Origin: Phormidesmis priestleyi BC1401
Lineage (GTDB): Bacteria > Cyanobacteriota > Cyanobacteriia > Leptolyngbyales > Leptolyngbyaceae
Length of the DNA stretch: 64,000 nucleotides
Assembly (NCBI RefSeq): GCF_001650195.1
Contig: NZ_LXYR01000011.1
Location: forward strand, 1-64,000
Direction of reading: 5' to 3'
Shown: positions 1 through 64,000 of the stretch, piece by piece
Position numbering within the stretch: the first letter of the stretch is position 1
Layout: each line of letters starts with the position of its first letter
Program-made: the position numbers and the translations under genes
Notes under the pieces: generated by a model
Seen by the model: the letters and a program-made list of their open reading frames with translations, nothing else
Told to the model about the DNA's origin: nothing
The model's database searches: none

Positions 1-7
1 AGACTCT

Positions 8-79
8 GTGGCGTGACCGCCACGCGGGAACCCCTTTTACATCCCCATGCTTAAAAGACAGGGGCTTTAAGGGTTCCCC
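8..79. other. Structured left edge: two nested hairpins
   Basis: A perfect 6-bp hairpin, GTGGCG with loop TGAC, lies at 8-23. It is followed by a larger inverted repeat pairing GGGAACCCCTT (26-36) with AAGGGTTCCC (69-78) across one bulge. Compact subterminal hairpins like these occur at ends of IS200/IS605-type elements and in their guide RNAs, but no transposase or TnpB gene is in view because the window begins here. The identity is therefore only a guess. No coding sequence is seen between 1 and 179. Confidence 0.3.
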
Positions 80-179
80 AGCCCTCCATTCCGGTAAGCG
101 ATGAGAAGAGCGATCGCCCCTCTGTTTAATCGGTTAATCAGTGGGTGAGATCGCTTTGTTATCCGGTAATCCCAATTTG

Positions 180-551
180 CTAACTGGCGGCAGCGAGTTT
201 TTGACGGGAAGGGCGCTTGCGGTCTGATTTTTTCTTCAAGCCAACGGACTGGGCTTCATTACTGTCGGCACCGAATTGTCCTCGCACAACTTCTTTCATT
301 GCTAGAACTGCGTTGTGGAATTCCCATTCTGCTAAACGGGCAGCGTCGGAGGCGGCACGGTAGAGGGCAAGTTTTTCGGTTTCAGCCTGTTGTTTTGCCA
401 GCATGGTTTGATAGGCTTGGTGCACGGCTTCGGGGGTGGCTTCTTGGCGTTGGGTGCTGTAACCCTGGATCGTGTTCAAGCCGTTGAGGGAGTCGGTATC
501 TTGATTCAGGATTGGGGGAGACAGGCGACGGTTTGTGTTAGCAGAGGGCAT
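180..551 (-). CDS. Small hypothetical protein, 123 aa
   Basis: I do not recognise this family. The start ATG at 551 is preceded by a good ribosome binding site (AGGAG about 7 nt upstream on the minus strand), which supports real expression. The N-terminal third is polar and probably disordered. Residues about 40-90 look like one amphipathic helical segment rich in Ala, Glu and Gln. The C-terminus is strongly basic (Lys/Arg cluster from about residue 105). No membrane segment, signal peptide or catalytic motif is visible. A nucleic-acid contact through the basic tail is possible but not shown. Its upstream region holds the repeated TACATT-type motifs at 641-795, so it may be under specific control. 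Confidence 0.6.
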   Translation of the reverse strand: MPSANTNRRLSPPILNQDTDSLNGLNTIQGYSTQRQEATPEAVHQAYQTMLAKQQAETEKLALYRAASDAARLAEWEFHNAVLAMKEVVRGQFGADSNEAQSVGLKKKSDRKRPSRQKLAAAS

Positions 552-640
552 GATGCACTCCTAAATAGTAGTTGACTTCTTTAGAGTGCCTAAAGTCACA
601 CTGAGTTGAACAGGCATGGGAAATTTTAGGCTGAAATGGA

Positions 641-795
641 AATGTACCAGGCTGCATTCCCTTTGTAGGCGATCGCAACGTTAATGTATCGGGTTACATT
701 CGGCTTGCATCGAGACACATTTAATTTGTAAAGGGTTACATTTGAAAAGGATCGGGTCGCATTGATTAAGTATTAAATTGCATTGGTAATGTAAC
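641..795. promoter_or_regulatory. Cluster of AATGTA/TACATT inverted motifs in a 426-bp intergenic region
   Basis: Between the divergent small gene (start 551) and the TIR gene (start 978) the motif TTRCATT or its complement recurs. AATGTA-N6-TGCATT lies at 641-658 and AATGTA-N6-TACATT at 683-700, a perfect dyad. GGGTTACATT is at 733-742, GGGTCGCATT near 754-763, and TTGCATT followed by AATGTAAC at about 778-795. The spacing is irregular, so this is not a simple tandem repeat. It could be a multi-site operator for one of the flanking genes. No protein that binds it can be named. Nothing else was seen between 552 and 977. Confidence 0.35.
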
Positions 796-977
796 AGGAA
801 GCACTAGAGAAGCGGGGAGGATGGCAACTAGGGAAGGGGCAATCGCCCTAATTTAAGCCTTGAATCAGTAGAAACATTTGTACGAAAGGATGGGCACTAT
901 GGAGATATGGTGGTGTCAATAAATAAAATGATTCAAAATAGAGGCTACGGTGTCAAAGATTCTGGGTTACTTGCTAG

Positions 978-2534
978 ATGACTGATGTCAAAGTCAAGGT
1001 ATTTTTCTCTTACTCTCACGAAGACGAAAGCTTGCGTGATGAGTTAGCAAAACACTTAAAGCCGCTAGAACGTCAAAATAAGATTGAAGCGTGGCACGAT
1101 CGTAAGATTGACCCCGGCACAGATTGGCGTGAAGAGCTTGACAGGCAGCTAAACTCGGCAGACATTATTTTGCTGCTTGTCAGCCCAAGCTTTGTCCATT
1201 CAGATTTTTGCTATTGCACTGAACTGGAACAGGCTAGAAAACGTCATGATGCTGGAGAAGCTTGCATCATTCCTATTTTTCTAAGACCGCTCGATCTTGA
1301 AGCACTGGAGGGCACTCCGCTACAAACTTTACAAGGATTACCAGAGCCAAGCAAACCGATTACTAAATGGGACAATCGGGATGAAGCTTTGGTACTAGTT
1401 GCGAGGGGTATCCGTATAGCTGTCAGTAAAATTCAGCAGGAAAAAGAAAGAAGGCAAGTCACTCAATCGAGGGAATTAATGCGTCAGTCTTCTTTGAGCG
1501 GGCGGGTACCAGATGAGTACTATATCAAACGGGATGAGGCGCAAGGGACATCTGAAGCTGATGTGCTAATCGTCACTGTGACTAAGATCGAAAGTCATGC
1601 GGTGTTGCAAACGTTTGAGCAAACTACTGGTCGTCGGACAACAGCGCAATCAATTGACAATCGTCTGTACTTTAATCTGGGGGAAGTCAACGGCGCGAAA
1701 GTTTTTCTAACACAATCTGAGATGGGCAGTGGCGGACTAGATGCGTCGTTGCTTACGGTTCGCAAGGGGATTGATTCACTTTCACCTACGGCTGTCATTA
1801 TGGCGGGGATTGCCTTTGGCATCAATGATCAAAAGCAAGCCATCGGCGAGATTCTGGTGACGGAACAGCTCAGGTTATACGACTTACAACGGATGGGTAC
1901 ACAGGATGTCCAACCGCAAATTATTTTACGAGGTGATAAACCCCATGCTTCGCCCTGGCTCATTAATCACTTCAAGAGTGCTGATCTGCTGTGGGATGGT
2001 GCCAGGGTTAGCTTTGGTGTGGTTTTGACTGGCGAAAAGCTAGTGGATAATATAGACTTTCGGGAGCAACTGCGGAGCTTTGAGCCAGAAGCTATTGGTG
2101 GTGAGATGGAAGGAGGTGGTTTGTATGTCGCCTGTCAGGATAAGAAAGTGGATTGGATTCTGGTCAAGGCGATTTGTGATTGGGCGGATGGCAACAAAGC
2201 TCAAGATAAAGATGCTCGTCAGCAAACCGCTGCTCAGAATGCCGCTGCTTTTGTGCTGGAGGCACTGCAATTGGCAGCAATCAATTGGCAGCAACGGCGA
2301 GGCAAGACAACGAAGGCTACCCCAAATCCAGAATTACACAGAGAAAATGCAAATCAGGAGGTAGTGCTTCCGGCATTAGTAATGGCACGGAGATCATTGG
2401 CTATTCTAGAAGAGCAAGCCGCTGGTTATGGCAAGCTGCAAATACCTACCCATCTGCGGATTGACCTAGAGGAAAAACGGCGGGAAGTGGCAGAATTGGA
2501 AGCAAGATTGAGGGATGGGGAATCCAATGGATGA
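978..2534 (+). CDS. TIR domain-nucleoside phosphorylase fusion with C-terminal coupling module
   Basis: This 518-aa protein has three parts. Residues about 5-150 form a TIR domain: the strand KVFFSYSHED, a putative NAD-cleaving glutamate at E82 in the CYCTELEQA segment, and the closing PLQTLQGLPEP/ITKWDNRDEA motifs common in bacterial TIR effectors. Residues about 190-435 form a phosphorylase/nucleosidase (PNP/MTAN-like) domain with GIAFGIND, GGEMEGGGLY and VKAICDWADG. Residues 471-511 are a charged helical module with DLEEKRREVAELEARL that recurs at the N-terminus of the next protein. The gene overlaps the STAND gene by 8 nt, so they are surely co-expressed. By family knowledge TIR domains hydrolyse NAD and PNP-type effectors can cleave nucleotides. 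That the two act together as a suicide effector is inference. Confidence 0.85.
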   Translation: MTDVKVKVFFSYSHEDESLRDELAKHLKPLERQNKIEAWHDRKIDPGTDWREELDRQLNSADIILLLVSPSFVHSDFCYCTELEQARKRHDAGEACIIPIFLRPLDLEALEGTPLQTLQGLPEPSKPITKWDNRDEALVLVARGIRIAVSKIQQEKERRQVTQSRELMRQSSLSGRVPDEYYIKRDEAQGTSEADVLIVTVTKIESHAVLQTFEQTTGRRTTAQSIDNRLYFNLGEVNGAKVFLTQSEMGSGGLDASLLTVRKGIDSLSPTAVIMAGIAFGINDQKQAIGEILVTEQLRLYDLQRMGTQDVQPQIILRGDKPHASPWLINHFKSADLLWDGARVSFGVVLTGEKLVDNIDFREQLRSFEPEAIGGEMEGGGLYVACQDKKVDWILVKAICDWADGNKAQDKDARQQTAAQNAAAFVLEALQLAAINWQQRRGKTTKATPNPELHRENANQEVVLPALVMARRSLAILEEQAAGYGKLQIPTHLRIDLEEKRREVAELEARLRDGESNG

Positions 2535-5500
2535 TTGTGCCAATTTGGAAAAAACTTTAGCCATTGCAAAGCAGACGCTTGCGAAGCTAGAACAACAAAA
2601 AGCTGGTCATACATTCCTCTCAATGCCCCCCAATCTAGAGGTAGATTTGGAGGAGAAACGCAAGGAAGTTGCTGAGCTTGAGGCTCGTTTAACTAAGGCA
2701 ACAGTGCCATCAGAAAAAAAAGAAACTCAACAAGCTGCTCAGTCAGGTTTGAATCGCCCATCTCCAATGCGATCGCGAGTGCAAAACGAGCATTACATCG
2801 AGCGAGATGAGGCGAAAAGGTTCTTAGAAAGCTTTGAACGTGCACTTCAGAAACCAGAGGGACAACCCTTATTGTTTAATATTTGCGGCATTGGCGGAGT
2901 TGGCAAGACAACCTTGTTGGGGCGTTTGCAGGAAGCTCATACAGAAGTTAATTTTTTAGGAGTTTGTTTTGCTAAAACGGCTGATATCGAAACTCCGCTA
3001 AAACTAATGCGGAAGTTGCATCAGCAGGCAAGAGACCTTTCAGGCTCCGAAATAAGTACCGATGCATTTGCACAGCGAGAGCAGGAGTTTACAACAACCC
3101 TTTTTGAGTTGAGTCAGCGATCGATAGATGGCACAGAAACTAGTAGTGAAGACGCAAGAAAGATTACTAGCTGGTTTGAACGATTTATCTGGTTAGGGAC
3201 AGCCAGCTTTGCCTCTATGTCAAATCAACCGAAATCCTATGAAACTTCAGGTTCGGGATTTGCGCCGTTAGGGGCAATTGGTGAGGATGCCGAGGGGTTG
3301 AAAGAATGGATTCAGCAGCGAGTGCGGAATCACCCTGCGACGAAAGATCGGCCTGAGCTACAGGCACTCATGTTAGAACCTGTTTCTAAGCTGACGCAAG
3401 CCTTTGCCGAGAGTTTAATGCACGTTGCCCAACGCAGGGAACGATCGCTCGTGCTGATTTTAGATACCTACGAGAAAGCGCAGGCTTACCTCAATCAATG
3501 GCTATGGCAGTATTTGGTCGAAGACACTCCGCTTGCTTCTTCCCCAGTGCGACTGGTGGTGGTCGGGCGGCGATCGCTGCAAGCCGATGAAGGGTGGCGC
3601 AAGCTCAATCAAGATCGGAGGTTGCTGCATGAGACATCACTCAAGAAATTTGACAGAAAGAAAACTGAGGACTATCTTCAGCAGATTGGTATTCAAAGTG
3701 GGGGTACACGCGCCAAAATCTACAAAGTCACCCAGGGATTACCCTATTATCTGGATTGGGTACGAAAGCAACGAGAGGGCGGCAAAGAACCTGACTTTTC
3801 TAAAGGGAATCAGGCGATCGCTGAACTCCTTTTGCAGGGCATTGATTCCCAGCAGCGCAAGATTTTGCAGGTAGTGGCTTGTTGCCGCTGGTTTGATCTG
3901 GCAATGATGCGGTATCTGTTGGGGAGAAATGGCTTGAACTTGCAACAAGATGCTGATAGTGCAGAGAGTTATTTTGAATGGTTAAAGCGCTCAGACTTCG
4001 TTGAGTTTAGCAAAGGGCACTATCGCCTAGACGACGTGGCACGGGATGTCTTTCGGCAGTCCTATTTTCAGGATGGACAGAATCAGTTTCGTAAAACCCA
4101 TTCCCTACTCGCGGACTATTTCAAACAACAGGCAAATGAACTCTTTGAGCCTTCAAGTCTTTTACCCGATCCGTATGAGGATGAGGAGTGGCGGAAACTG
4201 ATCGCCGAGTCTGTCTATTACAGTCTTTTTGGTAAGGGAAGGGAGGGACTCCAGCAATATATAGAACAGGTTTTTATTGCAGCTTATTTGCGAGAGCCGA
4301 GTGTCTTTATCGCTCCCTTCGCTTTTATTCGTGCAGAGATGAATGAAGAGAACCAAAATTTGCTTCCTAAAGCAACAGGCAAACTTTTTCAAGATTCTGC
4401 AATAGCTCTCAGATTCGGTTGGGTTTTTCTAGGTAAACCTCTAAAAAGTTACAAGCTTGAATTTGAAGGTGAGGACAATTTATCAGAAGAGGAGATTGAG
4501 GCACGCTTGCAAAAGGTTGAGAATTCTTTGCAAGTTTTGCTGGAGCAGGTAGGCAACTTGCAGGATAGCTTTAGTAAGGGTGTAGGGCTAATGTATAAGT
4601 CTTTACACTGCAATCGATCCAGGTACATAATTGACTCACTTTTGCAAGCGAAGCATCAGGCAGAACTGCCAATGACGCGCTGCCGCCCAAAACTACTGCA
4701 TAGTCTTTTTTCAAATCTTGGGAGCTTGCTGAACGACATAGAACGTTATCAAGATGCCCTGGATTGTTGTGAGAAAGCCCTAGAGTTGTGGGAAGGTAGT
4801 GCACTTACTTTTTCAAGAAAGGGGCATGTACTCTTTAATCTCAAGCGCTATGAGGAAGCACTGGAGAGCTATCAAAAAGCAATTGACCTTGACCCTAAAG
4901 ATGTTAATGCTTGGATAAATCGAGGGGCTGCACTCGGCAGGCTAGAGCGGTATGAGGAAGCACTGGAGAGCTATCAAAAAGCAATTGACCTTGACCCTAA
5001 AGATGTTAATGCTTGGATAAATCGAGGGGCTGCACTCGGCAGGCTAGAGCGGCATGAGGAAGCACTGGAGAGCTATCAAAAAGCAATTGACCTTGACCCT
5101 AAAGATGTTAATGCTTGGATAAATCGAGGGGATGCACTCTTTAATCTCAAGCGGTATGAGGAAGCACTGGAGAGCTATCAAAAAGCAATTGACCTTGACC
5201 CTAAAGATGTTAATGCTTGGATAAATCGAGGGGATGCACTCTTTAATCAAGAGCGGCATGAGGAAGCACTGGAGAGCTATCAAAAAGCAATTGACCTTGA
5301 CCCTAAAGATGTTAATGCTTGGATAAATCGAGGGGATGCACTCTTTAATCAAGAGCGGCATGAGGAAGCACTGGAGAGCTATCAAAAAGCAATTGACCTT
5401 GACCCTAAAGATGTTAATGCTTGGATAAATCGGGGGGATGCACTATGCGAACTGAAGCAGTATGGTGAAGCGATTGCCGCTTGCGATCGAGCGCTTGAGA

Positions 5501-5904
5501 TTGATCCTGAAAGTTCTAATGCACTGAATTCTCAAGCGTTAACCTTGAGCTTCCTCAAAGAGTTTGAGAAAGCGATTGTAGCAATTGACAAAGCAATCAA
5601 ATTAAAGCCTGAAGAAGTGTTGTTTACAGCAAATCGCGGTATTGTTCTGGCAAGGGCGGGTCGATATGCTGAAGCTCTCGCTGCGTGTGAGCAAGCGGTA
5701 AAGCAAGACCCCAAACATGAGAGCGGCTATTACGCCAAAGCCTGCTACTACGCCCTGCAAGGTGAGATTGAACAGGTAATCGATAATTTAATAAAAGCGC
5801 TTGAGATTGCACCTCGCCATAGCCGAAGTTCGGCAAAGCACAACCCAGATTTTGACGGTATTCGAGATGATGAACAATTTCGAGCCTTAGTGTATCTGGA
5901 ATAG
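2527..5904 (+). CDS. STAND-type P-loop NTPase with C-terminal TPR array, probable sensor/switch of the TIR-PNP effector
   Basis: The protein has 1125 aa when read from the ATG at 2527, which has GGGGA just upstream; an in-frame ATG at 2515 has no good ribosome binding site. Residues about 8-55 repeat the coupling module of the upstream TIR-PNP protein. A linker RVQNEHYIERDEA follows at 84-96. The NTPase has Walker A GIGGVGKTT (Lys127), a Walker B strand VLILD near residue 310, and a winged-helix-like region near 420-530. The C-terminus from about 720 is helical TPR, including six almost identical 34-aa units (775-978). STAND NTPases with repeat sensors act as ligand-triggered oligomerising switches, for example in Avs-type phage defence. 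That function here is inferred from architecture and gene pairing. Confidence 0.85.
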   Translation: MDDCANLEKTLAIAKQTLAKLEQQKAGHTFLSMPPNLEVDLEEKRKEVAELEARLTKATVPSEKKETQQAAQSGLNRPSPMRSRVQNEHYIERDEAKRFLESFERALQKPEGQPLLFNICGIGGVGKTTLLGRLQEAHTEVNFLGVCFAKTADIETPLKLMRKLHQQARDLSGSEISTDAFAQREQEFTTTLFELSQRSIDGTETSSEDARKITSWFERFIWLGTASFASMSNQPKSYETSGSGFAPLGAIGEDAEGLKEWIQQRVRNHPATKDRPELQALMLEPVSKLTQAFAESLMHVAQRRERSLVLILDTYEKAQAYLNQWLWQYLVEDTPLASSPVRLVVVGRRSLQADEGWRKLNQDRRLLHETSLKKFDRKKTEDYLQQIGIQSGGTRAKIYKVTQGLPYYLDWVRKQREGGKEPDFSKGNQAIAELLLQGIDSQQRKILQVVACCRWFDLAMMRYLLGRNGLNLQQDADSAESYFEWLKRSDFVEFSKGHYRLDDVARDVFRQSYFQDGQNQFRKTHSLLADYFKQQANELFEPSSLLPDPYEDEEWRKLIAESVYYSLFGKGREGLQQYIEQVFIAAYLREPSVFIAPFAFIRAEMNEENQNLLPKATGKLFQDSAIALRFGWVFLGKPLKSYKLEFEGEDNLSEEEIEARLQKVENSLQVLLEQVGNLQDSFSKGVGLMYKSLHCNRSRYIIDSLLQAKHQAELPMTRCRPKLLHSLFSNLGSLLNDIERYQDALDCCEKALELWEGSALTFSRKGHVLFNLKRYEEALESYQKAIDLDPKDVNAWINRGAALGRLERYEEALESYQKAIDLDPKDVNAWINRGAALGRLERHEEALESYQKAIDLDPKDVNAWINRGDALFNLKRYEEALESYQKAIDLDPKDVNAWINRGDALFNQERHEEALESYQKAIDLDPKDVNAWINRGDALFNQERHEEALESYQKAIDLDPKDVNAWINRGDALCELKQYGEAIAACDRALEIDPESSNALNSQALTLSFLKEFEKAIVAIDKAIKLKPEEVLFTANRGIVLARAGRYAEALAACEQAVKQDPKHESGYYAKACYYALQGEIEQVIDNLIKALEIAPRHSRSSAKHNPDFDGIRDDEQFRALVYLE
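4849..5460 (+). repeat. Six tandem 102-bp TPR-coding repeats
   Basis: Six units of 102 bp begin at 4849, 4951, 5053, 5155, 5257 and 5359. In each, roughly the first 75 bp, coding EEALESYQKAIDLDPKDVN and the following AWINRG, is identical or nearly so, even at silent positions. Variation is confined to the last ten codons, giving GAALGRLER, GDALFNLKR, GDALFNQER and GDALCELKQ variants. Diverged TPR units flank the block on both sides. This indicates recent expansion or ongoing gene conversion. Confidence 0.95.
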
Positions 5905-5966
5905 GAATTCTGAGCCAGGGAAGTTTTGGAGCTGTGATCGCCCTCCACCCCACTCCTCACCACTCA

Positions 5967-6176
5967 ACCTCTGAACACGGAGCTTCAACCTTTGAACCCA
6001 TAACTCCGACCTCAACGCCTGAAACTCCGACATCGGAACCCGGAACTTTGACCTCAGAACCCGACACATCAGCCTCAAAGCCTGAAACTCCGACCTCAGA
6101 ACCCGGAATGTCAAGCCTGGAACCCGACACTCCAACCTCAGAACTGCAAACTTCGGGTTCAGAAGCTCAAGCGTGT
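5967..6176. repeat. Ten degenerate 21-bp tandem repeats between the STAND gene and the NUDIX gene
   Basis: A 21-bp period with consensus near ACCTCAGAACCCGGAACTCCG runs ten times. In one plus-strand frame it reads as heptads of the type TSEPETP, and on the minus strand as FRVLRSE. The open frame (GTG at 5934 to TGA at 6224) comes from the repeat having no stop in that phase and has no convincing ribosome binding site, so I do not call a protein. Heptanucleotide-based tandem repeats are common in cyanobacterial spacers. This one occupies the place where the N-terminal domain of the downstream NudC-like protein would be expected. Confidence 0.8.
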
Positions 6177-6234
6177 AAATCTGTATCAACAACCACTTGC
6201 GAAAAGCCCCATTCTAGACGATGACCTGTTCGCA

Positions 6235-6753
6235 TTGAGTGGTCGCGCCGTTCAGATTAAAGAGTGGGATCGGACTCATCAATATTGTGGATACTGTGCA
6301 ACTCTGATGACTCAGATAGTCGGAGACAGAGCCAAACGCTGTCCTAACTGTGGGTTGGTTAACTATCCCCGGCTGTCGCCTGCGATTATTGTATTGATTT
6401 CTCGTGGCGAAGACATTTTGTTAGCGCGATCGCCTCGGTTTCCGTCGTTGATGTTTAGCGTGTTGGCAGGTTTTGTGGAGCCAGGAGAATCGCTCGAAGA
6501 AACGCTGATTCGTGAAGTGCGTGAAGAGGTGGGCATTGAGGTCAAAGACATCCGTTATTTTGGCTCTCAGCCCTGGGCGTTTCCCAACTCGTTGATGATT
6601 GGGTTTACGGCAGTTTATGCGGGGGGAGAGATCACGATCGAGCCAGCAGAAATCGCCGAAGCCGCTTGGTTTCATAAACACGACCTGCCCAACATTCCGC
6701 CCAAATTGAGCATTGCCCGCAGGCTTATCGATCGGTTTGTTGAAGAAACGTGA
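6235..6753 (+). CDS. NudC-like NUDIX hydrolase (NADH pyrophosphatase), N-terminally short
   Basis: The 172-aa product has the NudC zinc ribbon (CGYC and CPNC at about residues 18-41), the NUDIX box [24 protein letters not shown], and the NudC-specific [11 protein letters not shown] motif. It therefore probably cleaves NAD(H)-type pyrophosphates or de-caps NAD-RNA. Usual NudC proteins are about 260-300 aa with an extra N-terminal domain, which is missing. The start used is a TTG at 6235, but the same frame is open back to 6052, and its residues just upstream (LDDDLFA) look like NudC sequence. True translation may thus begin further upstream from a non-standard codon, or the gene may be 5'-damaged by the adjoining 21-bp repeats. 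It converges on and overlaps rbsK by 29 bp. Confidence 0.75.
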
Positions 6754-7657
6754 TCAGCGTAGCTCGATCGGGCAGTGAAGCCTGCGCCCCTGATTTCGTA
6801 GTCGCGAGTGCCCCGGCAGCAGATCCCCAAGTCACAGCTTCTCGAAGCGATTTTCCTTCTGCGAGGGCGGCAGCAAGTCCCCCATTAAAGGCATCTCCGG
6901 CGGCTACGGTGTCGATCGCATCGACTCGGAAGGCGGGAAAAAAGAACGCTTCGTCGGGCGTGGCGCAGAATCCGCCTTTTGCCCCCAATTTGATTACGAC
7001 AGTATTGACTCCACGCTGCTGCAAAACAGTGGCTGCCTCTGCGACCAAAGCCGGACTCTCGATCGGAAACCCAACCAGGTGTGCGGCTTCGACCTCGTTA
7101 GGAGTCAAGATATCAATTAGCGGATAGAGTTCGATCGGCAACTCTGACTGTGCCGGAGCCGGATCGAGAATCACCCGAACTCCCAATTTCTGAGCCGCTT
7201 GAGCGGCAGCTTTGACGGCTGCGATCGGAATCTCTAACTGTAATAATAGTGAATCGGCTCCCGCTAAATAAGATGACAATCGTTCGATATCAGATTCATT
7301 CATCTGTCCATTAGCACCGGGAATCACGATAATAGTGTTTTCACCCTGATCCTCGACTGCAATGAGCGCAACGCCAGAGCTAATTGAGTCATCTATTAAG
7401 ATGTCTTTAGTTTCAACTTTTGCAGATTGCAGACTTTGTAAAAGCTCTTGTCCAAAGCGATCGTTTCCGACTCGTCCAATCATCACCGTTGGGAGGTTGA
7501 GACGGGCGATCGCGACTGCCTGATTGGCTCCCTTTCCACCTGGAACCGTTGAGAACCGATGACCGATTAACGTCTCTCCGGGCGCGGGAAGGTGAGGGGT
7601 CTTTGCCACCAGATCCATGTTAATGCTGCCAAAAACAACCACATGAGGAAGAGACAT
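6725..7657 (-). CDS. rbsK: Ribokinase (PfkB family)
   Basis: The 310-aa length is normal for ribokinase, which phosphorylates D-ribose to ribose 5-phosphate in the cytosol. The N-terminal signature GSINMDLV, the sugar-binding [15 protein letters not shown] (about residues 40-55) and the C-terminal PfkB motif [12 protein letters not shown] are present. In the last, AAGD replaces the more usual GAGD but keeps the catalytic Asp (about residue 254). It is transcribed divergently from the xylulokinase gene with about 80 bp between starts, suggesting a small pentose-salvage locus with a shared control region. No ribose transporter is nearby. Confidence 0.88.
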
Positions 7658-7737
7658 AGGATTTTAATTCAGATCTAGAGTCAAGGTTAGATCATTTACG
7701 GAAATCCGTGCGTCCCGTCCAAAATTTAAACCAGATT

Positions 7738-9192
7738 ATGCTGCTAGGCGTTGATTTAGGAACCAGTTCGGTAAAGGCGGTGCTGTTGGGCAATGATGGC
7801 ACAATGATTGCTGAATCGTCGATCGCTTATTGGGTACAAACACCTCAGCCGGGGTGGGCAGAGATTAACCCCCTGGAGTGGTGGATGGCGGTCGCGATCG
7901 CCGTTAAATCTGCGGTTCAAGATCGCCGAAACCAGGTGACCGCGATCGGGCTTTCGGGGCAGATGCACGGAGTTGTCTTAACCGATGCCAACGCCCAGCC
8001 GCTTTATCCGGCGATTCTTTGGGCAGACACGCGATCGAGCGAAATGCTCTATGCCTATCACGCGATCGGGGCAGATTTACACGCCAAACTTGCCAACCCG
8101 ATCACAACTGGGATGGCGGGAACGAGCTTGCTGTGGCTCCGTAAACATGAACGGGATATTTATGCGATCGCTCGATGGGCACTTCAGCCGAAAGATTGGC
8201 TGCGATTTCGCCTAACCGGAGAGGTCGCGACAGAACCCTCTGACGCATCGGGCACCCTGCTTTATAACGCGGTCAGAGATCGCTGGTCATTCACCGTTAT
8301 CGACGCACTGAATCTACGATCGGATTGGCTCCCAAAACTGATTCCATCGAGCAGCATTGCGGGATATCTAACTCCCGAAGCGTCAGAACATCTAGACTTG
8401 CCGCCCGGTTTGCCCGTGGTAGCAGGAGCCGCCGACACCGCCGCCGCTCTAATCGGAACGGGCGTTGTGGCTCCCGATGTAGTGCAACTGACGATCGGAA
8501 CAGGTGCCCAAATCGTCAGCCTTCGCGATCAGCCGATCGCCGATCCTCAAAACCGCACTCATTTATATCGGTCTGCGTTGCCTCAGCAGTGGTATACCCT
8601 GGCTGCGATGCAAAATGCGGGACTGGCGTTGGAATGGGTGCGCGATATGCTGGGGCTAACGTGGCAACAGGTTTATACCCAAGCGTTCGCCATTCCTGCG
8701 GGCTGTGAAGGACTGACATTTTTACCCTACCTGACCGGGGAACGCACGCCTCATCTTGACCCCAATGCACAAGGCGCGTGGGTAGGTTTGGGATTGCATC
8801 ATTCACGATCGCACCTGATGCGATCAGCGCTAGAAGGCGTTGCGTTTTCGCTCAAGCAGGGATTGGAGGCAATGACAGCGACCGGGATCAGGGTGCCATC
8901 CTTGAGATTAGCGGGAGGAGGCACGATCGAACCTGCGTGGCAACAGCTTCTTGCAGATGTACTGCAAGTCCCTCTCTACTGTTCGACAGTAGCAGCGGCT
9001 TCAGGTCGAGGAGCGGCGATTTTAGCAGGGTTAGGAACAGGAGTGTATCGCAGCATTACCGCAGTGCCGATCGAGGAGATGAACCGCGATCGAGTCATCA
9101 ATCCCAATCCGCCCACCCCAGATCTAGAAGCCGCTTGGCACCGCTACCGATCGCTCTATTCACCTCTTCATCACTGGAAGCTCAATCTCTGA
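7738..9192 (+). CDS. xylB: Xylulokinase (FGGY carbohydrate kinase)
   Basis: FGGY-family kinase of 484 aa from the ATG at 7738. A GTG at 7708 would add ten residues, but the family normally begins right at the phosphate-binding strand LLGVDLGTSSVKAVLL. The signature GLSGQMHGVVL and the ILWADTRS substrate segment lie in the N-terminal domain. GAADTAAALIGTG, FLPYLTGERTPH and LAGGG are in the C-terminal ATP-binding domain. This pattern is typical of xylulokinase, which makes D-xylulose 5-phosphate, rather than glycerol kinase. Divergent pairing with ribokinase supports a pentose role. Sugar specificity is by family resemblance only. Confidence 0.82.
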   Translation: MLLGVDLGTSSVKAVLLGNDGTMIAESSIAYWVQTPQPGWAEINPLEWWMAVAIAVKSAVQDRRNQVTAIGLSGQMHGVVLTDANAQPLYPAILWADTRSSEMLYAYHAIGADLHAKLANPITTGMAGTSLLWLRKHERDIYAIARWALQPKDWLRFRLTGEVATEPSDASGTLLYNAVRDRWSFTVIDALNLRSDWLPKLIPSSSIAGYLTPEASEHLDLPPGLPVVAGAADTAAALIGTGVVAPDVVQLTIGTGAQIVSLRDQPIADPQNRTHLYRSALPQQWYTLAAMQNAGLALEWVRDMLGLTWQQVYTQAFAIPAGCEGLTFLPYLTGERTPHLDPNAQGAWVGLGLHHSRSHLMRSALEGVAFSLKQGLEAMTATGIRVPSLRLAGGGTIEPAWQQLLADVLQVPLYCSTVAAASGRGAAILAGLGTGVYRSITAVPIEEMNRDRVINPNPPTPDLEAAWHRYRSLYSPLHHWKLNL

Positions 9193-9196
9193 ATCC

Positions 9197-9520
9197 CTAC
9201 ACCTGTGCGGGAGGAGCCGTTGCCTCAACTGCCGTAAACGATTCTAAGATTTTGTAGGTGTGAGATGCGCCTTGAGGAACCACCCAAGAGCTACCGGGTT
9301 CTAGCAAAACCATCTGCCCTTCGAGATGCAGCTCTGCTCGACCTTGAATCACATACCCTACTGTTTCATAGTCTCGTTGAGTGTGGGGCTTTGCCTCGCG
9401 AGGCTGCTCATTTTCCCAGAGTCGCATGGAGACTTGTTTGCCCGATGCTAAATAGGTTTGACCCATGTCGCCGTGAGATGAAGAGGCAGCATCAACTTTT
9501 TTTGCGATAGTGTCAGTCAT
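9197..9520 (-). CDS. Small single-domain cupin protein
   Basis: About 107 aa from the ATG at 9520 (MTDTIAKK); an upstream ATG at 9553 adds 11 residues. The sequence shows one cupin barrel. A first motif in the segment PHTQRDYETVGYVIQGRAELHL supplies probable metal ligands (His, Tyr/Glu), and a second motif, GSSWVVPQGASHTYKI, carries the later His. Such stand-alone cupins may bind a metal and act as stress-linked dioxygenase-like or sugar-binding proteins. The exact role is unknown. It converges on xylB with only 4 bp between stops and shares strand with the catalase-like gene upstream. Confidence 0.7.
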   Translation of the reverse strand: MTDTIAKKVDAASSSHGDMGQTYLASGKQVSMRLWENEQPREAKPHTQRDYETVGYVIQGRAELHLEGQMVLLEPGSSWVVPQGASHTYKILESFTAVEATAPPAQV

Positions 9521-9708
9521 AACATTCCTATAATCGGATGAATGACTGAACATTAGACCTTTAGGAGTGGGCTTTCCTCTTGCTTTAGTAAGCTGTGAGC
9601 CTGAAAGCGGTCTATCGAATGGCAGAGTTTTGTCATCGATTTCGGGTTTGAATTTCGACGAATAATGCCTTCATCTGTTGACTGACACGGGTCAACGTCG
9701 CTCTATTT

Positions 9709-10815
9709 CTAATCGGGCATTTCCTCAATACTGCGCGGCTCACCCTTGGGCTGCTGATTCATCTCGTGGCGGTAGCGGCTAGAAGCTTCGTAAACCTGCC
9801 GCCGGACGCGCTGAATAGAGCCAAGCGGTCGATGTTCTGCAATACAGTGCCAAGCGTTGAACGACAGCACTTCATCGACATAAACCCGACGGGCTGGACT
9901 ATAGGCTTCCTGCACCGGAATCGTAATCTTAGCGATCGCCCGGTAAGGACTTTCTTGCTCCGACCACTGAATCGAGGCATCTTCGATCGGCATCGTCTCT
10001 AAATTCGTGCAGAGCTGAACCCGCAGTTCATATTCAGCAGCCTGCTGACGAAAGAACTCAACAACCAGATCCCACAAAGCCGACGGGTCATCTGTTTTAA
10101 CCAGTTTGCCCACAAACGGCTGAAGGCTGTCGGATACAGGAATCGCGCTGACTTTGGCAATATAGTCTCCATACCGCAGAGCGGCAGTCGTGTAATAGGT
10201 TTCTCCCAGAATGTGCGTTTCTGGCAGCGTGATGCCTAACGCCGTCGGATACAGGTCTACTCCCACCTTCTCAGTCACCGCACTCACAGTGCGTAGGACA
10301 GTGGTCAGTAGTTGCTGTGCTTCTTCAGGAGCGCTGACCACAACCTTTTCTTGGAGGAGTTGTTCGTTAAGATAGCGCGTAACGTTTCCTGCCGGAAAAA
10401 CCGGACGGTTGATCATCAAAAAATCTTGGGTCAAGGCATCTGGCTCAGGGCTAAACAGTTTAGACCCTTCCACTCCAATCACCTTGATCGCCATGCCCCG
10501 AAACGCAGACATCCCATCGGGCATAATGTCACCCGGAGCCGTTGAGAAGCGAATCATCACCGGATACGTTCGGGGTTCGCGAAACAGCCCTTGGGCGAGC
10601 GATGTCGGCAGGTTATCATAAATTTTTAGTTCTCCCTTCAGCCCGCCATGCCCCTTAGCGTGGGCAACTCGCATGGCATAACGATGTTTGTCAAACACCT
10701 TTTGCCCCATCCGAGCTACCGAGGCGAGGGTGTCATCAATGAGCCTATCCTCATCGGGTTGTTTTACTTCAACGTCATCTGAATAGCGAACGTACTGTTC
10801 AAGCGAGTTTGACAT
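9709..10815 (-). CDS. Catalase-like haem protein
   Basis: The 368-aa product has the catalase fold signatures in short form. RVAHAKGHGGLKGEL carries the distal His (about residue 51), MIRFSTAPGD and RGMAIKVIG form the haem pocket, QDFLMINRPVF matches the distal Asn region, and an R-x3-Y type proximal ligand motif appears in the C-terminal RRQVYEASSRYR. It is much shorter than monofunctional catalases (about 480-550 aa), like the catalase-related family often found near lipid dioxygenases. It could be a hydroperoxide-processing enzyme rather than a true H2O2 dismutase. No lipoxygenase gene is adjacent. Confidence 0.78.
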   Translation of the reverse strand: MSNSLEQYVRYSDDVEVKQPDEDRLIDDTLASVARMGQKVFDKHRYAMRVAHAKGHGGLKGELKIYDNLPTSLAQGLFREPRTYPVMIRFSTAPGDIMPDGMSAFRGMAIKVIGVEGSKLFSPEPDALTQDFLMINRPVFPAGNVTRYLNEQLLQEKVVVSAPEEAQQLLTTVLRTVSAVTEKVGVDLYPTALGITLPETHILGETYYTTAALRYGDYIAKVSAIPVSDSLQPFVGKLVKTDDPSALWDLVVEFFRQQAAEYELRVQLCTNLETMPIEDASIQWSEQESPYRAIAKITIPVQEAYSPARRVYVDEVLSFNAWHCIAEHRPLGSIQRVRRQVYEASSRYRHEMNQQPKGEPRSIEEMPD

Positions 10816-10984
10816 AAGATTTTGGGGGCTTAAGGCTTGATTCTAGACAGTCGTAGTTTAACAATCTGAATGTGAGTCTGCTAGATGAAGTATCCACGAT
10901 CGTAGGTAGCTCAAGGGCAGCATTGTGTCTCACTGTTGAGCGATATTCTCAGTTGATTCATGTTGACGGAGAGAGAACCAGTCT

Positions 10985-11139
10985 CTTAGGAATGTGGATT
11001 AAATAAGACCCGGATTTACCCTCACCCTAGCCCTCTCCCAGCAGGAGAGGGGACAAGATTTCTAACTCCCTTCTCCTGCTGGGAGAAGGGTTGGGGATGA
11101 GGGCAAATTTCCGGCATTCATTAAATCCACGATCCTTAG
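10985..11139. repeat. MITE-like element, type B ends
   Basis: A 155-bp element with imperfect terminal inverted repeats, CTTAGGAATGTGGATT at the left and the complement of CTAAGGATCGTGGATT at the right. Between them are two palindromic core blocks of the CCCTCACCC...GAGAGGG kind. The ends match those of the element at 23901-24081. It occupies most of the 356-bp gap 10816-11171. The rest of the gap shows no further feature beyond probable promoter space for the catalase-like gene. Confidence 0.7.
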
Positions 11140-11171
11140 CAGTTCATAAGCTTTGATTCACTACCCCTAAA

Positions 11172-11564
11172 TCAGACTTCCCAATTTAAGGCATTCGCAA
11201 TTTGATGAGCAAGGTCTAACGGCTCAAACGGTTTGGCGATCGCTGCCTTAATGCCCATCTCAGAATAGTAACGACGATCGGCGGTTTGAATCTCAGCAGA
11301 CAACAAAATCACTGGGATGTCATGAGTCAAAGCGTTGGCGTGAAGGTTAGCGAAAGTCGTCAGCCCGTCCATGTCAGGCATCATCACATCCAACAAAATC
11401 GCGTCGGGTTGTTCGGTTTCGGCTTTGACGATGCCTTCTCTCCCCGAACTTGCCGTAATCACCTGCCAATCTGTAACCGTCTCTAAACAAATTTTCGTGA
11501 TTTCTTGAATATAGGATTCGTTGTCGATCACCAATACACGTTTAATAGGCGATTTACGAGACAT
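11172..11564 (-). CDS. Single-domain response regulator
   Basis: This 130-aa CheY-like receiver has the acidic pocket (VIDNES near the N-terminus), the phospho-acceptor Asp in AILLDVMMPDMDG (about residue 58), VILLSAE with the switch position, and the conserved Lys in AKPFEPLDL (about residue 112). It has no output domain, so it probably acts as a phosphate relay or by protein contact. Its start overlaps the hybrid kinase gene by 11 nt, so the kinase is the likely phosphodonor. Confidence 0.9.
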   Translation of the reverse strand: MSRKSPIKRVLVIDNESYIQEITKICLETVTDWQVITASSGREGIVKAETEQPDAILLDVMMPDMDGLTTFANLHANALTHDIPVILLSAEIQTADRRYYSEMGIKAAIAKPFEPLDLAHQIANALNWEV

Positions 11565-13176
11565 TTGCGCCTTCTAAATCTTCTGACACTGAATGATTGA
11601 GCAGCGGATCGCTGCCCTGCCAGAGTGGAAGAACGATCGTAAACGTCGATCCTTTCCCTTCGCCGGGGCTTTCTGCTCGAATCGTGCCCCCCGTCAGCTC
11701 GACTAAATGACGCACGATCGCTAACCCCAAACCCAAACCCCCAAACGATCGAGTCGTGCTGCTATCGGCTTGTCGAAACCGATCGAAGACTCTCGGCAAA
11801 AAGTCAGCGTGAATGCCAATTCCTGTATCAACGACTTGCAGCCGCACGACTTCCTCATCGTTCTCCCACTCTAGCCGCACCTCAACCGTTCCTTTGTCGG
11901 GCGTAAATTTAATCGCGTTGGTCAACAGATTGAGAATCACCTGCTGCAACCGCACCGGGTCACTCCAGACTTTGCCAATGGAGCGATCGATCGTCGCCGT
12001 GATCTGAATCGCTTTAGCATCGGCTTGCAGACGTACCGAATCGAGAGCAATCTCAACTACCTGAATCAGATTCACCGCACAACAATTAAGCTGAAGCTTG
12101 CCACGAATGATTTTAGACATATCTAAAATGTCTTCGATTAGTCGCGATTGCGCTTCGGCATTGCGCTCGATCGTCGCTAACGCACGCGCCACGCTCGTCT
12201 CATCCATTTTCTTCGATTGCAGCAGTCTCGCCCAGCCCAGCATCGAGTTAAGGGGCGTGCGCAGCTCGTGAGAAAGCACTGCCAAAAACTCGTCTTTCAT
12301 GCGGCTCATGGCTTCGGCTTCTTGTCGGGCAATTTGTTCGCGCACCATTTCAGCATGGGTTTCTTCGGCTTGTTTGCGCTCGGTAATGTCTTCGATCGTG
12401 CCCACATATCCTAAGAGATCGCCTTGAGCCGACAGCATCGGGCTAGAGCGGACGTGCATCCAGCGCAGAGTGTAATCGACACTTTCAAAGCGCACTTCTT
12501 CAGAATAGTCGCCACTGCTCTGCACGTAAGCCATCCACTGAGCGATCGCGCGATCTTGATCGGCTGCATAGACCGATGGAAACCAGCCTGCGGCTAAACT
12601 TTGAGCCTCGGTTAAACCACAGATCGCCTGAAACCGAGGATTTGCGTAGGTGCAATGTCCTGCCGAGTCGATCACAAATACGCCGACCGGAGAGCAGGCA
12701 CTCAGCGATCGAAATCGTTCTTCGCTCTGCCGCAGTTCTCCATTCATCGCGACCAGTTGGGCTGCCTGTCGCTGCACCGATTCAGATTTCTTAAACAGAT
12801 CGACGAATACAGTTACTTTAGAAATAAGAATGCTGGACTCAATGGGTTTGAACAGATAATCAACAGCACCCAGAGCATAGCCTTTAAACATCAACTGATC
12901 GCTGGCGCTAAAGGCAGTGAGAAAAATGATTGGAGCGTGACGCGATCGGGCGCGACTACGAATTAATGTGGCGGTTTCAAATCCATCCATTCCGGGCATT
13001 TGCACGTCCATCAGAATGACGGCAAAATCTCGACTGAGCAGATGTCTTAACGCTTCTTGCCCTGAGTTAGCTCTGACCAGATTCTCACCTAAATCACCCA
13101 AAACTGCCTCTAGTGCCAGCAGGTTTTCTGGCTGATCGTCTACCAGCAGAATATTGATTTTTGTGTCAGACTGCAT
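11554..13176 (-). CDS. Hybrid sensor histidine kinase: receiver-PAS-HisKA-HATPase
   Basis: About 540 aa from ATG 13176 (MQSDTKINILLVDDQ), preferred over the upstream start at 13227 because the receiver fold begins right there. An N-terminal receiver with VILMDVQMPGMDG is followed by a PAS domain (residues about 160-280, SPVGVFVIDSAG). The HisKA box LAVLSHELRTPLN carries the phospho-His near residue 308. The HATPase has N box NLLTNAIKFT and the glycine boxes DTGIGI and GGLGLGLAI. No membrane segment is seen, so it is cytosolic. It lies 61 bp after cheR (10 bp if the 13227 start is used) and overlaps the next response regulator. Confidence 0.9.
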   Translation of the reverse strand: MQSDTKINILLVDDQPENLLALEAVLGDLGENLVRANSGQEALRHLLSRDFAVILMDVQMPGMDGFETATLIRSRARSRHAPIIFLTAFSASDQLMFKGYALGAVDYLFKPIESSILISKVTVFVDLFKKSESVQRQAAQLVAMNGELRQSEERFRSLSACSPVGVFVIDSAGHCTYANPRFQAICGLTEAQSLAAGWFPSVYAADQDRAIAQWMAYVQSSGDYSEEVRFESVDYTLRWMHVRSSPMLSAQGDLLGYVGTIEDITERKQAEETHAEMVREQIARQEAEAMSRMKDEFLAVLSHELRTPLNSMLGWARLLQSKKMDETSVARALATIERNAEAQSRLIEDILDMSKIIRGKLQLNCCAVNLIQVVEIALDSVRLQADAKAIQITATIDRSIGKVWSDPVRLQQVILNLLTNAIKFTPDKGTVEVRLEWENDEEVVRLQVVDTGIGIHADFLPRVFDRFRQADSSTTRSFGGLGLGLAIVRHLVELTGGTIRAESPGEGKGSTFTIVLPLWQGSDPLLNHSVSEDLEGANVS

Positions 13177-13237
13177 ACGCTCTTGGGAGTAAAGAAAGAT
13201 AAGAGTTAGCTGGGAAAGAGGGGACATGCTAATGTCA

Positions 13238-14074
13238 CTAGCTCAGTCTCCGATAGAGCTTTTCACTCGCCGCGATTTCTTCATATTGCTTTTCGTAAGA
13301 CGTGAATTTGAGCGATTCTTGTCGCCCCAAACCAAGAATGCCAAACGGACACAAACTATTGTGAAACAGATTGCATACTTGATCTTGGAGGATGTGGTTA
13401 AAGTAAATCAACACGTTGCGGCAAATAATCACGTTAAATTCATTAAATGATGAGTCGGTAGCAAGATTATGCTGTGAGAAGACAATGTTTTCTCGCAGCG
13501 ATGAGCGAAGGATTGCACCGTCATATGCAGCCGTATAGTACTCTGAGAAGCTGTGTTTGCCACCTGCCTTTAAATAAAGCTGCGTATATTCTTGCATCGA
13601 CTCTAGCGAAAAAATGCCCTGCTTTGCTTTTTGCAAGACCACTTCATTGGTGTCAGTCGCATAGATGCGACAGCGATGATAGAGTCCTTCTTCGTGTAGC
13701 ACGATCGCGATTGAATACACTTCCTGCCCAGTCGAGCAACCAGCGTGCCAGATGCGAATGAAAGGGTAGGTTCGCAGGAGGGGCACGACGAGCGTTCTAA
13801 AGGCGAGAAAGAAGCTAGGATCGCGAAACATTGATGTCACGTTGACGGTCAGATTGAGTAAAAATCGCTTAAGACAGGCGCGATCGTGCAAAATTTGCGC
13901 TTGAAGTGCCGAAACGGTTTCAACTCCTTCTAGACTCAAAAAGCGACGAATGCGTCTCTTAATCGAGTCGGCAGCATAGTTGCGAAAATCGTGACCATAG
14001 TAGCGATAGATACCGTCTAAAAGCAACTGAATCTCAATATCCTCTAAGGTGGGGGCAGACGAAATGGCGCTCAT
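13238..14074 (-). CDS. CheR-type protein-glutamate methyltransferase
   Basis: The 278-aa product has the CheR N-terminal helical domain (about residues 12-75) and a SAM-dependent methyltransferase domain with motif I HAGCSTGQEVYSIAI, the acidic ATDTNEVVL, and VIICRNVLIYFN. CheR methylates glutamates on chemoreceptors using S-adenosylmethionine. No receptor, CheA, CheW or CheB is in the window. As first gene of a three-gene set with a hybrid kinase and a receiver protein, it more likely belongs to a non-motility signalling module. Confidence 0.88.
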   Translation of the reverse strand: MSAISSAPTLEDIEIQLLLDGIYRYYGHDFRNYAADSIKRRIRRFLSLEGVETVSALQAQILHDRACLKRFLLNLTVNVTSMFRDPSFFLAFRTLVVPLLRTYPFIRIWHAGCSTGQEVYSIAIVLHEEGLYHRCRIYATDTNEVVLQKAKQGIFSLESMQEYTQLYLKAGGKHSFSEYYTAAYDGAILRSSLRENIVFSQHNLATDSSFNEFNVIICRNVLIYFNHILQDQVCNLFHNSLCPFGILGLGRQESLKFTSYEKQYEEIAASEKLYRRLS

Positions 14075-14161
14075 CGCAAAACAGTCTACTCAGCAAAGGG
14101 CATAAAATTGCTCACTCTTAGGGAAGATCATCGCAAAACTATCCCTGTGATCAGACTATCC

Positions 14162-14327
14162 GGGCGTTGCTGAATCGATCTATGAAGCACAGATTTTACC
14201 CTCACCCTAGCCCTCTCCCTAATGGAGAGGGGACAAGAGTTCCGGCTCCCTTCTCCCCAGGGAGAAAGGCTGACGAGGGCTTGCCCCACTTCGTGAGGAG
14301 GGCACTTCACTGCATTCAGCAACGCCC
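14162..14327. repeat. MITE-like element, type A ends, with target duplication
   Basis: A 166-bp element with matching ends GGGCGTTGCTGAAT and its complement. It is flanked on both sides by a perfect 6-bp direct repeat, CTATCC (14156-14161 and 14328-14333). The interior holds CCCTCACCCTAGCCCTCTCC and its palindromic partners. It has no coding capacity for a transposase and must move in trans if still active. A sister copy is at 53395-53562. Confidence 0.8.
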
Positions 14328-14355
14328 CTATCCGTTTTCTAGTCTTCGTAGTGCG

Positions 14356-15564
14356 TTACTGATGCCACTTTTTGTTGAACTCGCCCAACTGATAAGCCTG
14401 ATAGGTCGATCGCCAATCCAGTTCTCTGATTAAAACTCCTTCTTTGATTGAAACGTGAATTTTTGCAGAGTCTGAGTGAATCGTCTTGGCAACGGGATCT
14501 TTTTGATAAGTCTGAAGAACGTCGAGATTAAAAATTAGCCCATATAAAAGCTGTAGCCCGATCAGAAAACTCAAATATCTAGTTTTTTTAACGCGATCGG
14601 AAGTTGCAATCAGGTAAGCGACACTAAATAAGAGTGGCAACAAATAGGCATACTCATGAGGAAGCTTGAAAAACATGATTTCGTTATAAATAATGCACCA
14701 TAAAGCTCCATGAAATAGCAGTTTCTTAACCCGAACCTTTTGAAAAGGATTCGTCGCAATTTTTTGATAGATGCTTTCGCCTTGAATGAAGAAGATGACC
14801 AATAAGACAAACGCGGGAAGTCCCCAAAAGTAGACATTCTTGTAGATAAATCTGGCAATAATGCCAATAAACCCACCAGAGGCATCCGGTCCAACTGCTA
14901 AAAATGAGAGGGACATTCCAGAGGCGAAAAAGACAGGCAAATAAAATACGCCAGTCGTCACCAAAAAAACTAGAAAGCCTTGAATCAGTGAATTTCTGAG
15001 CTTGAGGTTCTCCCGAACATAAGGAAAGTAGAGTAGAAACGCGATCGCGCCCATCGGTCCATAGGTCAACCGAGAGCAAACCGATGCTGCAAATAGCACA
15101 CCAGCCCATCTCGGCTTTTCTTTAATTAGAAGAAAGAGTCCTAAAATAAAGAAAAACGCCCCATAAACGTAGTCCATTGATGTGGTAGATGCAATGATCC
15201 AAAAGGGATTTGACGCAATCGCCAACACCGATAAAGCTGCGATTAAAGAAGTTGTAACTCTTAATAGCAGTACATAGAAAATAAACAGACTAGAGACAGA
15301 AAGCACAACTGAAACAAAGTTTGCGAGATAAAATCCTCCAATTTCAGACGCTAGCCCGATCGACAATTCTGGAATCAAATAACCTTGAAATCTAGACGGG
15401 ACATATCGACCCTCGCTGATGAGCGTTTTCCAAGTATTTAACATTCGATAGGTGTCGTCATCATTTCCATAGCCATTTAAGGCAAAAATGCCGTAACCAA
15501 TGATTAAGAACCCTAGAATCCAATAAATGTTGACGGGTTTGAGCCATTTGTTTGCTTGAGTCAC
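14356..15564 (-). CDS. Polytopic membrane protein, possibly GT-C type glycosyltransferase
   Basis: The 402-aa product has about ten hydrophobic segments. After the first one comes GNDDDTYRML, an acidic loop placed like the Asp/Glu-rich first loop of GT-C (ArnT/PMT-like) transferases that use lipid-linked sugar donors. No close named family is recognised. It is the last gene of the exopolysaccharide run on this strand, 25 bp beyond the Wzy/ligase-like gene, so a role in modifying or assembling the polymer at the membrane is reasonable. Catalysis is not proven by the sequence. Confidence 0.6.
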   Translation of the reverse strand: MTQANKWLKPVNIYWILGFLIIGYGIFALNGYGNDDDTYRMLNTWKTLISEGRYVPSRFQGYLIPELSIGLASEIGGFYLANFVSVVLSVSSLFIFYVLLLRVTTSLIAALSVLAIASNPFWIIASTTSMDYVYGAFFFILGLFLLIKEKPRWAGVLFAASVCSRLTYGPMGAIAFLLYFPYVRENLKLRNSLIQGFLVFLVTTGVFYLPVFFASGMSLSFLAVGPDASGGFIGIIARFIYKNVYFWGLPAFVLLVIFFIQGESIYQKIATNPFQKVRVKKLLFHGALWCIIYNEIMFFKLPHEYAYLLPLLFSVAYLIATSDRVKKTRYLSFLIGLQLLYGLIFNLDVLQTYQKDPVAKTIHSDSAKIHVSIKEGVLIRELDWRSTYQAYQLGEFNKKWHQ

Positions 15565-15589
15565 AGTAATTACTCCAAACGAGTTGATT

Positions 15590-16972
15590 CTAAACGTTGC
15601 TTATTAACGCTGACTTTGCATAATATTGACGGGCAGCGATCGTAATGCCAATAAAACTCCATAGCACCATACCAAACGAACTTAACATCACATTATTCAA
15701 CCCAATTTGAGAAAAGGTGGCGATAGCGATCGCTCGTGCTGCACTCATGAACGAGTCATTCATCGCCTCGCGACTTTGAATCAAACTCGCAATCAGTAAC
15801 AGCAACCCTCCTAAGTAGGGCAACAGTCCGAGCCATCCAAGCGTTAACAGCAGCGTAATGACTCCACTATCATTGCCGCCAATGCTAGAGTCTTGGAGCA
15901 CAAATCCCATTCCTAAACCCGGAACATTAGTTACAGCGTCGGTGAGAATCGTGCTGTAACCCTGCGATCGATCTGCGTAACTCACATCATTTTGTCCCGC
16001 AAACACACTTTGAAAGCGAGCGCTGATTACCGACGCAAACGGCTCAATAGTCGTCAACGGTAACACGACAATCATCATGACTAACAGCGTTAAGAGAAGC
16101 TGCATTTGTAGCTTTGGTTTCAGCGATGGCAAAAACACGACCAATGCAACGACCCAACTCAGCCACGCCGATCGAGCCAACGACAATAACAATGATAGAT
16201 AACCCACACCCGATGCCAAAAATCGCAGTGGGTTTCGACTCGCAAGCAGCAAAAATAATCCGGCAACCATCACACAGGCAAACGGCTGCGGTGATTGCAT
16301 CGTGCTAAACACTCTGATTCCCAGTGGGTTTGGTGTTCCAAACACTTGAGTGGTTTGATTTTGAAGCCAAAACCGATCCCATCCGGGTGCGATTAAGAAT
16401 TGCACTACGCCATAGGCTCCCATCACCAACACACCTGCCATAAAAACGCGCTGAAAACTCTGGCGCAAATCAGGATAGATATGCCAATTAGAATAAAGAT
16501 GATAGCCAAACGCAACGGGCGCTAACCAGTTTAGCAACGGGACGATCGTGGTCTGCGGCGAATTGTTAATCAGCCCAACCAAAAAACCATATAGCACTCC
16601 CATCATGCAAAGCACAAAGGGTAAACCTCCTCCATTCAAGGCTTTGGGCAACTCTTTGGCAAAGGTGATTAGAGAGACGATCGTCACCAAAAACGGAGCC
16701 AACAGCACCGGATTGGGATCAGCCCATCCCGCTTGCACATCTACCAATCGCCGCACAAATGCCACTAAAAACCAGATCCACCACGTAAACCCGATATAGA
16801 GGAGCGGATAGCGCCAATAGAGAAACGCCCCGACCGCCAAAGAGCCTGCTGGGAAGGCATAGCGCAACAGTCCGCCAGCATGGACAGCCAGACAGAGCGC
16901 TGAAAACAGAACCAGGCTGAGAATCGCAATCCAGGCGGGGGCAGGATAGAGAAGACGGGAGGAAGAAGTCAT
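15590..16972 (-). CDS. O-antigen ligase/Wzy-like polysaccharide polymerase
   Basis: A 460-aa integral membrane protein with roughly ten to twelve hydrophobic segments. It has the Wzy_C/ligase-type signature LLLSLARSAWLSWVVALVVF near the middle and a long loop before residue 350 (VISARFQSVFAGQNDVSYADR) that would lie outside the membrane. Proteins of this class polymerise or ligate undecaprenyl-linked oligosaccharide repeats. The start overlaps the stop of the upstream glycosyltransferase by 4 bp, indicating translational coupling in the exopolysaccharide operon. Confidence 0.78.
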   Translation of the reverse strand: MTSSSRLLYPAPAWIAILSLVLFSALCLAVHAGGLLRYAFPAGSLAVGAFLYWRYPLLYIGFTWWIWFLVAFVRRLVDVQAGWADPNPVLLAPFLVTIVSLITFAKELPKALNGGGLPFVLCMMGVLYGFLVGLINNSPQTTIVPLLNWLAPVAFGYHLYSNWHIYPDLRQSFQRVFMAGVLVMGAYGVVQFLIAPGWDRFWLQNQTTQVFGTPNPLGIRVFSTMQSPQPFACVMVAGLFLLLASRNPLRFLASGVGYLSLLLSLARSAWLSWVVALVVFLPSLKPKLQMQLLLTLLVMMIVVLPLTTIEPFASVISARFQSVFAGQNDVSYADRSQGYSTILTDAVTNVPGLGMGFVLQDSSIGGNDSGVITLLLTLGWLGLLPYLGGLLLLIASLIQSREAMNDSFMSAARAIAIATFSQIGLNNVMLSSFGMVLWSFIGITIAARQYYAKSALISNV

Positions 16973-18099
16973 GGGGAAAGGGCTTTTTCGTAGCAGCGAA
17001 GATTGTCTTGGGCGACCCGTGACCAGCTATAGGTTTGAGCCGTGCTGTAGGCATTGCGGCGAAGTCGATCGAGGCGTTCACGATCGCCAATCAATCGGTC
17101 TAACGCCTGCTCGATCGCGTCACTATCTCGGCAGGGAATCACGATCGCGTCTTTGCCATCTTGCACGATTTCTAGCGGACCCGGAGTGGCAGTAGTAATG
17201 GGTGCTAGTCCACACGCCATCGCCTCGACGAGTGCAACGCCAAACCCTTCTGAGATGGTGGGGAAGAGTTTAATATGATGCCCTTTCAGCAAGGTTGGCA
17301 GCGTGTTATTGGCATAGTAGGGAACGACCTTGACCCGATCTCGCACAGCCGGATCAAACTCTGCGTAGACTTCTTCGATCGGACGTTCGGTGCCCAGCAT
17401 ACTAACCTCAACATGAAGGTGGCGTTGAAGAATGCGATTGAGTGCAGGTGTACCGTATTGGATGCCTTTGCGGACAATGTAGCTACTAACCTGAGCAATG
17501 CGTAACGGCTCACCCTGAGCAGGAGTCGGCTCAAACGGGAGATTGAGATAAGCATCAGAGATACCGTTAGGGACGATGTGAGCACGATCGGGATGAACCC
17601 CTAAATGATCAATCACATACTGGCGATCGCGCTGATTGAGCAACAAAACCACATCGGCGTAGCGCATAGAAGTGGCGGCTTCCCAGAGGCGAATGCTACC
17701 GCGGTAGAGCGGATATTTCCAACTCAGGCGCAGATTGCCGCGTTGCGCTTCCTCCAAATATTCGAGGTGCTCAATGTGCTCTAAGCCGTGGCACCGTGCC
17801 ACTAATAAAGGACGACGTTTGCGAAATTTGCTGAACAGCGTTGCCCACATCCAAGCATCACCTGTGGAAGCATCGACAACATCGACGGCTTGCTGGTCTA
17901 GCAGTTGAGAAATCTGACGAGCAACAAAAATCGGAAACGCCGAAAATCTTGCCAGTTTATGAATGGGTGGCACATCATCAAGCGAATAATAATTAACGTC
18001 ATGTCCTAGCTTTTGATATTCTTGACCAAGCCGCCAAGTAACGCCAGCCGCACCTGCATTGACATCAAACGGATAATGACAAGTGAATAACGTTTTCAT
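16969..18099 (-). CDS. GT4-family glycosyltransferase
   Basis: The 376-aa product has the two Rossmann-like halves of GT-B enzymes. The N-terminal part starts LFTCHYPFDVNAGAAGVTW. The C-terminal nucleotide-sugar domain has RIAQVSSYIVRKGIQYG and the GT4 signature EGFGVALVEAMACGLAPI (about residue 285), with the E-x7-E pair. It is a probable retaining sugar transferase of the exopolysaccharide repeat. Overlaps of 4 bp with both neighbours show a tightly packed operon. Donor and acceptor cannot be told from sequence. Confidence 0.85.
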   Translation of the reverse strand: MKTLFTCHYPFDVNAGAAGVTWRLGQEYQKLGHDVNYYSLDDVPPIHKLARFSAFPIFVARQISQLLDQQAVDVVDASTGDAWMWATLFSKFRKRRPLLVARCHGLEHIEHLEYLEEAQRGNLRLSWKYPLYRGSIRLWEAATSMRYADVVLLLNQRDRQYVIDHLGVHPDRAHIVPNGISDAYLNLPFEPTPAQGEPLRIAQVSSYIVRKGIQYGTPALNRILQRHLHVEVSMLGTERPIEEVYAEFDPAVRDRVKVVPYYANNTLPTLLKGHHIKLFPTISEGFGVALVEAMACGLAPITTATPGPLEIVQDGKDAIVIPCRDSDAIEQALDRLIGDRERLDRLRRNAYSTAQTYSWSRVAQDNLRCYEKALSP

Positions 18100-19235
18100 C
18101 GTGCCGCGATCGCCTCATGAAATAGATGTTCTAACTTTTCAAAATGGGTTTGAGCATTAAATTTATGTTCAACGAGATCGCGCCCTCGATCGCCCATTGT
18201 TTTTCTTAACTCAGGGTCGTTAATCAACTGATCAATGCTTTGAGAAAGCGCAATGCGATCGCCGGGTTCAATCAAAAATCCGTTCTCACCCGATGTCACC
18301 ATCTCAGGAATGGCAGTGATGTTGGTGGCGACGATCGGCAATCCGGCAGCCATTGCTTCGATAAACACCCAGCCAAACGGCTCTGAATAGGTGGGCATGA
18401 CAAAAACATCTGCCTGATGATAAAGCGCCAACCATTCGGGTGTGTAGGCTTTGATCGTTCTGTGAATATGAACGTGGGGATGATCAACCGTAATCGGGAC
18501 TTGGGTGACGAGGTGAAGGTCGGCTCGATCGGCAAAGTTTTCTAAAAACACGTTCAACAGATCATGACCGCCTTTCCGCTCAAAATCGCCGCCGATAAAC
18601 AGGATGTTCAGGCGTTTCTCACGGGATTTGTCTCGCGACTCAGCTAAGGGGATTTTATCGATATCGACTCCGGGATAAACAACAACGACTTTTTGAGGTG
18701 AAATGTCAAAATCTTCAATCACCGATCGTCGGGCGACTTCTGAGAAGCTGACGATGGTTTTTGCAGCGTCAAAGACTTTTTTATCGAGATGAAGATTGGG
18801 TGCAAACGTCCATCTCATACTTGGCTTTGTGGAGTCTCTAGAGGCTTGAGCGGCAGTCCGATCGAGACTCACCACGGTCGGCATTTTTTTCATCAGATCG
18901 AGGCACAGATAGGCAAGCGGCTGAGTATGAAAATGGAGGGCTGAATAGTGAGTTTTTGCCATTTTTCTCGCTATCACTCGCCGCGCAAAATAACTTAGAC
19001 ACATCTGAGACCGAAACAGATAAAAGTCAGCATTTTGTTCCGATGTCCAGCGAGTCGGCGGGATGCGGTAATACCCAAACACCCGGATCGCAATCCGAGT
19101 TCGCAGTTCTCGATCGTCGTTGTGCCAATAAGCGTCGATCGGGCAAGATTGACTTAAATGGTCTCGCATCAAACGCCCATAAGTGAGATGTCCGAGAAAG
19201 CTTTCAGTGACTGACAAAATTCTAGGAGTGTTCAT
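18096..19235 (-). CDS. GT4-family glycosyltransferase
   Basis: The 379-aa product is a GT-B enzyme with NILFIGGDFERKGGHDLL at the start of the donor domain (about residue 210) and the signature EPFGWVFIEAMAAGLPIVAT (about 285-305) carrying the E-x7-E motif. It differs clearly from the two flanking GT4 proteins, so it is not a recent duplicate. Position in the exopolysaccharide operon between two other GT4 genes suggests it adds a separate sugar of the repeat unit. Confidence 0.85.
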   Translation of the reverse strand: MNTPRILSVTESFLGHLTYGRLMRDHLSQSCPIDAYWHNDDRELRTRIAIRVFGYYRIPPTRWTSEQNADFYLFRSQMCLSYFARRVIARKMAKTHYSALHFHTQPLAYLCLDLMKKMPTVVSLDRTAAQASRDSTKPSMRWTFAPNLHLDKKVFDAAKTIVSFSEVARRSVIEDFDISPQKVVVVYPGVDIDKIPLAESRDKSREKRLNILFIGGDFERKGGHDLLNVFLENFADRADLHLVTQVPITVDHPHVHIHRTIKAYTPEWLALYHQADVFVMPTYSEPFGWVFIEAMAAGLPIVATNITAIPEMVTSGENGFLIEPGDRIALSQSIDQLINDPELRKTMGDRGRDLVEHKFNAQTHFEKLEHLFHEAIAAR

Positions 19236-19254
19236 AGGTTATGGAAGATAGGAG

Positions 19255-20424
19255 TTACGTTTTTGCAGCGCTCAACAACGTTTTTTCGACTCCACTAATC
19301 ATGCTTTCTAAGCTGAAGTGATTGACCACATGATCAGAGCATCGCTGCCCAAGTCCCGGGTCAGTCTCTCGCCAGTGAATGATTTCAGAAAGTCTTTTAG
19401 CTAAGGCTTTTTCGTCTCTAGCTGGCACTAGATTAGCGGCAAGCTCTCCCGTCAAAATCTCAGGAATTCCTCCAGCACGACTGGCAACAACGGGCGTTCC
19501 GCAAGCGAGAGATTCAATAATTGAGCGACCAAACGGCTCAGCCCAAATGCTCGGTAAGACGCTGACATCGCTAATCTGATAGAGAGAAGCCGGGTCAGAT
19601 AAATGACCTACAAATTGGACTCGATCGCCGATGCCTAAATCTTTTGCTAACTGCTCTAGCGATCGCTGATAGTTCATCCCTTTGTCTTCGCATTCGGTGC
19701 CCTTCACCGCATTGATATGGACGACAGGTCTTCCTGCGATCATGAGCTTAATGTCTGGCTCTTGAGTTGCTAAAAGTGCCACTGCTTTGATCAGATATTC
19801 AATTCCTTTTTCGGGATCGATGCGCCCCGCATAGCTAACTACTTTCGCGTGTTCAGAAATCCCCCACTGTTGGCGAGTCGCTAAAAAATCTTGGGGAGAT
19901 TTGAACTGACGCAGATCAGTACCGTTGTGAACCACCTCGATTTTTGAGTCAGGCAGACCAAACTCGACCCAAGTCTGTTTGGTTTGGTGAGAAACGGCAA
20001 TATAGCGATCGGTATGAGCTAGCGCAAACTGATTTTGTCGATTTAGGTCAGAAGAGAAGGGAGTCTGAAAATAGCAAACAAAGGGTAGCCGTCTAAACCG
20101 CGATAAGGCATATCCAAAGGTGACCGTGTGGCAGGTGTTGCTAAACACAATGCTGTCTTTATAAACCGGGATTTTGCCCATTCCAGCAACATTGCGAAAA
20201 AACTGCAAAACAGTTTTGGGTCTCCGCCGATCAAACCCGTAGGCATCAACGTGCCAGACAGATTCACAAAACTCGCGGTACTGGTCGAGAGAATTGCCTT
20301 CCCGTTCGTAAAGAAGGGTGACCTTGTGACCCCGATTGACTAAATCTCGACAGATTTCTAATAGGTTTTTTTCCTGTCCGCCTCGATCTGAAGACGGCAC
20401 TCGCTCTAGAGCAATTAAGTGCAT
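19255..20424 (-). CDS. GT4-family glycosyltransferase
   Basis: About 389 aa from ATG 20424, chosen because GGAGGAGAGGG sits just upstream of it; an ATG at 20445 lies before that site. The N-terminus has the acceptor-side motif SSDRGGQEKNLLEI. The donor domain has VVSYAGRIDPEKGIEYLI and the GT4 signature EPFGRSIIESLACGTPVVAS (about residue 305). It is probably a cytosolic or membrane-associated transferase acting in exopolysaccharide assembly. The gene begins 26 bp beyond the stop of the ABC exporter gene, in the same direction. Confidence 0.85.
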   Translation of the reverse strand: MHLIALERVPSSDRGGQEKNLLEICRDLVNRGHKVTLLYEREGNSLDQYREFCESVWHVDAYGFDRRRPKTVLQFFRNVAGMGKIPVYKDSIVFSNTCHTVTFGYALSRFRRLPFVCYFQTPFSSDLNRQNQFALAHTDRYIAVSHQTKQTWVEFGLPDSKIEVVHNGTDLRQFKSPQDFLATRQQWGISEHAKVVSYAGRIDPEKGIEYLIKAVALLATQEPDIKLMIAGRPVVHINAVKGTECEDKGMNYQRSLEQLAKDLGIGDRVQFVGHLSDPASLYQISDVSVLPSIWAEPFGRSIIESLACGTPVVASRAGGIPEILTGELAANLVPARDEKALAKRLSEIIHWRETDPGLGQRCSDHVVNHFSLESMISGVEKTLLSAAKT

Positions 20425-20449
20425 CGGGTTCCCTCTCCTCCACATTAAG

Positions 20450-22306
20450 TTATCCGTCTGTCTTCACGTTCACGTCATGCTGAATTTGGTGATAGTTCCA
20501 CAGTTTGCCGCGCAGGTTGAGCAACTCTTGATAAGTGCCCTGCTCAACGATTTGCCCTTGTTCTAACACCACAACTTTGTCGGCACGCGAAATTGTCGAT
20601 AATCGGTGCGCGATCGCGATCACGGTGCGACCTTCTGACAGTTGCTCTAGCGATTCTTGAATCAATCGCTCTGAGACAGAATCTAAAGCGCTGGTGGCTT
20701 CGTCAAGAATCAGAATTTCAGGATTTCGCAAAAGGGCACGGGCGATCGCGAGTCGCTGCCGTTGTCCACCTGAGAGCCGCACCCCTCGATCGCCCAAAGT
20801 CGTCTCAAACTGCTGAGGCATTTCTAGAATGAAATCCAGCGCGTTTGCCTGTCTCGCGGCAGTCCAGACTTCAGCGTCAGTCACATTCTCTAAACCATAG
20901 GCGATGTTATACCGCACCGACGCATTGAAGACAAATGTCTCTTGACTGACGATTGCCATCTTGTGTCGCAGAGATTTGGTGGAGAACGATCGCAGATCCT
21001 TACCATCCAGCAAAATTTGTCCCCGGATCGGATCGTAGAATCGAGGAATCAAATCTACCAGCGTCGTTTTTCCGGCACCCGATGCGCCGATCAGTGCCGT
21101 CATTTTGCCGCGAGGAATGGTGAGCGTAATGTCTTTCAGCACTGGAGACGCGGGATCGTAACCAAAATCAACGGCGATGAACTCGATCGCTCTCTCTAAT
21201 CCTGAAAACTGACTGGTTCCATCAAGTAGATAGGGCTTGTTGTCACTTCGCAGCACCTCGGTAATATTGGCGATCGTGCCTCCATAGCCGCTCAACTGTG
21301 CCCGGTTGCCGTTCAACTCATGCACCGCCGGAACGAGCCGAAACAAAATAAACAGAAACGTTAACAGCGACGCGGTTTGTAGCGTTCCGTTCGCGACAAA
21401 GATGGTGATCGCCACAATAATCATGCTGATCAAAACGGTCGTGGCTAACCCTTCTGCTATGGGTCGCACGATCGCGCTGTGAGTGGTCGCCTTCATGCTG
21501 CTTCTCAGCATCTCGTGACTAGATTGATAAAAGCGTTTGCGCTCATAATCCTGAGTCGCTGAGGCTTGCACCGTGCGAATTCCATTAATAAACTCTAGCG
21601 AAATGGTTGCAAACGCCCCTGATGCAGTCGAGACGGCAAAACTGCTTTCACGCACTCGTGCGTTCAGCGTTGACAACCCGACAGCTAACAGTGTGAACAA
21701 CATTAAAGAAATCGCCGTCAACTGCCAGGAGATTGTAAACATCAACACGGCATAGACGATCAGCGTTAATCCCTTAGAAATCATGAAAGCGATCAGCGAA
21801 AAGGCTGACTGCAATCGACCCAATTCACCAGTCAGGGTGTTGATCAACTGCCCCGAATGAGTCTTGCCAAAATAGCTGAGGCTGACGGATTGCAGTTGTT
21901 CAAAAATCTGTTTGCGGAGTCGATCGACGAGCTTTTGCTGAGTCAACTCAGTGTAAACCTGAGTCAAGTAGTTAAATCCGGCTCGAATCCAGGTGGAGGC
22001 GAGAATCAAACCCGACACTCGATAGAGGCGGCTCGTCGTGGATGTGTTGATCCCCAAAACCCAGAGGTCAAACCAGTTGACCCCGGTTTTAAAGGGGGTA
22101 GCCGTTGGGCTGACGAGGCTTTGCAGAAACGCTAAGAGAAAGCCAAACCCAAACCCTTCAAAGGAGGCAGCACACAGCGCAAAGAAAATCGCCGCGATCG
22201 CAACCCACGGGAAGAATCGAAATTCTCTCAAAATCAAGGAGTTGTCTCGCCAAAATCGCGTAGCTTTGACTCCTCTCCGCACACCGTTGAGACACTTAAA
22301 TCGCAT
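20450..22306 (-). CDS. ABC exporter, fused permease-ATPase (MsbA/type I exporter-like)
   Basis: The 618-aa half-transporter has about six transmembrane segments in residues 30-340 and one ATPase domain. Walker A is GASGAGKTT (about residue 405), the Q-loop IVSQETFVFNASVR, the signature LSGGQRQRLAIARALL, and Walker B ILILDEATSALDS, followed by AHRLS. It should work as a homodimer. Its place among glycosyltransferases and a Wzc-type protein suggests export of a lipid-linked oligosaccharide or polysaccharide, an alternative to a Wzx flippase, which is not seen in the window. Confidence 0.87.
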   Translation of the reverse strand: MRFKCLNGVRRGVKATRFWRDNSLILREFRFFPWVAIAAIFFALCAASFEGFGFGFLLAFLQSLVSPTATPFKTGVNWFDLWVLGINTSTTSRLYRVSGLILASTWIRAGFNYLTQVYTELTQQKLVDRLRKQIFEQLQSVSLSYFGKTHSGQLINTLTGELGRLQSAFSLIAFMISKGLTLIVYAVLMFTISWQLTAISLMLFTLLAVGLSTLNARVRESSFAVSTASGAFATISLEFINGIRTVQASATQDYERKRFYQSSHEMLRSSMKATTHSAIVRPIAEGLATTVLISMIIVAITIFVANGTLQTASLLTFLFILFRLVPAVHELNGNRAQLSGYGGTIANITEVLRSDNKPYLLDGTSQFSGLERAIEFIAVDFGYDPASPVLKDITLTIPRGKMTALIGASGAGKTTLVDLIPRFYDPIRGQILLDGKDLRSFSTKSLRHKMAIVSQETFVFNASVRYNIAYGLENVTDAEVWTAARQANALDFILEMPQQFETTLGDRGVRLSGGQRQRLAIARALLRNPEILILDEATSALDSVSERLIQESLEQLSEGRTVIAIAHRLSTISRADKVVVLEQGQIVEQGTYQELLNLRGKLWNYHQIQHDVNVKTDG

Positions 22307-22337
22307 GGATATTCATTAAAAGTTTTCTTGGTTTAGC

Positions 22338-23267
22338 TCAACACGCCCCAAATCCTGATAGCACTTTGGGCACTGTTCTCAACAGAATTTTTAAATCTTC
22401 TGTCAAAGACCAGTTTCGCAGATATTCCAAGTCACGATCGTTCACCGTGTCAATGTCGAGGAGGTGCGATCGAGATTCAATTTGCCATGCGCCTGTGATT
22501 CCGGGCAGTGCATTTAGCCGCTGCAACCTATCTGGACGAACGCGAACTGCATCATAAATTGCCCAGGGTCGCGGTCCGACGAGGCTCATTTCACCTCGCA
22601 GCACGTTGAACAGTTGAGGCAACTCATCCAGGCTATATTTTCGCAGCCATTTGCCCAAGGAGGTGATGCGGGGATCGTCCTCCCGTTTGTGCAAGTTTGT
22701 TGACACCTGTCCTGCCATCACTTGATGATGCTCTCGTTCAGCATTAACAGTCATCGTGCGAAACTTGAACACCTTGAATAGTTTGCCTCGCTGCCCAACT
22801 CGCCACTGCTGAAACATGATCGGACCCGGTGTATGAAGCTTGATTAATACCGCGATCGCCACCATCAACGGACTCAACAGCAACAGCATCAACGACGCTA
22901 GACTCAAGTCTAACAGGCGCTTACATCCCCAAGAAACGCTGACGCGATTGGGAAGCCGGGAAGTATTGGGCAATCTCAAATAGAGCATCTTGCCCGATCG
23001 CTTACAGGCATTTGCCCAAAATCTTAGTCCGGTTTCGCCCACGCCTGGATCAATTCTCACTAAGCGAATCGGCGAGTGGTTGAGACAGTCGATCAGCCAC
23101 TGTTCGTTAGTCAGAGGGGGGAGATGGGGAGGAGTCTGCTGAGGAGATTGCAAGACGAGCAACTGTTTTTGCCGCCATTTAAGCACACATCCAGGAGATT
23201 CAACACTCGATCGTTCCCTGATTAAAGAACGGCTTTCCTGCAAAGTTGAAGGATTAAAAGTCGTCAT
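22338..23267 (-). CDS. Priming sugar-phosphate transferase (bacterial sugar transferase family) with extra N-terminal domain
   Basis: 309 aa. Residues about 110-309 are the bacterial sugar transferase core: membrane-entering RLLDLSLASLMLLLLSPL, FKFRTM, DDPRITSLGKWLRKYSLDELPQ, NVLRGEMSLVGPRP and LPGITGAWQ. It transfers a sugar phosphate to undecaprenyl phosphate to start repeat-unit synthesis. The first about 100 residues are a separate soluble region I cannot place. There is only one long membrane helix before the core, unlike the five-helix WcaJ type. It is the most upstream gene of the minus-strand run ending at 14356. Confidence 0.88.
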   Translation of the reverse strand: MTTFNPSTLQESRSLIRERSSVESPGCVLKWRQKQLLVLQSPQQTPPHLPPLTNEQWLIDCLNHSPIRLVRIDPGVGETGLRFWANACKRSGKMLYLRLPNTSRLPNRVSVSWGCKRLLDLSLASLMLLLLSPLMVAIAVLIKLHTPGPIMFQQWRVGQRGKLFKVFKFRTMTVNAEREHHQVMAGQVSTNLHKREDDPRITSLGKWLRKYSLDELPQLFNVLRGEMSLVGPRPWAIYDAVRVRPDRLQRLNALPGITGAWQIESRSHLLDIDTVNDRDLEYLRNWSLTEDLKILLRTVPKVLSGFGAC

Positions 23268-23900
23268 AGGAGTTTGGCTGGGATTACAACAAGAGGCACA
23301 AATTGAGATGAGCGAATCAATACAACTGCTTTGTCTATTGGCAGTTCAGTCCAGATAAATTCCTAAATCCTCTTCATCTACATGAAGTATTGAATAACCC
23401 AAATGTTAATGAGTGAGCGAGAAAAAGAATCTACATCAGGTTAGATACAGAGTCTCTGATTTTGAGTCTAGAAGTGAAATCTCGCATAGGTCTTTGTTCA
23501 TGGAACTTGAGTCATGTAAGTAAAGAAAAGGCAGGATAATTTTTTAAGTAATAAAGGATACACACTATCAATTAAGAAGTAATTAACGTCTGTTGATCAC
23601 CTCTTGCACAAGAAAGTAGGCTTCTATACAAAAAATGTAGAATTCTTGAAAGCCTAATCTGTGATCCCAGTAATATAGTTTCTTCTAACAGAAGTTCATA
23701 TCTCCCGCAAGGGACGTCCAACTCTTGATCCCTCACTTTGCGAGAGGTGATCGCACTCATAAATTCATCGACACAAACTCTATTGAAGCTCGTTCAGTCG
23801 AGAACAATCGTGTGAGTGTTTCACCGATCCTTTAAAAGATTTTGAAACTACGATCGTGTTTTTTCATCTAGTTTCTGAGATCCGATCGCATCAGAAAGTC
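23268..23900. other. Gene-free spacer upstream of the exopolysaccharide run
   Basis: About 630 bp of AT-rich sequence without a credible gene lie between the sugar transferase start and a MITE-like repeat. It should contain the promoter for the sugar-transferase operon, but no clear operator or terminator was found. A 62-codon open frame at 23572-23760 (minus) lacks family resemblance and was not called. Confidence 0.6.
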
Positions 23901-24081
23901 AAGGATCATGAATTAAATGAGGTCAGTCATTGCAAAACGGGGTTACCCTCCTCACGAAGTGGGGCAAGCCCTCCCCTAACCCCTTCTCCCCAGGGAGAAA
24001 GGGAACTAGACGTTTGCTCCCTCTCCTTAGGAAGAGGGCTGGGGTGAGGGCAAATCCGGCTCTTATTTAATCCACGATCCT
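23901..24081. repeat. MITE-like element, type B ends
   Basis: The left end AAGGATCATGAATTAAATGA (23901-23920) matches, in inverted orientation, the right end TTTAATCCACGATCCT (to 24081). The ends match those of the 10985-11139 element. Inside are CCCTCCTCACGAAGTGGGG-like and CCTTCTCCCC/GAGGGCTGGGGTGAGGG blocks. No transposase is encoded. Confidence 0.68.
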
Positions 24082-24114
24082 AAACTAGAGGACTTCAAAT
24101 CCTTGCAGCTATCT

Positions 24115-26316
24115 CTAATAAGCTGGCACGTTCCGATAATACTGATTGCTAGGAAGAGTCGCGCCATTAGCAATCATGCCAATCAAATTTAACCGATTCA
24201 TCGCTGTCACGGCTTGCGTCACTTCTTGGCGCGTCACCTGCCCAATTTTGCCGACCATCAACGTTCCATCACAAAACGAAGCTGCCAGCATTGCATCAAC
24301 GATTCCTAAGACCGGGGGCACATCGACAATCACTAAATCGTAGGTTTGCTCAAACACTGCCATCAGTTCCTTCATGCGCCGAGAACTGAGCAGCTTAACG
24401 GGATCGCTCGGAGCCGGACCCGCTGTCAACACCGAAATCGACAGATCGCTGTAGTTGCCTGCTGGCTGAATCACACTTTGGCTAGGCATCCGATCGCTCG
24501 ACAGCAGATTCGACAATCCTTGCTCGTTCGGCAATTCAAGCTGTTTGTGCAGCCCCGGACGACGCAGATCAGCGTCAATAACCAATACTCGCTGATGCAG
24601 TCGCGCCGCACTAATCGCTAACCCTAGCGCGATCGTCGATTTTCCCTCCCCGGCTAACGCAGACGTGACCACTAGCGATCGCAGCGGATTCGCCGCCGTC
24701 AATAGCTGGATGTTTTTGTAAATCAGATCTAGCGACTCTCGAAACGGTGCCCAGTGAATCACCTGCATCATTGAAGGAGCCAGAGTTTCGGTTCTCTGGA
24801 AAGGCATCATCGATCGGGGATTGATCTCTCCTAATGGTACATCCGGCACCATGCCTAACAGCGGGAGCGAAACTTGCTTCCTGAAATCTTCAGAGGTGCG
24901 AACCGCATCATCGGCAGCTTCTCGCAAAAAGGCAGCAACCCCTCCTAACATCAAGCCACCCACGGCTCCTAGCAGCAAATTTCGCAGCCAGCTTGGACCC
25001 GTTTGTCGCCCAACTTTTGGCTGCTCAACCACCTGCCAATCAAACCCGCCACGGGCAATTTCTAGCCCTAGATCTTGTCTGGCTTTGAGCAACTGCTGTA
25101 GGGTGTCGCGATTCACCTGCACATTGGGCTGAAGGCGATTGTATTCAGCCAGCAGACTCGGAAATCGCTTTAGCTCAGCCCGAAGCTGTAGCTCATTATT
25201 GGTGAGGCTGCGATCGCGCGCTTGAGCCGCCACTAAGTTGACTTGAGACTCCACCAGTGAGCCGGCAAATTTGAGATCGTTTTCTCCAAGCTGCCCGATC
25301 GAGATCAAACTATCACCCGACTGAGCAATCGCTCCTGCTTGCGCTCCTAAAATGCGCTGCACCTCTTGCTGCAAAAGGGCTTGCTGTCTCTGTCGCTGTT
25401 CGCGAAGCTGATCGATAAACGGACCCTTTTTAAACCGCAACTGCTGCTGGACGGTCGCCACCTCGGTCTTTTGAATCTCGTTAAGCAACGCCTGATAGCG
25501 AGATGATTGGCTCAATCGCGCCGCTATCGCAGCCTGTTGAGGCGATCGCCCTAGCTGCTGCTGAAGTGCCCCATTGCGAGCTTTCAGATCCTGCAACTCA
25601 GTCCGGTTTGTCCGCTGGTCTCTCTGCACTGCCGCGAGAGAATCGACCGTTGCCTTTGACTGAAGTTCGGGATCAATCAAATCTTGAGTTTTGCGAAACT
25701 GCTCTAGTGCGGCTTCTGCCTGATTGACTCGCGCCTCAACTATGGGGATCTGTTCGTCAATAAACCTTAAGCCCTTGGTCAATCTCGACTTTTGCTGCTC
25801 AAGGTTATACTGCTGATAAACCTGCTGAAGCGCCTGCAAAACGGCTTGGGTCTTTTGACGATCGTGGTCAACGTAAACAACATCAAAGATGCTGGTGTTG
25901 ATCTTGTCATTGCCTCGTTGCTCCATCACTTGGCTAACGGTGAGTCCTTTTTGCAGATCCCCTACCGTCAGGTCGGGATCGCTGATTTTCAACTGATCCA
26001 CCGCACGTTGCAGAAGCTGCGACGATCGCATCAAATTTAACTGCGTGGCATTGTCAATCTCAACATTCGAGTCTGCAAATGATGGGGTGTTGACCGTTGC
26101 GTCTGTTTTGCGACTGCGATAATTAGACTCACTCAGCAGTTGCATTGAGCTACGATAAGTCGGTTTAGAAAATAGCGTCAACGCCGCCGCTGCCAACAGC
26201 GATAGCCCCAACCCGCCAATCAGCCACAGCCGCCGCCGCATCAGCACCGACAGCAGTTGTCCATATCCCGGATCAGGGTCGGCAACCGTGATTAAATTTA
26301 GATTGCTCTGAGCCAC
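24115..26316 (-). CDS. Polysaccharide co-polymerase/BY-kinase (Wzc-like)
   Basis: The 733-aa protein combines a Wzz-type chain-length domain with a bacterial tyrosine kinase. The first membrane helix is at about residues 32-52. A long periplasmic coiled coil (about 150-400) is rich in Gln, Arg and Ala. The second helix is near residues 433-455 (LLLGAVGGLMLGGVAAFL). The kinase has Walker A ALAGEGKST (about 545), Walker A' VLVIDADLRRPGLH and Walker B LVIVDVPP. The C-terminus holds a short tyrosine cluster (QYYRNVPAY) for autophosphorylation. It likely controls polymer length and export for the adjacent locus. Confidence 0.9.
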   Translation of the reverse strand: MAQSNLNLITVADPDPGYGQLLSVLMRRRLWLIGGLGLSLLAAAALTLFSKPTYRSSMQLLSESNYRSRKTDATVNTPSFADSNVEIDNATQLNLMRSSQLLQRAVDQLKISDPDLTVGDLQKGLTVSQVMEQRGNDKINTSIFDVVYVDHDRQKTQAVLQALQQVYQQYNLEQQKSRLTKGLRFIDEQIPIVEARVNQAEAALEQFRKTQDLIDPELQSKATVDSLAAVQRDQRTNRTELQDLKARNGALQQQLGRSPQQAAIAARLSQSSRYQALLNEIQKTEVATVQQQLRFKKGPFIDQLREQRQRQQALLQQEVQRILGAQAGAIAQSGDSLISIGQLGENDLKFAGSLVESQVNLVAAQARDRSLTNNELQLRAELKRFPSLLAEYNRLQPNVQVNRDTLQQLLKARQDLGLEIARGGFDWQVVEQPKVGRQTGPSWLRNLLLGAVGGLMLGGVAAFLREAADDAVRTSEDFRKQVSLPLLGMVPDVPLGEINPRSMMPFQRTETLAPSMMQVIHWAPFRESLDLIYKNIQLLTAANPLRSLVVTSALAGEGKSTIALGLAISAARLHQRVLVIDADLRRPGLHKQLELPNEQGLSNLLSSDRMPSQSVIQPAGNYSDLSISVLTAGPAPSDPVKLLSSRRMKELMAVFEQTYDLVIVDVPPVLGIVDAMLAASFCDGTLMVGKIGQVTRQEVTQAVTAMNRLNLIGMIANGATLPSNQYYRNVPAY

Positions 26317-26366
26317 GATCGGAACTCCTTAACTGAAAGAACGTTGAGTTGTTAAAGCCACCGTTG

Positions 26367-27452
26367 CTATGCCAGACAGACCTCTTTAACCACCCGATCT
26401 ACTGAGTCGAAAAAGACGCTTTCTGAGAAATGGCTGAGGGCATGGTGACGAATGGTGCGGTAGTCCCAGGGTATCTCGCTTGCGTCGAGCAAGGCATTGT
26501 GCAGTGATTCTGGCGTTTGTGACTTGAAAAACACGCCTGTCTTGCCAGGAACTTGAGTGTCTAACACTCCTCCCATACCATAGGCAATCACGGGCGTTCC
26601 ACTGGCGTTTGCCTCGATCGGAACCAAACCATAATCTTCGAGTGCCGTCACAATCACCGATCGAGACTTTGCCAGTAGATGCTTACGATCGACATCGCTG
26701 ACGTGACCTAGAAACTGAATGTTCTTTAAAGCACGAGCCTGCAAGTTTTCTCGTTCTGGTCCATCTCCGGTGATCACGAGCTTCCATCCCAACCAGTTAA
26801 ACGCTTCGACAATGACATCGATCCGTTTATAGCTGAGTAACCGAGCTGACGCTAGATAGAAGTCCTCTTTTTGGTCTGAGAACGTGAACTGAGCGCTGTC
26901 GATCGGATAATTAACGACCAAAGCGGGTTTTTTATAGATCTCTTGAATCCGCCGTGCCACAACGCTAGAGTTTGCGATATACAAACTTGGCTCTTGAGAA
27001 AACGCCAAATCTGCCTTTCGCATTTGTTGAAACAGCGACTCGATTAAAGGATAAAACCGTCGATATGCAGAATATTCTCGCAGATAGGTTTTGGTGTCCC
27101 ACAAAAAGCGAGTGACATTATGACAAAAGCAAACGTGCTTTGCATCAGGACGCTTTTTTACCCCTTTTGCAAACGTTGTGCTGCTGCTAATAATCAAATC
27201 ATAGTCACTCAAATCAAGGGCACGGAACGCCGAATAATAGAAAGGGGCTAACAGTTTGAAGTGTTTAGCCGCAGAAGGAATTCGCTGCAAATAAGTGGTG
27301 TATACTTGGCGATCGCCAAAGTCGATCGAATGCTGGGGATCATAGAGAGAGGTGAAAATATCTGCATCAGGGTAATGTTTGCAGAGCAACTCAAAGACTC
27401 GCTCTGCTCCACCCCGCTGCGTCAAATAGTCATGGACGAGGGCAACTTTCAT
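26367..27452 (-). CDS. GT4-family glycosyltransferase
   Basis: About 361 aa from ATG 27452 (MKVALVHDYLTQRGGAERVF). The open frame extends to 27545, but the added residues are unlike the family. The GGAERV acceptor-side motif, the donor-domain ASARLLSYKRIDVIVEAF, and EDYGLVPIEANASGTPVIAY (about residue 290) are typical of GT4 mannosyl- or other hexosyltransferases. It sits directly upstream of the Wzc-like gene, about 50 bp away, and probably shares its transcript. Confidence 0.86.
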   Translation of the reverse strand: MKVALVHDYLTQRGGAERVFELLCKHYPDADIFTSLYDPQHSIDFGDRQVYTTYLQRIPSAAKHFKLLAPFYYSAFRALDLSDYDLIISSSTTFAKGVKKRPDAKHVCFCHNVTRFLWDTKTYLREYSAYRRFYPLIESLFQQMRKADLAFSQEPSLYIANSSVVARRIQEIYKKPALVVNYPIDSAQFTFSDQKEDFYLASARLLSYKRIDVIVEAFNWLGWKLVITGDGPERENLQARALKNIQFLGHVSDVDRKHLLAKSRSVIVTALEDYGLVPIEANASGTPVIAYGMGGVLDTQVPGKTGVFFKSQTPESLHNALLDASEIPWDYRTIRHHALSHFSESVFFDSVDRVVKEVCLA

Positions 27453-27714
27453 GACTGCACGCTGAGTAAAGGCAATAGTCTTGGAGCCAATCTTTGAAGA
27501 ATAATTTACAGTTAAAGCGTTATAAACAGGTAAAACAAACGGCACGAAGCTGACGACGGTTAATTCTTCTAGACGATCATTTACCGCAACACTCTAATTT
27601 TGTGAGAAGAACTTATCATCATCCGATCGAAGTATCTATCTCACTGCCTTCTGTATGTCTAATGACATGAGTCAGTAGGCTTGTGCAAGATTAGATACTC
27701 GCGATCTCAGACTA

Positions 27715-27921
27715 TTAATCTCCATCGATTTCATCTGCCCGTAAATCTCCCGGCTCGTTTAGCATCTCTGGAGTCACCGCCGGATTTTCAACCAGTTCTC
27801 TAGGGTCACCTACATAACCCCCTGAATACACGAGATCCATTGGGTTAACGGTCTTCGCTTTCCGCTCTTCTGCATCGTCACTGTCTAGGTCGGGAAGTCT
27901 TTCGGTCGGCTCAGTGCTCAT
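27715..27921 (-). CDS. Small acidic hypothetical protein
   Basis: 68 aa from ATG 27921 (MSTEPTERLPDLDSDDAEE); a start at 27951 would add ten residues. It is very acidic, rich in Asp, Glu and Pro, with the only structured-looking stretch near NPMDLVYSGGYVGDP. I do not recognise the family. It is probably an intrinsically disordered cytosolic protein. It stands alone on its strand between the exopolysaccharide locus and the metallopeptidase gene. Confidence 0.55.
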   Translation of the reverse strand: MSTEPTERLPDLDSDDAEERKAKTVNPMDLVYSGGYVGDPRELVENPAVTPEMLNEPGDLRADEIDGD

Positions 27922-28016
27922 AGCAAATTCTCTCAATGACAGCTTGCCCAAGCTTAGAGAGACGATCGTGCTGACAACGCCTATCTATAGGAGGAATTTA
28001 TCACAGAAGTCGATCG

Positions 28017-28793
28017 CTAGATCTGATCTTCGTTCTTGTCTAATATCGAAGGCTCTAACCAGCTAGGAACATAGTGACTCGACTTACGGAGTTCTCGATC
28101 GAGCGCTTTATAGTCCGATTCTTTCTCGAAGACTAGCCCCCAAAATTGCGATGAATGATTGAGATGAATGGTGTGACAAAGTTCGTGAATCAGCACATAG
28201 CGGACTAGATGAGTCGGCAGAAATAAGAGTTTGTAGTTAAGACTGATGTTTTTCTGCTGAGAACAGCTTGCCCAGAGGGTCTTTTGCCCTCTCACCGACG
28301 CTTTATTAAAGGGAAGATTTAATTCTTGGCTGACTAACCACAACCACGGCACCAAACGCTGATAGGCTTTGTGGCTAAGCCATTGCTGCAACAACGATTT
28401 ACAGGCATCTTCGTTTTGGGTGCAGCCTCGCAAAATCAGCCGTGATTTGTCTTTTTCGGTCAGGGTGACGCGATTAGACTGAGTGGGTTGATATTCGACT
28501 TGCCAGCGTTGGTCGATCGCTCTAAGCTGCAACCGATCGGGCAACTCATGAGATGCTTCAAGCGATAGTTGTTGACGTTGTTCTTCGAGTCGATCGGTTG
28601 TCTTAGCAATCCAACTTTGCTTGGTGTGCAAGATCTCAGGAATGCGACTCTGATCAAACCCTTTCGGAACGATGACTTCTAGCCCGCCTTGGACGGTCAT
28701 TCTCAGGCTAACGTGTTTTGCCTTCAAGCTCTCCCGAACTCTGTAGCCGGGGAGCGCCGTAAGCTGACCCGTGATCAGTGTAGACTCAGCCAT
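28017..28793 (-). CDS. YgjP-like zinc metallopeptidase-fold protein (DUF45)
   Basis: 258 aa. The metal-binding motif VLIHELCHTIHLNHSSQFW (about residues 188-206) is the H-E-x2-H plus later His of the WLM/YgjP clan. Upstream, SVRGQKTLWASCSQQKNISLNYKLLFLP is the characteristic strand before it. E. coli YgjP is described as a UTP pyrophosphatase-like or metal-dependent hydrolase, so function is uncertain. It is monocistronic as far as can be seen. Confidence 0.8.
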   Translation of the reverse strand: MAESTLITGQLTALPGYRVRESLKAKHVSLRMTVQGGLEVIVPKGFDQSRIPEILHTKQSWIAKTTDRLEEQRQQLSLEASHELPDRLQLRAIDQRWQVEYQPTQSNRVTLTEKDKSRLILRGCTQNEDACKSLLQQWLSHKAYQRLVPWLWLVSQELNLPFNKASVRGQKTLWASCSQQKNISLNYKLLFLPTHLVRYVLIHELCHTIHLNHSSQFWGLVFEKESDYKALDRELRKSSHYVPSWLEPSILDKNEDQI

Positions 28794-29032
28794 TTGTATC
28801 TATTGCGGCGATTGCTAATCAGTAAGATAATTTAACGGTGACTGACTGAAGGAGGCATTCAATTCTCTCACCCTGCTAAGCGCCAACATAACGGGCTGCC
28901 GAATGAATTAGTAAGATTACTACTATTTATAATACCAGCATCATTGGGATTGCTGAGTTGGATTCAGTCCCATATTAAGGATTGCCTAAACCAAACGATA
29001 GTGTCTAAGGAAGGGTTTTGGCTCGATCGTCG

Positions 29033-30391
29033 CTAACTTCGGTTAGGGGAGGCGAGATTCCGAAACTGCGTAAACTGTGGCTCAAACAAAAGTTTCACGG
29101 TGCCTGTGGGTCCATTGCGGTGTTTGCTGATGATTACTTCTGCGATGCCACGATCGGGCGTGTCTTTGTTGTAATATTCATCGCGGTATAACATCATCAC
29201 GAGGTCAGCGTCTTGCTCGATCGATCCCGATTCGCGAAGGTCAGACATCATCGGGCGCTTTTCGGTTCTCGATTCTACGCCTCGGCTGAGTTGAGACAGC
29301 GCAATCACCGGAACGTTTAACTCACGCGCCAGACCTTTGAGCGATCGCGTAATTCGTGACAATACCTGAACTCGATTTTCGCTGCCGCTGCCTTCCATCA
29401 ACTGCAAATAGTCGATGAGCACGAGTCCCAAAGCGCCGCCTTGCTCTGCTTGCAGTCGTCGAGCCTGCGATCGCATCTCGTTGGCTCCCAGGTTGGGCGT
29501 GTCGTCAATAAAAATTGGTAACTGCGATAGAGTGCTGATCGCGTGTCCTAACGGCTCCCATTCATTTTGACTGATGCGTCCGGCTCGCAGTCGTCCGCTC
29601 TCGATTCGCACTTCGCTGGCTAAGAGACGCTGCACAAGCTGGTCTTTTGACATCTCTAAGCTAAAGATGGCAATCGGAAGTTTGTGATAAGCCGCAATGT
29701 TACGAGCGATATTCAGCACAAAGCTGGTTTTCCCCATGGATGGACGACCCGCGACGATCACCAGATCCGATCGTTGAAATCCCTGGGTCATTGCGTCTAG
29801 ATCATAAAATCCGCAAGACAGACCGGGGGTTGCCATCCCGGTTGAGAGACGTTCGATCTCAGAGAATGTTTGAGTGAGAACATCGGCGGCAGCGACGAGT
29901 CCCTGCTGGGGGCGTGCCTGAGTGACATTAAAGATCTTCTGCTCTGCGTCGTCTAAGACCGTTTCTAAATCTTCAGCCGTTTCGTGCCCTAGCTGAGAAA
30001 TTTGCTGCCCAACTTTGATCAATTTACGACGCAGATGTTTGTCGGTGACAAGCTGCGCATATTGGTCGATGTTGACCGCGCTCACCGTGCGATCGACTAA
30101 CTGCACTAATTTATTTTGCCCACCTACTTTATCGAGCAAGCCGCGATCTTGAAGCCAAGTGGTGACACTCATCAAATCGGTCGCACTGCCCTGACTTTGA
30201 AGGGCGATCGCTGCCCTAAAAATTTCTTTGTGGGCGCTGAGATAAAACGCATCTGGAGCAATCAGATCGAGAATGCGAGTCAGCGCTTCGGGGTCGAGCA
30301 AGATGCCTCCCAGAATCGCTTCTTCTGCATCAATGTTCTGGGGGGGGACTCGATCTTGAAATGGTTGAAAGCTAAGTTGTTCTTGAGCCAT
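29033..30391 (-). CDS. dnaB: Replicative DNA helicase DnaB
   Basis: 452 aa from ATG 30391 (MAQEQLSFQPFQDRVPPQN); ten extra residues are possible from 30421. The N-terminal DnaB domain has PPQNIDAEEAILGG. The RecA-like motor has Walker A GRPSMGKTSF (about residue 216), Walker B LVLIDYLQLM, and ESGSIEQDADLVMMLYRDEYY. It unwinds DNA ahead of the replication fork as a hexamer. Many cyanobacterial dnaB genes carry an intein; here the coding region is uninterrupted. It follows rplI on the same strand with a hairpin between. Confidence 0.96.
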   Translation of the reverse strand: MAQEQLSFQPFQDRVPPQNIDAEEAILGGILLDPEALTRILDLIAPDAFYLSAHKEIFRAAIALQSQGSATDLMSVTTWLQDRGLLDKVGGQNKLVQLVDRTVSAVNIDQYAQLVTDKHLRRKLIKVGQQISQLGHETAEDLETVLDDAEQKIFNVTQARPQQGLVAAADVLTQTFSEIERLSTGMATPGLSCGFYDLDAMTQGFQRSDLVIVAGRPSMGKTSFVLNIARNIAAYHKLPIAIFSLEMSKDQLVQRLLASEVRIESGRLRAGRISQNEWEPLGHAISTLSQLPIFIDDTPNLGANEMRSQARRLQAEQGGALGLVLIDYLQLMEGSGSENRVQVLSRITRSLKGLARELNVPVIALSQLSRGVESRTEKRPMMSDLRESGSIEQDADLVMMLYRDEYYNKDTPDRGIAEVIISKHRNGPTGTVKLLFEPQFTQFRNLASPNRS

Positions 30392-30508
30392 GATCAGGCG
30401 GCTACCGCAGATTAAGGGCATTTTTAGGGGTGAGCCACCGCCTCAAATGCTCCACTCGACCCCATCACTATACAACGATAGTTTAGCAAAGAATAGTAGC
30501 CTTGTACT

Positions 30509-30556
30509 AAGAGTTGAGGATTGTCATCAGAAGACCTGATGCAACCCTCGACTCTT
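30509..30556. other. Long intercistronic hairpin between rplI and dnaB
   Basis: An imperfect inverted repeat pairs AAGAGTTGAGGATTG with CAACCCTCGACTCTT, closed by inner arms CATCAG/CTGATG around a 5-nt loop. It forms an RNA hairpin on either strand. There is no U-tract after it on the rplI side, so it looks more like a processing or stability element than an intrinsic terminator. Confidence 0.5.
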
Positions 30557-30560
30557 AACC

Positions 30561-31019
30561 CTAACTTGCAACGACCTGAATCATCACCGTCGCAGTCACT
30601 TCAGGATGCAGCTTGATCTCAGCTTTATAGTCACCAATCTTGTGAACATCGGGAACGGTGATCCCCCGCCGATCGATGTCTTGACCTGTGACTTGCTTGA
30701 TCACATCTGCCACATCTTGGTTGGTGACCGTTCCAAAGATGGCATCGTTTTCACCGATTTGCTTGGCGATCGTCAAGCGACCTGCTTTTTCAAGCGCTGC
30801 TTTTTGGGTCATCGAGACTTCCTTCAGCTCTGCGAGACGCTGACGCTCTTTTTCTTTGCGTCGCTCAACTTGCTTAAGCAGCCCAGGAGTCACGTTCTGC
30901 CCCATACCCTGCGGAATCAAATAATTTCTGGCGTAACCGGGAGCCACTTCGACCAAATCACCCGATTTACCGAGCTTGCTAACGTCCTTATTGAGGACTA
31001 ACTGAATGCGCTTCGCCAT
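30561..31019 (-). CDS. rplI: 50S ribosomal protein L9
   Basis: 152 aa from ATG 31019 ([18 protein letters not shown]), the normal length and start for bL9. The N-terminal rRNA-binding domain has [18 protein letters not shown] long charged helix (about residues 45-80, [15 protein letters not shown]) links to the C-terminal domain with [13 protein letters not shown]. It binds 23S rRNA near the L1 stalk. The order rplI then dnaB on one strand is common in bacteria. Confidence 0.97.
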
Positions 31020-31150
31020 AATGTTTCCTGTTGTCAACTGTGCCGCCGAACTTCCTATCTTACTGGAGAAAGGGCTGGGTGGTGATCTTTGAGGGTTGAA
31101 TTTAAGGGATACGATCGCTCTTCAGTCTACACGATGGGCAACTAATTGCC

Positions 31151-31259
31151 CTCCTCACGCAGTGGAGCAAAGCCCTCGCAACCCTTCTCCCCAAGGAGAA
31201 AGGCTCTCGGACCGTTCCGGTTCCCTCTCCTACGGGAGAGGGCTAGGGTGAGGGTAGTT
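31151..31259. repeat. MITE-like palindromic repeat, ends unclear
   Basis: The 31.15-31.26 kb spacer carries the CCCTCCTCACGCAGTGGAGC start and the GGGAGAGGGCTAGGGTGAGGG end seen in the other elements, with palindromic CCTTCTCCCCAAGGAGAAAGG inside. The outer inverted repeats of types A, B or C were not recognised, so it may be a truncated copy. It lies between rplI and a metal-dependent hydrolase gene. Confidence 0.6.
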
Positions 31260-31323
31260 TTCGCAGGTGTTTCAGGAAAGTCGCATATCGCTCTTTATCT
31301 CTCTATATGAGAGCTTTCAACCC

Positions 31324-32184
31324 TCAAATTTTCAGCGTTTCCCCAACTTTCATCACTCGCAGTTGACTCTTGGCTCCTTGCTGTCTGAGAGCCTGAGAAA
31401 ACGCGTCTGGGGTTCCTGTCAAGGCTGGAAAAGTCCCAAAGTGCATAGGCACTACGATCGTGGGATTCACCAATTTAACCGCCTCGGCTGCTCGCGTCGG
31501 TCCCATTGTGAAGTGATCCCCGATGCAAGCGAGCATTAGATTGACTTTGTGAAACTGGGGGATCAGCGTCATGTCCTGAAACAAGTCTGTGTCGCCCGTG
31601 TGATAAATTACAGGTCCATTTTTGACGCTGATCAAAAATCCGCCAGGGTTGCCCGCAAAGTGAGCAGGGCTACCATCTGATGCCACCGCCGAGCTATGAA
31701 TCGCAGGAATGAAGGCTACTTTTACGTCTCCATTGAGCAGGGTAAGCTCTCCTCCAAAGTTGCCTTGAGTCTCTAACCCTACGAGGTCTTTTGGATAGCC
31801 TCCGTAATTTACCAGAGCTTGACCGAGATCAGCCGTGCTAACAAGTTTCGCTTTTGTTTTTTGAGCGATCGTGGCTGCATCTCCCACATGATCAAAATGT
31901 CCGTGAGTGATCAGAATCAAATCGACTCGATCGAGCTTCGCCAAATCTGCTTTTCCGGTCGGGTTGACTGGGTTTGTGAGCCAGGGATCAATCAACAAAA
32001 CTTTGCCCGAAGGCGTTGTCAGTTTAAAGGCAGACTGTCCATACCACTGAAGTTGAGTATTAAGAGCAGGTTGAGCACTGCTGCTGAACACGTTGCTGCT
32101 AAAGACAATCGCTGTCAAAACGAGGGCGGCAAATGCACCTCTAGCTACAGAGAGATGCGCCTTCATCTGCTTTAAAGTCGTCAT
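31324..32184 (-). CDS. Exported metallo-beta-lactamase-fold hydrolase (UlaG/UPF0173-like)
   Basis: 286 aa. An N-terminal hydrophobic signal segment (residues about 14-36, FAALVLTAIVFSSNVFSSSA) suggests export to the periplasm or thylakoid lumen, which is unusual for this mostly cytosolic family. The metal site is LILITHGHFDHVGDA (H-x-H-x-D-H, about residue 90), with later ligands in PAIHSSAVASDG, YHTGDTDLF and VVPMHFGTF. Its substrate is unknown; family members act on phosphoester or lactone bonds. Confidence 0.82.
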   Translation of the reverse strand: MTTLKQMKAHLSVARGAFAALVLTAIVFSSNVFSSSAQPALNTQLQWYGQSAFKLTTPSGKVLLIDPWLTNPVNPTGKADLAKLDRVDLILITHGHFDHVGDAATIAQKTKAKLVSTADLGQALVNYGGYPKDLVGLETQGNFGGELTLLNGDVKVAFIPAIHSSAVASDGSPAHFAGNPGGFLISVKNGPVIYHTGDTDLFQDMTLIPQFHKVNLMLACIGDHFTMGPTRAAEAVKLVNPTIVVPMHFGTFPALTGTPDAFSQALRQQGAKSQLRVMKVGETLKI

Positions 32185-32504
32185 TTTATCAAGCCTTAAT
32201 CTAGTAGAGATAAACTGCTCACCTATTCAGATTAGAGCCATTTTTGGAACATAGCTTACCGTTAATGCGTCTCTAAAACAGTCTGATAGAGTGACGTTCC
32301 CTTACGACTAGGGTTAATCTTAATCAGCAGCTCGATGAACAACTTCACTTTTACAGAGAGAACCACTGCTTCAGCAAAACTTCGTGTGTAATTGCGTCAA
32401 TTGACCGTTGACATTACACCATAAATACCCTTGCCGTCTTACTAGAAAGGCTATAGATTTAGACCAGCCTCAAAGAAATCGCTTCTTCTTTTAATTTTCA
32501 AGTC
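32185..32504. other. Divergent intergenic region, 320 bp
   Basis: The space separates the minus-strand hydrolase (start 32184) from the plus-strand unknown gene (start 32505 or 32586). It must hold both promoters. No clear operator, hairpin, repeat or small gene was seen. Confidence 0.5.
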
Positions 32505-33002
32505 GTGTCTGCAAACCCCAACGCCCCAGGGAATCTAGAAACCTCGAAAGAAACCACTGCACAATGCAGCCTGTGGAGTCTAGAGATGAACGAAAAATTT
32601 GAAAAATGGCTCACGATCGCTGCCTTGGGCAGTTGGGTCGCCTCAATGGGAGCGCTAGTCGCGATCGAAGTTGCCTCTACTCAGATTATATCTGACCTGT
32701 CTTTGTCTTCAGAGTCTCAGGCAACTCGCTCTTATGGAAGGCGATCACAATTTGCCTCCGTTTTAGACTCGCAGTTTTACCAACAGTTAAAGCAGTCAGA
32801 CGCTGTGATTGGCTTAGAACCCGATCGAGATCATTGGCTTGACCATACTCTAGTCAGCCACGAAGTCTTGAACCGAGATTTTTCTGGGTCAGATGTTAAA
32901 AGCCTATCCTCATCTGAAGAAACGCTCACTCATGACCACAAGCTGGGGTCTGTTTGGACGTTGGCGCAGATCCCTGAATCTTGGCATCGAGTGCCGAAGT
33001 AA
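32505..33002 (+). CDS. Hypothetical protein with one membrane segment
   Basis: 165 aa from a GTG at 32505, or 138 aa from ATG 32586 (MNEKFEKWLTIAALG). I cannot choose firmly between them. Residues about 34-58 are a hydrophobic helix (LTIAALGSWVASMGALVAIEVA), followed by a polar Ser-rich tail without recognised motifs. A single-pass inner-membrane or thylakoid protein is likely. No related gene is adjacent, and it converges on the methyltransferase gene with 22 bp between stops. Confidence 0.5.
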   Translation: MSANPNAPGNLETSKETTAQCSLWSLEMNEKFEKWLTIAALGSWVASMGALVAIEVASTQIISDLSLSSESQATRSYGRRSQFASVLDSQFYQQLKQSDAVIGLEPDRDHWLDHTLVSHEVLNRDFSGSDVKSLSSSEETLTHDHKLGSVWTLAQIPESWHRVPK

Positions 33003-33024
33003 TGTCGGTTTCCATTCGCGAATT

Positions 33025-33798
33025 CTAGACCCTTTGCCGCTTGACCTCATACAAAATCAACGCGGCTGAGATTGCCACATTTAATGATTCCACACCCGGA
33101 CTCAACGGGATTGTCACTTGCTGATCCGCGAGGTCATTTAACTCTTGAGATAGCCCTGCGCCTTCGTTGCCCAACAAAATCAGACTCGGCAGACAAAAAT
33201 CGACTTCCCAATATGTCTGAGATGCCGTAGGAACGGTCGATATGACCTGCATTCCCTCCGCTTTGCACTTGAGAATATCGGTCCTGAGATCAGCACTCAC
33301 TGCCATCGGCAGTCTAAACCACTGCCCTGCGGACGATCGCAGCACTTTGGGATGATCTAAATCAACGCTGTTATCGCTCACCAGCAAGCCATCTGCTCCG
33401 GCTGCCGCCGCTGTGCGAATAATCGTTCCTAAATTGCCTGGGTCTTGAATCGTTTCTAGAACCAACCCCAACTGAGCAAAGTGCAGCGACTGCGTATGAA
33501 TTCGCTCTGCTGTTGCCACAACGCCATCAGGTTCAACGGTGGTTGCGATCGCTTTCAAAACGTCGGGGCTGACCAACTCAATTCGTTGGGCAACTTCTGA
33601 CAGACGCAGCCACAGCGCCTCGTGTCGCGATCGCCACGCTTCGGTGTAGCAGACAACCTCTAATGGAGCTTGAACGGCACAGGCTTCTTCCAGCAAGTGT
33701 GTTCCTTCTAGCAAAAAAAGCTGCTGTTCTCGTCGGTCTTTGGCGCGATGCAACCTCCGCAATTGCTTGACCAAAGAGTTTTGGAGACTTGTCAACAT
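33025..33798 (-). CDS. SPOUT-class RNA 2'-O-methyltransferase (TrmH/SpoU family)
   Basis: 257 aa. The N-terminal substrate-binding domain starts LTSLQNSLVKQLRRLHRAKDR. The SPOUT domain has all three motifs: motif 1 IQDPGNLGTIIRTAAAAGAD (about residues 115-134), motif 2 LILLGNEGAGLSQEL, and motif 3 IPLSPGVESLNVAISAALIL. It methylates a ribose in rRNA or tRNA with S-adenosylmethionine through a knotted SAM site. Which nucleotide is modified cannot be read from the sequence. Confidence 0.9.
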   Translation of the reverse strand: MLTSLQNSLVKQLRRLHRAKDRREQQLFLLEGTHLLEEACAVQAPLEVVCYTEAWRSRHEALWLRLSEVAQRIELVSPDVLKAIATTVEPDGVVATAERIHTQSLHFAQLGLVLETIQDPGNLGTIIRTAAAAGADGLLVSDNSVDLDHPKVLRSSAGQWFRLPMAVSADLRTDILKCKAEGMQVISTVPTASQTYWEVDFCLPSLILLGNEGAGLSQELNDLADQQVTIPLSPGVESLNVAISAALILYEVKRQRV

Positions 33799-33969
33799 TG
33801 CGCTAAAGAATATTGAGAATGTCAGAACACTGGTTGCGGAAGTGATTAAGATTTCGTTACAAAACTTTAACCATCCATAAGCAGAATTGCAGTGATCAGA
33901 GGGTTTATCGTGCCGATCGGTTTATCAGACAGTCGATAACCCTTGGGAAGGCATGGCTCTTCCAACGAT

Positions 33970-34052
33970 GCGGAACCCGGGACTTGAACCCGGAAGTCCT
34001 TGCGAACACTAGAACCTGAATCTAGCGCGTCTACCAATTCCGCCAGTCCCGC
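33970..34052 (-). tRNA. tRNA-Leu (anticodon CAG)
   Basis: The minus strand gives an 83-nt class II tRNA. The acceptor GCGGGAC pairs with GTTCCGC (one G-U). Anticodon stem CTAGA/TCTAG encloses loop TTCAGGT with anticodon CAG. A long variable arm follows, and the T arm CCGGG/CCCGG encloses TTCAAGT. CCA is not encoded. The open frame across it on the minus strand is an artefact. Confidence 0.95.
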
Positions 34053-34240
34053 ATGAGACGTTTTGAGCGTCACGATCTCCAACTATGCAGTAGAGTGATC
34101 CACCTGTCAATGATTTTTGAAATTTATTCAGCGATCGAGATTACACTGACACGGTTGACTTTTAGTTGCTGTGACTTCAAAGTCTGGACATCTGTGATCT
34201 TTCCAGTAGAATCAAAACCAACTTTGAAGTTGTTGTAAAA

Positions 34241-35644
34241 ATGCTAACTCAGGAGGACAAACCCATTACTTCCGCTCTCAGCCTGCCCAACTCTCAGTCT
34301 TCACCCGAAGAAACTAATTCAGTGCTTGAAATCTGGGGAAAAACCCCTCTCAGTGGACACGTCAAGATCAGTGGCGCAAAAAACTCGGCGCTGGTGATCA
34401 TCGTCGGCGCGTTGTTATGTTCACAAGATTGCCGAATTCGGAATGTTCCCTTGTTAGCCGATGTCACCCGAATGGGCGAGATTTTAGCAGCGCTGGGAGT
34501 CAAGCTGACTCAAAATGGGGATGTCCTCGATATTGATGCCTCTCATATCAGTCATACAAAAGCGCCTTATGAGTTGGTCAGCCAACTGCGGGCAAGCTTT
34601 TTCGTGATCGGTCCTCTGCTTGCCAGAATGGGTGTGGCGAGGGTGCCACTGCCCGGAGGATGCTCGATCGGTGCTCGTCCTGTCGATCTGCATGTGCGCG
34701 GGTTACAGGCAATGGGCGCAAACGTTCACATCGATCACGGCATCGTTCACGCCTATGTGACGGGTGCAAACAAACGCCTTCAGGGTGCCAAGATTTACCT
34801 CGACTACCCCAGCGTCGGAGCGACTGAAACTCTGATGATGGCGGCGACTCTAGCCGAGGGTGAGACGACGATCGAGAATGCCGCTCAAGAACCCGAAGTC
34901 GCAGATTTAGCAAATTTCTGTCGAGCAATGGGTGCCAAGATTCGCGGGGCGGGCACGAACACGATCGTCATTTCTGGCGTTCCCAGTCTGCACTCGGTCG
35001 ATTACAGCATCATCCCCGATCGCATTGAGGCAGGCACCTTTTTGCTAGCGGGGGCGATGACCCGATCGGAGATTACTCTATCCCCAATTATTCCTGACCA
35101 CTTGACTGCCGTTCTCGCCAAAATGCGCGACATGGGCATCCGGGTCGTGATGGACAGCCCCAAGCAAATGCGAGTTTTGCCCAGTCAAAACTATCGCTCA
35201 ACCGACATCGAAACCCTTCCCTATCCGGGTTTTCCAACGGATATGCAAGCGCCTTTTATGTCGCTGCTGACGCTTGCTCAAGGCGATAGCGTGATTAGCG
35301 AAACGGTGTTTGAGAATCGTCTGGGTCATGTGCCCGAACTGAATCGCATGGGCGCAGACATCCGCGTCAAAGGCAATCACGCCATCATTCGCGGGGTACC
35401 ACTGCTCTCAGGTGCGCCTGTGGTTGCAACGGATCTGCGGGCTTCGGCGGCTCTGGTCGTCGCGGCGCTCGCGGCAGAAGGCAAAACCACAATTCAAGGG
35501 CTGCATCACCTCGATCGAGGCTATGAGAACTTAGAGCAAAAACTGAAGAATCTCGGAGCCAAACTTCATCGCGTTCAAGAACCCTCTGACCTAGAACCAA
35601 GCACGATCGAGATCGCGCCAACGTCTGTCCGATCGTCCACTTAA
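34241..35644 (+). CDS. murA: UDP-N-acetylglucosamine 1-carboxyvinyltransferase
   Basis: 467 aa, somewhat longer than E. coli MurA (419) because of a polar N-terminal extension of about 27 residues before [20 protein letters not shown]. The catalytic Cys is in [15 protein letters not shown] (about residue 145). The Asp/Arg-containing [16 protein letters not shown] and the C-terminal [17 protein letters not shown] are intact. The enzyme transfers enolpyruvate from PEP to UDP-GlcNAc, the first committed step of peptidoglycan synthesis in the cytosol. Cys rather than Asp at the active site predicts fosfomycin sensitivity by known chemistry. Confidence 0.95.
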
Positions 35645-35651
35645 AACCCGA

Positions 35652-35691
35652 GGAAGGATGACAGTCTTCTCTGCCTTCATCCTTCCTTTCG
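35652..35691 (+). terminator. Probable rho-independent terminator after murA
   Basis: A perfect 10-bp inverted repeat GGAAGGATGA/TCATCCTTCC, with a 15-nt loop, is followed by TTTCGTTCTTCT. The U-tract is interrupted, so termination may be partial. Confidence 0.5.
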
Positions 35692-35737
35692 TTCTTCTCG
35701 TTATACTGTCTTTGAGATGCCCTTTTGACTACCCTTC

Positions 35738-36610
35738 ATGTCTTTCTCAAAGTCGCTCCTTGTTGGCTTAAAAGCTGACCAGTTCCGTCACCCTCTTGAT
35801 TTAGAAGCCACCAATTCTCTCAAGCAGCTACCCGGACTCGATTTGCTGATCCGCAATCTGCTGGGACCCGTTGCGGAACAGTTTTTTTATTTAGAGAATA
35901 TTGCGTCGAGCATTCTCGTCGGTGAACAGCAGTTGCCTCAAATCTATGATCTGCTGCTAGAAGCCTGTCGAGTGCTAGATGTTGAGCCACCCCAGCTTTA
36001 TGTGCGGCAAAATCCGGTTCCCAATGCCTACACGTTTGCAATGCGCGGTAAGCAGCCGTTTATTGTGATGCACACGTCGCTGATTGAGTTGCTGACACCC
36101 GAAGAGATTCAGGCGGTCATTGCCCATGAGTTGGGGCACCTCAAATGTGATCACGGGGTTTACCTGACTCTGGCAAATATTATCGTGTTAGCCGCTGGGC
36201 AGCTTCCCCTCGGAGGCGTGATTACACAAGGGCTACAGGCTCAGATTTTAGAATGGGTTCGCTGTGCGGAATTTACGTGCGATCGCGCCGCCCTACTTGC
36301 CACTCAAGACCCCAAAACCATCATGTCTGTGATGATGAAGCTTACCGGAGGCTCACCATCTCTCGCAAGTCAGCTTAATCTGGATGCCTTCATTGCTCAG
36401 GCACGGGCGTATGACGACGTAGACAAAACCGAGATCGGTCAACTGCTCAAACAAATGCAAACGTCTCAACTGACTCACCCAGTGCCCGTTTTGCGGGCGC
36501 GAGAAATCGATCGCTGGGCAAGCAGCCAAAGTTATCAATCCTTGCTGCAAAAGCAGACAATAGGCTATGATAGTGAAGCGAAATCTAAGGGCGGATGGCG
36601 AAACTGGTAG
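35738..36610 (+). CDS. M48-family zinc metalloprotease (HtpX-like)
   Basis: 290 aa. The zinc motif is AVIAHELGHLKCDHGVY (about residues 127-143), with the third ligand in EWVRCAEFTCDRAALLA (Glu about 175). Hydrophobic stretches flanking the motif suggest membrane attachment. M48 proteases degrade misfolded membrane proteins under stress. The last seven codons and the TAG stop lie inside the tRNA-Leu(CAA) gene, so its C-terminus GWRNW is fixed by tRNA sequence. This arrangement means the two transcripts overlap on the same strand. Confidence 0.88.
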   Translation: MSFSKSLLVGLKADQFRHPLDLEATNSLKQLPGLDLLIRNLLGPVAEQFFYLENIASSILVGEQQLPQIYDLLLEACRVLDVEPPQLYVRQNPVPNAYTFAMRGKQPFIVMHTSLIELLTPEEIQAVIAHELGHLKCDHGVYLTLANIIVLAAGQLPLGGVITQGLQAQILEWVRCAEFTCDRAALLATQDPKTIMSVMMKLTGGSPSLASQLNLDAFIAQARAYDDVDKTEIGQLLKQMQTSQLTHPVPVLRAREIDRWASSQSYQSLLQKQTIGYDSEAKSKGGWRNW

Positions 36611-36670
36611 ACGCACCACACTCAAAATGTGGCACCGAAAGGTATGGGAGTTCGATTCTCCCTCCGCCCA
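36589..36670 (+). tRNA. tRNA-Leu (anticodon CAA)
   Basis: An 82-nt class II tRNA. The acceptor GGGCGGA pairs fully with TCCGCCC, and the discriminator is A. Anticodon stem CCACA/TGTGG encloses loop CTCAAAA with anticodon CAA. A short variable arm and T arm GGGAG/CTCCC with TTCGATT complete it. CCA is not encoded. The first 22 nt overlap the 3' end of the M48 protease gene. Confidence 0.95.
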
Positions 36671-36691
36671 TCTCAATTAAGGAAGGTTACT

Positions 36692-36916
36692 ATGGCTCGA
36701 CTGCTCAAACGCTGGGAGTCTCCTCGCCGTGAGGGACGCAACCACAAAGGCAAAGGCGGCTCTGCTCGTCAAAGACAGCTCAAAAAACAGACTCAAATGC
36801 TTCGCAAAAAGCTCCAAGAAGGCTTTGAGCCTGAAGTCAAACAGGGAGAGAACACATTCAGTTCTCTCCCTTCTTTTTTGAAAAAAATACCGCAACCCGT
36901 TAAAAGAGTAGGCTAA
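36692..36916 (+). CDS. Small, very basic hypothetical protein
   Basis: 74 aa from ATG 36692, which has GGAAGG at 36681-36686 as ribosome binding site. The open frame further upstream runs through the tRNA and is not credible. About a third of residues are Lys or Arg (RLLKRWESPRREGRNHKGKG), suggesting RNA or ribosome contact, but I do not recognise the family. Its last about 24 codons span a perfect intrinsic terminator (36843-36879), so full-length translation needs read-through of that terminator. Confidence 0.6.
   Translation: MARLLKRWESPRREGRNHKGKGGSARQRQLKKQTQMLRKKLQEGFEPEVKQGENTFSSLPSFLKKIPQPVKRVG
36843..36879 (+). terminator. Strong rho-independent terminator inside the small basic gene
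   Basis: A perfect 10-bp stem GGGAGAGAAC/GTTCTCTCCC with a 7-nt loop is followed at once by TTCTTTTTTG. It should end transcripts from the tRNA-Leu and the small basic gene, about 37 nt before the gene's stop codon at 36914-36916. Confidence 0.85.
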
Positions 36917-36951
36917 AGTCTAACAGTTGATAGTTTGAGAGCGTCTCGATC

Positions 36952-37287
36952 GTGGATTATGAAACGGCTCGTCGCTTATTGATCGATCAAAGCAGCGAAA
37001 ACCTGGGTTCTGATGGCTTTGTCGTGCGATTGCGGCAAGGGCAACCGCCGATTCCAGGTCAGGTCACGTCGATTTTGCTGTCGCTCAAAGTTTTGTTCGA
37101 GGCATTAAAAGGAGAGACGACGCTCGATCGTGACCTCTCCTACGCGCTCTATCTGATCGCCAGTGAAGGCAGACGACTCTTTGAAGCCGGACTCAAACAG
37201 AATTCTGACTGTCCGCCGTTGTTGGATGAAGACCTCGATCGCATCGCTGCCGCCGTAAGAAGCATTTTTTCGGGAGTTTGGCAATGA
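36952..37287 (+). CDS. Conserved-type hypothetical protein coupled to ureE
   Basis: 111 aa from a GTG start. It appears all-helical and cytosolic: YETARRLLIDQ, then VTSILLSLKVLFEALKGETTLDRDLSYALYLIASEGRRLFEAG, then a final helix with DLDRIAAAVRSIFSG. I do not recognise a named domain. Its stop codon TGA overlaps the ureE start (ATGA), so it is translationally coupled to the urease accessory genes. It may help nickel delivery or just share the operon. Confidence 0.7.
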   Translation: MDYETARRLLIDQSSENLGSDGFVVRLRQGQPPIPGQVTSILLSLKVLFEALKGETTLDRDLSYALYLIASEGRRLFEAGLKQNSDCPPLLDEDLDRIAAAVRSIFSGVWQ

Positions 37288-37724
37288 CTCTGACATTTAC
37301 TCAACGTCTGTCGGCAGTTGATCGTGGCTCTGTTCACCACGTTTTATCCCTGAATGCAGAAGAACGATCGCGATCGCGTCATCCCGTTCAAACTGACGCT
37401 GGGGAAGCGGTTTATTTACATCTTCCCAGAGGCACGACGCTGCGAGAAGGCGATTGGCTTCAAGCCGAATCGGGGGAACTCGCTCAAGTGCGTGCCAGCC
37501 CCGAACCTGTACTCACTGTCACGGCGGAGAGAACGATCGACTTGCTGCAAGCGGCTTATCATCTGGGCAATCGTCACGTTTCGCTCGAAATCACCGAGAC
37601 TTACTTGCGCCTTTCGCCCGATCCGGTGCTGCAAGATTTGCTCAACCATCGCGGGTTGACCGTGGTCGAAGAAATCGCCCCGTTTCAGCCAGAAACCGGA
37701 GCCTATGGACACCATGCCCACTAA
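37284..37724 (+). CDS. ureE: Urease accessory protein UreE (nickel chaperone)
   Basis: 146 aa from ATG 37284 in an ATGA overlap; a TTG at 37278 would add two residues. The N-terminal domain has [25 protein letters not shown]. The metal-binding domain has the conserved [14 protein letters not shown], with the central His bridging Ni in the dimer. The C-terminal His-rich tail is short (GAYGHHAH). UreE delivers Ni to the UreFG-urease complex. The 3' end overlaps ureF by 20 bp. Confidence 0.93.
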
Positions 37725-38382
37725 TTCTGCGTTGCGAAGTTTGCTACAGCTTGCCAGTCCGACTCTGCCCGTTGGTGCCTACAGCTATTCTGAGGGACTC
37801 GAAGCGCTGGCAGACAAAATCACGAGTGCGGCCAGTCTCGACCATTGGCTGCGGCAAGAATTGCGCTATGGAGCTGTCAGATTAGAAGCGGCGGTGATGA
37901 TTCGCGCCTATAGATCGAGCCTCGCCCAAGATTTTTTGGCATTGACTGATTGGAATCGCTGGCTGTCTGCCACGCGAGAAACTGAGGAGCTACGATCGCA
38001 AAGCTGGCAAATGGGGCGATCGCTGCTGCGACTCATTCAGGACTTACAGGAGAACGAGATTACAACGCTACTTTTAAAGCAAGACTGCAACTTTGCGATC
38101 GCCTTTGGCACCGTCGCGGCTCGATGGCAAATCGACGAACAATCTGCCACTATCGGCTATCTTCACAGTTGGGCAACCAATCTAATTGGTGCAGGCATCA
38201 AGCTGATTCCGCTAGGGCAAACGGCAGGGCAACGGCTGCTTTTAGAACTGGATGAGGAACTCGATCGGGCAACTCAGGAGATTCTAACGTTGCAAGATGA
38301 CGATTTGAGTAGCTGCGGCTGGGGTTTATCATTGGCAAGCATGGCACACGAAACGCTTTATAGTCGCCTGTTTCGCAGTTAA
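37705..38382 (+). CDS. ureF: Urease accessory protein UreF
   Basis: 225 aa from ATG 37705; ATG 37714 is an alternative. It is an all-helical protein with the family signature [21 protein letters not shown] (about residues 15-35) and a C-terminal [23 protein letters not shown]. UreF gates nickel transfer by controlling the UreG GTPase within the activation complex. It is packed between ureE and ureG in the operon. Confidence 0.93.
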
Positions 38383-38409
38383 ACAATACTGAATATTGAG
38401 TGAGATTAT

Positions 38410-39033
38410 ATGAATGCTTTTCGAGTCGGGATTGCGGGTCCAGTGGGGTCAGGTAAAACCGCGTTAGTTGATGCGCTCTGCAAAGCAATGCGGCAGACGT
38501 TCAATATTGCGGTCGTGACGAATGATATTTATACCCAAGAAGATGCCCAGTTTTTGGTGCGAAGTCAGGCACTAGAGCGCGATCGCATCCTCGGTGTCGA
38601 GACGGGCGGCTGTCCACATACAGCAATTCGCGAAGATGCCTCGATGAATTTGGCGGCGATCGAAGAACTCGAACAGCGCTTTCTCAACTTGAATCTGATT
38701 TTTGTCGAGAGTGGCGGTGACAATTTAGCGGCGACCTTTAGCCCCGAACTTGTGGATTTAAATGTCTATGTCATTGACGTAGCAGGAGGTGACAAAATCC
38801 CGCGTAAAGGCGGACCGGGCATCACAAAATCTGATCTACTGATCATTAATAAAATCGACCTCGCTCCTTACGTTGGAGCAGATTTGGGCGTGATGGAGCG
38901 AGATGCCCAAAAAATGCGAGGACAAAAGCCATTTGTGTTCACGAATCTCAAAACTCAAGACGGATTAGGAGCGATCGTAGACTTCATTCAATCCCGCGCA
39001 GGGCTGACTTTGGAGACAGACGTAACAACTTAG
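38410..39033 (+). CDS. ureG: Urease accessory GTPase UreG
   Basis: 207 aa SIMIBI-class GTPase. The P-loop is [11 protein letters not shown] (about residues 9-19). The nickel-binding Cys-Pro-His motif is in [17 protein letters not shown] (about residue 68). [17 protein letters not shown] is the switch/Walker B-like region, and [13 protein letters not shown] is the guanine-specificity motif. GTP hydrolysis drives nickel insertion into urease. It lacks an N-terminal His-rich extension. Structural genes ureABC and ureD are not in the window. Confidence 0.96.
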
Positions 39034-39043
39034 TCCATTTTTT

Positions 39044-39085
39044 GTAATCTGCTATACAATTACTCCTCAAAGCCAGTCTTAATAT
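39044..39085 (+). promoter_or_regulatory. NtcA-activated promoter of the urea transporter operon
   Basis: GTAATCTGCTATAC contains GTA-N8-TAC (39044-39057), the NtcA consensus. 22 nt later TAATAT (39080-39085) fits the TAN3T -10 box. This is the textbook class II NtcA promoter spacing and lies about 160 bp upstream of urtA. NtcA with 2-oxoglutarate would switch the operon on under nitrogen limitation. Confidence 0.8.
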
Positions 39086-39245
39086 CACAAAGTCACGGCT
39101 GAGTCTGTGAGTCTAGTCGTTTGAACAATGGATTTTAGACGATAGACCCTAGAGGTTTATGACCTGAATCTCTAGACCACAGTGACTTTAGACTTGGTTT
39201 GACCTCATTGTTTCGATTCGCTCGTGGGGAGCAAAGTAGCTGAAT

Positions 39246-40562
39246 ATGACAAAGCGATTTCGTCGGCGTGAATTCCTGATTTTTGGCTCGGCTGCAACGG
39301 GCAGTATCTTATTAAAGGCGTGTTCTAGTGCACCTCCGATCGCAGGCAGTTCGACATCTCCGGCAGCAACCACCGCCGCCACGTCTGCCGCATCAGGCAA
39401 CACCATTAAAGTGGGCATTTTGCACTCGCTGAGTGGCACGATGGCAATCTCTGAAAAGAGCGTCGTCGATGCTGAACAACTGGCGATCGAAGAAATCAAC
39501 AAATCAGGCGGTGTTTTAGGCAAACAGATTGAAGCGATCGTCGAAGATGGCAACTCTGATTGGCCTACCTTTGCTGAGAAAGCCAAGAAGTTAATTGACC
39601 AAGATAAGGTGGCAACCGTCTTTGGCTGCTGGACTTCTGCCAGCCGCAAAGCCGTGTTGCCCGTGTTTGAGTCGAAGAAGAGCTTGCTCTGGTATCCGGT
39701 GCAGTATGAAGGGCAAGAATGTTCTAACAACGTCTTCTACACGGGAGCTGCGCCTAACCAGCAAATCGAGCCTTCGGTGCAGTGGTTGCTCGACAACAAA
39801 GGCAAAGACTTCTTCCTCGTCGGGTCAGACTATGTGTTCCCTCGAACGGCAAACACGATTATCAAAGCCCAACTCGCAGCAAAGGGCGGCAAAACCCTGG
39901 GTGAAGACTACATCCCTCTCGGCAGCACTGAAGTAAAGGCAGTCATCGCCAAAATCAAGCAAGCGCTTCCTAACGGTGGCGTGATTTACAACAGTTTGAA
40001 CGGAGACAGCAACGTTGCCTTCTTTAAAGAACTGCAAGCGTCTGGGATGGGTCCTGACAAATATCCGTCGATGTCGGTGAGCATTGCCGAAGAAGAAGTC
40101 AAAGCGATCGGGGTGGAATATCTCAAAGGTCACTACGCAGCGTGGAACTACTTCCAAACAGTGGATACTCCTGCGAGTAAGAAGTTTGTCGATGCATTCA
40201 AAGCGAAGTATGGTGCCGATCGGGTTGTCAATGACCCGATGGAAGCGTCTTACATCATGGTCTATCTGTGGAAGCAAGCGGTCGAGAAAGCGAAAACAGC
40301 AGACGATCTCGACAAGGTGAAGATGGCAGCTTATGGACAGACCTTTGATGCCCCTGAAGGTGTGGTGACAATGAACACGAACCATCACCTGTCTAAGTTT
40401 GTGCGGATTGGTCAAGTCGCAGATGATGGCTTATTTAAGATCGTCTACGCAACCAAAGACGCGGTGAAGCCCATTCCTTGGAACCAGTTTGTGACCGACA
40501 CCAAAGGCTATGCCTGCGATTGGTCTGATCCTGCAAAAGGCGGCAAATATAAGACGACTTAA
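39246..40562 (+). CDS. urtA: Urea ABC transporter, substrate-binding protein
   Basis: 438 aa. The N-terminus has a twin-arginine-like [10 protein letters not shown] followed by a lipobox LLKAC (Cys about 26), so it is probably an exported lipoprotein anchored in the periplasm. The type I periplasmic-binding fold begins [17 protein letters not shown]. The family segments [27 protein letters not shown]-like [13 protein letters not shown] and [16 protein letters not shown] are typical of UrtA (urea/short amide binding). It is separated from urtB by 344 bp including a hairpin. Confidence 0.95.
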
Positions 40563-40592
40563 CTCTGAGTTGATTAGAGCTTACTGATTTTT

Positions 40593-40623
40593 GAATGCGA
40601 TAGATCCTTTATCTGTCGCATTC
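40593..40623 (+). other. Stable hairpin after urtA
   Basis: GAATGCGATAGAT and ATCTGTCGCATTC form a 13-bp stem with one G-U pair and a CCTTT loop, 30 nt after the urtA stop. No U-run follows, so it is more likely a 3'-end stabiliser or partial attenuator that keeps urtA mRNA above the downstream genes than a full terminator. The rest of the 344-bp gap 40563-40906 shows no gene. Confidence 0.6.
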
Positions 40624-40906
40624 TATTGATCAATAGTCGTGCTTTCTTACTTAAACTCAACTCCCAAACCCTCTGATTTAGGTTGAGCGAAACGTACACA
40701 GTTCACGCCTTTGCAACGGACGATCGTGCCCACTTCTAGGAAGAATCTTCTAACACCTAAGTTAAGCAGTCCCGTTCTTGAACCGTACCCTACAGTGATT
40801 GCCTAGACATTCTGCTCAGATTCACTTTGCATCTCACAGCACACTTTTCAAATTTGCGCTGTGGGATTCTAGATTCCGTTCGCGTAACCCATTACTCGAA
40901 ATTTAA

Positions 40907-42067
40907 ATGCTATCAGGATTATTAGACGGTATCTTTAGCGGAATCAGCATCGGTTCCGTTTTGCTGCTAGCCGCGTTGGGACTCGCGATCGTCTTCGGAC
41001 TCATGGGTGTGATCAACATGGCGCACGGTGAGATAATGATGCTCGGAGCCTACACGACGTTTGTGGTTCAGAACGTGTTTAAAGGATTTGGCGGTGTGTG
41101 GTTTGATCTCTACATTTTCTTTGCGCTAATCGCTGCCTTTATTGTCACAGCTCTGTTTGGCTTAGTGTTAGAGCGGGGTGTGATTCGCTATCTCTATGGC
41201 AGACCGCTCGAAACATTGCTGGCAACGTGGGGCGTAAGTCTAATTTTGCAGCAGTTTGTGCGCAGCGTTAGCTGGGTTTTAGTGATTGGAATTGTTTTAT
41301 TTTGTCTCCTATTCTTTGGTGCATTAAAATTTTTGTCGCGTCGTCCTGATTTTGATCGCATTCGCAATTGGGTGATTACAATCATGCTGCCATTGTCAGC
41401 AGCGATCGCGATCGTGACCGGAATTGTAATCGGACAGACCTATAAACTTGCTGCAACTAAACCCTGGTTTGGTGCCCAAAATGTCGATGTGACTGCGCCC
41501 AGATGGTTACGCGGGGGGCTTCCGGTCGGAGACTTTCAACTCTCCTACGCTCGGATCTTTATTATTGTGCTGACGATCACCTGCGTCGTTGCGGTCTATC
41601 TGTTTCTGAATCGATCGGCGTGGGGGTTGCGAATCCGATCGGTGACTCAAAATCGCAGCATGAGCGCCTGTCTAGGCATTCCGACTCAAAAAGTAGATGC
41701 GCTGACCTTTGCCCTCGGTTCGGGTCTCGCAGGCATCGCAGGATGTGCGGTAAGTTTGCTCGGCTCGGTCGGACCCAACACCGGACAGAACTACATCGTT
41801 GACACCTTTATGGTGGTCGTCGTGGGCGGCGTTGGCAAACTGGTGGGCAGCATCGTGGCGGCAATGGTGATTGGCACGGCTACTTATCTGGTGGGATCTG
41901 GAACCTTAGCTAACTTGCTAGAACCTGTCAAACCACTTGCAGATTTCTTTACTTTTTTTGCCACCACCAGCATGGCAAAAGTGATGGTATTTGCGTTGAT
42001 TGTCGTGTTTCTACAGTTTCGTCCCGCAGGATTATTTCCGCAGAAGGGACGCACCGTTGACGCATGA
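40907..42067 (+). CDS. urtB: Urea ABC transporter, permease UrtB
   Basis: 386-aa LivH-type permease with eight or more membrane segments. It begins GLLDGIFSGISIGSVLLLAALGLAIVFGLMGVINMAHGE. The coupling region contains RAVTQNRSMSACLGI-like IRSVTQNRSMSACLGIPT before the last helices. Together with UrtC it forms the membrane channel for urea in the plasma membrane. A MITE-like repeat follows 6 bp after the stop. Confidence 0.95.
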   Translation: MLSGLLDGIFSGISIGSVLLLAALGLAIVFGLMGVINMAHGEIMMLGAYTTFVVQNVFKGFGGVWFDLYIFFALIAAFIVTALFGLVLERGVIRYLYGRPLETLLATWGVSLILQQFVRSVSWVLVIGIVLFCLLFFGALKFLSRRPDFDRIRNWVITIMLPLSAAIAIVTGIVIGQTYKLAATKPWFGAQNVDVTAPRWLRGGLPVGDFQLSYARIFIIVLTITCVVAVYLFLNRSAWGLRIRSVTQNRSMSACLGIPTQKVDALTFALGSGLAGIAGCAVSLLGSVGPNTGQNYIVDTFMVVVVGGVGKLVGSIVAAMVIGTATYLVGSGTLANLLEPVKPLADFFTFFATTSMAKVMVFALIVVFLQFRPAGLFPQKGRTVDA

Positions 42068-42072
42068 TGAAT

Positions 42073-42217
42073 AGACCTCTTGCAAACGTCGCTGCCCTCA
42101 CCCTAAATCCCTCTCCCAAGTTTGGGAGAGGGACTTTGAAATCTTGCTCCCCTTCTCCCAAGTTTGGGAGAAGGGGTTGGGGGATGAGGGCATCTTCAGG
42201 CTTCTACGAGAAGTTTA
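42073..42217. repeat. MITE-like element, type C ends, inside the urt operon
   Basis: The element starts AGACCTCTTGCAAACGTC and ends with CTACGAGAAGTTTA. The same ends occur, inverted, in the 51451-51593 element. The core contains two CTCCCAAGTTTGGGAG palindromes and CCCTCACCC/GGGATGAGGG. It lies between urtB and urtC, so it would be transcribed as two strong hairpins in the operon mRNA. Confidence 0.75.
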
Positions 42218-42294
42218 ATGTAGGATTTCAGAGGCTAAATGCTGTCTGATCTAAAGTCAAAACCCGAACTGAAACATTGTAAAGGGAGATCGCA

Positions 42295-43482
42295 GTGGAC
42301 ATAACCGCGACAAAACCAGGGTTTGATTGGCGTAAACGACGATTCTTGCTAATCGAAGGCGCGATCGTGCTAGCGATCATTTTGCTGTTGATTTTTGTGA
42401 TTCCACCGTTTCTGGTCAGCATTGGTCAAGCGTTTCGCGTCAATCTGCTAGGGCGATATCTGGCACTGGCGATCGTGGCACTCGGCATTGATATCATCTG
42501 GGGCTACACGGGCATTCTCAGCCTGGGTCATGGGCTGTTCTTTGCCCTCGGCGGCTATGCCCTCGCGATGTATCTCCAGTTGCAGCCAGACGGACAGTTG
42601 CCCGATTTCTTTTCGCTCTACGGAGTGGAATCGTTACCTATCTTTTGGCAGCCGTTTAGCTCGTTGCCCTTTACAATTTTTGCGGCGATTATCATCCCAA
42701 CCGTCGTGGCGGCTGTCTTGGGATATCTCGTGTTTCGCAACCGCATTCGAGGCGTTTATTTCGCCATCTTGACACAGGCGGCTTTGATCGTCTTTTTCAA
42801 CTTCTTTAACGGTCAGCAAAAACTAATTAACGGCACCAACGGTCTCAAGACCGACACCGCGACGATCTTTGGTCAAACGGTCGGATCGTCTACCGTGCAG
42901 TGGTCGTTCTATATGCTGACAGTAGTGCTGCTGGCAGTAGCATATGCGCTGTGTCGATGGCTTACCAGTGGGCGATTGGGGCGGCTGTTAATTGCGATTC
43001 GGGATGATGAGCCGCGAGTTCGGTTTACGGGCTATGACCCCACGGCATTCAAAGTGTTGGTGTTTGCTGCATCAGCCGGGTTAGCTGGAATGTCGGGTGC
43101 GCTCTACACCGTGCAGTCTGGCATCATCACCCCTAAAGCAATGGATATCGCCTTCTCGATCGAGATGGTGATCTGGGTTGCAGTCGGCGGACGCGCTAGC
43201 CTCATCGGTGCGATTTTAGGAACCCTGATCGTCAACTTTGCCAAAAGCTTTTTGAGCGAGAAGTTTCCCGAAGTCTGGCTGTTTTTTCAAGGGGCATTGT
43301 TCCTGATTGTGGTTACGGTTTTGCCGGGTGGATTGGTCGGCTGGGTGCGATCGCAGGGACTCGACTACTCACGAACGCTCCTCAGAGGCAAACAGCGAGT
43401 GACAACCTACCCAAGTCTTGAAGAAGATCCGGATGTGGAATATGAGCGACAAGATCTTACAAATCGAAAATCTGACGGTTAG
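42295..43482 (+). CDS. urtC: Urea ABC transporter, permease UrtC
   Basis: 395-aa LivM-type permease from a GTG start with GGGAG just upstream. The start is followed by a hydrophobic helix (LIEGAIVLAIILLLIFVIPPFL), then LALAIVALGIDIIWGYTGILSLGHGLFFALGGYA and about six further helices. The coupling loop has LIAIRDDEPRVRFTGYDPTAFK. It pairs with UrtB. Its last 41 bp overlap the urtD start. Confidence 0.95.
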   Translation: MDITATKPGFDWRKRRFLLIEGAIVLAIILLLIFVIPPFLVSIGQAFRVNLLGRYLALAIVALGIDIIWGYTGILSLGHGLFFALGGYALAMYLQLQPDGQLPDFFSLYGVESLPIFWQPFSSLPFTIFAAIIIPTVVAAVLGYLVFRNRIRGVYFAILTQAALIVFFNFFNGQQKLINGTNGLKTDTATIFGQTVGSSTVQWSFYMLTVVLLAVAYALCRWLTSGRLGRLLIAIRDDEPRVRFTGYDPTAFKVLVFAASAGLAGMSGALYTVQSGIITPKAMDIAFSIEMVIWVAVGGRASLIGAILGTLIVNFAKSFLSEKFPEVWLFFQGALFLIVVTVLPGGLVGWVRSQGLDYSRTLLRGKQRVTTYPSLEEDPDVEYERQDLTNRKSDG

Positions 43483-44200
43483 TTTTGATGGCTTCAAAGC
43501 GATCAAAAATCTCAATTTCAGCCTCGATCCAGGCGAATTGCGGGTGATCATCGGACCCAACGGCGCAGGCAAAACCACCTTTCTCGACACGATCACAGGC
43601 AAAACTCAGCCGACGATCGGACGAGTTATTTTCAAAGGTCGTGACCTGCGCGGACTTAAAGAATACCAAATTGCGCGCATGGGCATCGGTCGCAAGTTTC
43701 AAACGCCTCGTGTCTATTTAAACCTCACGCCCCGCGAGAATTTAGAGCTATCGTGCAATCGACGCAAAAACATTATTGGAGCCGTGTTTGGCAAACCCAC
43801 CACGGCTGAACGGCGCACTGTCGGCGGACTGCTAGAGACGATCGGGCTAACCCACAAAGCTGACATTCAAGCCGCGCTCTTATCCCACGGTGAAAAGCAG
43901 CGATTAGAAATCGGAATGCTGGTTGCCCAGTCTCCCGATCTGCTGCTCGTCGATGAACCCGTCGCAGGTCTCACCGATGAAGAAACTGAAAAAGTCGGTG
44001 ATTTGCTGATGGCACTTGCCGAAAGTCACTCGATTATTGTGATCGAACACGACATGGAATTTGTCCGTCAAATCGCCCGGCAAGTCACTGTCTTGTGTGA
44101 GGGCACTGTCTTGTGTGAGGGCACGATGGACGAGGTGCAAAACGACCCCCGCGTCATCGAAGTCTATTTGGGACATCAAGACGAAGACGAAGCAGCCTAA
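43442..44200 (+). CDS. urtD: Urea ABC transporter, ATPase UrtD
   Basis: 252 aa from ATG 43442 (MSDKILQIENLTVSFDGF); an upstream ATG at 43418 lies deeper in urtC. It has Walker A GPNGAGKTT (about residue 38), an LivG-like signature region SHGEKQRLEIGMLVAQSPDLLLVDEPVAGLTDEE, and the switch EHDMEFV. The signature LSHGEKQ replaces LSGGQ, as is normal in this subfamily. An 18-bp perfect direct repeat near the 3' end codes twice for TVLCEG. Confidence 0.95.
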   Translation: MSDKILQIENLTVSFDGFKAIKNLNFSLDPGELRVIIGPNGAGKTTFLDTITGKTQPTIGRVIFKGRDLRGLKEYQIARMGIGRKFQTPRVYLNLTPRENLELSCNRRKNIIGAVFGKPTTAERRTVGGLLETIGLTHKADIQAALLSHGEKQRLEIGMLVAQSPDLLLVDEPVAGLTDEETEKVGDLLMALAESHSIIVIEHDMEFVRQIARQVTVLCEGTVLCEGTMDEVQNDPRVIEVYLGHQDEDEAA

Positions 44201-44242
44201 CCATTTGAGTTGAATTACTGGCACTCTAAAATCCCAAACGAT

Positions 44243-45025
44243 ATGAGTTTGACAAACGGCGCAACCGCATCTTTCACCGATTCGACCACCGCAACTCCCA
44301 TGCTGCAAGTCTCGGATCTCAACGTTTATTACGGCGAGAGTCACATTCTGCGAAACGTCGATCTGACGGTGCATCCCGGCAAGATGGTCTGCTTAATTGG
44401 ACGCAACGGCGTGGGCAAAACGACTCTGCTCAAAAGCATTATGGGCTTGCTGAAACCGCGCAGTGGCTCAATCGAGCTAGCCGGAATCCCGATTCTTGGC
44501 AAACCGACCGATCAACGCGCCCGATCGGGCATCGGCTATGTGCCTCAAGGACGCGAAGTGATTCCGCGATTGACGGTTAAAGAAAACCTGATTTTGGGAA
44601 TGGAGGCACTGCCCGTTTCTGAAAGAACATTGCTTCGCACTCGCAAGTCCAAAACTCAAGATATCCCCGATGAGATTTTTGAATTATTCCCCGTACTCAA
44701 GACGATGCTGTGGCGATTAGGCGGTGACTTAAGCGGCGGACAACAGCAGCAACTCGCGATCGCTCGTGCGTTGATGGGTCGTCCCCGTCTGCTCGTGCTC
44801 GATGAACCTACAGAAGGCATTCAGCCCTCGATTATTCTCGAAATTGAGGTGGCAGTCCGTCGTATCGTCGCGACCACAGGCATCTCAGTCTTACTCGTCG
44901 AGCAACATCTGCATTTCGTCCGTCAGGCAGACTGGTATTACGCCATGCAAAAAGGCGGCATTGTGGCATCAGGATCTACCAGCGAGTTAAGCAACGAAGT
45001 CGTTCAGCGCTTTTTAGCAGTCTGA
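44243..45025 (+). CDS. urtE: Urea ABC transporter, ATPase UrtE
   Basis: 260 aa from ATG 44243. The conserved family start would be ATG 44300 (MLQVSDLNVYYGESHIL), so the first 19 residues (Thr/Ala-rich) may be untranslated. It has Walker A GRNGVGKTT, LivF-like GIGYVPQGREVIPRLTVKENL, signature LSGGQQQQLAIARALM, and Walker B LLVLDEPTEGIQPSI. With UrtD it powers urea import. It converges on an ArsR-type regulator gene with a 12-bp overlap. Confidence 0.95.
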   Translation: MSLTNGATASFTDSTTATPMLQVSDLNVYYGESHILRNVDLTVHPGKMVCLIGRNGVGKTTLLKSIMGLLKPRSGSIELAGIPILGKPTDQRARSGIGYVPQGREVIPRLTVKENLILGMEALPVSERTLLRTRKSKTQDIPDEIFELFPVLKTMLWRLGGDLSGGQQQQLAIARALMGRPRLLVLDEPTEGIQPSIILEIEVAVRRIVATTGISVLLVEQHLHFVRQADWYYAMQKGGIVASGSTSELSNEVVQRFLAV

Positions 45026-45334
45026 TTCATCAGCTTCAGAGCATTCTAAGACGGCATCGAGCAAGCCAGGAAACCGATCGTCTAATTCTTGACGGCGCAG
45101 TGAATTGATGTGCTGCGTCCCTTCTTTGCGGCAGTGCAAAACGCCAGCATCGCGCAAAATTTTGAAGTGATGGGACAGGGTGGATTTGGCGATCGGAATA
45201 CACAGCGCTGCACAGGGCAATTCTTCCTGATCTGCCAATCGCTTCACAATTTCTAACCGCACCGGGTCGCCTAGCGCATACAAAACCCCTGCTAGCGAGA
45301 CTTTTGTGATCTCCGGGTGATAAAACAATCTCAT
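45014..45334 (-). CDS. ArsR-family winged-helix transcriptional regulator
   Basis: 106 aa. The ArsR fold is evident: ALGDPVRLEIVKRLADQEELPCAAL, the recognition helix region AKSTLSHHFKILRDAGVL (about residues 50-67), and the wing HCRKEGTQHINSLRRQEL. There is no typical CxC metal-binding motif in the recognition helix, so the signal sensed is unknown. It may be a metal-independent member. Its stop region overlaps the 3' end of urtE, tail to tail. Confidence 0.85.
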   Translation of the reverse strand: MRLFYHPEITKVSLAGVLYALGDPVRLEIVKRLADQEELPCAALCIPIAKSTLSHHFKILRDAGVLHCRKEGTQHINSLRRQELDDRFPGLLDAVLECSEADESDC

Positions 45335-45606
45335 ACCTGCATTATGCCATACAGCCCTCGCTAGTTCAGTCGTTCGAGATTATTGAACTATTGGGGAACA
45401 AAAGAACGCATAGCGTCGTTCCTTCTAAGTAGAGGTGTTTCTTCTTGAGGCATAAAAACCTGAAACTGAGAAACATAAGATTCATGGGAACTTCGCTGAA
45501 TCTTTGAAATTCTTCATACTTATTGTTGCTGTGCTAGTATCTGGATGTTTGAGGAGACGTTACGGCTGTTTATCAGCATACTTTCGGTGGTGGAGGAGGA
45601 GTAAGA

Positions 45607-46689
45607 GTGAAAGATAGTATACCGATCGGGTATTCGAGTCTATATCTACAGCGAAGTCACCTAGAACCCATTCGCATTGGGGTGATCGGGGTGGGCAACA
45701 TGGGTCAGCATCACACCAGAGTCTTGAGTATGCTCAAAGACGTTGAACTGGTTGGGGTTTCAGACACTAATGTAGAACGAGGATTGGACACGGCTAGTAA
45801 ATATCGTGTCCGATTTTTTGAAGATTATCACGACCTAATCAGTCATGTCGATGCCGTCTGTATCGCGGTGCCAACCCGATTGCATCACGCCGTTGGCATG
45901 GCAGCCTTGAGAGCAGGGGTGCATGTGCTGATCGAGAAACCGATCGCGGCTAGCATCAGCGAAGCCGAGTCGCTGGTCAACGCTGCCGCCGAATGTCAGT
46001 GCATTTTGCAGGTTGGGCACATCGAGCGATTTAACCCCGCCTTTCAAGAACTGAGCAAAGTCTTGAAGACAGAAGAACTGCTGGCGATCGAGGCTCATCG
46101 CATGAGTCCCTATTCCGATCGAGCCAACGATGTTTCGGTCGTTTTAGATCTGATGATCCACGACATCGACCTGATGTTAGAACTGGCAGGATCACAAGTG
46201 GTGAAGCTGACCGCAAGCGGCAGTCGCGCCTCTGATTCGGGCTATTTAGATTATGTGACAGCAACCCTAGGGTTTGCCAACGGCATCGTGGCGACTCTAA
46301 CGTCTAGCAAAGTCACCCATCGCAAAATTCGTCGCATTGCGGCTCACTGCAAAAACTCGCTGACCGAAGCTGATTTTCTCAACAATGAGATTTTGATTCA
46401 CCGTCAAACCACGGCGAACTATATGGCTGAATATGGTCAAGTCTTATATCGCCAAGACGGGCTGATCGAAAAAGTCTACACCAGCAATATCGAGCCACTT
46501 CACGCCGAGTTAGAACATTTTGTAGGATGTGTGCGCGGAGGCAATCAGCCGTCGGTGGGCGGTGAGCAAGCCCTGAAAGCGCTGCGTCTAGCTAGCCTGA
46601 TTGAGCAGATGGCGCTAGATGGAAAGGCTTGGCAATCGCCGAGAGAAAGCAACGTGGTTGAGCTAGACGCTCCAGCGATGGCAGTTTAG
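45607..46689 (+). CDS. Gfo/Idh/MocA-family NAD(P)-dependent oxidoreductase
   Basis: 360 aa from a GTG with an excellent ribosome binding site (GGAGGAGGAG). The Rossmann motif is IGVIGVGNMGQHHTRVL (about residues 23-39). AVPTRLHHAVGMAALRAGVHVLIEKPIA carries the EKP motif, and HIERFNPAFQEL and MIHDIDLMLELA supply the catalytic Lys/Asp/His region. The substrate is probably a sugar or cyclitol derivative. UDP-sugar 3-dehydrogenases of this family have similar H-E-R-F-N-P motifs, but I cannot fix the substrate. A strong terminator follows, so it is monocistronic. Confidence 0.87.
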   Translation: MKDSIPIGYSSLYLQRSHLEPIRIGVIGVGNMGQHHTRVLSMLKDVELVGVSDTNVERGLDTASKYRVRFFEDYHDLISHVDAVCIAVPTRLHHAVGMAALRAGVHVLIEKPIAASISEAESLVNAAAECQCILQVGHIERFNPAFQELSKVLKTEELLAIEAHRMSPYSDRANDVSVVLDLMIHDIDLMLELAGSQVVKLTASGSRASDSGYLDYVTATLGFANGIVATLTSSKVTHRKIRRIAAHCKNSLTEADFLNNEILIHRQTTANYMAEYGQVLYRQDGLIEKVYTSNIEPLHAELEHFVGCVRGGNQPSVGGEQALKALRLASLIEQMALDGKAWQSPRESNVVELDAPAMAV

Positions 46690-46722
46690 AGTTTTCTAAA
46701 TCAATTTCTTTACATTCTACGA

Positions 46723-46747
46723 GGCGGGCAATGGGTCCGCCTTTTTT
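46723..46747 (+). terminator. Rho-independent terminator after the Gfo/Idh gene
   Basis: GGCGGGC pairs with GGTCCGCC in a 7-bp G/C-rich stem (one G-U) with a 5-nt loop and is followed by TTTTTTGTG. It closes the oxidoreductase transcript. The remainder of the 300-bp gap to 46990 shows no gene and should hold the next promoter. Confidence 0.85.
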
Positions 46748-46989
46748 GTGTCGCCTCATCGGAGCATCTTCTCAGAAATGATAAATCTGTTTAAAAACCC
46801 TTCATATTGCTTAATAGTTTGCATCGTAGTTTAGATTCGTTTCAGTGACTCTATCTGCATCAATCGAGGAATAGGCTTCTTCTCTTTGAAACTACTTGCT
46901 AATTTGTAACAAGTTGTTTAAATTAGTTTACATAAAGATCAGAAACTTCCTATCCGTTCCCTGCTTTAACTCGCTTACTAGAAAATTCT

Positions 46990-47637
46990 GTGACCTATCA
47001 ACTATCAAAAACTGTTATGAACGCTGATCAACTTCTAGAGCGCTATGCAACTGGGGAACGCGAATTTTCTCAAGCAAACCTGCACACCGCGAGTTTGAGC
47101 GAGGTTTGTCTAGCAAACATCAATTTGGCTCGATCGGATCTTGCCAACGCCATTTTGTCTCAAGCCATTTTGCGCCAAGCCAACTTGAGCGAAGCAAACC
47201 TGACTGCCGCTAGCCTCTGGAGAACTGACCTTCAAGGGGCAACGCTAACTTGGGCAACGTTGAACCGATCGAACCTAATTCGAGCCAGAGTCAGTCATGC
47301 GACCCTTCTAAAAGCGTCTCTGATCAAAACTGATTTACGATTATCCGACCTTCGGTATGCTGACCTCACGGGCGCAAACCTCACCGGAGCCGACTTGCGC
47401 TATGCCAATTTGTTTGGCGCAAACCTATCGGGCGCAAATCTCAGCAGGGCAGACTTGACAGGCGCAAATCTCAGCAAGGCAAACTTAACGGGTGCCTGTA
47501 TTGATAGAGCGATATTGACCCGAACAACTCTTCTTTCAGCCAATCTGACAGGAGTTGATCTCACCCAAACTGATCTGCGTCGAGCGACGTTGACGGATGC
47601 CATTTTCTCAACCGCCGATCTGACCCCGCAACGGTAA
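46990..47637 (+). CDS. Pentapeptide-repeat protein
   Basis: 215 aa from GTG 46990, or 206 aa from ATG 47017 (MNADQLLERYATGEREF), which I slightly prefer because the N-terminal helix of such proteins begins there. From about residue 30 the A(N/D)LXX pattern repeats more than thirty times (LSGANLSRADLTGANLSKAN and similar), predicting a right-handed quadrilateral beta helix. No membrane helix is visible. Function is unknown. The kinase gene begins 21 bp downstream, suggesting co-transcription. Confidence 0.85.
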   Translation: MTYQLSKTVMNADQLLERYATGEREFSQANLHTASLSEVCLANINLARSDLANAILSQAILRQANLSEANLTAASLWRTDLQGATLTWATLNRSNLIRARVSHATLLKASLIKTDLRLSDLRYADLTGANLTGADLRYANLFGANLSGANLSRADLTGANLSKANLTGACIDRAILTRTTLLSANLTGVDLTQTDLRRATLTDAIFSTADLTPQR

Positions 47638-47658
47638 TAGAACGATTGCCCCCTTTAA

Positions 47659-49608
47659 ATGCATACATCACTGGTGATGAGGACTCAAAATTCTTTATTG
47701 CAAGACTTGCGCCAAGCTTTACCGCAGCTACGATCGCAAATTTATTTCAAAGCGTCTTTAACAGCGCTCTCTCACGCGATGGAAGACCTGGTGCTGTCTG
47801 GGACTGACAAGCCCCTGGTAATCGCCAATTTTCAACAAGAGCGCTTTTATCGTCAAGAAGCCCCGCGCTATCAAAAGATTGGTGAGATCACCGATCAGGT
47901 CTATGTATTGGCAGCTCCAGAAACCGCTTTTAACGAAGGCTCTGTCTCTTACATGACAGTTGCTCTGTCCCCCGATGACCAACTCGCTCAAGAGTGGCAT
48001 TTGGTGATTGTGGGGCATCACTATTCAGCGTGTTTGGTGTGTCGAGAACACGCGGCACCGATTAGCACCCCTTCTCTAGATGAAGTCAGGCAGTTTCAAG
48101 GATTTTGGACGTTTGACCCTGAAATCACGGTGCAGGCGGCTCGGCTGCTGCTAGAGCGCATCGTTGACTATCGACCAGAATTGGCACCCAAAGTTCGGTT
48201 GGCAGAGCAAGAATATGGACTAACCCAGTCAAGTTTGCCGACTCAGACATCCAGCGAGATTGATCCAAATCTCTTTGTCGATCGCATGGTCAACTATCTG
48301 CAAGCCAGCCAATATCGCTTGCTCAACGCTTATCGCACGATCGCCAGTCAAGAGCAAAAAGAGCGGCTGGTCAACTCGATCGCCACGGCAATTCGTCGCT
48401 CTCTCAACCCCGAACAGATTCTCAGCGTCACTGTCAGCGAGTTGGGGCAGGTCTTTAGACTGGGGCGGTGTCTGCTGCATCGCGACCAATCAGACTGTCC
48501 AGAGGTCGAATATGAGTCGGTTGCCCCTGGGTTAGAGTCTCTGCGGGGGCAGGTTTGGTCATTAGCATCGCATCCTCTGTTTCAGAAGACATTAGAGCAA
48601 CCCCAAGTTGAAACCTCTGACTCAGAACGCACGATCGCGATCGCCGATGTCAGTCAAGATTTAGGCATTCAGTCTGACGCAGATCTCAAAGCACAGCTTC
48701 AGCGTTATCAGATTGGGTCTTGCTTAATGGTGCCGATTCGCTATCGAAGCAATTTGCTGGGGCTATTAGAACTGCATCAGCCCGACGCTCATATCTGGAA
48801 AGCCGATGAGGTGGCACTCGTCGAGACAATTTCGGCTCAGGTAGCGGTGGCGCTGATGCAGGCTCAGGCTTATAGCCGTCTGGAAGTTTTGAATCATCAG
48901 CTTGCCGATTTAGAAAGAACTCAGAGCAACCTGATCGCGATCGTCGGTCATGAATTGCGAACCCCTCTCTCGACGATTCAGGTTTGCCTAGAGAGTTTGG
49001 CAACCGAGCCAGATATGCCGCTCAACTTTCAGCAAATCATGCTCGAAACGGCGCTAGAAGACTCCGAACGGCTCCGAAAACTGGTGCAAGATTTTCTCAC
49101 GCTGTCGCGACTAGAGAGTGGAGCAACTCGCTGGTTTGTCGAGCCGATCTCCTTTCAGGAATGTCTCGATTTAGTGTTGAGCCGTTATGCCTCTAGCTCA
49201 GATCAACCGCACATTGGGTTAGACATCCCGTCACAGCTACCTCTCGTTTTAGTCGATGGGGATGGCTTGATCGAAGTGTTGAGCAAACTCCTCGACAATG
49301 CCTGCAAGTTTACCCCTGCGGACGGAAAAATTATGATCAGTGCCCGGATTCCAGAACCCGATCTGGCAGATTCTAAATTAGAAGTTGTGATTGCCGACAC
49401 GGGACGGGGCATCGAGTCGAGCCGCTTAGAAGCCGTGTTCGATCGCTTCTCTCAAGAAGAAGGCTTTTTGCAGCGCACCGTTGGCGGGACTGGATTGGGA
49501 TTAGCGATTTGTCGACGCACGATCGAGGCAATGAACGGCACGATCTGGGCAGAGTCAATGGGCAAAAATCTGGGCAGTGAGTTCCACTTCACGGTGGGGG
49601 TGGCATAG
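47659..49608 (+). CDS. DICT-GAF sensor histidine kinase
   Basis: 649 aa; ATG 47677 is an alternative start. The N-terminal about 190 residues match the DICT domain (FKASLTALSHAMEDLVL and the following LVIANFQQERFYRQEAPRY), a sensor found with two-component and diguanylate-cyclase proteins. A GAF domain occupies about residues 235-405. HisKA has LIAIVGHELRTPLSTIQ (phospho-His about 433). HATPase has KLLDNACKFTPADG, DTGRGIE and GGTGLGLAIC. No membrane helix is seen, so it is cytosolic. A GAF with a bilin Cys is not obvious. The partner regulator is not adjacent. Confidence 0.88.
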   Translation: MHTSLVMRTQNSLLQDLRQALPQLRSQIYFKASLTALSHAMEDLVLSGTDKPLVIANFQQERFYRQEAPRYQKIGEITDQVYVLAAPETAFNEGSVSYMTVALSPDDQLAQEWHLVIVGHHYSACLVCREHAAPISTPSLDEVRQFQGFWTFDPEITVQAARLLLERIVDYRPELAPKVRLAEQEYGLTQSSLPTQTSSEIDPNLFVDRMVNYLQASQYRLLNAYRTIASQEQKERLVNSIATAIRRSLNPEQILSVTVSELGQVFRLGRCLLHRDQSDCPEVEYESVAPGLESLRGQVWSLASHPLFQKTLEQPQVETSDSERTIAIADVSQDLGIQSDADLKAQLQRYQIGSCLMVPIRYRSNLLGLLELHQPDAHIWKADEVALVETISAQVAVALMQAQAYSRLEVLNHQLADLERTQSNLIAIVGHELRTPLSTIQVCLESLATEPDMPLNFQQIMLETALEDSERLRKLVQDFLTLSRLESGATRWFVEPISFQECLDLVLSRYASSSDQPHIGLDIPSQLPLVLVDGDGLIEVLSKLLDNACKFTPADGKIMISARIPEPDLADSKLEVVIADTGRGIESSRLEAVFDRFSQEEGFLQRTVGGTGLGLAICRRTIEAMNGTIWAESMGKNLGSEFHFTVGVA

Positions 49609-49653
49609 CGATCGAGTGTGCGACGATGAAAGAACTTCCACTCTCAGCGTAAA

Positions 49654-50871
49654 ATGCTCGATCTGCTGCTCATCACGACCCTGGGGTTTCTCGGAAGCTT
49701 TGGGCACTGTTTAGGAATGTGTGGTCCTTTGACTGCCGCTTTTTCTCTGTCTGGGCAGTCTGCTGCTTCGTCGTGGCAGCGTCAGATCACCTTTAATCTG
49801 CTGCTCAACTTGGGGCGAGTGGTCAGCTATGCGCTAGTTGGGGCAGCGATCGGGGCGTTAGGCTCTGTCCTGATCGCGGGAGGACAACTCGCGGGAATCG
49901 ATAGCAGTTTGCGGCGCGGGTTGGCGATTTTTACAGGACTGCTGCTGATCTGGTTTGGACTCTCGAATATCAATCCCAAATTTTTGCCTCATGTGCCCGT
50001 GCTGCATCCAGTTGCGGGGAAGCTGCACGATCGTCTCAGTCGCGCCATGATCCACCTCTCCCAGTCCGATCGCTGGTGGACCCCCGCGCTGTTAGGCATG
50101 GTGTGGGGCTTGATTCCGTGTGGGTTTCTCTATGCGGCGCAAATTAAAGCGGCTGAGACTGGCAGTTTGTGGATGGGTGCCGTGACGATGCTGGCGTTTG
50201 GGTTGGGAACCACGCCGATGATGTTGGGGGTCGGCGTTTCGACTGCGCTGGTAAGTGCCGATCGTCGCAGCCAACTGTTTCGGCTGGGGGGCTGGGTCAG
50301 TTTGACGATCGGTCTTTTGCTGCTGCTGCGAAGTGGTGATATGGTCGATTACACCGGACACGCTGCCTTGATAATGCTGATGCTGGCACTGATTGCCCGA
50401 CCAATTAGCCGTCTGTGGTCTGCACCCTTACGCTATCGTCGGGCGTTGGGAGTCGGCGCATTCGTGCTGTCGCTGGCGCACGTTTCGCACTTTGTCGATC
50501 ACGCCTTTAACTGGAATCTTCAGGCAATTTTCTTCATGCTGCCTCGGCAACAGTGGGGAATGTGGGCAGGCATTCTCGCCTTGCTGCTGATGGTTCCGGC
50601 GGCGCTCACCAGCTTTGATGGGTTAATGACAAAACTGGGTGATGTGTGGCGCAAAATTCACCTGTTGAGTCTGCCTGCGCTGCTTTTGGTCGCCATTCAC
50701 ACGGGATTGGTGGGTTCTAGCTATCTGGGAGAACTGCAGCTCACCAGCGCTCACTGGCTAAGGGTAATTTTGTTAAGCGTGTCTGTGATCGGCGTGTTCT
50801 TGGCTCGATCGCGCTTCGTTTGGTCACTCTTATCGCTCGAAAAATTTTATGTCGCACCGTCCCGCAAGTAA
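49654..50871 (+). CDS. UreH/TauE-like membrane protein fused to a ferric-reductase-like transmembrane domain
   Basis: 405 aa with about ten membrane segments. Residues 1-230 resemble the UreH/cytochrome-biogenesis transport family: LGFLGSFGHCLGMCGPL, then GMVWGLIPCGFLYAA and FGLGTTPMML. From about 260 a second helical unit carries repeated histidines (HVSHFVDHAFN, WRKIHLL, VAIHTGL), like haem-binding ferric reductase domains. A metal transport or redox role linked to copper or nickel is possible. The next gene overlaps by 23 bp and encodes a periplasmic partner. This is not the UreH of an assembled urease locus. Confidence 0.75.
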   Translation: MLDLLLITTLGFLGSFGHCLGMCGPLTAAFSLSGQSAASSWQRQITFNLLLNLGRVVSYALVGAAIGALGSVLIAGGQLAGIDSSLRRGLAIFTGLLLIWFGLSNINPKFLPHVPVLHPVAGKLHDRLSRAMIHLSQSDRWWTPALLGMVWGLIPCGFLYAAQIKAAETGSLWMGAVTMLAFGLGTTPMMLGVGVSTALVSADRRSQLFRLGGWVSLTIGLLLLLRSGDMVDYTGHAALIMLMLALIARPISRLWSAPLRYRRALGVGAFVLSLAHVSHFVDHAFNWNLQAIFFMLPRQQWGMWAGILALLLMVPAALTSFDGLMTKLGDVWRKIHLLSLPALLLVAIHTGLVGSSYLGELQLTSAHWLRVILLSVSVIGVFLARSRFVWSLLSLEKFYVAPSRK

Positions 50872-51448
50872 AAGACTGATCATTTCTGCCGGGGTGTCGA
50901 TCGCGGCTTGCCTGTTGCCTATCCTGGCTGCTCAGGCGCACAACGTTAAAACCTCTGGCGATGTGGCAGCCCTGTTTCACATTGAGCCAGACCACAATCC
51001 CAAAGCGGGACAGGCTTCTCGCGCCTGGTTTGCTTTAACTAAAAAGGGCGGAGAGCTAATTCCGTTAGAAAAATGTGACTGTAAGCTAGAAGTTCATCAA
51101 GAACCCCATCAAGAAGGCTCAGAACCGCTGTTAAAACCACCGCTCAAAGCGATTTCTACCGAGCAATATCAGGGCGTTCCGGGTGCAGAGATTATCTTTC
51201 CGAAGGCGGGGATCTACGAGTTAGAACTCAGTGGCACTGCCAAAGATGGGCAAAGTTTTCAGCCGTTTGAACTGTCTTATAATGTCACTGTTCAGTCGGG
51301 TGAAGCGGCGCAGCCGTCGATCGTTCCCTCACCTCTTGCCCAAGCTCCGACGGCAACTGAGACAGCTAGTGCAACCCGCTGGCTCGTGCCTGGAGTCGCG
51401 ATCGCTGCCCTGCTAGGAGTCGTGGTTTGGCTGACCAAACGGAAGTAG
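50849..51448 (+). CDS. Exported, C-terminally anchored hypothetical protein
   Basis: 199 aa. A signal peptide (residues 1-28, LIISAGVSIAACLLPILAAQA) precedes an extracytoplasmic beta-rich domain that begins HNVKTSGDVAALFHIEPDHNPKAG and holds a Cys-Asp-Cys (EKCDCKLEV). A Pro/Thr-rich linker leads to one C-terminal helix (WLVPGVAIAALLGVVVWLT) with a KRK stop. The form resembles YtkA/FixH-like periplasmic proteins that work with metal transporters. Overlap with the preceding membrane-protein gene suggests they act together. Confidence 0.7.
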   Translation: MSHRPASKRLIISAGVSIAACLLPILAAQAHNVKTSGDVAALFHIEPDHNPKAGQASRAWFALTKKGGELIPLEKCDCKLEVHQEPHQEGSEPLLKPPLKAISTEQYQGVPGAEIIFPKAGIYELELSGTAKDGQSFQPFELSYNVTVQSGEAAQPSIVPSPLAQAPTATETASATRWLVPGVAIAALLGVVVWLTKRK

Positions 51449-51450
51449 CG

Positions 51451-51593
51451 TAAACTTCTCGCAAAAGTCCGAAGATGCCCTCATCCCCAGCCCTTCTCCC
51501 AAGCTTGGGAGAAGGGGAGCCAGATTTCAAAGTCCTTCTCCCACATGTGGGAGAGGAATTTAGGGTGAGGGCAGGGACTCTTGCAAGAGGTCT
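51451..51593. repeat. MITE-like element, type C ends, inverted copy
   Basis: The element begins TAAACTTCTCGCAAAAGTCC and ends CTTGCAAGAGGTCT, the reverse complement of the 42073-42217 element's ends. The core has CTCCCAAGCTTGGGAG and CTCCCACATGTGGGAG palindromes. It lies between the periplasmic-protein gene stop and the kinase 3' end, and is translated as the kinase's odd tail. Confidence 0.75.
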
Positions 51594-51600
51594 CGTGTAG

Positions 51601-51636
51601 CGATCGTTCCCAGTCCTAAAGGACTGGGAACGATCG
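51601..51636. repeat. Perfect 16-bp inverted repeat with 4-nt loop
   Basis: CGATCGTTCCCAGTCC, loop TAAA, then the exact complement. Both outer ends are the HIP1 core CGATCG. There is no T-run after it, so it is not a standard terminator. It lies within the reading frame of the broken kinase, 8 bp from a MITE-like element. Confidence 0.85.
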
Positions 51637-53394
51637 CCGGATATTTCGGGTTTGCCCAGCCTCGCCACAGCCGCTATCAGTTCGTCTGGGTCAATGGGTT
51701 TAGATAAGTGCCCTTGAAACCCAACCAACAAAGCCTGCTGCTGATTGATGTCTCCAGCATAAGCAGTCACAGCGATCGCCGGAATCTCTCCCCCATGTTG
51801 AGGTGGCAGGGTTCGCACTTGTCGCATTAGCTCATAGCCATCCATCTCTGGCATCCCGACATCGCTCACCAGCACATCGAGAGGAGTCTGCGCTAGCGTT
51901 TGCAGCACTTCTTCAGCCGAGGTGACGCTGGTGACGCTGACTCCTGCCTGCTCTAGCACAAAAGTGATTAACTCGCGGGAGTCTGCGTCATCATCGACGA
52001 CTAAGATATTCGTTCCCTCCAGGCTCAAAGCAGCAGTAGGTTGCAGCCCCTCAACCGGAGGTGCAGACTCTGCGGTGAGCGGTAGATAAACGGTGAACGT
52101 CGCCCCTTGCCCTTCGCCGGGGCTATCTGCCTCAACTGTGCCCCCGTGTAGGTCAACAATTTGACGCACGATCGCCAGTCCTAACCCCAGTCCGCCAAAG
52201 CTGCGGGTTGTCGAGCCATCTTCCTGACAAAAATAGTCAAATACGTTGGGCAAAAAGTCTGCGCCAATGCCCTTCCCTGTGTCAATCACCTGAATTTGGG
52301 CATGAGCATCGATGCACCTGAGCCGAATCTCAACTCGCCCTCCTTCGGAGGTAAACTTGACCGCATTGGACAGCAGATTCCAAATCACCTGCTGCAAGCG
52401 TGTGGGATCTCCCATCACTTCCACCGTCGGATCAAACACGGTTTGAATATCAATCTCTTTTGCCTGCGCCGCTAACCGAACCGTGTCAAGCGCCCCAGAA
52501 ATGCAGTATTCTAAATTAATTGGGATCATCTTGAGCGTGAGTTTATTACGCAAGATTCGTGAGACATCTAGCAGATCTTCAATCAGCTTTGCTTGTAGTT
52601 TGGCATTACGCTCGATCGTGGCGAGTGCCTCGGCGGTTTTTGCCTGATCAAATGTGCGAGTTTGCAGAAGCCTGACCCAGCCCAAAATTGGGTTGAGGGG
52701 TGAGCGTAATTCATGAGAAAGCACCGCCAAAAACTCATCTTTGAGACGATTGGCGTTCTCAGCGTCTCGTGCTGCTCGGAAAAAGACTCTTTTTCTAGAA
52801 GACGTGCCTCTGTTTGCTTGCGATCGCGAATATCACGAATCAGCCAGCGCAGACCCTCAGGCTTGCCAAAAGCGCCTCGAATGCAAGTTACTGTCACCTC
52901 AACCGGAATCGTGTCACTCCGTAGAGGCTTCAATAGCAACTCCCAGTTTTGGATCTGCTCAAGCGCTGGCAAGCGACTGAGGCGGCGATAAAAAGCCCGT
53001 CGCTCTGAAGGAGCAGTAAAAACAATCAGGGGTTTTTTGACTAAAACCTTTAAGTCTAGGGAGAGCAAGTTGACGATCGCGTGATTGGCTTCTTGAATCA
53101 CCCCAGCCTCATCGGTCACTAAATAGCCGTCAGACGCAAAATTAAACAGGTCTTGATAGCGCTGCCGTTCGGCTACCAGTTTGCGATTTTGCTCGTGCAG
53201 TTCTTCTTCCGCCGCCTTCAGTTCCTCATAGGTAAGCTGCAACTCTTCGCTGACGGTGGCTAACGCTTCATTTCGTTCCTCTAACTGCTCACTGCTATCG
53301 GTGTCTTGCTCTAAGGATTGATCAGGGAGCATAGCGCTAACTTCTTCAGAAGACATTTTATCTTTTGGCAAAATCAAACATGTTTAGAACTGCA

Positions 53395-53562
53395 GGCATT
53401 GCTGAATCAATCGATGAAGCACAGATTTTGCCCTCACCCTAGCCCTCTCCCAAAAGGAGAGGGGACAAGAGTTCTTGACTCCCTTCTGCTTGGGGAGAAG
53501 AGTTGGCGAGGGCTTGCCCCACTTCATGAGGAAGGCATCTCATATCTGCATTCAGCAACGCC
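53395..53562. repeat. MITE-like element, type A ends
   Basis: 168 bp with left end GGCATTGCTGAATC and right end the complement of GGCGTTGCTGAATGC, nearly identical internally to the 14162-14327 copy. Flanks GAACTGCA and GAATTGCA match at 7 of 8 positions. It lies in the 444-bp gap between the kinase start and sdhA. The remaining 53563-53821 contains no recognisable gene. Confidence 0.75.
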
Positions 53563-53821
53563 GAATTGCAAAGCAACCCTTCAAACACCGATCATCAAAG
53601 CAGAGTATGGGAGAGAGAGGGGTGTCTTTATCTACACAAAGAGAGAGTTCTCTGCATAAGTAGGACAGTGTTGGGCAATACAGGGATATTTTTGACGATG
53701 TGCTGGGTTTTGCACGATCGGTCTCAAAGAATCTGAACAAAATCTGTTTGAATATAAGGGTAAGTTTGAAATCTACCTTCACAAAATTTGATTTCTAGCG
53801 TTTCACCCTTTACCCTTCACC

Positions 53822-55546
53822 ATGATCAATCATGACGTAATTATCGTTGGCGGCGGATTGGCAGGATCTCGTGCGGCTCTAGAAATTGTCCGCACAAATC
53901 CCAGTCTTAGCGTCGGCTTAGTCGCAAAAACTCACCCGATTCGATCTCACTCAGTCGCGGCACAGGGCGGAATGGCTGCCACCTTAAAGAATGTCGATGC
54001 CACCGACACTTGGGAAGCTCACGCCTTCGATACGGTCAAGGGGTCAGACTATCTAGCAGACCAAGATGCGGTTGCGATTTTGACTCAAGAAGCCGCCGAT
54101 GTCGTGATCGATTTAGAACACATGGGGGTTTTGTTCTCTCGCCTCCCAGACGGCAGAATCGCTCAACGTGCCTTCGGTGGGCACTCCCACAACCGCACCT
54201 GCTATGCCGCCGACAAAACCGGACACGCCATTTTGCACGAGTTAATCTGCAACTTGATGAAACACGGCGTTAAGGTCTACGAAGAATGGTATGTCACCCG
54301 CTTGATTCTCGAAGACGGGCAGGCAAAAGGCATCGTCATGCGAAACATTCAAGACGGGACTCTGGAAGTCGTCAGAGCAAAAGCCGTGATGTTTGCGACG
54401 GGCGGCTATGGTCGCGTCTATAGTACCACCTCCAATGATTACGCCTCGACGGGTGACGGGTTAGCTATGACCGCAATGGCAGGTTTGCCCCTCGAAGACA
54501 TGGAGTTTGTGCAGTTTCACCCCACCGGGTTGCCCGTCGGAGTCTTGATCTCTGAAGCCGTGCGCGGAGAAGGGGCGTATTTGATCAACAGCGAGGGCGA
54601 TCGCTTCATGGCATCCTACGCCCCGTCTCGCATGGAGCTTGCCCCCCGCGACATCACCTCTCGCGCCATCACCTACGAAGTTCGGGCGGGGCGAGGAGTC
54701 AATCTCGACAGCACGAAAGGCGGCTCGTTTGTCTATCTAGACTTGCGCCACCTGGGGAAAGAAAAGATCATGAGCAAGCTGCCCTTCTGCTGGGAAGAAG
54801 CCCATCGTTTTTTAGGCATTGATGCCGTGACGCAGCCGATGGCAATTCGTCCGACGGTTCACTACTCAATGGGTGGCATCCCGGTCAACACCGACGGACG
54901 GGTGAGAAGCGGCGCAAACGATCTCGTCGAAGGATTCTTTGCAGCCGGAGAAGCGGCGTGTGTGTCGGTGCATGGAGCCAATCGGCTGGGCAGCAATTCT
55001 CTGTTGGAATGCGTCGTCTATGGGCGCAGAACGGGAGCCGCGATCGCCCAATATGTCCAAACCCGAAAACTGCCAGAGGTGAATGGCGATTGCTACATCA
55101 CCGAAACTGAAACCCAAATTCAGGCGCTCCTCGACCAACCGGGACAATATCGCATCGCCGAAATTCGTCAAGCTTATCAAGACTGCATGACCGATCACTG
55201 CGGCGTGTTTAGAACCGAAGCCGTGATGCGAGAAGGACTGGCGAAGCTCAAAGAAATTCAGCAGAAATATACTCAGATTCGCCTCGACGACAAAGGCAAA
55301 CTCTGGAACACGGAAATCACAGAAGCCTTGGAGCTAAGAAGCCTTTTGATCGTGGGCGACATGATTCTTACATCCGCCCTTAATCGACAAGAGAGCCGAG
55401 GCTCTCATTTCCGCGAAGACTTTTCACAAAGGGACGATCAAAACTTCTTGAAGCATACCCTCACCTACTACTCTCCGGCTGGAATCGATCTCGACTATAT
55501 GCCCGTCGTCGTCAATATGTTTGAGCCACAAGAACGAAAATATTAA
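53822..55546 (+). CDS. sdhA: Succinate dehydrogenase/fumarate reductase flavoprotein subunit
   Basis: 574 aa. The FAD-binding motif [16 protein letters not shown] is at residues 6-21. The covalent-flavin histidine lies in [13 protein letters not shown] (His about 42). The substrate and proton-transfer site includes [17 protein letters not shown], and QFHPTG and the later [17 protein letters not shown] bind FAD and dicarboxylate. It oxidises succinate to fumarate at the membrane, feeding the plastoquinone pool in cyanobacteria. The iron-sulfur subunit gene is not adjacent, as is common in this group. Confidence 0.93.
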
Positions 55547-55564
55547 TAAAGGCAACCTTCTCTT

Positions 55565-56188
55565 ATGGCTTACAGTGACTTCACTCTCGCCAAAGTTCAG
55601 CAAGACTTTGACTTAACCCTCGAAGAAAGGCAGAATCTTTTTGCTGAAATTGAGAGCGTAGAACCTTCTGATCTGCTCAAACAAATCCTAGAAGATTACA
55701 TTCCATTAGCCACTGCAATCAATACTGAAAAGGCTCGTTCTGAGATGATGATCGCGCCAATTTTACTTGAAGTCAGACGACAGTTAGAAAGCCAAATCAG
55801 CCTGTTTTCAGGAACCGAATTTAATGTCGAACCCGAACAAGGACTCGCTGGTTTTTGCGACTTTATCATCAGTGGCTCAAGAGAACAGTTCTTTATAGCT
55901 GCGCCCGTTGTGCTAATCACAGAAGCAAAGAATGAAAACATCAAAGCGGGTTTAGGACAATGTGTAGCTTCGATGATTGCGGCTCAACGGTTTAACCAAA
56001 AGGCAGGAAATGAAATTTCTGTTATCTATGGTGCGACGACCAGTGGCACCCTTTGGCGGTTTATAACCCTAGAAGGAAAAACGGTTCACATTGACTCGAT
56101 CGAATACTACATCCGAGAGGTCAATCAGATTTTGGGAATTTTGATGGGCGCGATCGCTCCCGTCTTGCTAACGAAACGCACCGCTTGA
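55565..56188 (+). CDS. PD-(D/E)XK nuclease-like hypothetical protein
   Basis: 207 aa. After a helical N-terminus (residues 1-75) a short alpha-beta core carries GFCDFIISG then VVLITEAKNENIKAGLGQC. This D...ExK-plus-Gln pattern is that of restriction-endonuclease-fold proteins. Such small ones are common and mostly uncharacterised in cyanobacteria. It starts 18 bp after sdhA. Its last about 35 codons and downstream bases recur at 57111-57235, beyond the toxin-antitoxin-like pair, as a degenerate partial copy. Confidence 0.6.
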   Translation: MAYSDFTLAKVQQDFDLTLEERQNLFAEIESVEPSDLLKQILEDYIPLATAINTEKARSEMMIAPILLEVRRQLESQISLFSGTEFNVEPEQGLAGFCDFIISGSREQFFIAAPVVLITEAKNENIKAGLGQCVASMIAAQRFNQKAGNEISVIYGATTSGTLWRFITLEGKTVHIDSIEYYIREVNQILGILMGAIAPVLLTKRTA

Positions 56189-56220
56189 GAGAAATTGGCA
56201 AGCCAAAACCTCTTTAGCAA

Positions 56221-56715
56221 CTACATCTCATCAACGATATCTAGAATCTGGTTGTACAAAGCTGAAGATACTCTAAAATCTGACGTGGTGATCAGAGAAT
56301 CCATCAGTGGCTTAACGGCAACAATTAGATTTTTCTGCTTTGCCTCAACTAAGATACCAAGCAATCCAGTAATCCTTACCCCCAAGCGATTAGCCTCTGC
56401 TCTGCCACGACGCTCATCAATCAAAAGCAAATCTGCGTTGAGTTCCAAGGCAAGAGCGATCGCCTCAGATTCGCCAGGGTCTAATCGCACTTCGATCTGA
56501 AGACGCTCAACAGCCGTGCGGTCGAGAACTTGTCTCACTTCAAGCCAAGGAGCAGTTTGAACTTCGAGACTTCCTGGAACCGGAGGATCAATTTCTGCAA
56601 GTTCACGATACACCGCTTCGGGAATAGTGACTTGCTTGTAGAGTTGAGGCAAGAGTTGTAAGTGTTGAATGGCTGCTAGATTTGTGATTGCTGATGTATC
56701 GCTAATGACAATCAC
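56221..56715 (-). CDS. DUF3368/PIN-like putative toxin
   Basis: 164 aa. Acidic residues are placed as in PIN-domain RNases: D6 in VISDTSAITNL, E82/E84 in DPGESEAIALA, and D100 in LLIDERRGRAEA. These would bind the catalytic metal. DUF3368 proteins are usually partnered with UPF0175, and here the upstream gene is exactly that, overlapping by 4 bp. Toxicity is family inference. Confidence 0.8.
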   Translation of the reverse strand: MIVISDTSAITNLAAIQHLQLLPQLYKQVTIPEAVYRELAEIDPPVPGSLEVQTAPWLEVRQVLDRTAVERLQIEVRLDPGESEAIALALELNADLLLIDERRGRAEANRLGVRITGLLGILVEAKQKNLIVAVKPLMDSLITTSDFRVSSALYNQILDIVDEM

Positions 56716-56960
56716 AATCGCCCCAATGCCTGTAAGTTTTTCAAATCTAATTCAAAGTCTTCAACGTCGTAAACATAGAGGGGAATGCTCCGTTGTTTGA
56801 GGAGTTGGCGAAACGCACTAAGGGGCATCTCCGCTAATTTGCTCGCGTAACCCAGCGTCAACCGACCTGTTTGAAAAAGGTGTAATGCAATTTCTTGGCG
56901 AAACTCGCTTGGAGTAAGCTGAGATGCTTGCAGGATCTCGTCTGAAATTGTAATGCTCAT
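56712..56960 (-). CDS. UPF0175-family putative antitoxin
   Basis: 82 aa. It has the UPF0175 pattern ISDEILQASQLTPSEFRQEIALHLFQTGRLTLGYASKLAEMPLSAF, with a helix-turn-helix-like centre. In these pairs the small upstream protein is thought to act as antitoxin and autoregulator of the PIN-like protein. The two genes form one operon on the minus strand, nested between a nuclease-like gene and its truncated duplicate. Confidence 0.8.
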   Translation of the reverse strand: MSITISDEILQASQLTPSEFRQEIALHLFQTGRLTLGYASKLAEMPLSAFRQLLKQRSIPLYVYDVEDFELDLKNLQALGRL

Positions 56961-57110
56961 AGTAGAACGACTTCACCAACTATGTTTTCAAGGTAGCCCA
57001 AAAACCTTCAAGGCTGACGGATAACATTTATTTAGGTACTGATCCATCACGACAAATCAATAGTGCCTAGCTCGAAAAAGATCAAGAACTTTTGAATTTG
57101 GAATTGTTGA

Positions 57111-57224
57111 GGAAAAACGGTTCATATTGACGCGATCGAGTACTACATTCGAGAAGTCAACCAAATTTTGGGAATTTTGATGGGCGCGATCGCTGCCGTC
57201 TTGCTAATGAGACGCGCCAATTAA
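57111..57224 (+). pseudogene. Truncated second copy of the PD-(D/E)XK-like gene
   Basis: The 38-codon open segment GKTVHIDAIEYYIREVNQIL and the following GILMGAIAAVLLMRRAN matches the C-terminus of the 55565-56188 product at nearly every residue, and DNA similarity continues a few bases beyond the stop. Everything upstream is lost, and no start or ribosome binding site is present. Nothing else recognisable lies in the 454-bp gap 56961-57414. Confidence 0.85.
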
Positions 57225-57414
57225 GAGAAATTAGCAAGTACATCTAAATCTTGATGTTGGCGATCGATTTTAACGAACTAACGTTGCCCATCACCCGCCG
57301 CAAATTACCTCTGCATAATAACCAATCAACTTTTGGCGGTCGGTGTGCATGGGCGTTGTTAGGCAATGTGAACTTGTAGCTAGTGATCTTGATGACTAAT
57401 CGCTAGCTGTTCAG

Positions 57415-58077
57415 TTATGGAAAGTTACCTAATACTAGAGTTTGGTTTGGCACAAGATTGAAGCCTTGAGCATAACTTGTTATAGTTGGGAGATTTTGAA
57501 TTTTGAAATCCTGCTCTAAAACCTTTTGTGGTTTTTTCCTACCGCTAATATTGCCGTAAACAGTAATTTTTCTGATGGACAAAGATAAGTCCCAATCTAT
57601 AGGAGCGATAAAAGATAAGTATTTCGTTTGGCTTTCTCCTGGCTTAAGCACAAACGGACGAGGTAAATCTCCCAGACTAGGTTCAGTGAACGGTATCGCA
57701 TACGGTATATCTGTTAGTGGAATATGCTTAAAAAATTCCTCAAGCCCTTCCCCGTCTGAGATAGCATAGAAAGTTGAATCATTCTTGTAACAATAGTCCG
57801 AACCATTGTTGTAAGCTGACTTAGTTATTCTGAGGTATAGAGAGTCAACAACCCCAATTTGAGCGCCAATATTCGCGATTGTTATTGGCAAAATAAGAAA
57901 ATCTTGTTTCTCTACAGCGTAGATATAGATAATAAAACGAGGAGCTATGGTCATAAATTTTGCCCCCCTTAGGCTGTTCCAATAACCAGATATAAATAGA
58001 GAGATTGCGGATATGAGTAATGAAATTAAGTAGAAGAGATCTCGAATTTCTAGTTTTGTGAATGGATTCAAGTCCAT
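57415..58077 (-). CDS. Hypothetical protein with N-terminal membrane helix
   Basis: 220 aa. One hydrophobic segment (residues about 13-33, LFYLISLLISAISLFISGY) is followed by a beta-rich soluble part with Ig-like character (IITIANIGAQIGVVDSLYLRIT-type pattern, LKPGESQTKYLSFIAPID). I do not recognise a named family. Base composition is more AT-rich than its neighbours, as is the rest of this accessory patch, which hints at transfer. Confidence 0.55.
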   Translation of the reverse strand: MDLNPFTKLEIRDLFYLISLLISAISLFISGYWNSLRGAKFMTIAPRFIIYIYAVEKQDFLILPITIANIGAQIGVVDSLYLRITKSAYNNGSDYCYKNDSTFYAISDGEGLEEFFKHIPLTDIPYAIPFTEPSLGDLPRPFVLKPGESQTKYLSFIAPIDWDLSLSIRKITVYGNISGRKKPQKVLEQDFKIQNLPTITSYAQGFNLVPNQTLVLGNFP

Positions 58078-58496
58078 CTGTTGTCCTCAAAGCGGCTAAG
58101 TTTGCTGTTATGAGTATAACTGTTCCTACCGTAGATAAAGAAATTTACAACCTACAGCTATTAATCATCTCATAGACCATCTTCAATCACTATCTTTGCC
58201 AAGGACTTAAGCTGCCTAACTTCTTTTTAGGGAGAAACTTTCTCCATATCATGCCAAAACGGGTAGATAAGCAGATGGTTTCCGCATAACACTCCAAATC
58301 AGGTAGATAGATAGATAGATAGATAGAATCTTTCTGCATAGTATGCTCATGCGGATGGATACGCGGAAAGGTTCCGCCTATTTGCAGAATTCAGTACAGC
58401 TGACAGCGATCGCTCATCCTTTGCCTGCTGCGCTCATTTTTTGACACGATCGTCCCATAAAAATTAAACTCTCGATCGCCTCTCTCCAAAGACAGG
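58078..58496. other. AT-rich spacer upstream of the manganese riboswitch
   Basis: About 420 bp without a convincing gene. It contains the GATA microsatellite at 58304-58326. The end of the stretch should hold the promoter for the downstream exporter; TATAAT at 58497-58502 makes a good -10 box, but no matching -35 element was found at normal spacing. Confidence 0.5.
58304..58326. repeat. GATA tetranucleotide microsatellite
   Basis: Nearly six consecutive TAGA units in intergenic DNA, preceded by a diverged GTAGATAAGCAGA stretch. Rare in this kind of genome and prone to length change. Confidence 0.9.
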
Positions 58497-58512
58497 TATA
58501 ATAACCGTAGTT

Positions 58513-58690
58513 TGAAGGGGAGTAGCTGCTGGTCTCAACACCAGCCCACTTGAATCAACATACTGGTGATGAGCCTGGTTCAAGTGATAAGCAGAGGTCG
58601 GAGATTAAGGATTCAGAGAATCGAGTAGAAAAACTTACTCTTTCTGAGACCCAAAACTTGAACCCCAACTTGTAAGCGAGACCTTCACTG
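58513..58690 (+). ncRNA. yybP-ykoY-type manganese riboswitch
   Basis: The leader carries both conserved ends of the yybP-ykoY aptamer: GGGGAGTAGC (58517-58526) and GCGAGACC (58676-58683). The outer helix TGAAGG (58513-58518) pairs with CCTTCA (58682-58687). Several self-complementary arms lie between them. TATAAT at 58497-58502 would start transcription just before it. The aptamer binds Mn2+ across the two conserved loops. The downstream gene is a Mn/Ca exporter family member, the expected target. A small TCACAT/ATGTGA hairpin follows at about 58693-58708 and may be part of the expression platform. Confidence 0.85.
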
Positions 58691-58785
58691 AGTTCACATC
58701 TGATGTGAGCTTGGTGGAGTCGTTGCACCCTCATCAAGCCCACTCAGAAAATCTCTACACTGTTGATTCTGAGGAGCTTGAGAGC

Positions 58786-59442
58786 GTGTTAACTGCGTTT
58801 ACTGCGGGTCTATTATTGATCACCGTTTCTGAATTGGGCGACAAGACGTTTTTCATTGCAATGTGTTTGGCAATGCGCCATCGTCGCCGCTATGTGTTTA
58901 CCGGAAGCGTGGTCGCACTCGCTGCCATGACCATTCTGTCGGTTTGTTTGGGACGGGTGGTGTCACTGTTGCCCAAAGACCTAACGCATTACGCATCGAT
59001 TTTGCTGTTTGTCGCGTTTGGCATCAAGCTGCTCTACGATGCCCATCAAATGTCACCTGAATGTCGCGATCACACATTAGCAGGCGAAGATGATTGTGTT
59101 GAATGTGCTTCTGAAGCAGAGCGAGACGCGATCGCTGCCGTCACTCAAGCCGAAGCGAACCTCAAACAAAAAACGCCCTTCGCGATTTGTTTAGAAGCCT
59201 TTGTGCTGGTTTTTGCGGGTGAGTGGGGCGATCGGACTCAATTTGCCACGATCGCTCTGGCGGCTGCCAACAATCCTGTCGGGGTGACATTGGGCGCAAT
59301 TGCCGGACATACAATCTGTACCGCGATCGCGGTTGTCGGTGGCAAACTGATCGCCGGACGCATCTCAGAGCGAACCGTCACCCAGTTGGGCGGCATCCTA
59401 TTTCTACTATTTGCCGTAGTCGGATGGTTTGAACGCCCGTAG
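58786..59442 (+). CDS. mnx: GDT1/TMEM165-family manganese exporter (UPF0016, Mnx/PAM71-like)
   Basis: About 218 aa from GTG 58786, which has GAGGAG 9 nt upstream and begins at the usual VLTAFTAGLLLITVSELGDK. Starts back to 58705 would run into the riboswitch platform. The family's two cation motifs are both present: ELGDKT in the first helix and EWGDRT in the fourth (about residue 150 of this start). A hydrophilic loop rich in Cys/Glu/His separates the halves. The cyanobacterial member Mnx moves Mn2+ out of the cytosol. The riboswitch context supports Mn2+ as substrate here. Confidence 0.88.
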   Translation: MLTAFTAGLLLITVSELGDKTFFIAMCLAMRHRRRYVFTGSVVALAAMTILSVCLGRVVSLLPKDLTHYASILLFVAFGIKLLYDAHQMSPECRDHTLAGEDDCVECASEAERDAIAAVTQAEANLKQKTPFAICLEAFVLVFAGEWGDRTQFATIALAAANNPVGVTLGAIAGHTICTAIAVVGGKLIAGRISERTVTQLGGILFLLFAVVGWFERP

Positions 59443-59480
59443 AGACGTTTCGGTGGAACGTCTTCTTCGGTGGAACGTCT
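59443..59480. terminator. Double hairpin between convergent exporter and CNNM-type genes
   Basis: AGACGTT (59443-59449) can pair with either of two AACGTCT copies (59457-59463, 59474-59480), separated by a repeated TCGGTGG. No clean T-run follows, so it would be a weak or bidirectional terminator. Confidence 0.4.
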
Positions 59481-59504
59481 CCCGCAAACCATCGGGTAAC
59501 CCGA

Positions 59505-60956
59505 TCAATCCCCCATCCACGATTCCCCCCCGATCGTCCTCTCCCGATTTACAGCATGATCGGACGATCGAGTCCCGTCCGAGGGTTCAATTCGCCGCAC
59601 TTGAATCTGATGCAATCGCGGACCTTCGGCTGAAATCACCGTTAGCTCACAGTCACCATATTGCAGCGTCTCACCCGGAGCCGGAATTTTTTGCCACTGG
59701 TAAAACAAAAAACCCCCTAATGTCTGATACTCCTCCGCCAGGGGAAAGTCTAGACTCAATTCTTCATTGACTTCCTCTAAATTCATCTGTGCCTGGATCA
59801 GGAAAGTGTTCTCATCCAAAATCTGAATCGAATGTTCTTCATCGCCCTGTGGCTCAGAGCTATCGCCAATAATCTGACTAATAATGTCCTGAATTGTGAC
59901 TAACCCGGCGGTGCCGCCAAACTCATCGACTACGACCACCATATGCGTTCGCGATCGCTGCATCAAGGTCAGCAATTCGCCTAATGGCGTGTATTCAGGA
60001 ACAAATTGAGCCGGGTGAATCCAGGATTTAATGGGACTATCGAGGGTCAATGTCCCCTGCACCAGCGGCTCTGCAAGCTCCTTGAAGTGAATCATGCCGC
60101 AAATATCATCCAGCGAGTCGCCAATCACCGGATAGCGAGAATGCCCCGAATGCGCCACTTCTTCGAGCAAATCTCGAACGGTGGCATCAACCCACAGCGT
60201 CGTCATACTCGGACGCTGGATCATCACTTCGGTCGCCGGAACGTCGCTAAACTCAAAGACATTGCTCAAAATCTCGCGTTCTTCAGCTTCTAGCCCGGTC
60301 GATTCGCTAGAGGTCGAGATAATGAGCTGCAACTCTTCAGGAGTCACTTGGTTATACCAGCCTTGCCCCGTGTATTGAACCCCGATCAGCCGCAGCAGCA
60401 AGCGCGTAGACTGATTGAGAACCCAAATAAATGGGTTAAAAAATCGAGCGATCGCCAAACTAAACGGACCCAAAAATCGCGCAATCTCCTCGGCGTAGCG
60501 CATCGCCACCGATTTAGGACACAACTCTCCCAACACGATTTGCAAATAGACAATCAGCAAAAACGCCAGAGGAACCGACAGCGAGTGCGATAGCGTTTGT
60601 ACGATCGTCGGTGGAAACGGCAGATGAGCAATCCAGCTTGCAACGACGACTGCCATCGTGCTTTCACCAATCCAGCCCAGTGCCAGACTCGACAGCGTAA
60701 TGCCCAACTGAGTCGTAGACAGCAGGCGATCGATGCTGCGCTGCAAATTCTGCACCGTGCGAGCTTGAATGTCACCTGCGTCAACCAGTTGATTGATTCG
60801 CGATCGCCGCACCGAGACGATCGCAAACTCTGTGGTCACAAAAAACGCGTTGATCGTAATCAGCAGCAAAACCGACAAAAACCTCAGCGCCACATCCGTC
60901 CAGCTAAGACTTTGAAGGGCAATCGGCGCTAAACCAACCGCAAAAGGGGCAATCAT
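59505..60956 (-). CDS. CNNM/CorC-HlyC family membrane protein with CBS domains
   Basis: 483 aa. The N-terminal CNNM (DUF21) domain has about four membrane segments, beginning FLSVLLLITINAFFVTTEFAIVSVRRSR. A CBS pair follows (EVMIQRPSMTTLWVDATVRDLL; TLDSPIKSWIHPAQFVPEYTPLGELL), then VVVDEFGGTAGLVTIQDIISQIIGD and a C-terminal CorC/HlyC domain. Members move or sense Mg2+ and related divalent cations. Tail-to-tail placement with the Mn exporter may reflect a metal-homeostasis neighbourhood. Confidence 0.87.
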   Translation of the reverse strand: MIAPFAVGLAPIALQSLSWTDVALRFLSVLLLITINAFFVTTEFAIVSVRRSRINQLVDAGDIQARTVQNLQRSIDRLLSTTQLGITLSSLALGWIGESTMAVVVASWIAHLPFPPTIVQTLSHSLSVPLAFLLIVYLQIVLGELCPKSVAMRYAEEIARFLGPFSLAIARFFNPFIWVLNQSTRLLLRLIGVQYTGQGWYNQVTPEELQLIISTSSESTGLEAEEREILSNVFEFSDVPATEVMIQRPSMTTLWVDATVRDLLEEVAHSGHSRYPVIGDSLDDICGMIHFKELAEPLVQGTLTLDSPIKSWIHPAQFVPEYTPLGELLTLMQRSRTHMVVVVDEFGGTAGLVTIQDIISQIIGDSSEPQGDEEHSIQILDENTFLIQAQMNLEEVNEELSLDFPLAEEYQTLGGFLFYQWQKIPAPGETLQYGDCELTVISAEGPRLHQIQVRRIEPSDGTRSSDHAVNRERTIGGESWMGD

Positions 60957-61028
60957 TTGCGAAGAAAACCAATGAACAATGCACCGTCGTAGATGATCAG
61001 AAACGCGACATTACGTCCCAGTTTGCTC

Positions 61029-61679
61029 TTACTTAACTGGAATGTCAGCCATCCGCAGTTGGAGCTTTTGATCGGGATAATCGGTGAGCTGAATCGAAAT
61101 CTTTTTCGCCTTGTCGAGCAAGGTCGTCGAAAGCGAAACCGTGCCAGCAAATTTTTGATTATTAGGCGGCAACTCGGTCGGCAAGCCGTCAGTGTCTGCA
61201 CTCAGCACCCGTCCCTGCTCGTCGGTGATATTCAAAAAGCTGTAGAGGAACTTCACCGATCGAGTGCCCTCGTTTCGCATTGAGACATCAAAGACCACAG
61301 AGTCTTTCCGCTGCCGCACTCCGCTCACTTCCACGGTTACACCCTTGTCTTGACTAATGATCGGAAACTTAGCCGGAGCCGCTGCTGTCTTTTCTGGCTC
61401 TGGCTGAGACGTGCTCGCAGAAGCCGATTTTGCGTTTCCATCTAAGCGGGCTTTCACCGTCTTAATGATGTCTGCTTCTTGCAATACCACTAGCTCGTCT
61501 GTCGCGCGCGCCGAGCCACTTTTCTTGCTGACCTTATTAGTCGGGCGGGCATCGGGCTGCGTAATTCCCTTCAGGGCTTCTCGTCCGATCGCAAACCCCC
61601 ACGCTCCCGTTACAATGCCTGCGCCAAACATCAAGGTGAGCAAAATAAACGTGAGGGCAACCGTAGAATTAATTCGCAT
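61029..61679 (-). CDS. Membrane-anchored hypothetical protein
   Basis: 216 aa. One N-terminal helix (residues 6-30, VALTFILLTLMFGAGIVTGAWGFAIG) anchors it, followed by a disordered Lys/Ala/Ser-rich linker (about 40-105). A beta-sandwich-like C-terminal domain follows (VTVEVSGVRQRKDSVVFDVSMRNEGTRSV-type strands). The pattern resembles DUF4352-like extracytoplasmic domains, but I am not certain. It lies 72 bp upstream of the CNNM-type gene on the same strand. Confidence 0.6.
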   Translation of the reverse strand: MRINSTVALTFILLTLMFGAGIVTGAWGFAIGREALKGITQPDARPTNKVSKKSGSARATDELVVLQEADIIKTVKARLDGNAKSASASTSQPEPEKTAAAPAKFPIISQDKGVTVEVSGVRQRKDSVVFDVSMRNEGTRSVKFLYSFLNITDEQGRVLSADTDGLPTELPPNNQKFAGTVSLSTTLLDKAKKISIQLTDYPDQKLQLRMADIPVK

Positions 61680-61821
61680 CGATCGTGATCAAGTATTAAG
61701 TGAACGCAGGTGACCTGAATTGTATTCGCTAAACGGGGTTGAGAACACCTCTATTAAAAAAAATATCGCGGCTGACTGACAACCGCGAAACTCAGGCTAA
61801 AATGTTACACAGAACTGACCC

Positions 61822-61894
61822 GCGCCGTTGACCGATTGGGGAGGTAGCGAACTCATAATTCGCCTTCAGGCTGGTTCGATTCCAGCACGGCGCA
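61822..61894 (+). tRNA. tRNA-Met (anticodon CAT)
   Basis: A 73-nt tRNA. The acceptor GCGCCGT pairs with ACGGCGC, and the discriminator is A. Anticodon stem GCGAA/TTCGC encloses loop CTCATAA. T arm GCTGG/CCAGC encloses TTCGATT. The D stem is short (ACC/GGT), which is unusual. A CAT anticodon could also mean the lysidine-modified tRNA-Ile; elongator Met is the default call. CCA is not encoded. Confidence 0.85.
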
Positions 61895-61912
61895 TTGCCC
61901 AACCTCTGAAAT

Positions 61913-62332
61913 CTAGCGCTCAAACACTAGCTCACTGCCGACTAATCGATTGCTGACGCTAGCACTAGGAAGCGTCAAAATTGATGTGTTGTAAGGATTT
62001 GGCAAATCTGGTGTGCGAATAAGTGGGTCATTAGCCGCTTGCTGAATCAACAAATCGCGGTAGATGCGATCGAGGCGATCGCCATCACGAGCAATTCCAT
62101 TCTCTGGAAATCTAGGAATCCCAATCAATGCCTCGATCGGACGTTTGAAATCCTGAAACCCTTCGCTCGACCCAAAGAATGCCCGATCAACCGCATTGGG
62201 AATCGTCTCACGAGGCTTAAACGCTGCAGGTCTTTCTTGAGCAGTCACTGCTGTTGAAACCGTAGACGCAGCCACCAGAGCCATCAAGCTCAACACACTC
62301 TTTAACCTCACGCCCATAGAATTTGTCTCCAC
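61913..62332 (-). CDS. Secreted hypothetical protein
   Basis: 139 aa from ATG 62332, or 134 from ATG 62317. A signal peptide with cleavage near AVTAQE (about residue 32) leads to a short mature protein with no recognised domain. It contains FKPRETIPNAVDRAFFGSSEGF and DRIYRDLLIQQAANDPLIRTPDLPNPYNTSIL. Probably periplasmic. It is followed, tail to tail, by the tRNA-Met gene. Confidence 0.6.
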   Translation of the reverse strand: METNSMGVRLKSVLSLMALVAASTVSTAVTAQERPAAFKPRETIPNAVDRAFFGSSEGFQDFKRPIEALIGIPRFPENGIARDGDRLDRIYRDLLIQQAANDPLIRTPDLPNPYNTSILTLPSASVSNRLVGSELVFER

Positions 62333-62436
62333 TATTCCGCTAAAGTTTAACTTTGGATTGATGGTTAAAACCAGGCTTTTAAACTGGTTTACAACGCTAT
62401 CTTCTTAGTAATTAATAACTCTAGTCTGCCCTACCT

Positions 62437-63051
62437 ATGACAAATCTGTCTCAATCTTCAGCAAATTTCCCGTGGTCGATCGCAGAGTTGCCTGCTCTTC
62501 GTCAAGCCTTGCTGAAGTTGTTTTGTGAAGTCGCCTATAGAGAAGGCGATTTCTTGCTCTCTTCCGGTCAGAAAAGCACCTATTACATCAATAGTAAACA
62601 GGTGACGCTGCACCCCCAAGGCGGTTTAGCCGTGGGACGAATTTTGTTACCCACCATCGCATCTGAAACGGTAGCGGTGGCAGGCTTGACGCTGGGAGCA
62701 GACCCGATCGTCACCGCAGTGAGTGTCGTTGCCGCCTATGAAGGACGATCGCTTGCCGCTTTAATTGTCCGCAAAGAACCCAAAGGACACGGCACTCAGG
62801 CTTATATCGAAGGTCCGACGCTACCAGAGGGCAGTCCAGTTGTGGTGTTAGAAGATGTGGTGACAACAGGACAATCAGCGATGAAAGCAGTTGATCGCTT
62901 GCGAGAAGCAGGGTATCAGGTTGAAGAAGTGATTACGCTGGTCGATCGACAGCAGGGCGGCGCAGAATTTTACGAGAAAGCAGGGTTAAAGTTTCAAGCC
63001 GTTTTCACCATTCAAGACCTGCAAAAATGCTGGCAGGAACTCCACGCTTAA
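62437..63051 (+). CDS. pyrE: Orotate phosphoribosyltransferase
   Basis: 204 aa. The PRPP-binding motif VVVLEDVVTTGQSA (about residues 130-143) is typical of type I phosphoribosyltransferases. FLLSSGQKSTYYINSKQVTLHPQG and LTLGADPIVTAVSVVAAYEGR are OPRTase-specific. VRKEPKGHGTQAYIEG is the catalytic flexible loop. It converts orotate and PRPP to OMP in pyrimidine synthesis. Its stop overlaps the convergent hydrolase gene by 4 bp. Confidence 0.93.
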   Translation: MTNLSQSSANFPWSIAELPALRQALLKLFCEVAYREGDFLLSSGQKSTYYINSKQVTLHPQGGLAVGRILLPTIASETVAVAGLTLGADPIVTAVSVVAAYEGRSLAALIVRKEPKGHGTQAYIEGPTLPEGSPVVVLEDVVTTGQSAMKAVDRLREAGYQVEEVITLVDRQQGGAEFYEKAGLKFQAVFTIQDLQKCWQELHA

Positions 63052-63956
63052 CTTGAGTGCGACAAAATCCACTCTTCTAAGATGGGATTCACGAGTTCAG
63101 GAGCTTCGTCTTGGGGGCAGTGACCCACCCCTTCTAACGGGATGAACTTTTCGACCTGAGGATAGTTTGCAAACGCTTTGCCAAGCTTGATCGGTTCCCA
63201 CGGATCTTGAGCGCCCCACAAAATAATCGTCGGACATGGCAATTTCGGGAATAAGTCTTCGGGTAAGGGTCCTTGAGAGTAGCCTGTAAACGCGATAAAC
63301 ACCGCTGCCGCACCCTGATCGCTGGCGGCTTCCATCAGCAGATCGACTAACTCATCGGTGACAGCTTCCGATCGGGCATACGCCTTGAGCAAAATGTTCC
63401 GAACGGTCTTCGGCTGTGCGAGTTGCTTAAAAAACAGATTGCCGACCCATTTTCGCTTGAGAATTCCTTGTAAAACGGGCGCACCGACGCGCTTAATCCA
63501 GGGTTGCCCGATGCGTTTACGATCGTGCAGCAACCTTAACGAACAGTTGATCAACGCCAATCCCCGCGCAATTTCTGGACAATCGACAGCAGCTTGCATC
63601 GCGACAATACAGCCGATCGAGTTGCCGACCAAAAACGCCGATTCGCCCACCACTTCACGACAAAAATCGGCGATCTGCTGCGCCCACGTCTCAAACGTGT
63701 AGTCAATTTGCTCGATCGGAATGGGCTTTTCTGATTTACCAAACCCAATTAAATCCACTGCATAAACCCGACACGTCTTTGCTAACTCTGGCGTATTTTT
63801 GCGCCAATGATAAAACGACGCTCCAAACCCATGAATCAAAACGACCGCAGGTCCGTCACTGCCCTGAGCTTGATAGGCAACTTTAAAGCCTTTCCACATC
63901 CAGATTTTAGTGTCGATTGCGAGAGAAGTAGAAGCTACCATATAGGTTAAAGACAA
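63048..63956 (-). CDS. Alpha/beta-hydrolase fold protein
   Basis: 302 aa from ATG 63956; ATG 63941 (MVASTSLAIDTKIW) is an alternative. The oxyanion strand is VVLIHGFGASFYHWRKN, the nucleophile elbow GNSIGCIVA (Ser about 114), with an acid in LWGAQDPWEP and the catalytic His in EGVGHCPQDE near the C-terminus. Lipases, haloalkane-dehalogenase-like and chlorophyll-related hydrolases share this form, and the substrate is not evident. The promoter region runs to the window edge. Confidence 0.82.
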   Translation of the reverse strand: MSLTYMVASTSLAIDTKIWMWKGFKVAYQAQGSDGPAVVLIHGFGASFYHWRKNTPELAKTCRVYAVDLIGFGKSEKPIPIEQIDYTFETWAQQIADFCREVVGESAFLVGNSIGCIVAMQAAVDCPEIARGLALINCSLRLLHDRKRIGQPWIKRVGAPVLQGILKRKWVGNLFFKQLAQPKTVRNILLKAYARSEAVTDELVDLLMEAASDQGAAAVFIAFTGYSQGPLPEDLFPKLPCPTIILWGAQDPWEPIKLGKAFANYPQVEKFIPLEGVGHCPQDEAPELVNPILEEWILSHSS

Positions 63957-64000
63957 GTTTAATGAGACGGTTGTGAACTTTTATGTAGTCCATTTTAACG

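Follow-up and report, generated by a model that had tools for sequence, protein, structure and literature searches.

Riboswitches of the yybP-ykoY class bind Mn2+ through an adenosine of loop L3 and five phosphates. The members in the E. coli mntP and alx leaders are translational switches. Alternation among 1:2, 2:3 and 3:4 helices is known from the trp leader attenuator. Oxygenic photosynthesis brings a high demand for Mn, and excess Mn is harmful to cells. For the X. oryzae construct used in single-molecule work, the accessible text of PMC6754395 places GAGACC in the 3' half of L1/P1.1 and describes P1.1 as the switch helix, which Mn stabilizes. The accessible part of a review (PMC7380456) counts a UPF0016 member under yybP-ykoY in 328 of 333 screened bacterial strains having one. 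A 2013 comparative study (PMC3766115), in its accessible sections, assigns yybP-ykoY to over 75% of 24 bacterial groups; its genomes include 14 cyanobacteria, and an earlier prediction of the class in cyanobacteria may be contained there. A term search did not find the word riboswitch in the accessible main text of a 2019 review of cyanobacterial Mn homeostasis, and the available portion of a 2024 Mn-excess study presents little as known beyond the ManSR two-component system. Our literature search, outside which most subscription journals lay, found no published description of the element or its platform in cyanobacteria. The class is known; the cyanobacterial variant is new.

Here we describe an element that is probably a cyanobacterial yybP-ykoY Mn2+ riboswitch turning translation of a UPF0016/GDT1 (Mnx-type) exporter ON at high Mn. 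It was found in a 64,000-nucleotide stretch of Phormidesmis priestleyi BC1401 DNA (the window), where the leader of a GDT1 gene occupies 58497-58790; all features given below lie on the forward strand. The leader begins with a probable promoter -10 box, TATAAT (58497-58502), located just before the aptamer as a sequence-only reading of the window had pointed out. A TATAAT-like box with at most one mismatch lies near the element in 75 of 97 related leaders, compared with 10 of 97 equal control stretches farther up. A two-hexamer promoter scan did not list the box in the window, which therefore has no good -35 partner. Short tandem TAGA units are present at 58304-58327, upstream of the leader.

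Folded alone and with no prior, nucleotides 58511-58690 adopted P1.1, the L1 loop, P1.2, P2, P3 and P4 at -56.6 kcal/mol (z -3.30), and none of 200 shuffles folded equally well. The de novo structure has the four-way P1-P2-P3-P4 junction with L1 in P1 and L3 in P3, except that the first three L3 bases, open in the family consensus, are paired. In P1.1, the 5' strand TGAAGG (58513-58518, strand 0) pairs with CCTTCA (58682-58687); this is the closing helix that the earlier reading had recognized, as it had both conserved aptamer ends. The aptamer letters GGGGAGTAGC and TCAACATAC are present. L1 consists of six bases on its 5' side (GGAGTA, 58519-58524) and four on its 3' side. The P2 hairpin spans 58528-58545, and the P3 arm (58547-58586) carries the L3 loop TCAACATAC at 58555-58563. 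It is followed by the P4 arm (58587-58673), whose length varies among species: the distance from L3 to GACC ranges from 46 to 167 nt across those leaders, 90 of 96, that show the L3 pattern. The aptamer ends at 58676-58687 with the 3' strand of P1.2 (GC), the 3' side of L1 (GAGA) and the 3' strand of P1.1 (CCTTCA), the segment marked by GCGAGACCTTCA. The family letters of L1 (GGGGAGUAGC) and L3 (UCAACAUAC) and the 3' GAGACC are all found in the window, and the L1 and L3 letters align to the RF00080 consensus.

A default Rfam scan of the window reported two tRNAs only, without RF00080. The Infernal search with RF00080 that the earlier reading had suggested, run at a permissive threshold, matched 58505-58640 with 30.5 bits and an E value of 1.4e-6 in a 551-base search (3.2e-6 when the whole genome was searched). 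The default scan was silent because this score lies below the gathering score of 45 bits, which is an operational cut-off and no structural feature. No other Rfam family gave E < 1 in the leader. Thus the expected covariance-model hit misses the curated cut-off, yet its E value and the structure indicate that the element is real, and the four-arm de novo fold and the L1 and L3 letters likewise uphold the assignment to yybP-ykoY. The 3' end of the Rfam alignment at 58640 was rejected as the end of the aptamer, since GC-GAGA-CCUUCA at 58676-58687 is conserved and was recovered by the unbiased fold. At E ≤ 0.001, RF00080 matched 52 of 115 relatives and 42 of 386 phylum genomes, in large genome searches whose stricter filters lose weak matches; the curated cut-off was reached by none of the 115 relatives and by none of the 386 sampled genomes. 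The gathering cut-off is strict, as only two of 14 control genomes attain it while five have a match. The survey suggests that a branch of a well-known class is hidden by the Rfam cut-off.

To follow the element across the phylum, we used R1, a covariance model built from 20 leaders, all of which are among the loci later matched. Under the same stricter filters, R1 matches 61 of the 386 phylum genomes, belonging to 41 of 143 genera. Within the genome of the window it scores 154.9 bits for the window element and 140.6 bits for a second copy on contig C105; three further matches have E values between 0.09 and 0.7, and two of the three fall opposite these same elements, on the reverse strand. Sub-threshold RF00080 matches at which R1 is silent were seen at G130:C45:9125-9281, G130:C100:2056-2202, G144:C16:2119-2229 and G158:C174:15048-15224, and may represent further hidden branches of the class.

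A scan of GTDB contigs by a strand-1 pattern gave at least 116 matches in at least 115 stretches, all judged cyanobacterial; some organisms are shared between these contigs and the genome set (L029 and L166, for example). Among the matches listed, an R1 element was present in 115 of 115 stretches, three of them clipped by the locus edge, and by a strict two-motif test 96 of the 116 pattern matches have the aptamer core no more than 250 nt away. A stand-alone platform lacking the aptamer was rejected, as every one of the 115 listed loci has an R1 element. For counts across loci, seven duplicates (L032, L033, L035, L037, L038, L039 and L041) were dropped and 98 de-duplicated loci were used. R1 matches 98 of the 98, as the selection dictates, because RF00080 or R1 had served to find every one of them; neither the gene downstream nor platform strands 3 and 4 entered into that choice.

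Compensating changes are seen in the helices of the aptamer. In a MAFFT alignment of 27 leaders, picked by exact L1, L3 and P1 letters (L004, L012 and L023 were left out for lacking them), 95.9% of the cells of P1.1, P1.2, P2 and P3 are paired, compared with at most 40.7% in slid controls. The same helices hold 54 two-sided cells versus 15.7 in shuffles (0 of 500; the shuffles ignore relatedness, so that this fraction, here and below, is no probability). All six pairs of P2 show two-sided change, with 87.7% of cells paired, as do seven of the eight pairs of P3, with 98.6% paired. A reading of L1 and L3 as 'invariant' was dropped, the 27 leaders having been preselected by those very letters, and conservation of P1, L1 and L3 was therefore judged on the 98 loci, aligned by R1 for the letter and P1.1 counts. 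There, GGGGAGTAGC is exact in 87 loci, TCAACATAC in 76, GCGAGACCTTCA in 75 and the 3' motif GCGAGACC in 76; L3 differs from TCAACATAC in 22. P1.1 is paired in 547 of 588 cells, its inner five pairs in 98 of 98 loci and its outer pair in 57; seven loci have a G to A change with the pair retained, and P1.1 variation is small, a caveat on covariation in this helix. Four loci (L087, L088, L100 and L101, family f5) have an altered L3 together with different strands 3 and 4, and L048 and L081 are altered in L3 only. Family f5 may represent a third variant, in aptamer as well as platform.

Downstream of the junction lies a platform of four strands. Strand 1 (58680-58697) overlaps the 3' strand of P1; strand 2 (58705-58721) is Shine-Dalgarno-like; strand 3 (58730-58747) is an anti-Shine-Dalgarno sequence; and strand 4 (58769-58784) contains the Shine-Dalgarno GAGGAG at 58771-58776. 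Strand 2 and the Shine-Dalgarno stretch read GAGCTTGGTG and GAGCTTGAG in the window, and a similar likeness, GAGCUUGGUG to GAGCUUGAG, is seen in many leaders, so that strand 3 is able to pair with either. Conservation was assessed in a MAFFT alignment of 96 leaders with 94 distinct rows. The 1:2 helix is paired in 93.7% of cells versus at most 48.9% in slid controls, with 28 two-sided changes compared with 8.8 in shuffles (0 of 500); its further pair types are unexceptional (18 versus 16.7; 71 of 500 shuffles as high). For the 2:3 helix, 86.8% of cells are paired versus at most 52.1% in slid controls, with 49 two-sided changes compared with 20.2 (0 of 500) and 22 further pair types compared with 19.5 (15 of 500 as high). 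The 3:4 helix is variable (72.4% paired versus at most 47.5%) and covaries weakly: its 50 two-sided changes compare with 37.3 in shuffles (2 of 500), several slid controls being equal or higher, and a two-sided change occurs in 14 pairs, where shuffles give 12.7 (116 of 500 reach that number). R1 does not extend to strands 3 and 4, and their conservation is therefore no consequence of how the loci were chosen. Both 1:2 and 2:3 are well kept, strand 2 is common to them and each base can be used only once, which indicates alternation. Two conjectures of the sequence-only reading thereby fall into place: its hairpin near 58693-58708 is part of one of the two competing conserved helices, and its GCTTGGTG/CATCAAGC pairing (58709-58716 with 58732-58739) is part of a conserved competing helix.

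The 3' strand of P1.1 thus has a downstream competitor in the 1:2 helix of the 94 rows, and the competition is also apparent in folds of truncated transcripts ending before the Shine-Dalgarno sequence. These were computed for 10 leaders initially and then for 96 of the 98 (L089, of TerC type, and L074, with a broken frame, were set aside). When strand 1 is free, 1:2 is the dominant helix in 50 of the 96; with the first 8 nt of strand 1 removed, mimicking its capture by P1, 2:3 prevails in 95. In all, 49 leaders flip from 1:2 to 2:3 and none does the reverse, a direction partly built into the test since trimming strand 1 must weaken 1:2; when the letters after strand 2 were shuffled, 22 of 96 flipped. 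In the window leader the flip is complete: strand 2 pairs 16.4 nt with strand 1 and 0.3 with strand 3 in the first state, and 0.2 and 13.2, respectively, in the second. Full-length equilibrium folds of 89 of the 98 leaders (nine had no usable start, Shine-Dalgarno sequence or motif by the rules of the script) showed no switch, the mean unpaired fraction of the Shine-Dalgarno sequence being 0.20 with strand 1 free and 0.23 with strand 1 taken (0.27 and 0.28 in the shuffled control). This fraction rose by more than 0.2 in five leaders and fell in one. These folds lend no support to a simple thermodynamic switch and point instead to a choice made during transcription or to the energy of the aptamer being absent from the model.

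The gene controlled by the element in the window would be the 218-residue UPF0016/GDT1 protein encoded at 58786-59442, an Mnx-like Mn2+ exporter by family. PF01169 matches it in two stretches (E 4.2e-48; 162 bits against a cut-off of 27), and it has two ExGD(K/R)(S/T) motifs, ELGDKT and EWGDRT. NCBIfam gave no name for this protein or for that of the second copy. The start had been placed at GTG 58786 in preference to an earlier open frame; GAGGAG at 58771-58776 agrees with this choice, and in relatives the spacing between element and start is similar. An Mnx-like exporter as the target also holds beyond the window. A UPF0016-motif ORF lies downstream in 96 of the 98 loci, mostly starting 46 to 74 nt past the match; in L074 the frame is cut short not far beyond the motif, and L089, whose genome has 7% contamination, is followed by a TerC gene. 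Of the at least 116 strand-1 pattern matches, 109 have a UPF0016-motif ORF downstream, four lie too near the locus edge, two precede MntP and one a cytochrome b561-type gene. MntP is a Mn exporter family unrelated to UPF0016/GDT1, and with these two further loci the element stands in the leaders of Mn-homeostasis genes of two kinds. Riboswitch and MntP-family efflux gene (PF02659) stand together at L168 7193-7988 and L201 5361-6174, in one case on a Pseudanabaena plasmid.

Of the sampled genomes, 88 have four or more GDT1 domain matches, and 60 of these carry the element (the other 28 lack it); it is present in 0 of 89 with two. The 61st genome with an element, G150, is the TerC case and has no GDT1 match listed. 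These counts loosely associate the element with full-length exporters of two domains rather than with half-size proteins, of which Hmx1/2 are reported, in the accessible part of the source, as Mn importers in Synechocystis; G184, with two GDT1 matches and yet seemingly a single full-length gene, weakens this reading of domain counts.

Several copies have unusual neighborhoods. The second riboswitch copy of the same genome (L002, G000:C105, 1105-1922) lies upstream of a 190-residue GDT1 gene on a 6.7-kb contig, with a transposase-like ORF about 500 bases away. Its protein has ELPDKT instead of ELGDKT, no GGAG is found near the start, and the folded leader shows an extended pairing of strands 3 and 4. 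A plasmid search with this copy found a single record, from Chroococcidiopsis, which includes a GDT1 gene; on this plasmid, typed conjugative, the riboswitch and gene occupy L240 2500-3371 next to transposase genes, perhaps as a mobile Mn-tolerance cassette. In L169 (358-1278), one copy directly precedes the cytochrome b561-type gene (PF01292) and another, with GDT1, follows 1.1 kb on. In Synechocystis salina, mnx has a similar b561 gene behind it (L172 4899-5297), and b561 is a possible further target in Mn homeostasis.

These elements suggest a model in which ligand, polarity and translational control are taken from what is known of the class and from the genes downstream. By analogy with solved relatives, docking of L1 and L3 by Mn2+ would stabilize P1.1 (0:1). 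At high Mn, strand 1 would be held in P1.1, allowing 2:3 to form and consume the anti-Shine-Dalgarno strand; GAGGAG would then be open to the ribosome. With no Mn, 1:2 would form and leave strand 3 to strand 4, and the resulting 3:4 helix would hide the ribosome site. The model requires a kinetic choice, presumably made while the leader is being transcribed. On the whole, we consider it likely that cyanobacteria possess a Mn2+ riboswitch subclass of their own, unseen at the Rfam cut-off: a conserved four-strand co-transcriptional switch (P1, 1:2/2:3/3:4) in which strand 2 imitates the Shine-Dalgarno sequence and strand 3 is common to both pairings. For many cyanobacteria it would be the Mn-excess sensor missing so far; it would act on the translation of full-length Mnx-type exporters, at times also of MntP, and would travel with these genes, also on plasmids.

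The same aptamer might instead act on transcription, by intrinsic or Rho-dependent termination. Studied relatives are, in the accessible parts of PMC6754395 and PMC11087558, transcriptional ON switches in which P1.1 opposes a terminator. The window leader, however, has no intrinsic terminator: the sole terminator-like site in 58400-58830 (58793-58807) is within the coding frame, and the Shine-Dalgarno sequence lies within the last of the conserved strands. We consider transcriptional control unlikely. A family relative whose ligand has changed to another divalent ion is the least probable alternative. The low Rfam score and the L3 alterations of some loci would agree with it, and GDT1, whose Pfam name is divalent cation/proton antiporter, may carry other divalent cations; yet the L1 and L3 letters are kept exactly in most loci (87 and 76 of 98), and the element also precedes MntP, the unrelated Mn exporter family.

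It is very unlikely that the same parts work with reversed polarity or without switching, leaving the exporter constantly low or constantly on. The Shine-Dalgarno sequence is indeed mostly paired in both full-length equilibrium cases, and the mnx transcript of Synechocystis 6803 is reported, in the accessible part of the source, as unaffected by Mn excess. Among five genomes taken as Synechocystis, however, one has a convincing element and four do not, and four have a full-length Mnx relative. With the element this rare in probable Synechocystis genomes, the 6803 result is irrelevant unless that strain has it. Two competing helices with compensating changes would also be unexpected if one structure mattered, class members described in the accessible literature are ON switches, and an OFF switch on an exporter appears physiologically unlikely. 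The reading we favor remains a translational ON switch responding to Mn2+. If true, such an RNA sensor before the exporter would be a direct and testable answer to how excess Mn is sensed in much of the phylum, and its pair of helices that exclude each other, both with compensating changes, would offer a good example from nature of a translational switch built from several strands.

Compared with RF00080, the cyanobacterial element has the same four arms, the same GGGGAGUAGC and UCAACAUAC loops and the same P1.1 switch helix with 3' GAGACC, and it likewise sits before Mn exporter genes. It differs in being below the cut-off in 386 of 386 genomes, in its variable P4 and in a conserved platform of its own; moreover, the Rfam alignment stops at 58640 whereas the closing strand here reaches 58687. 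Like the E. coli mntP and alx switches, it would act at the ribosome site to turn a Mn-related gene ON; here the platform is a four-strand chain, common to most cyanobacterial copies. As in the X. oryzae and L. lactis transcriptional switches, going by the accessible parts of PMC6754395 and PMC11087558, a downstream strand contests the 3' strand of P1.1, which Mn stabilizes there and would stabilize here; their competitor is a terminator, whereas here it is a hairpin without a U-tract that would free the anti-Shine-Dalgarno strand. 

The succession of mutually exclusive helices is that of the trp leader. There the driver is a ribosome on the leader peptide, whereas in the cyanobacterial leaders a metal aptamer would drive the chain and the Shine-Dalgarno sequence ends it.
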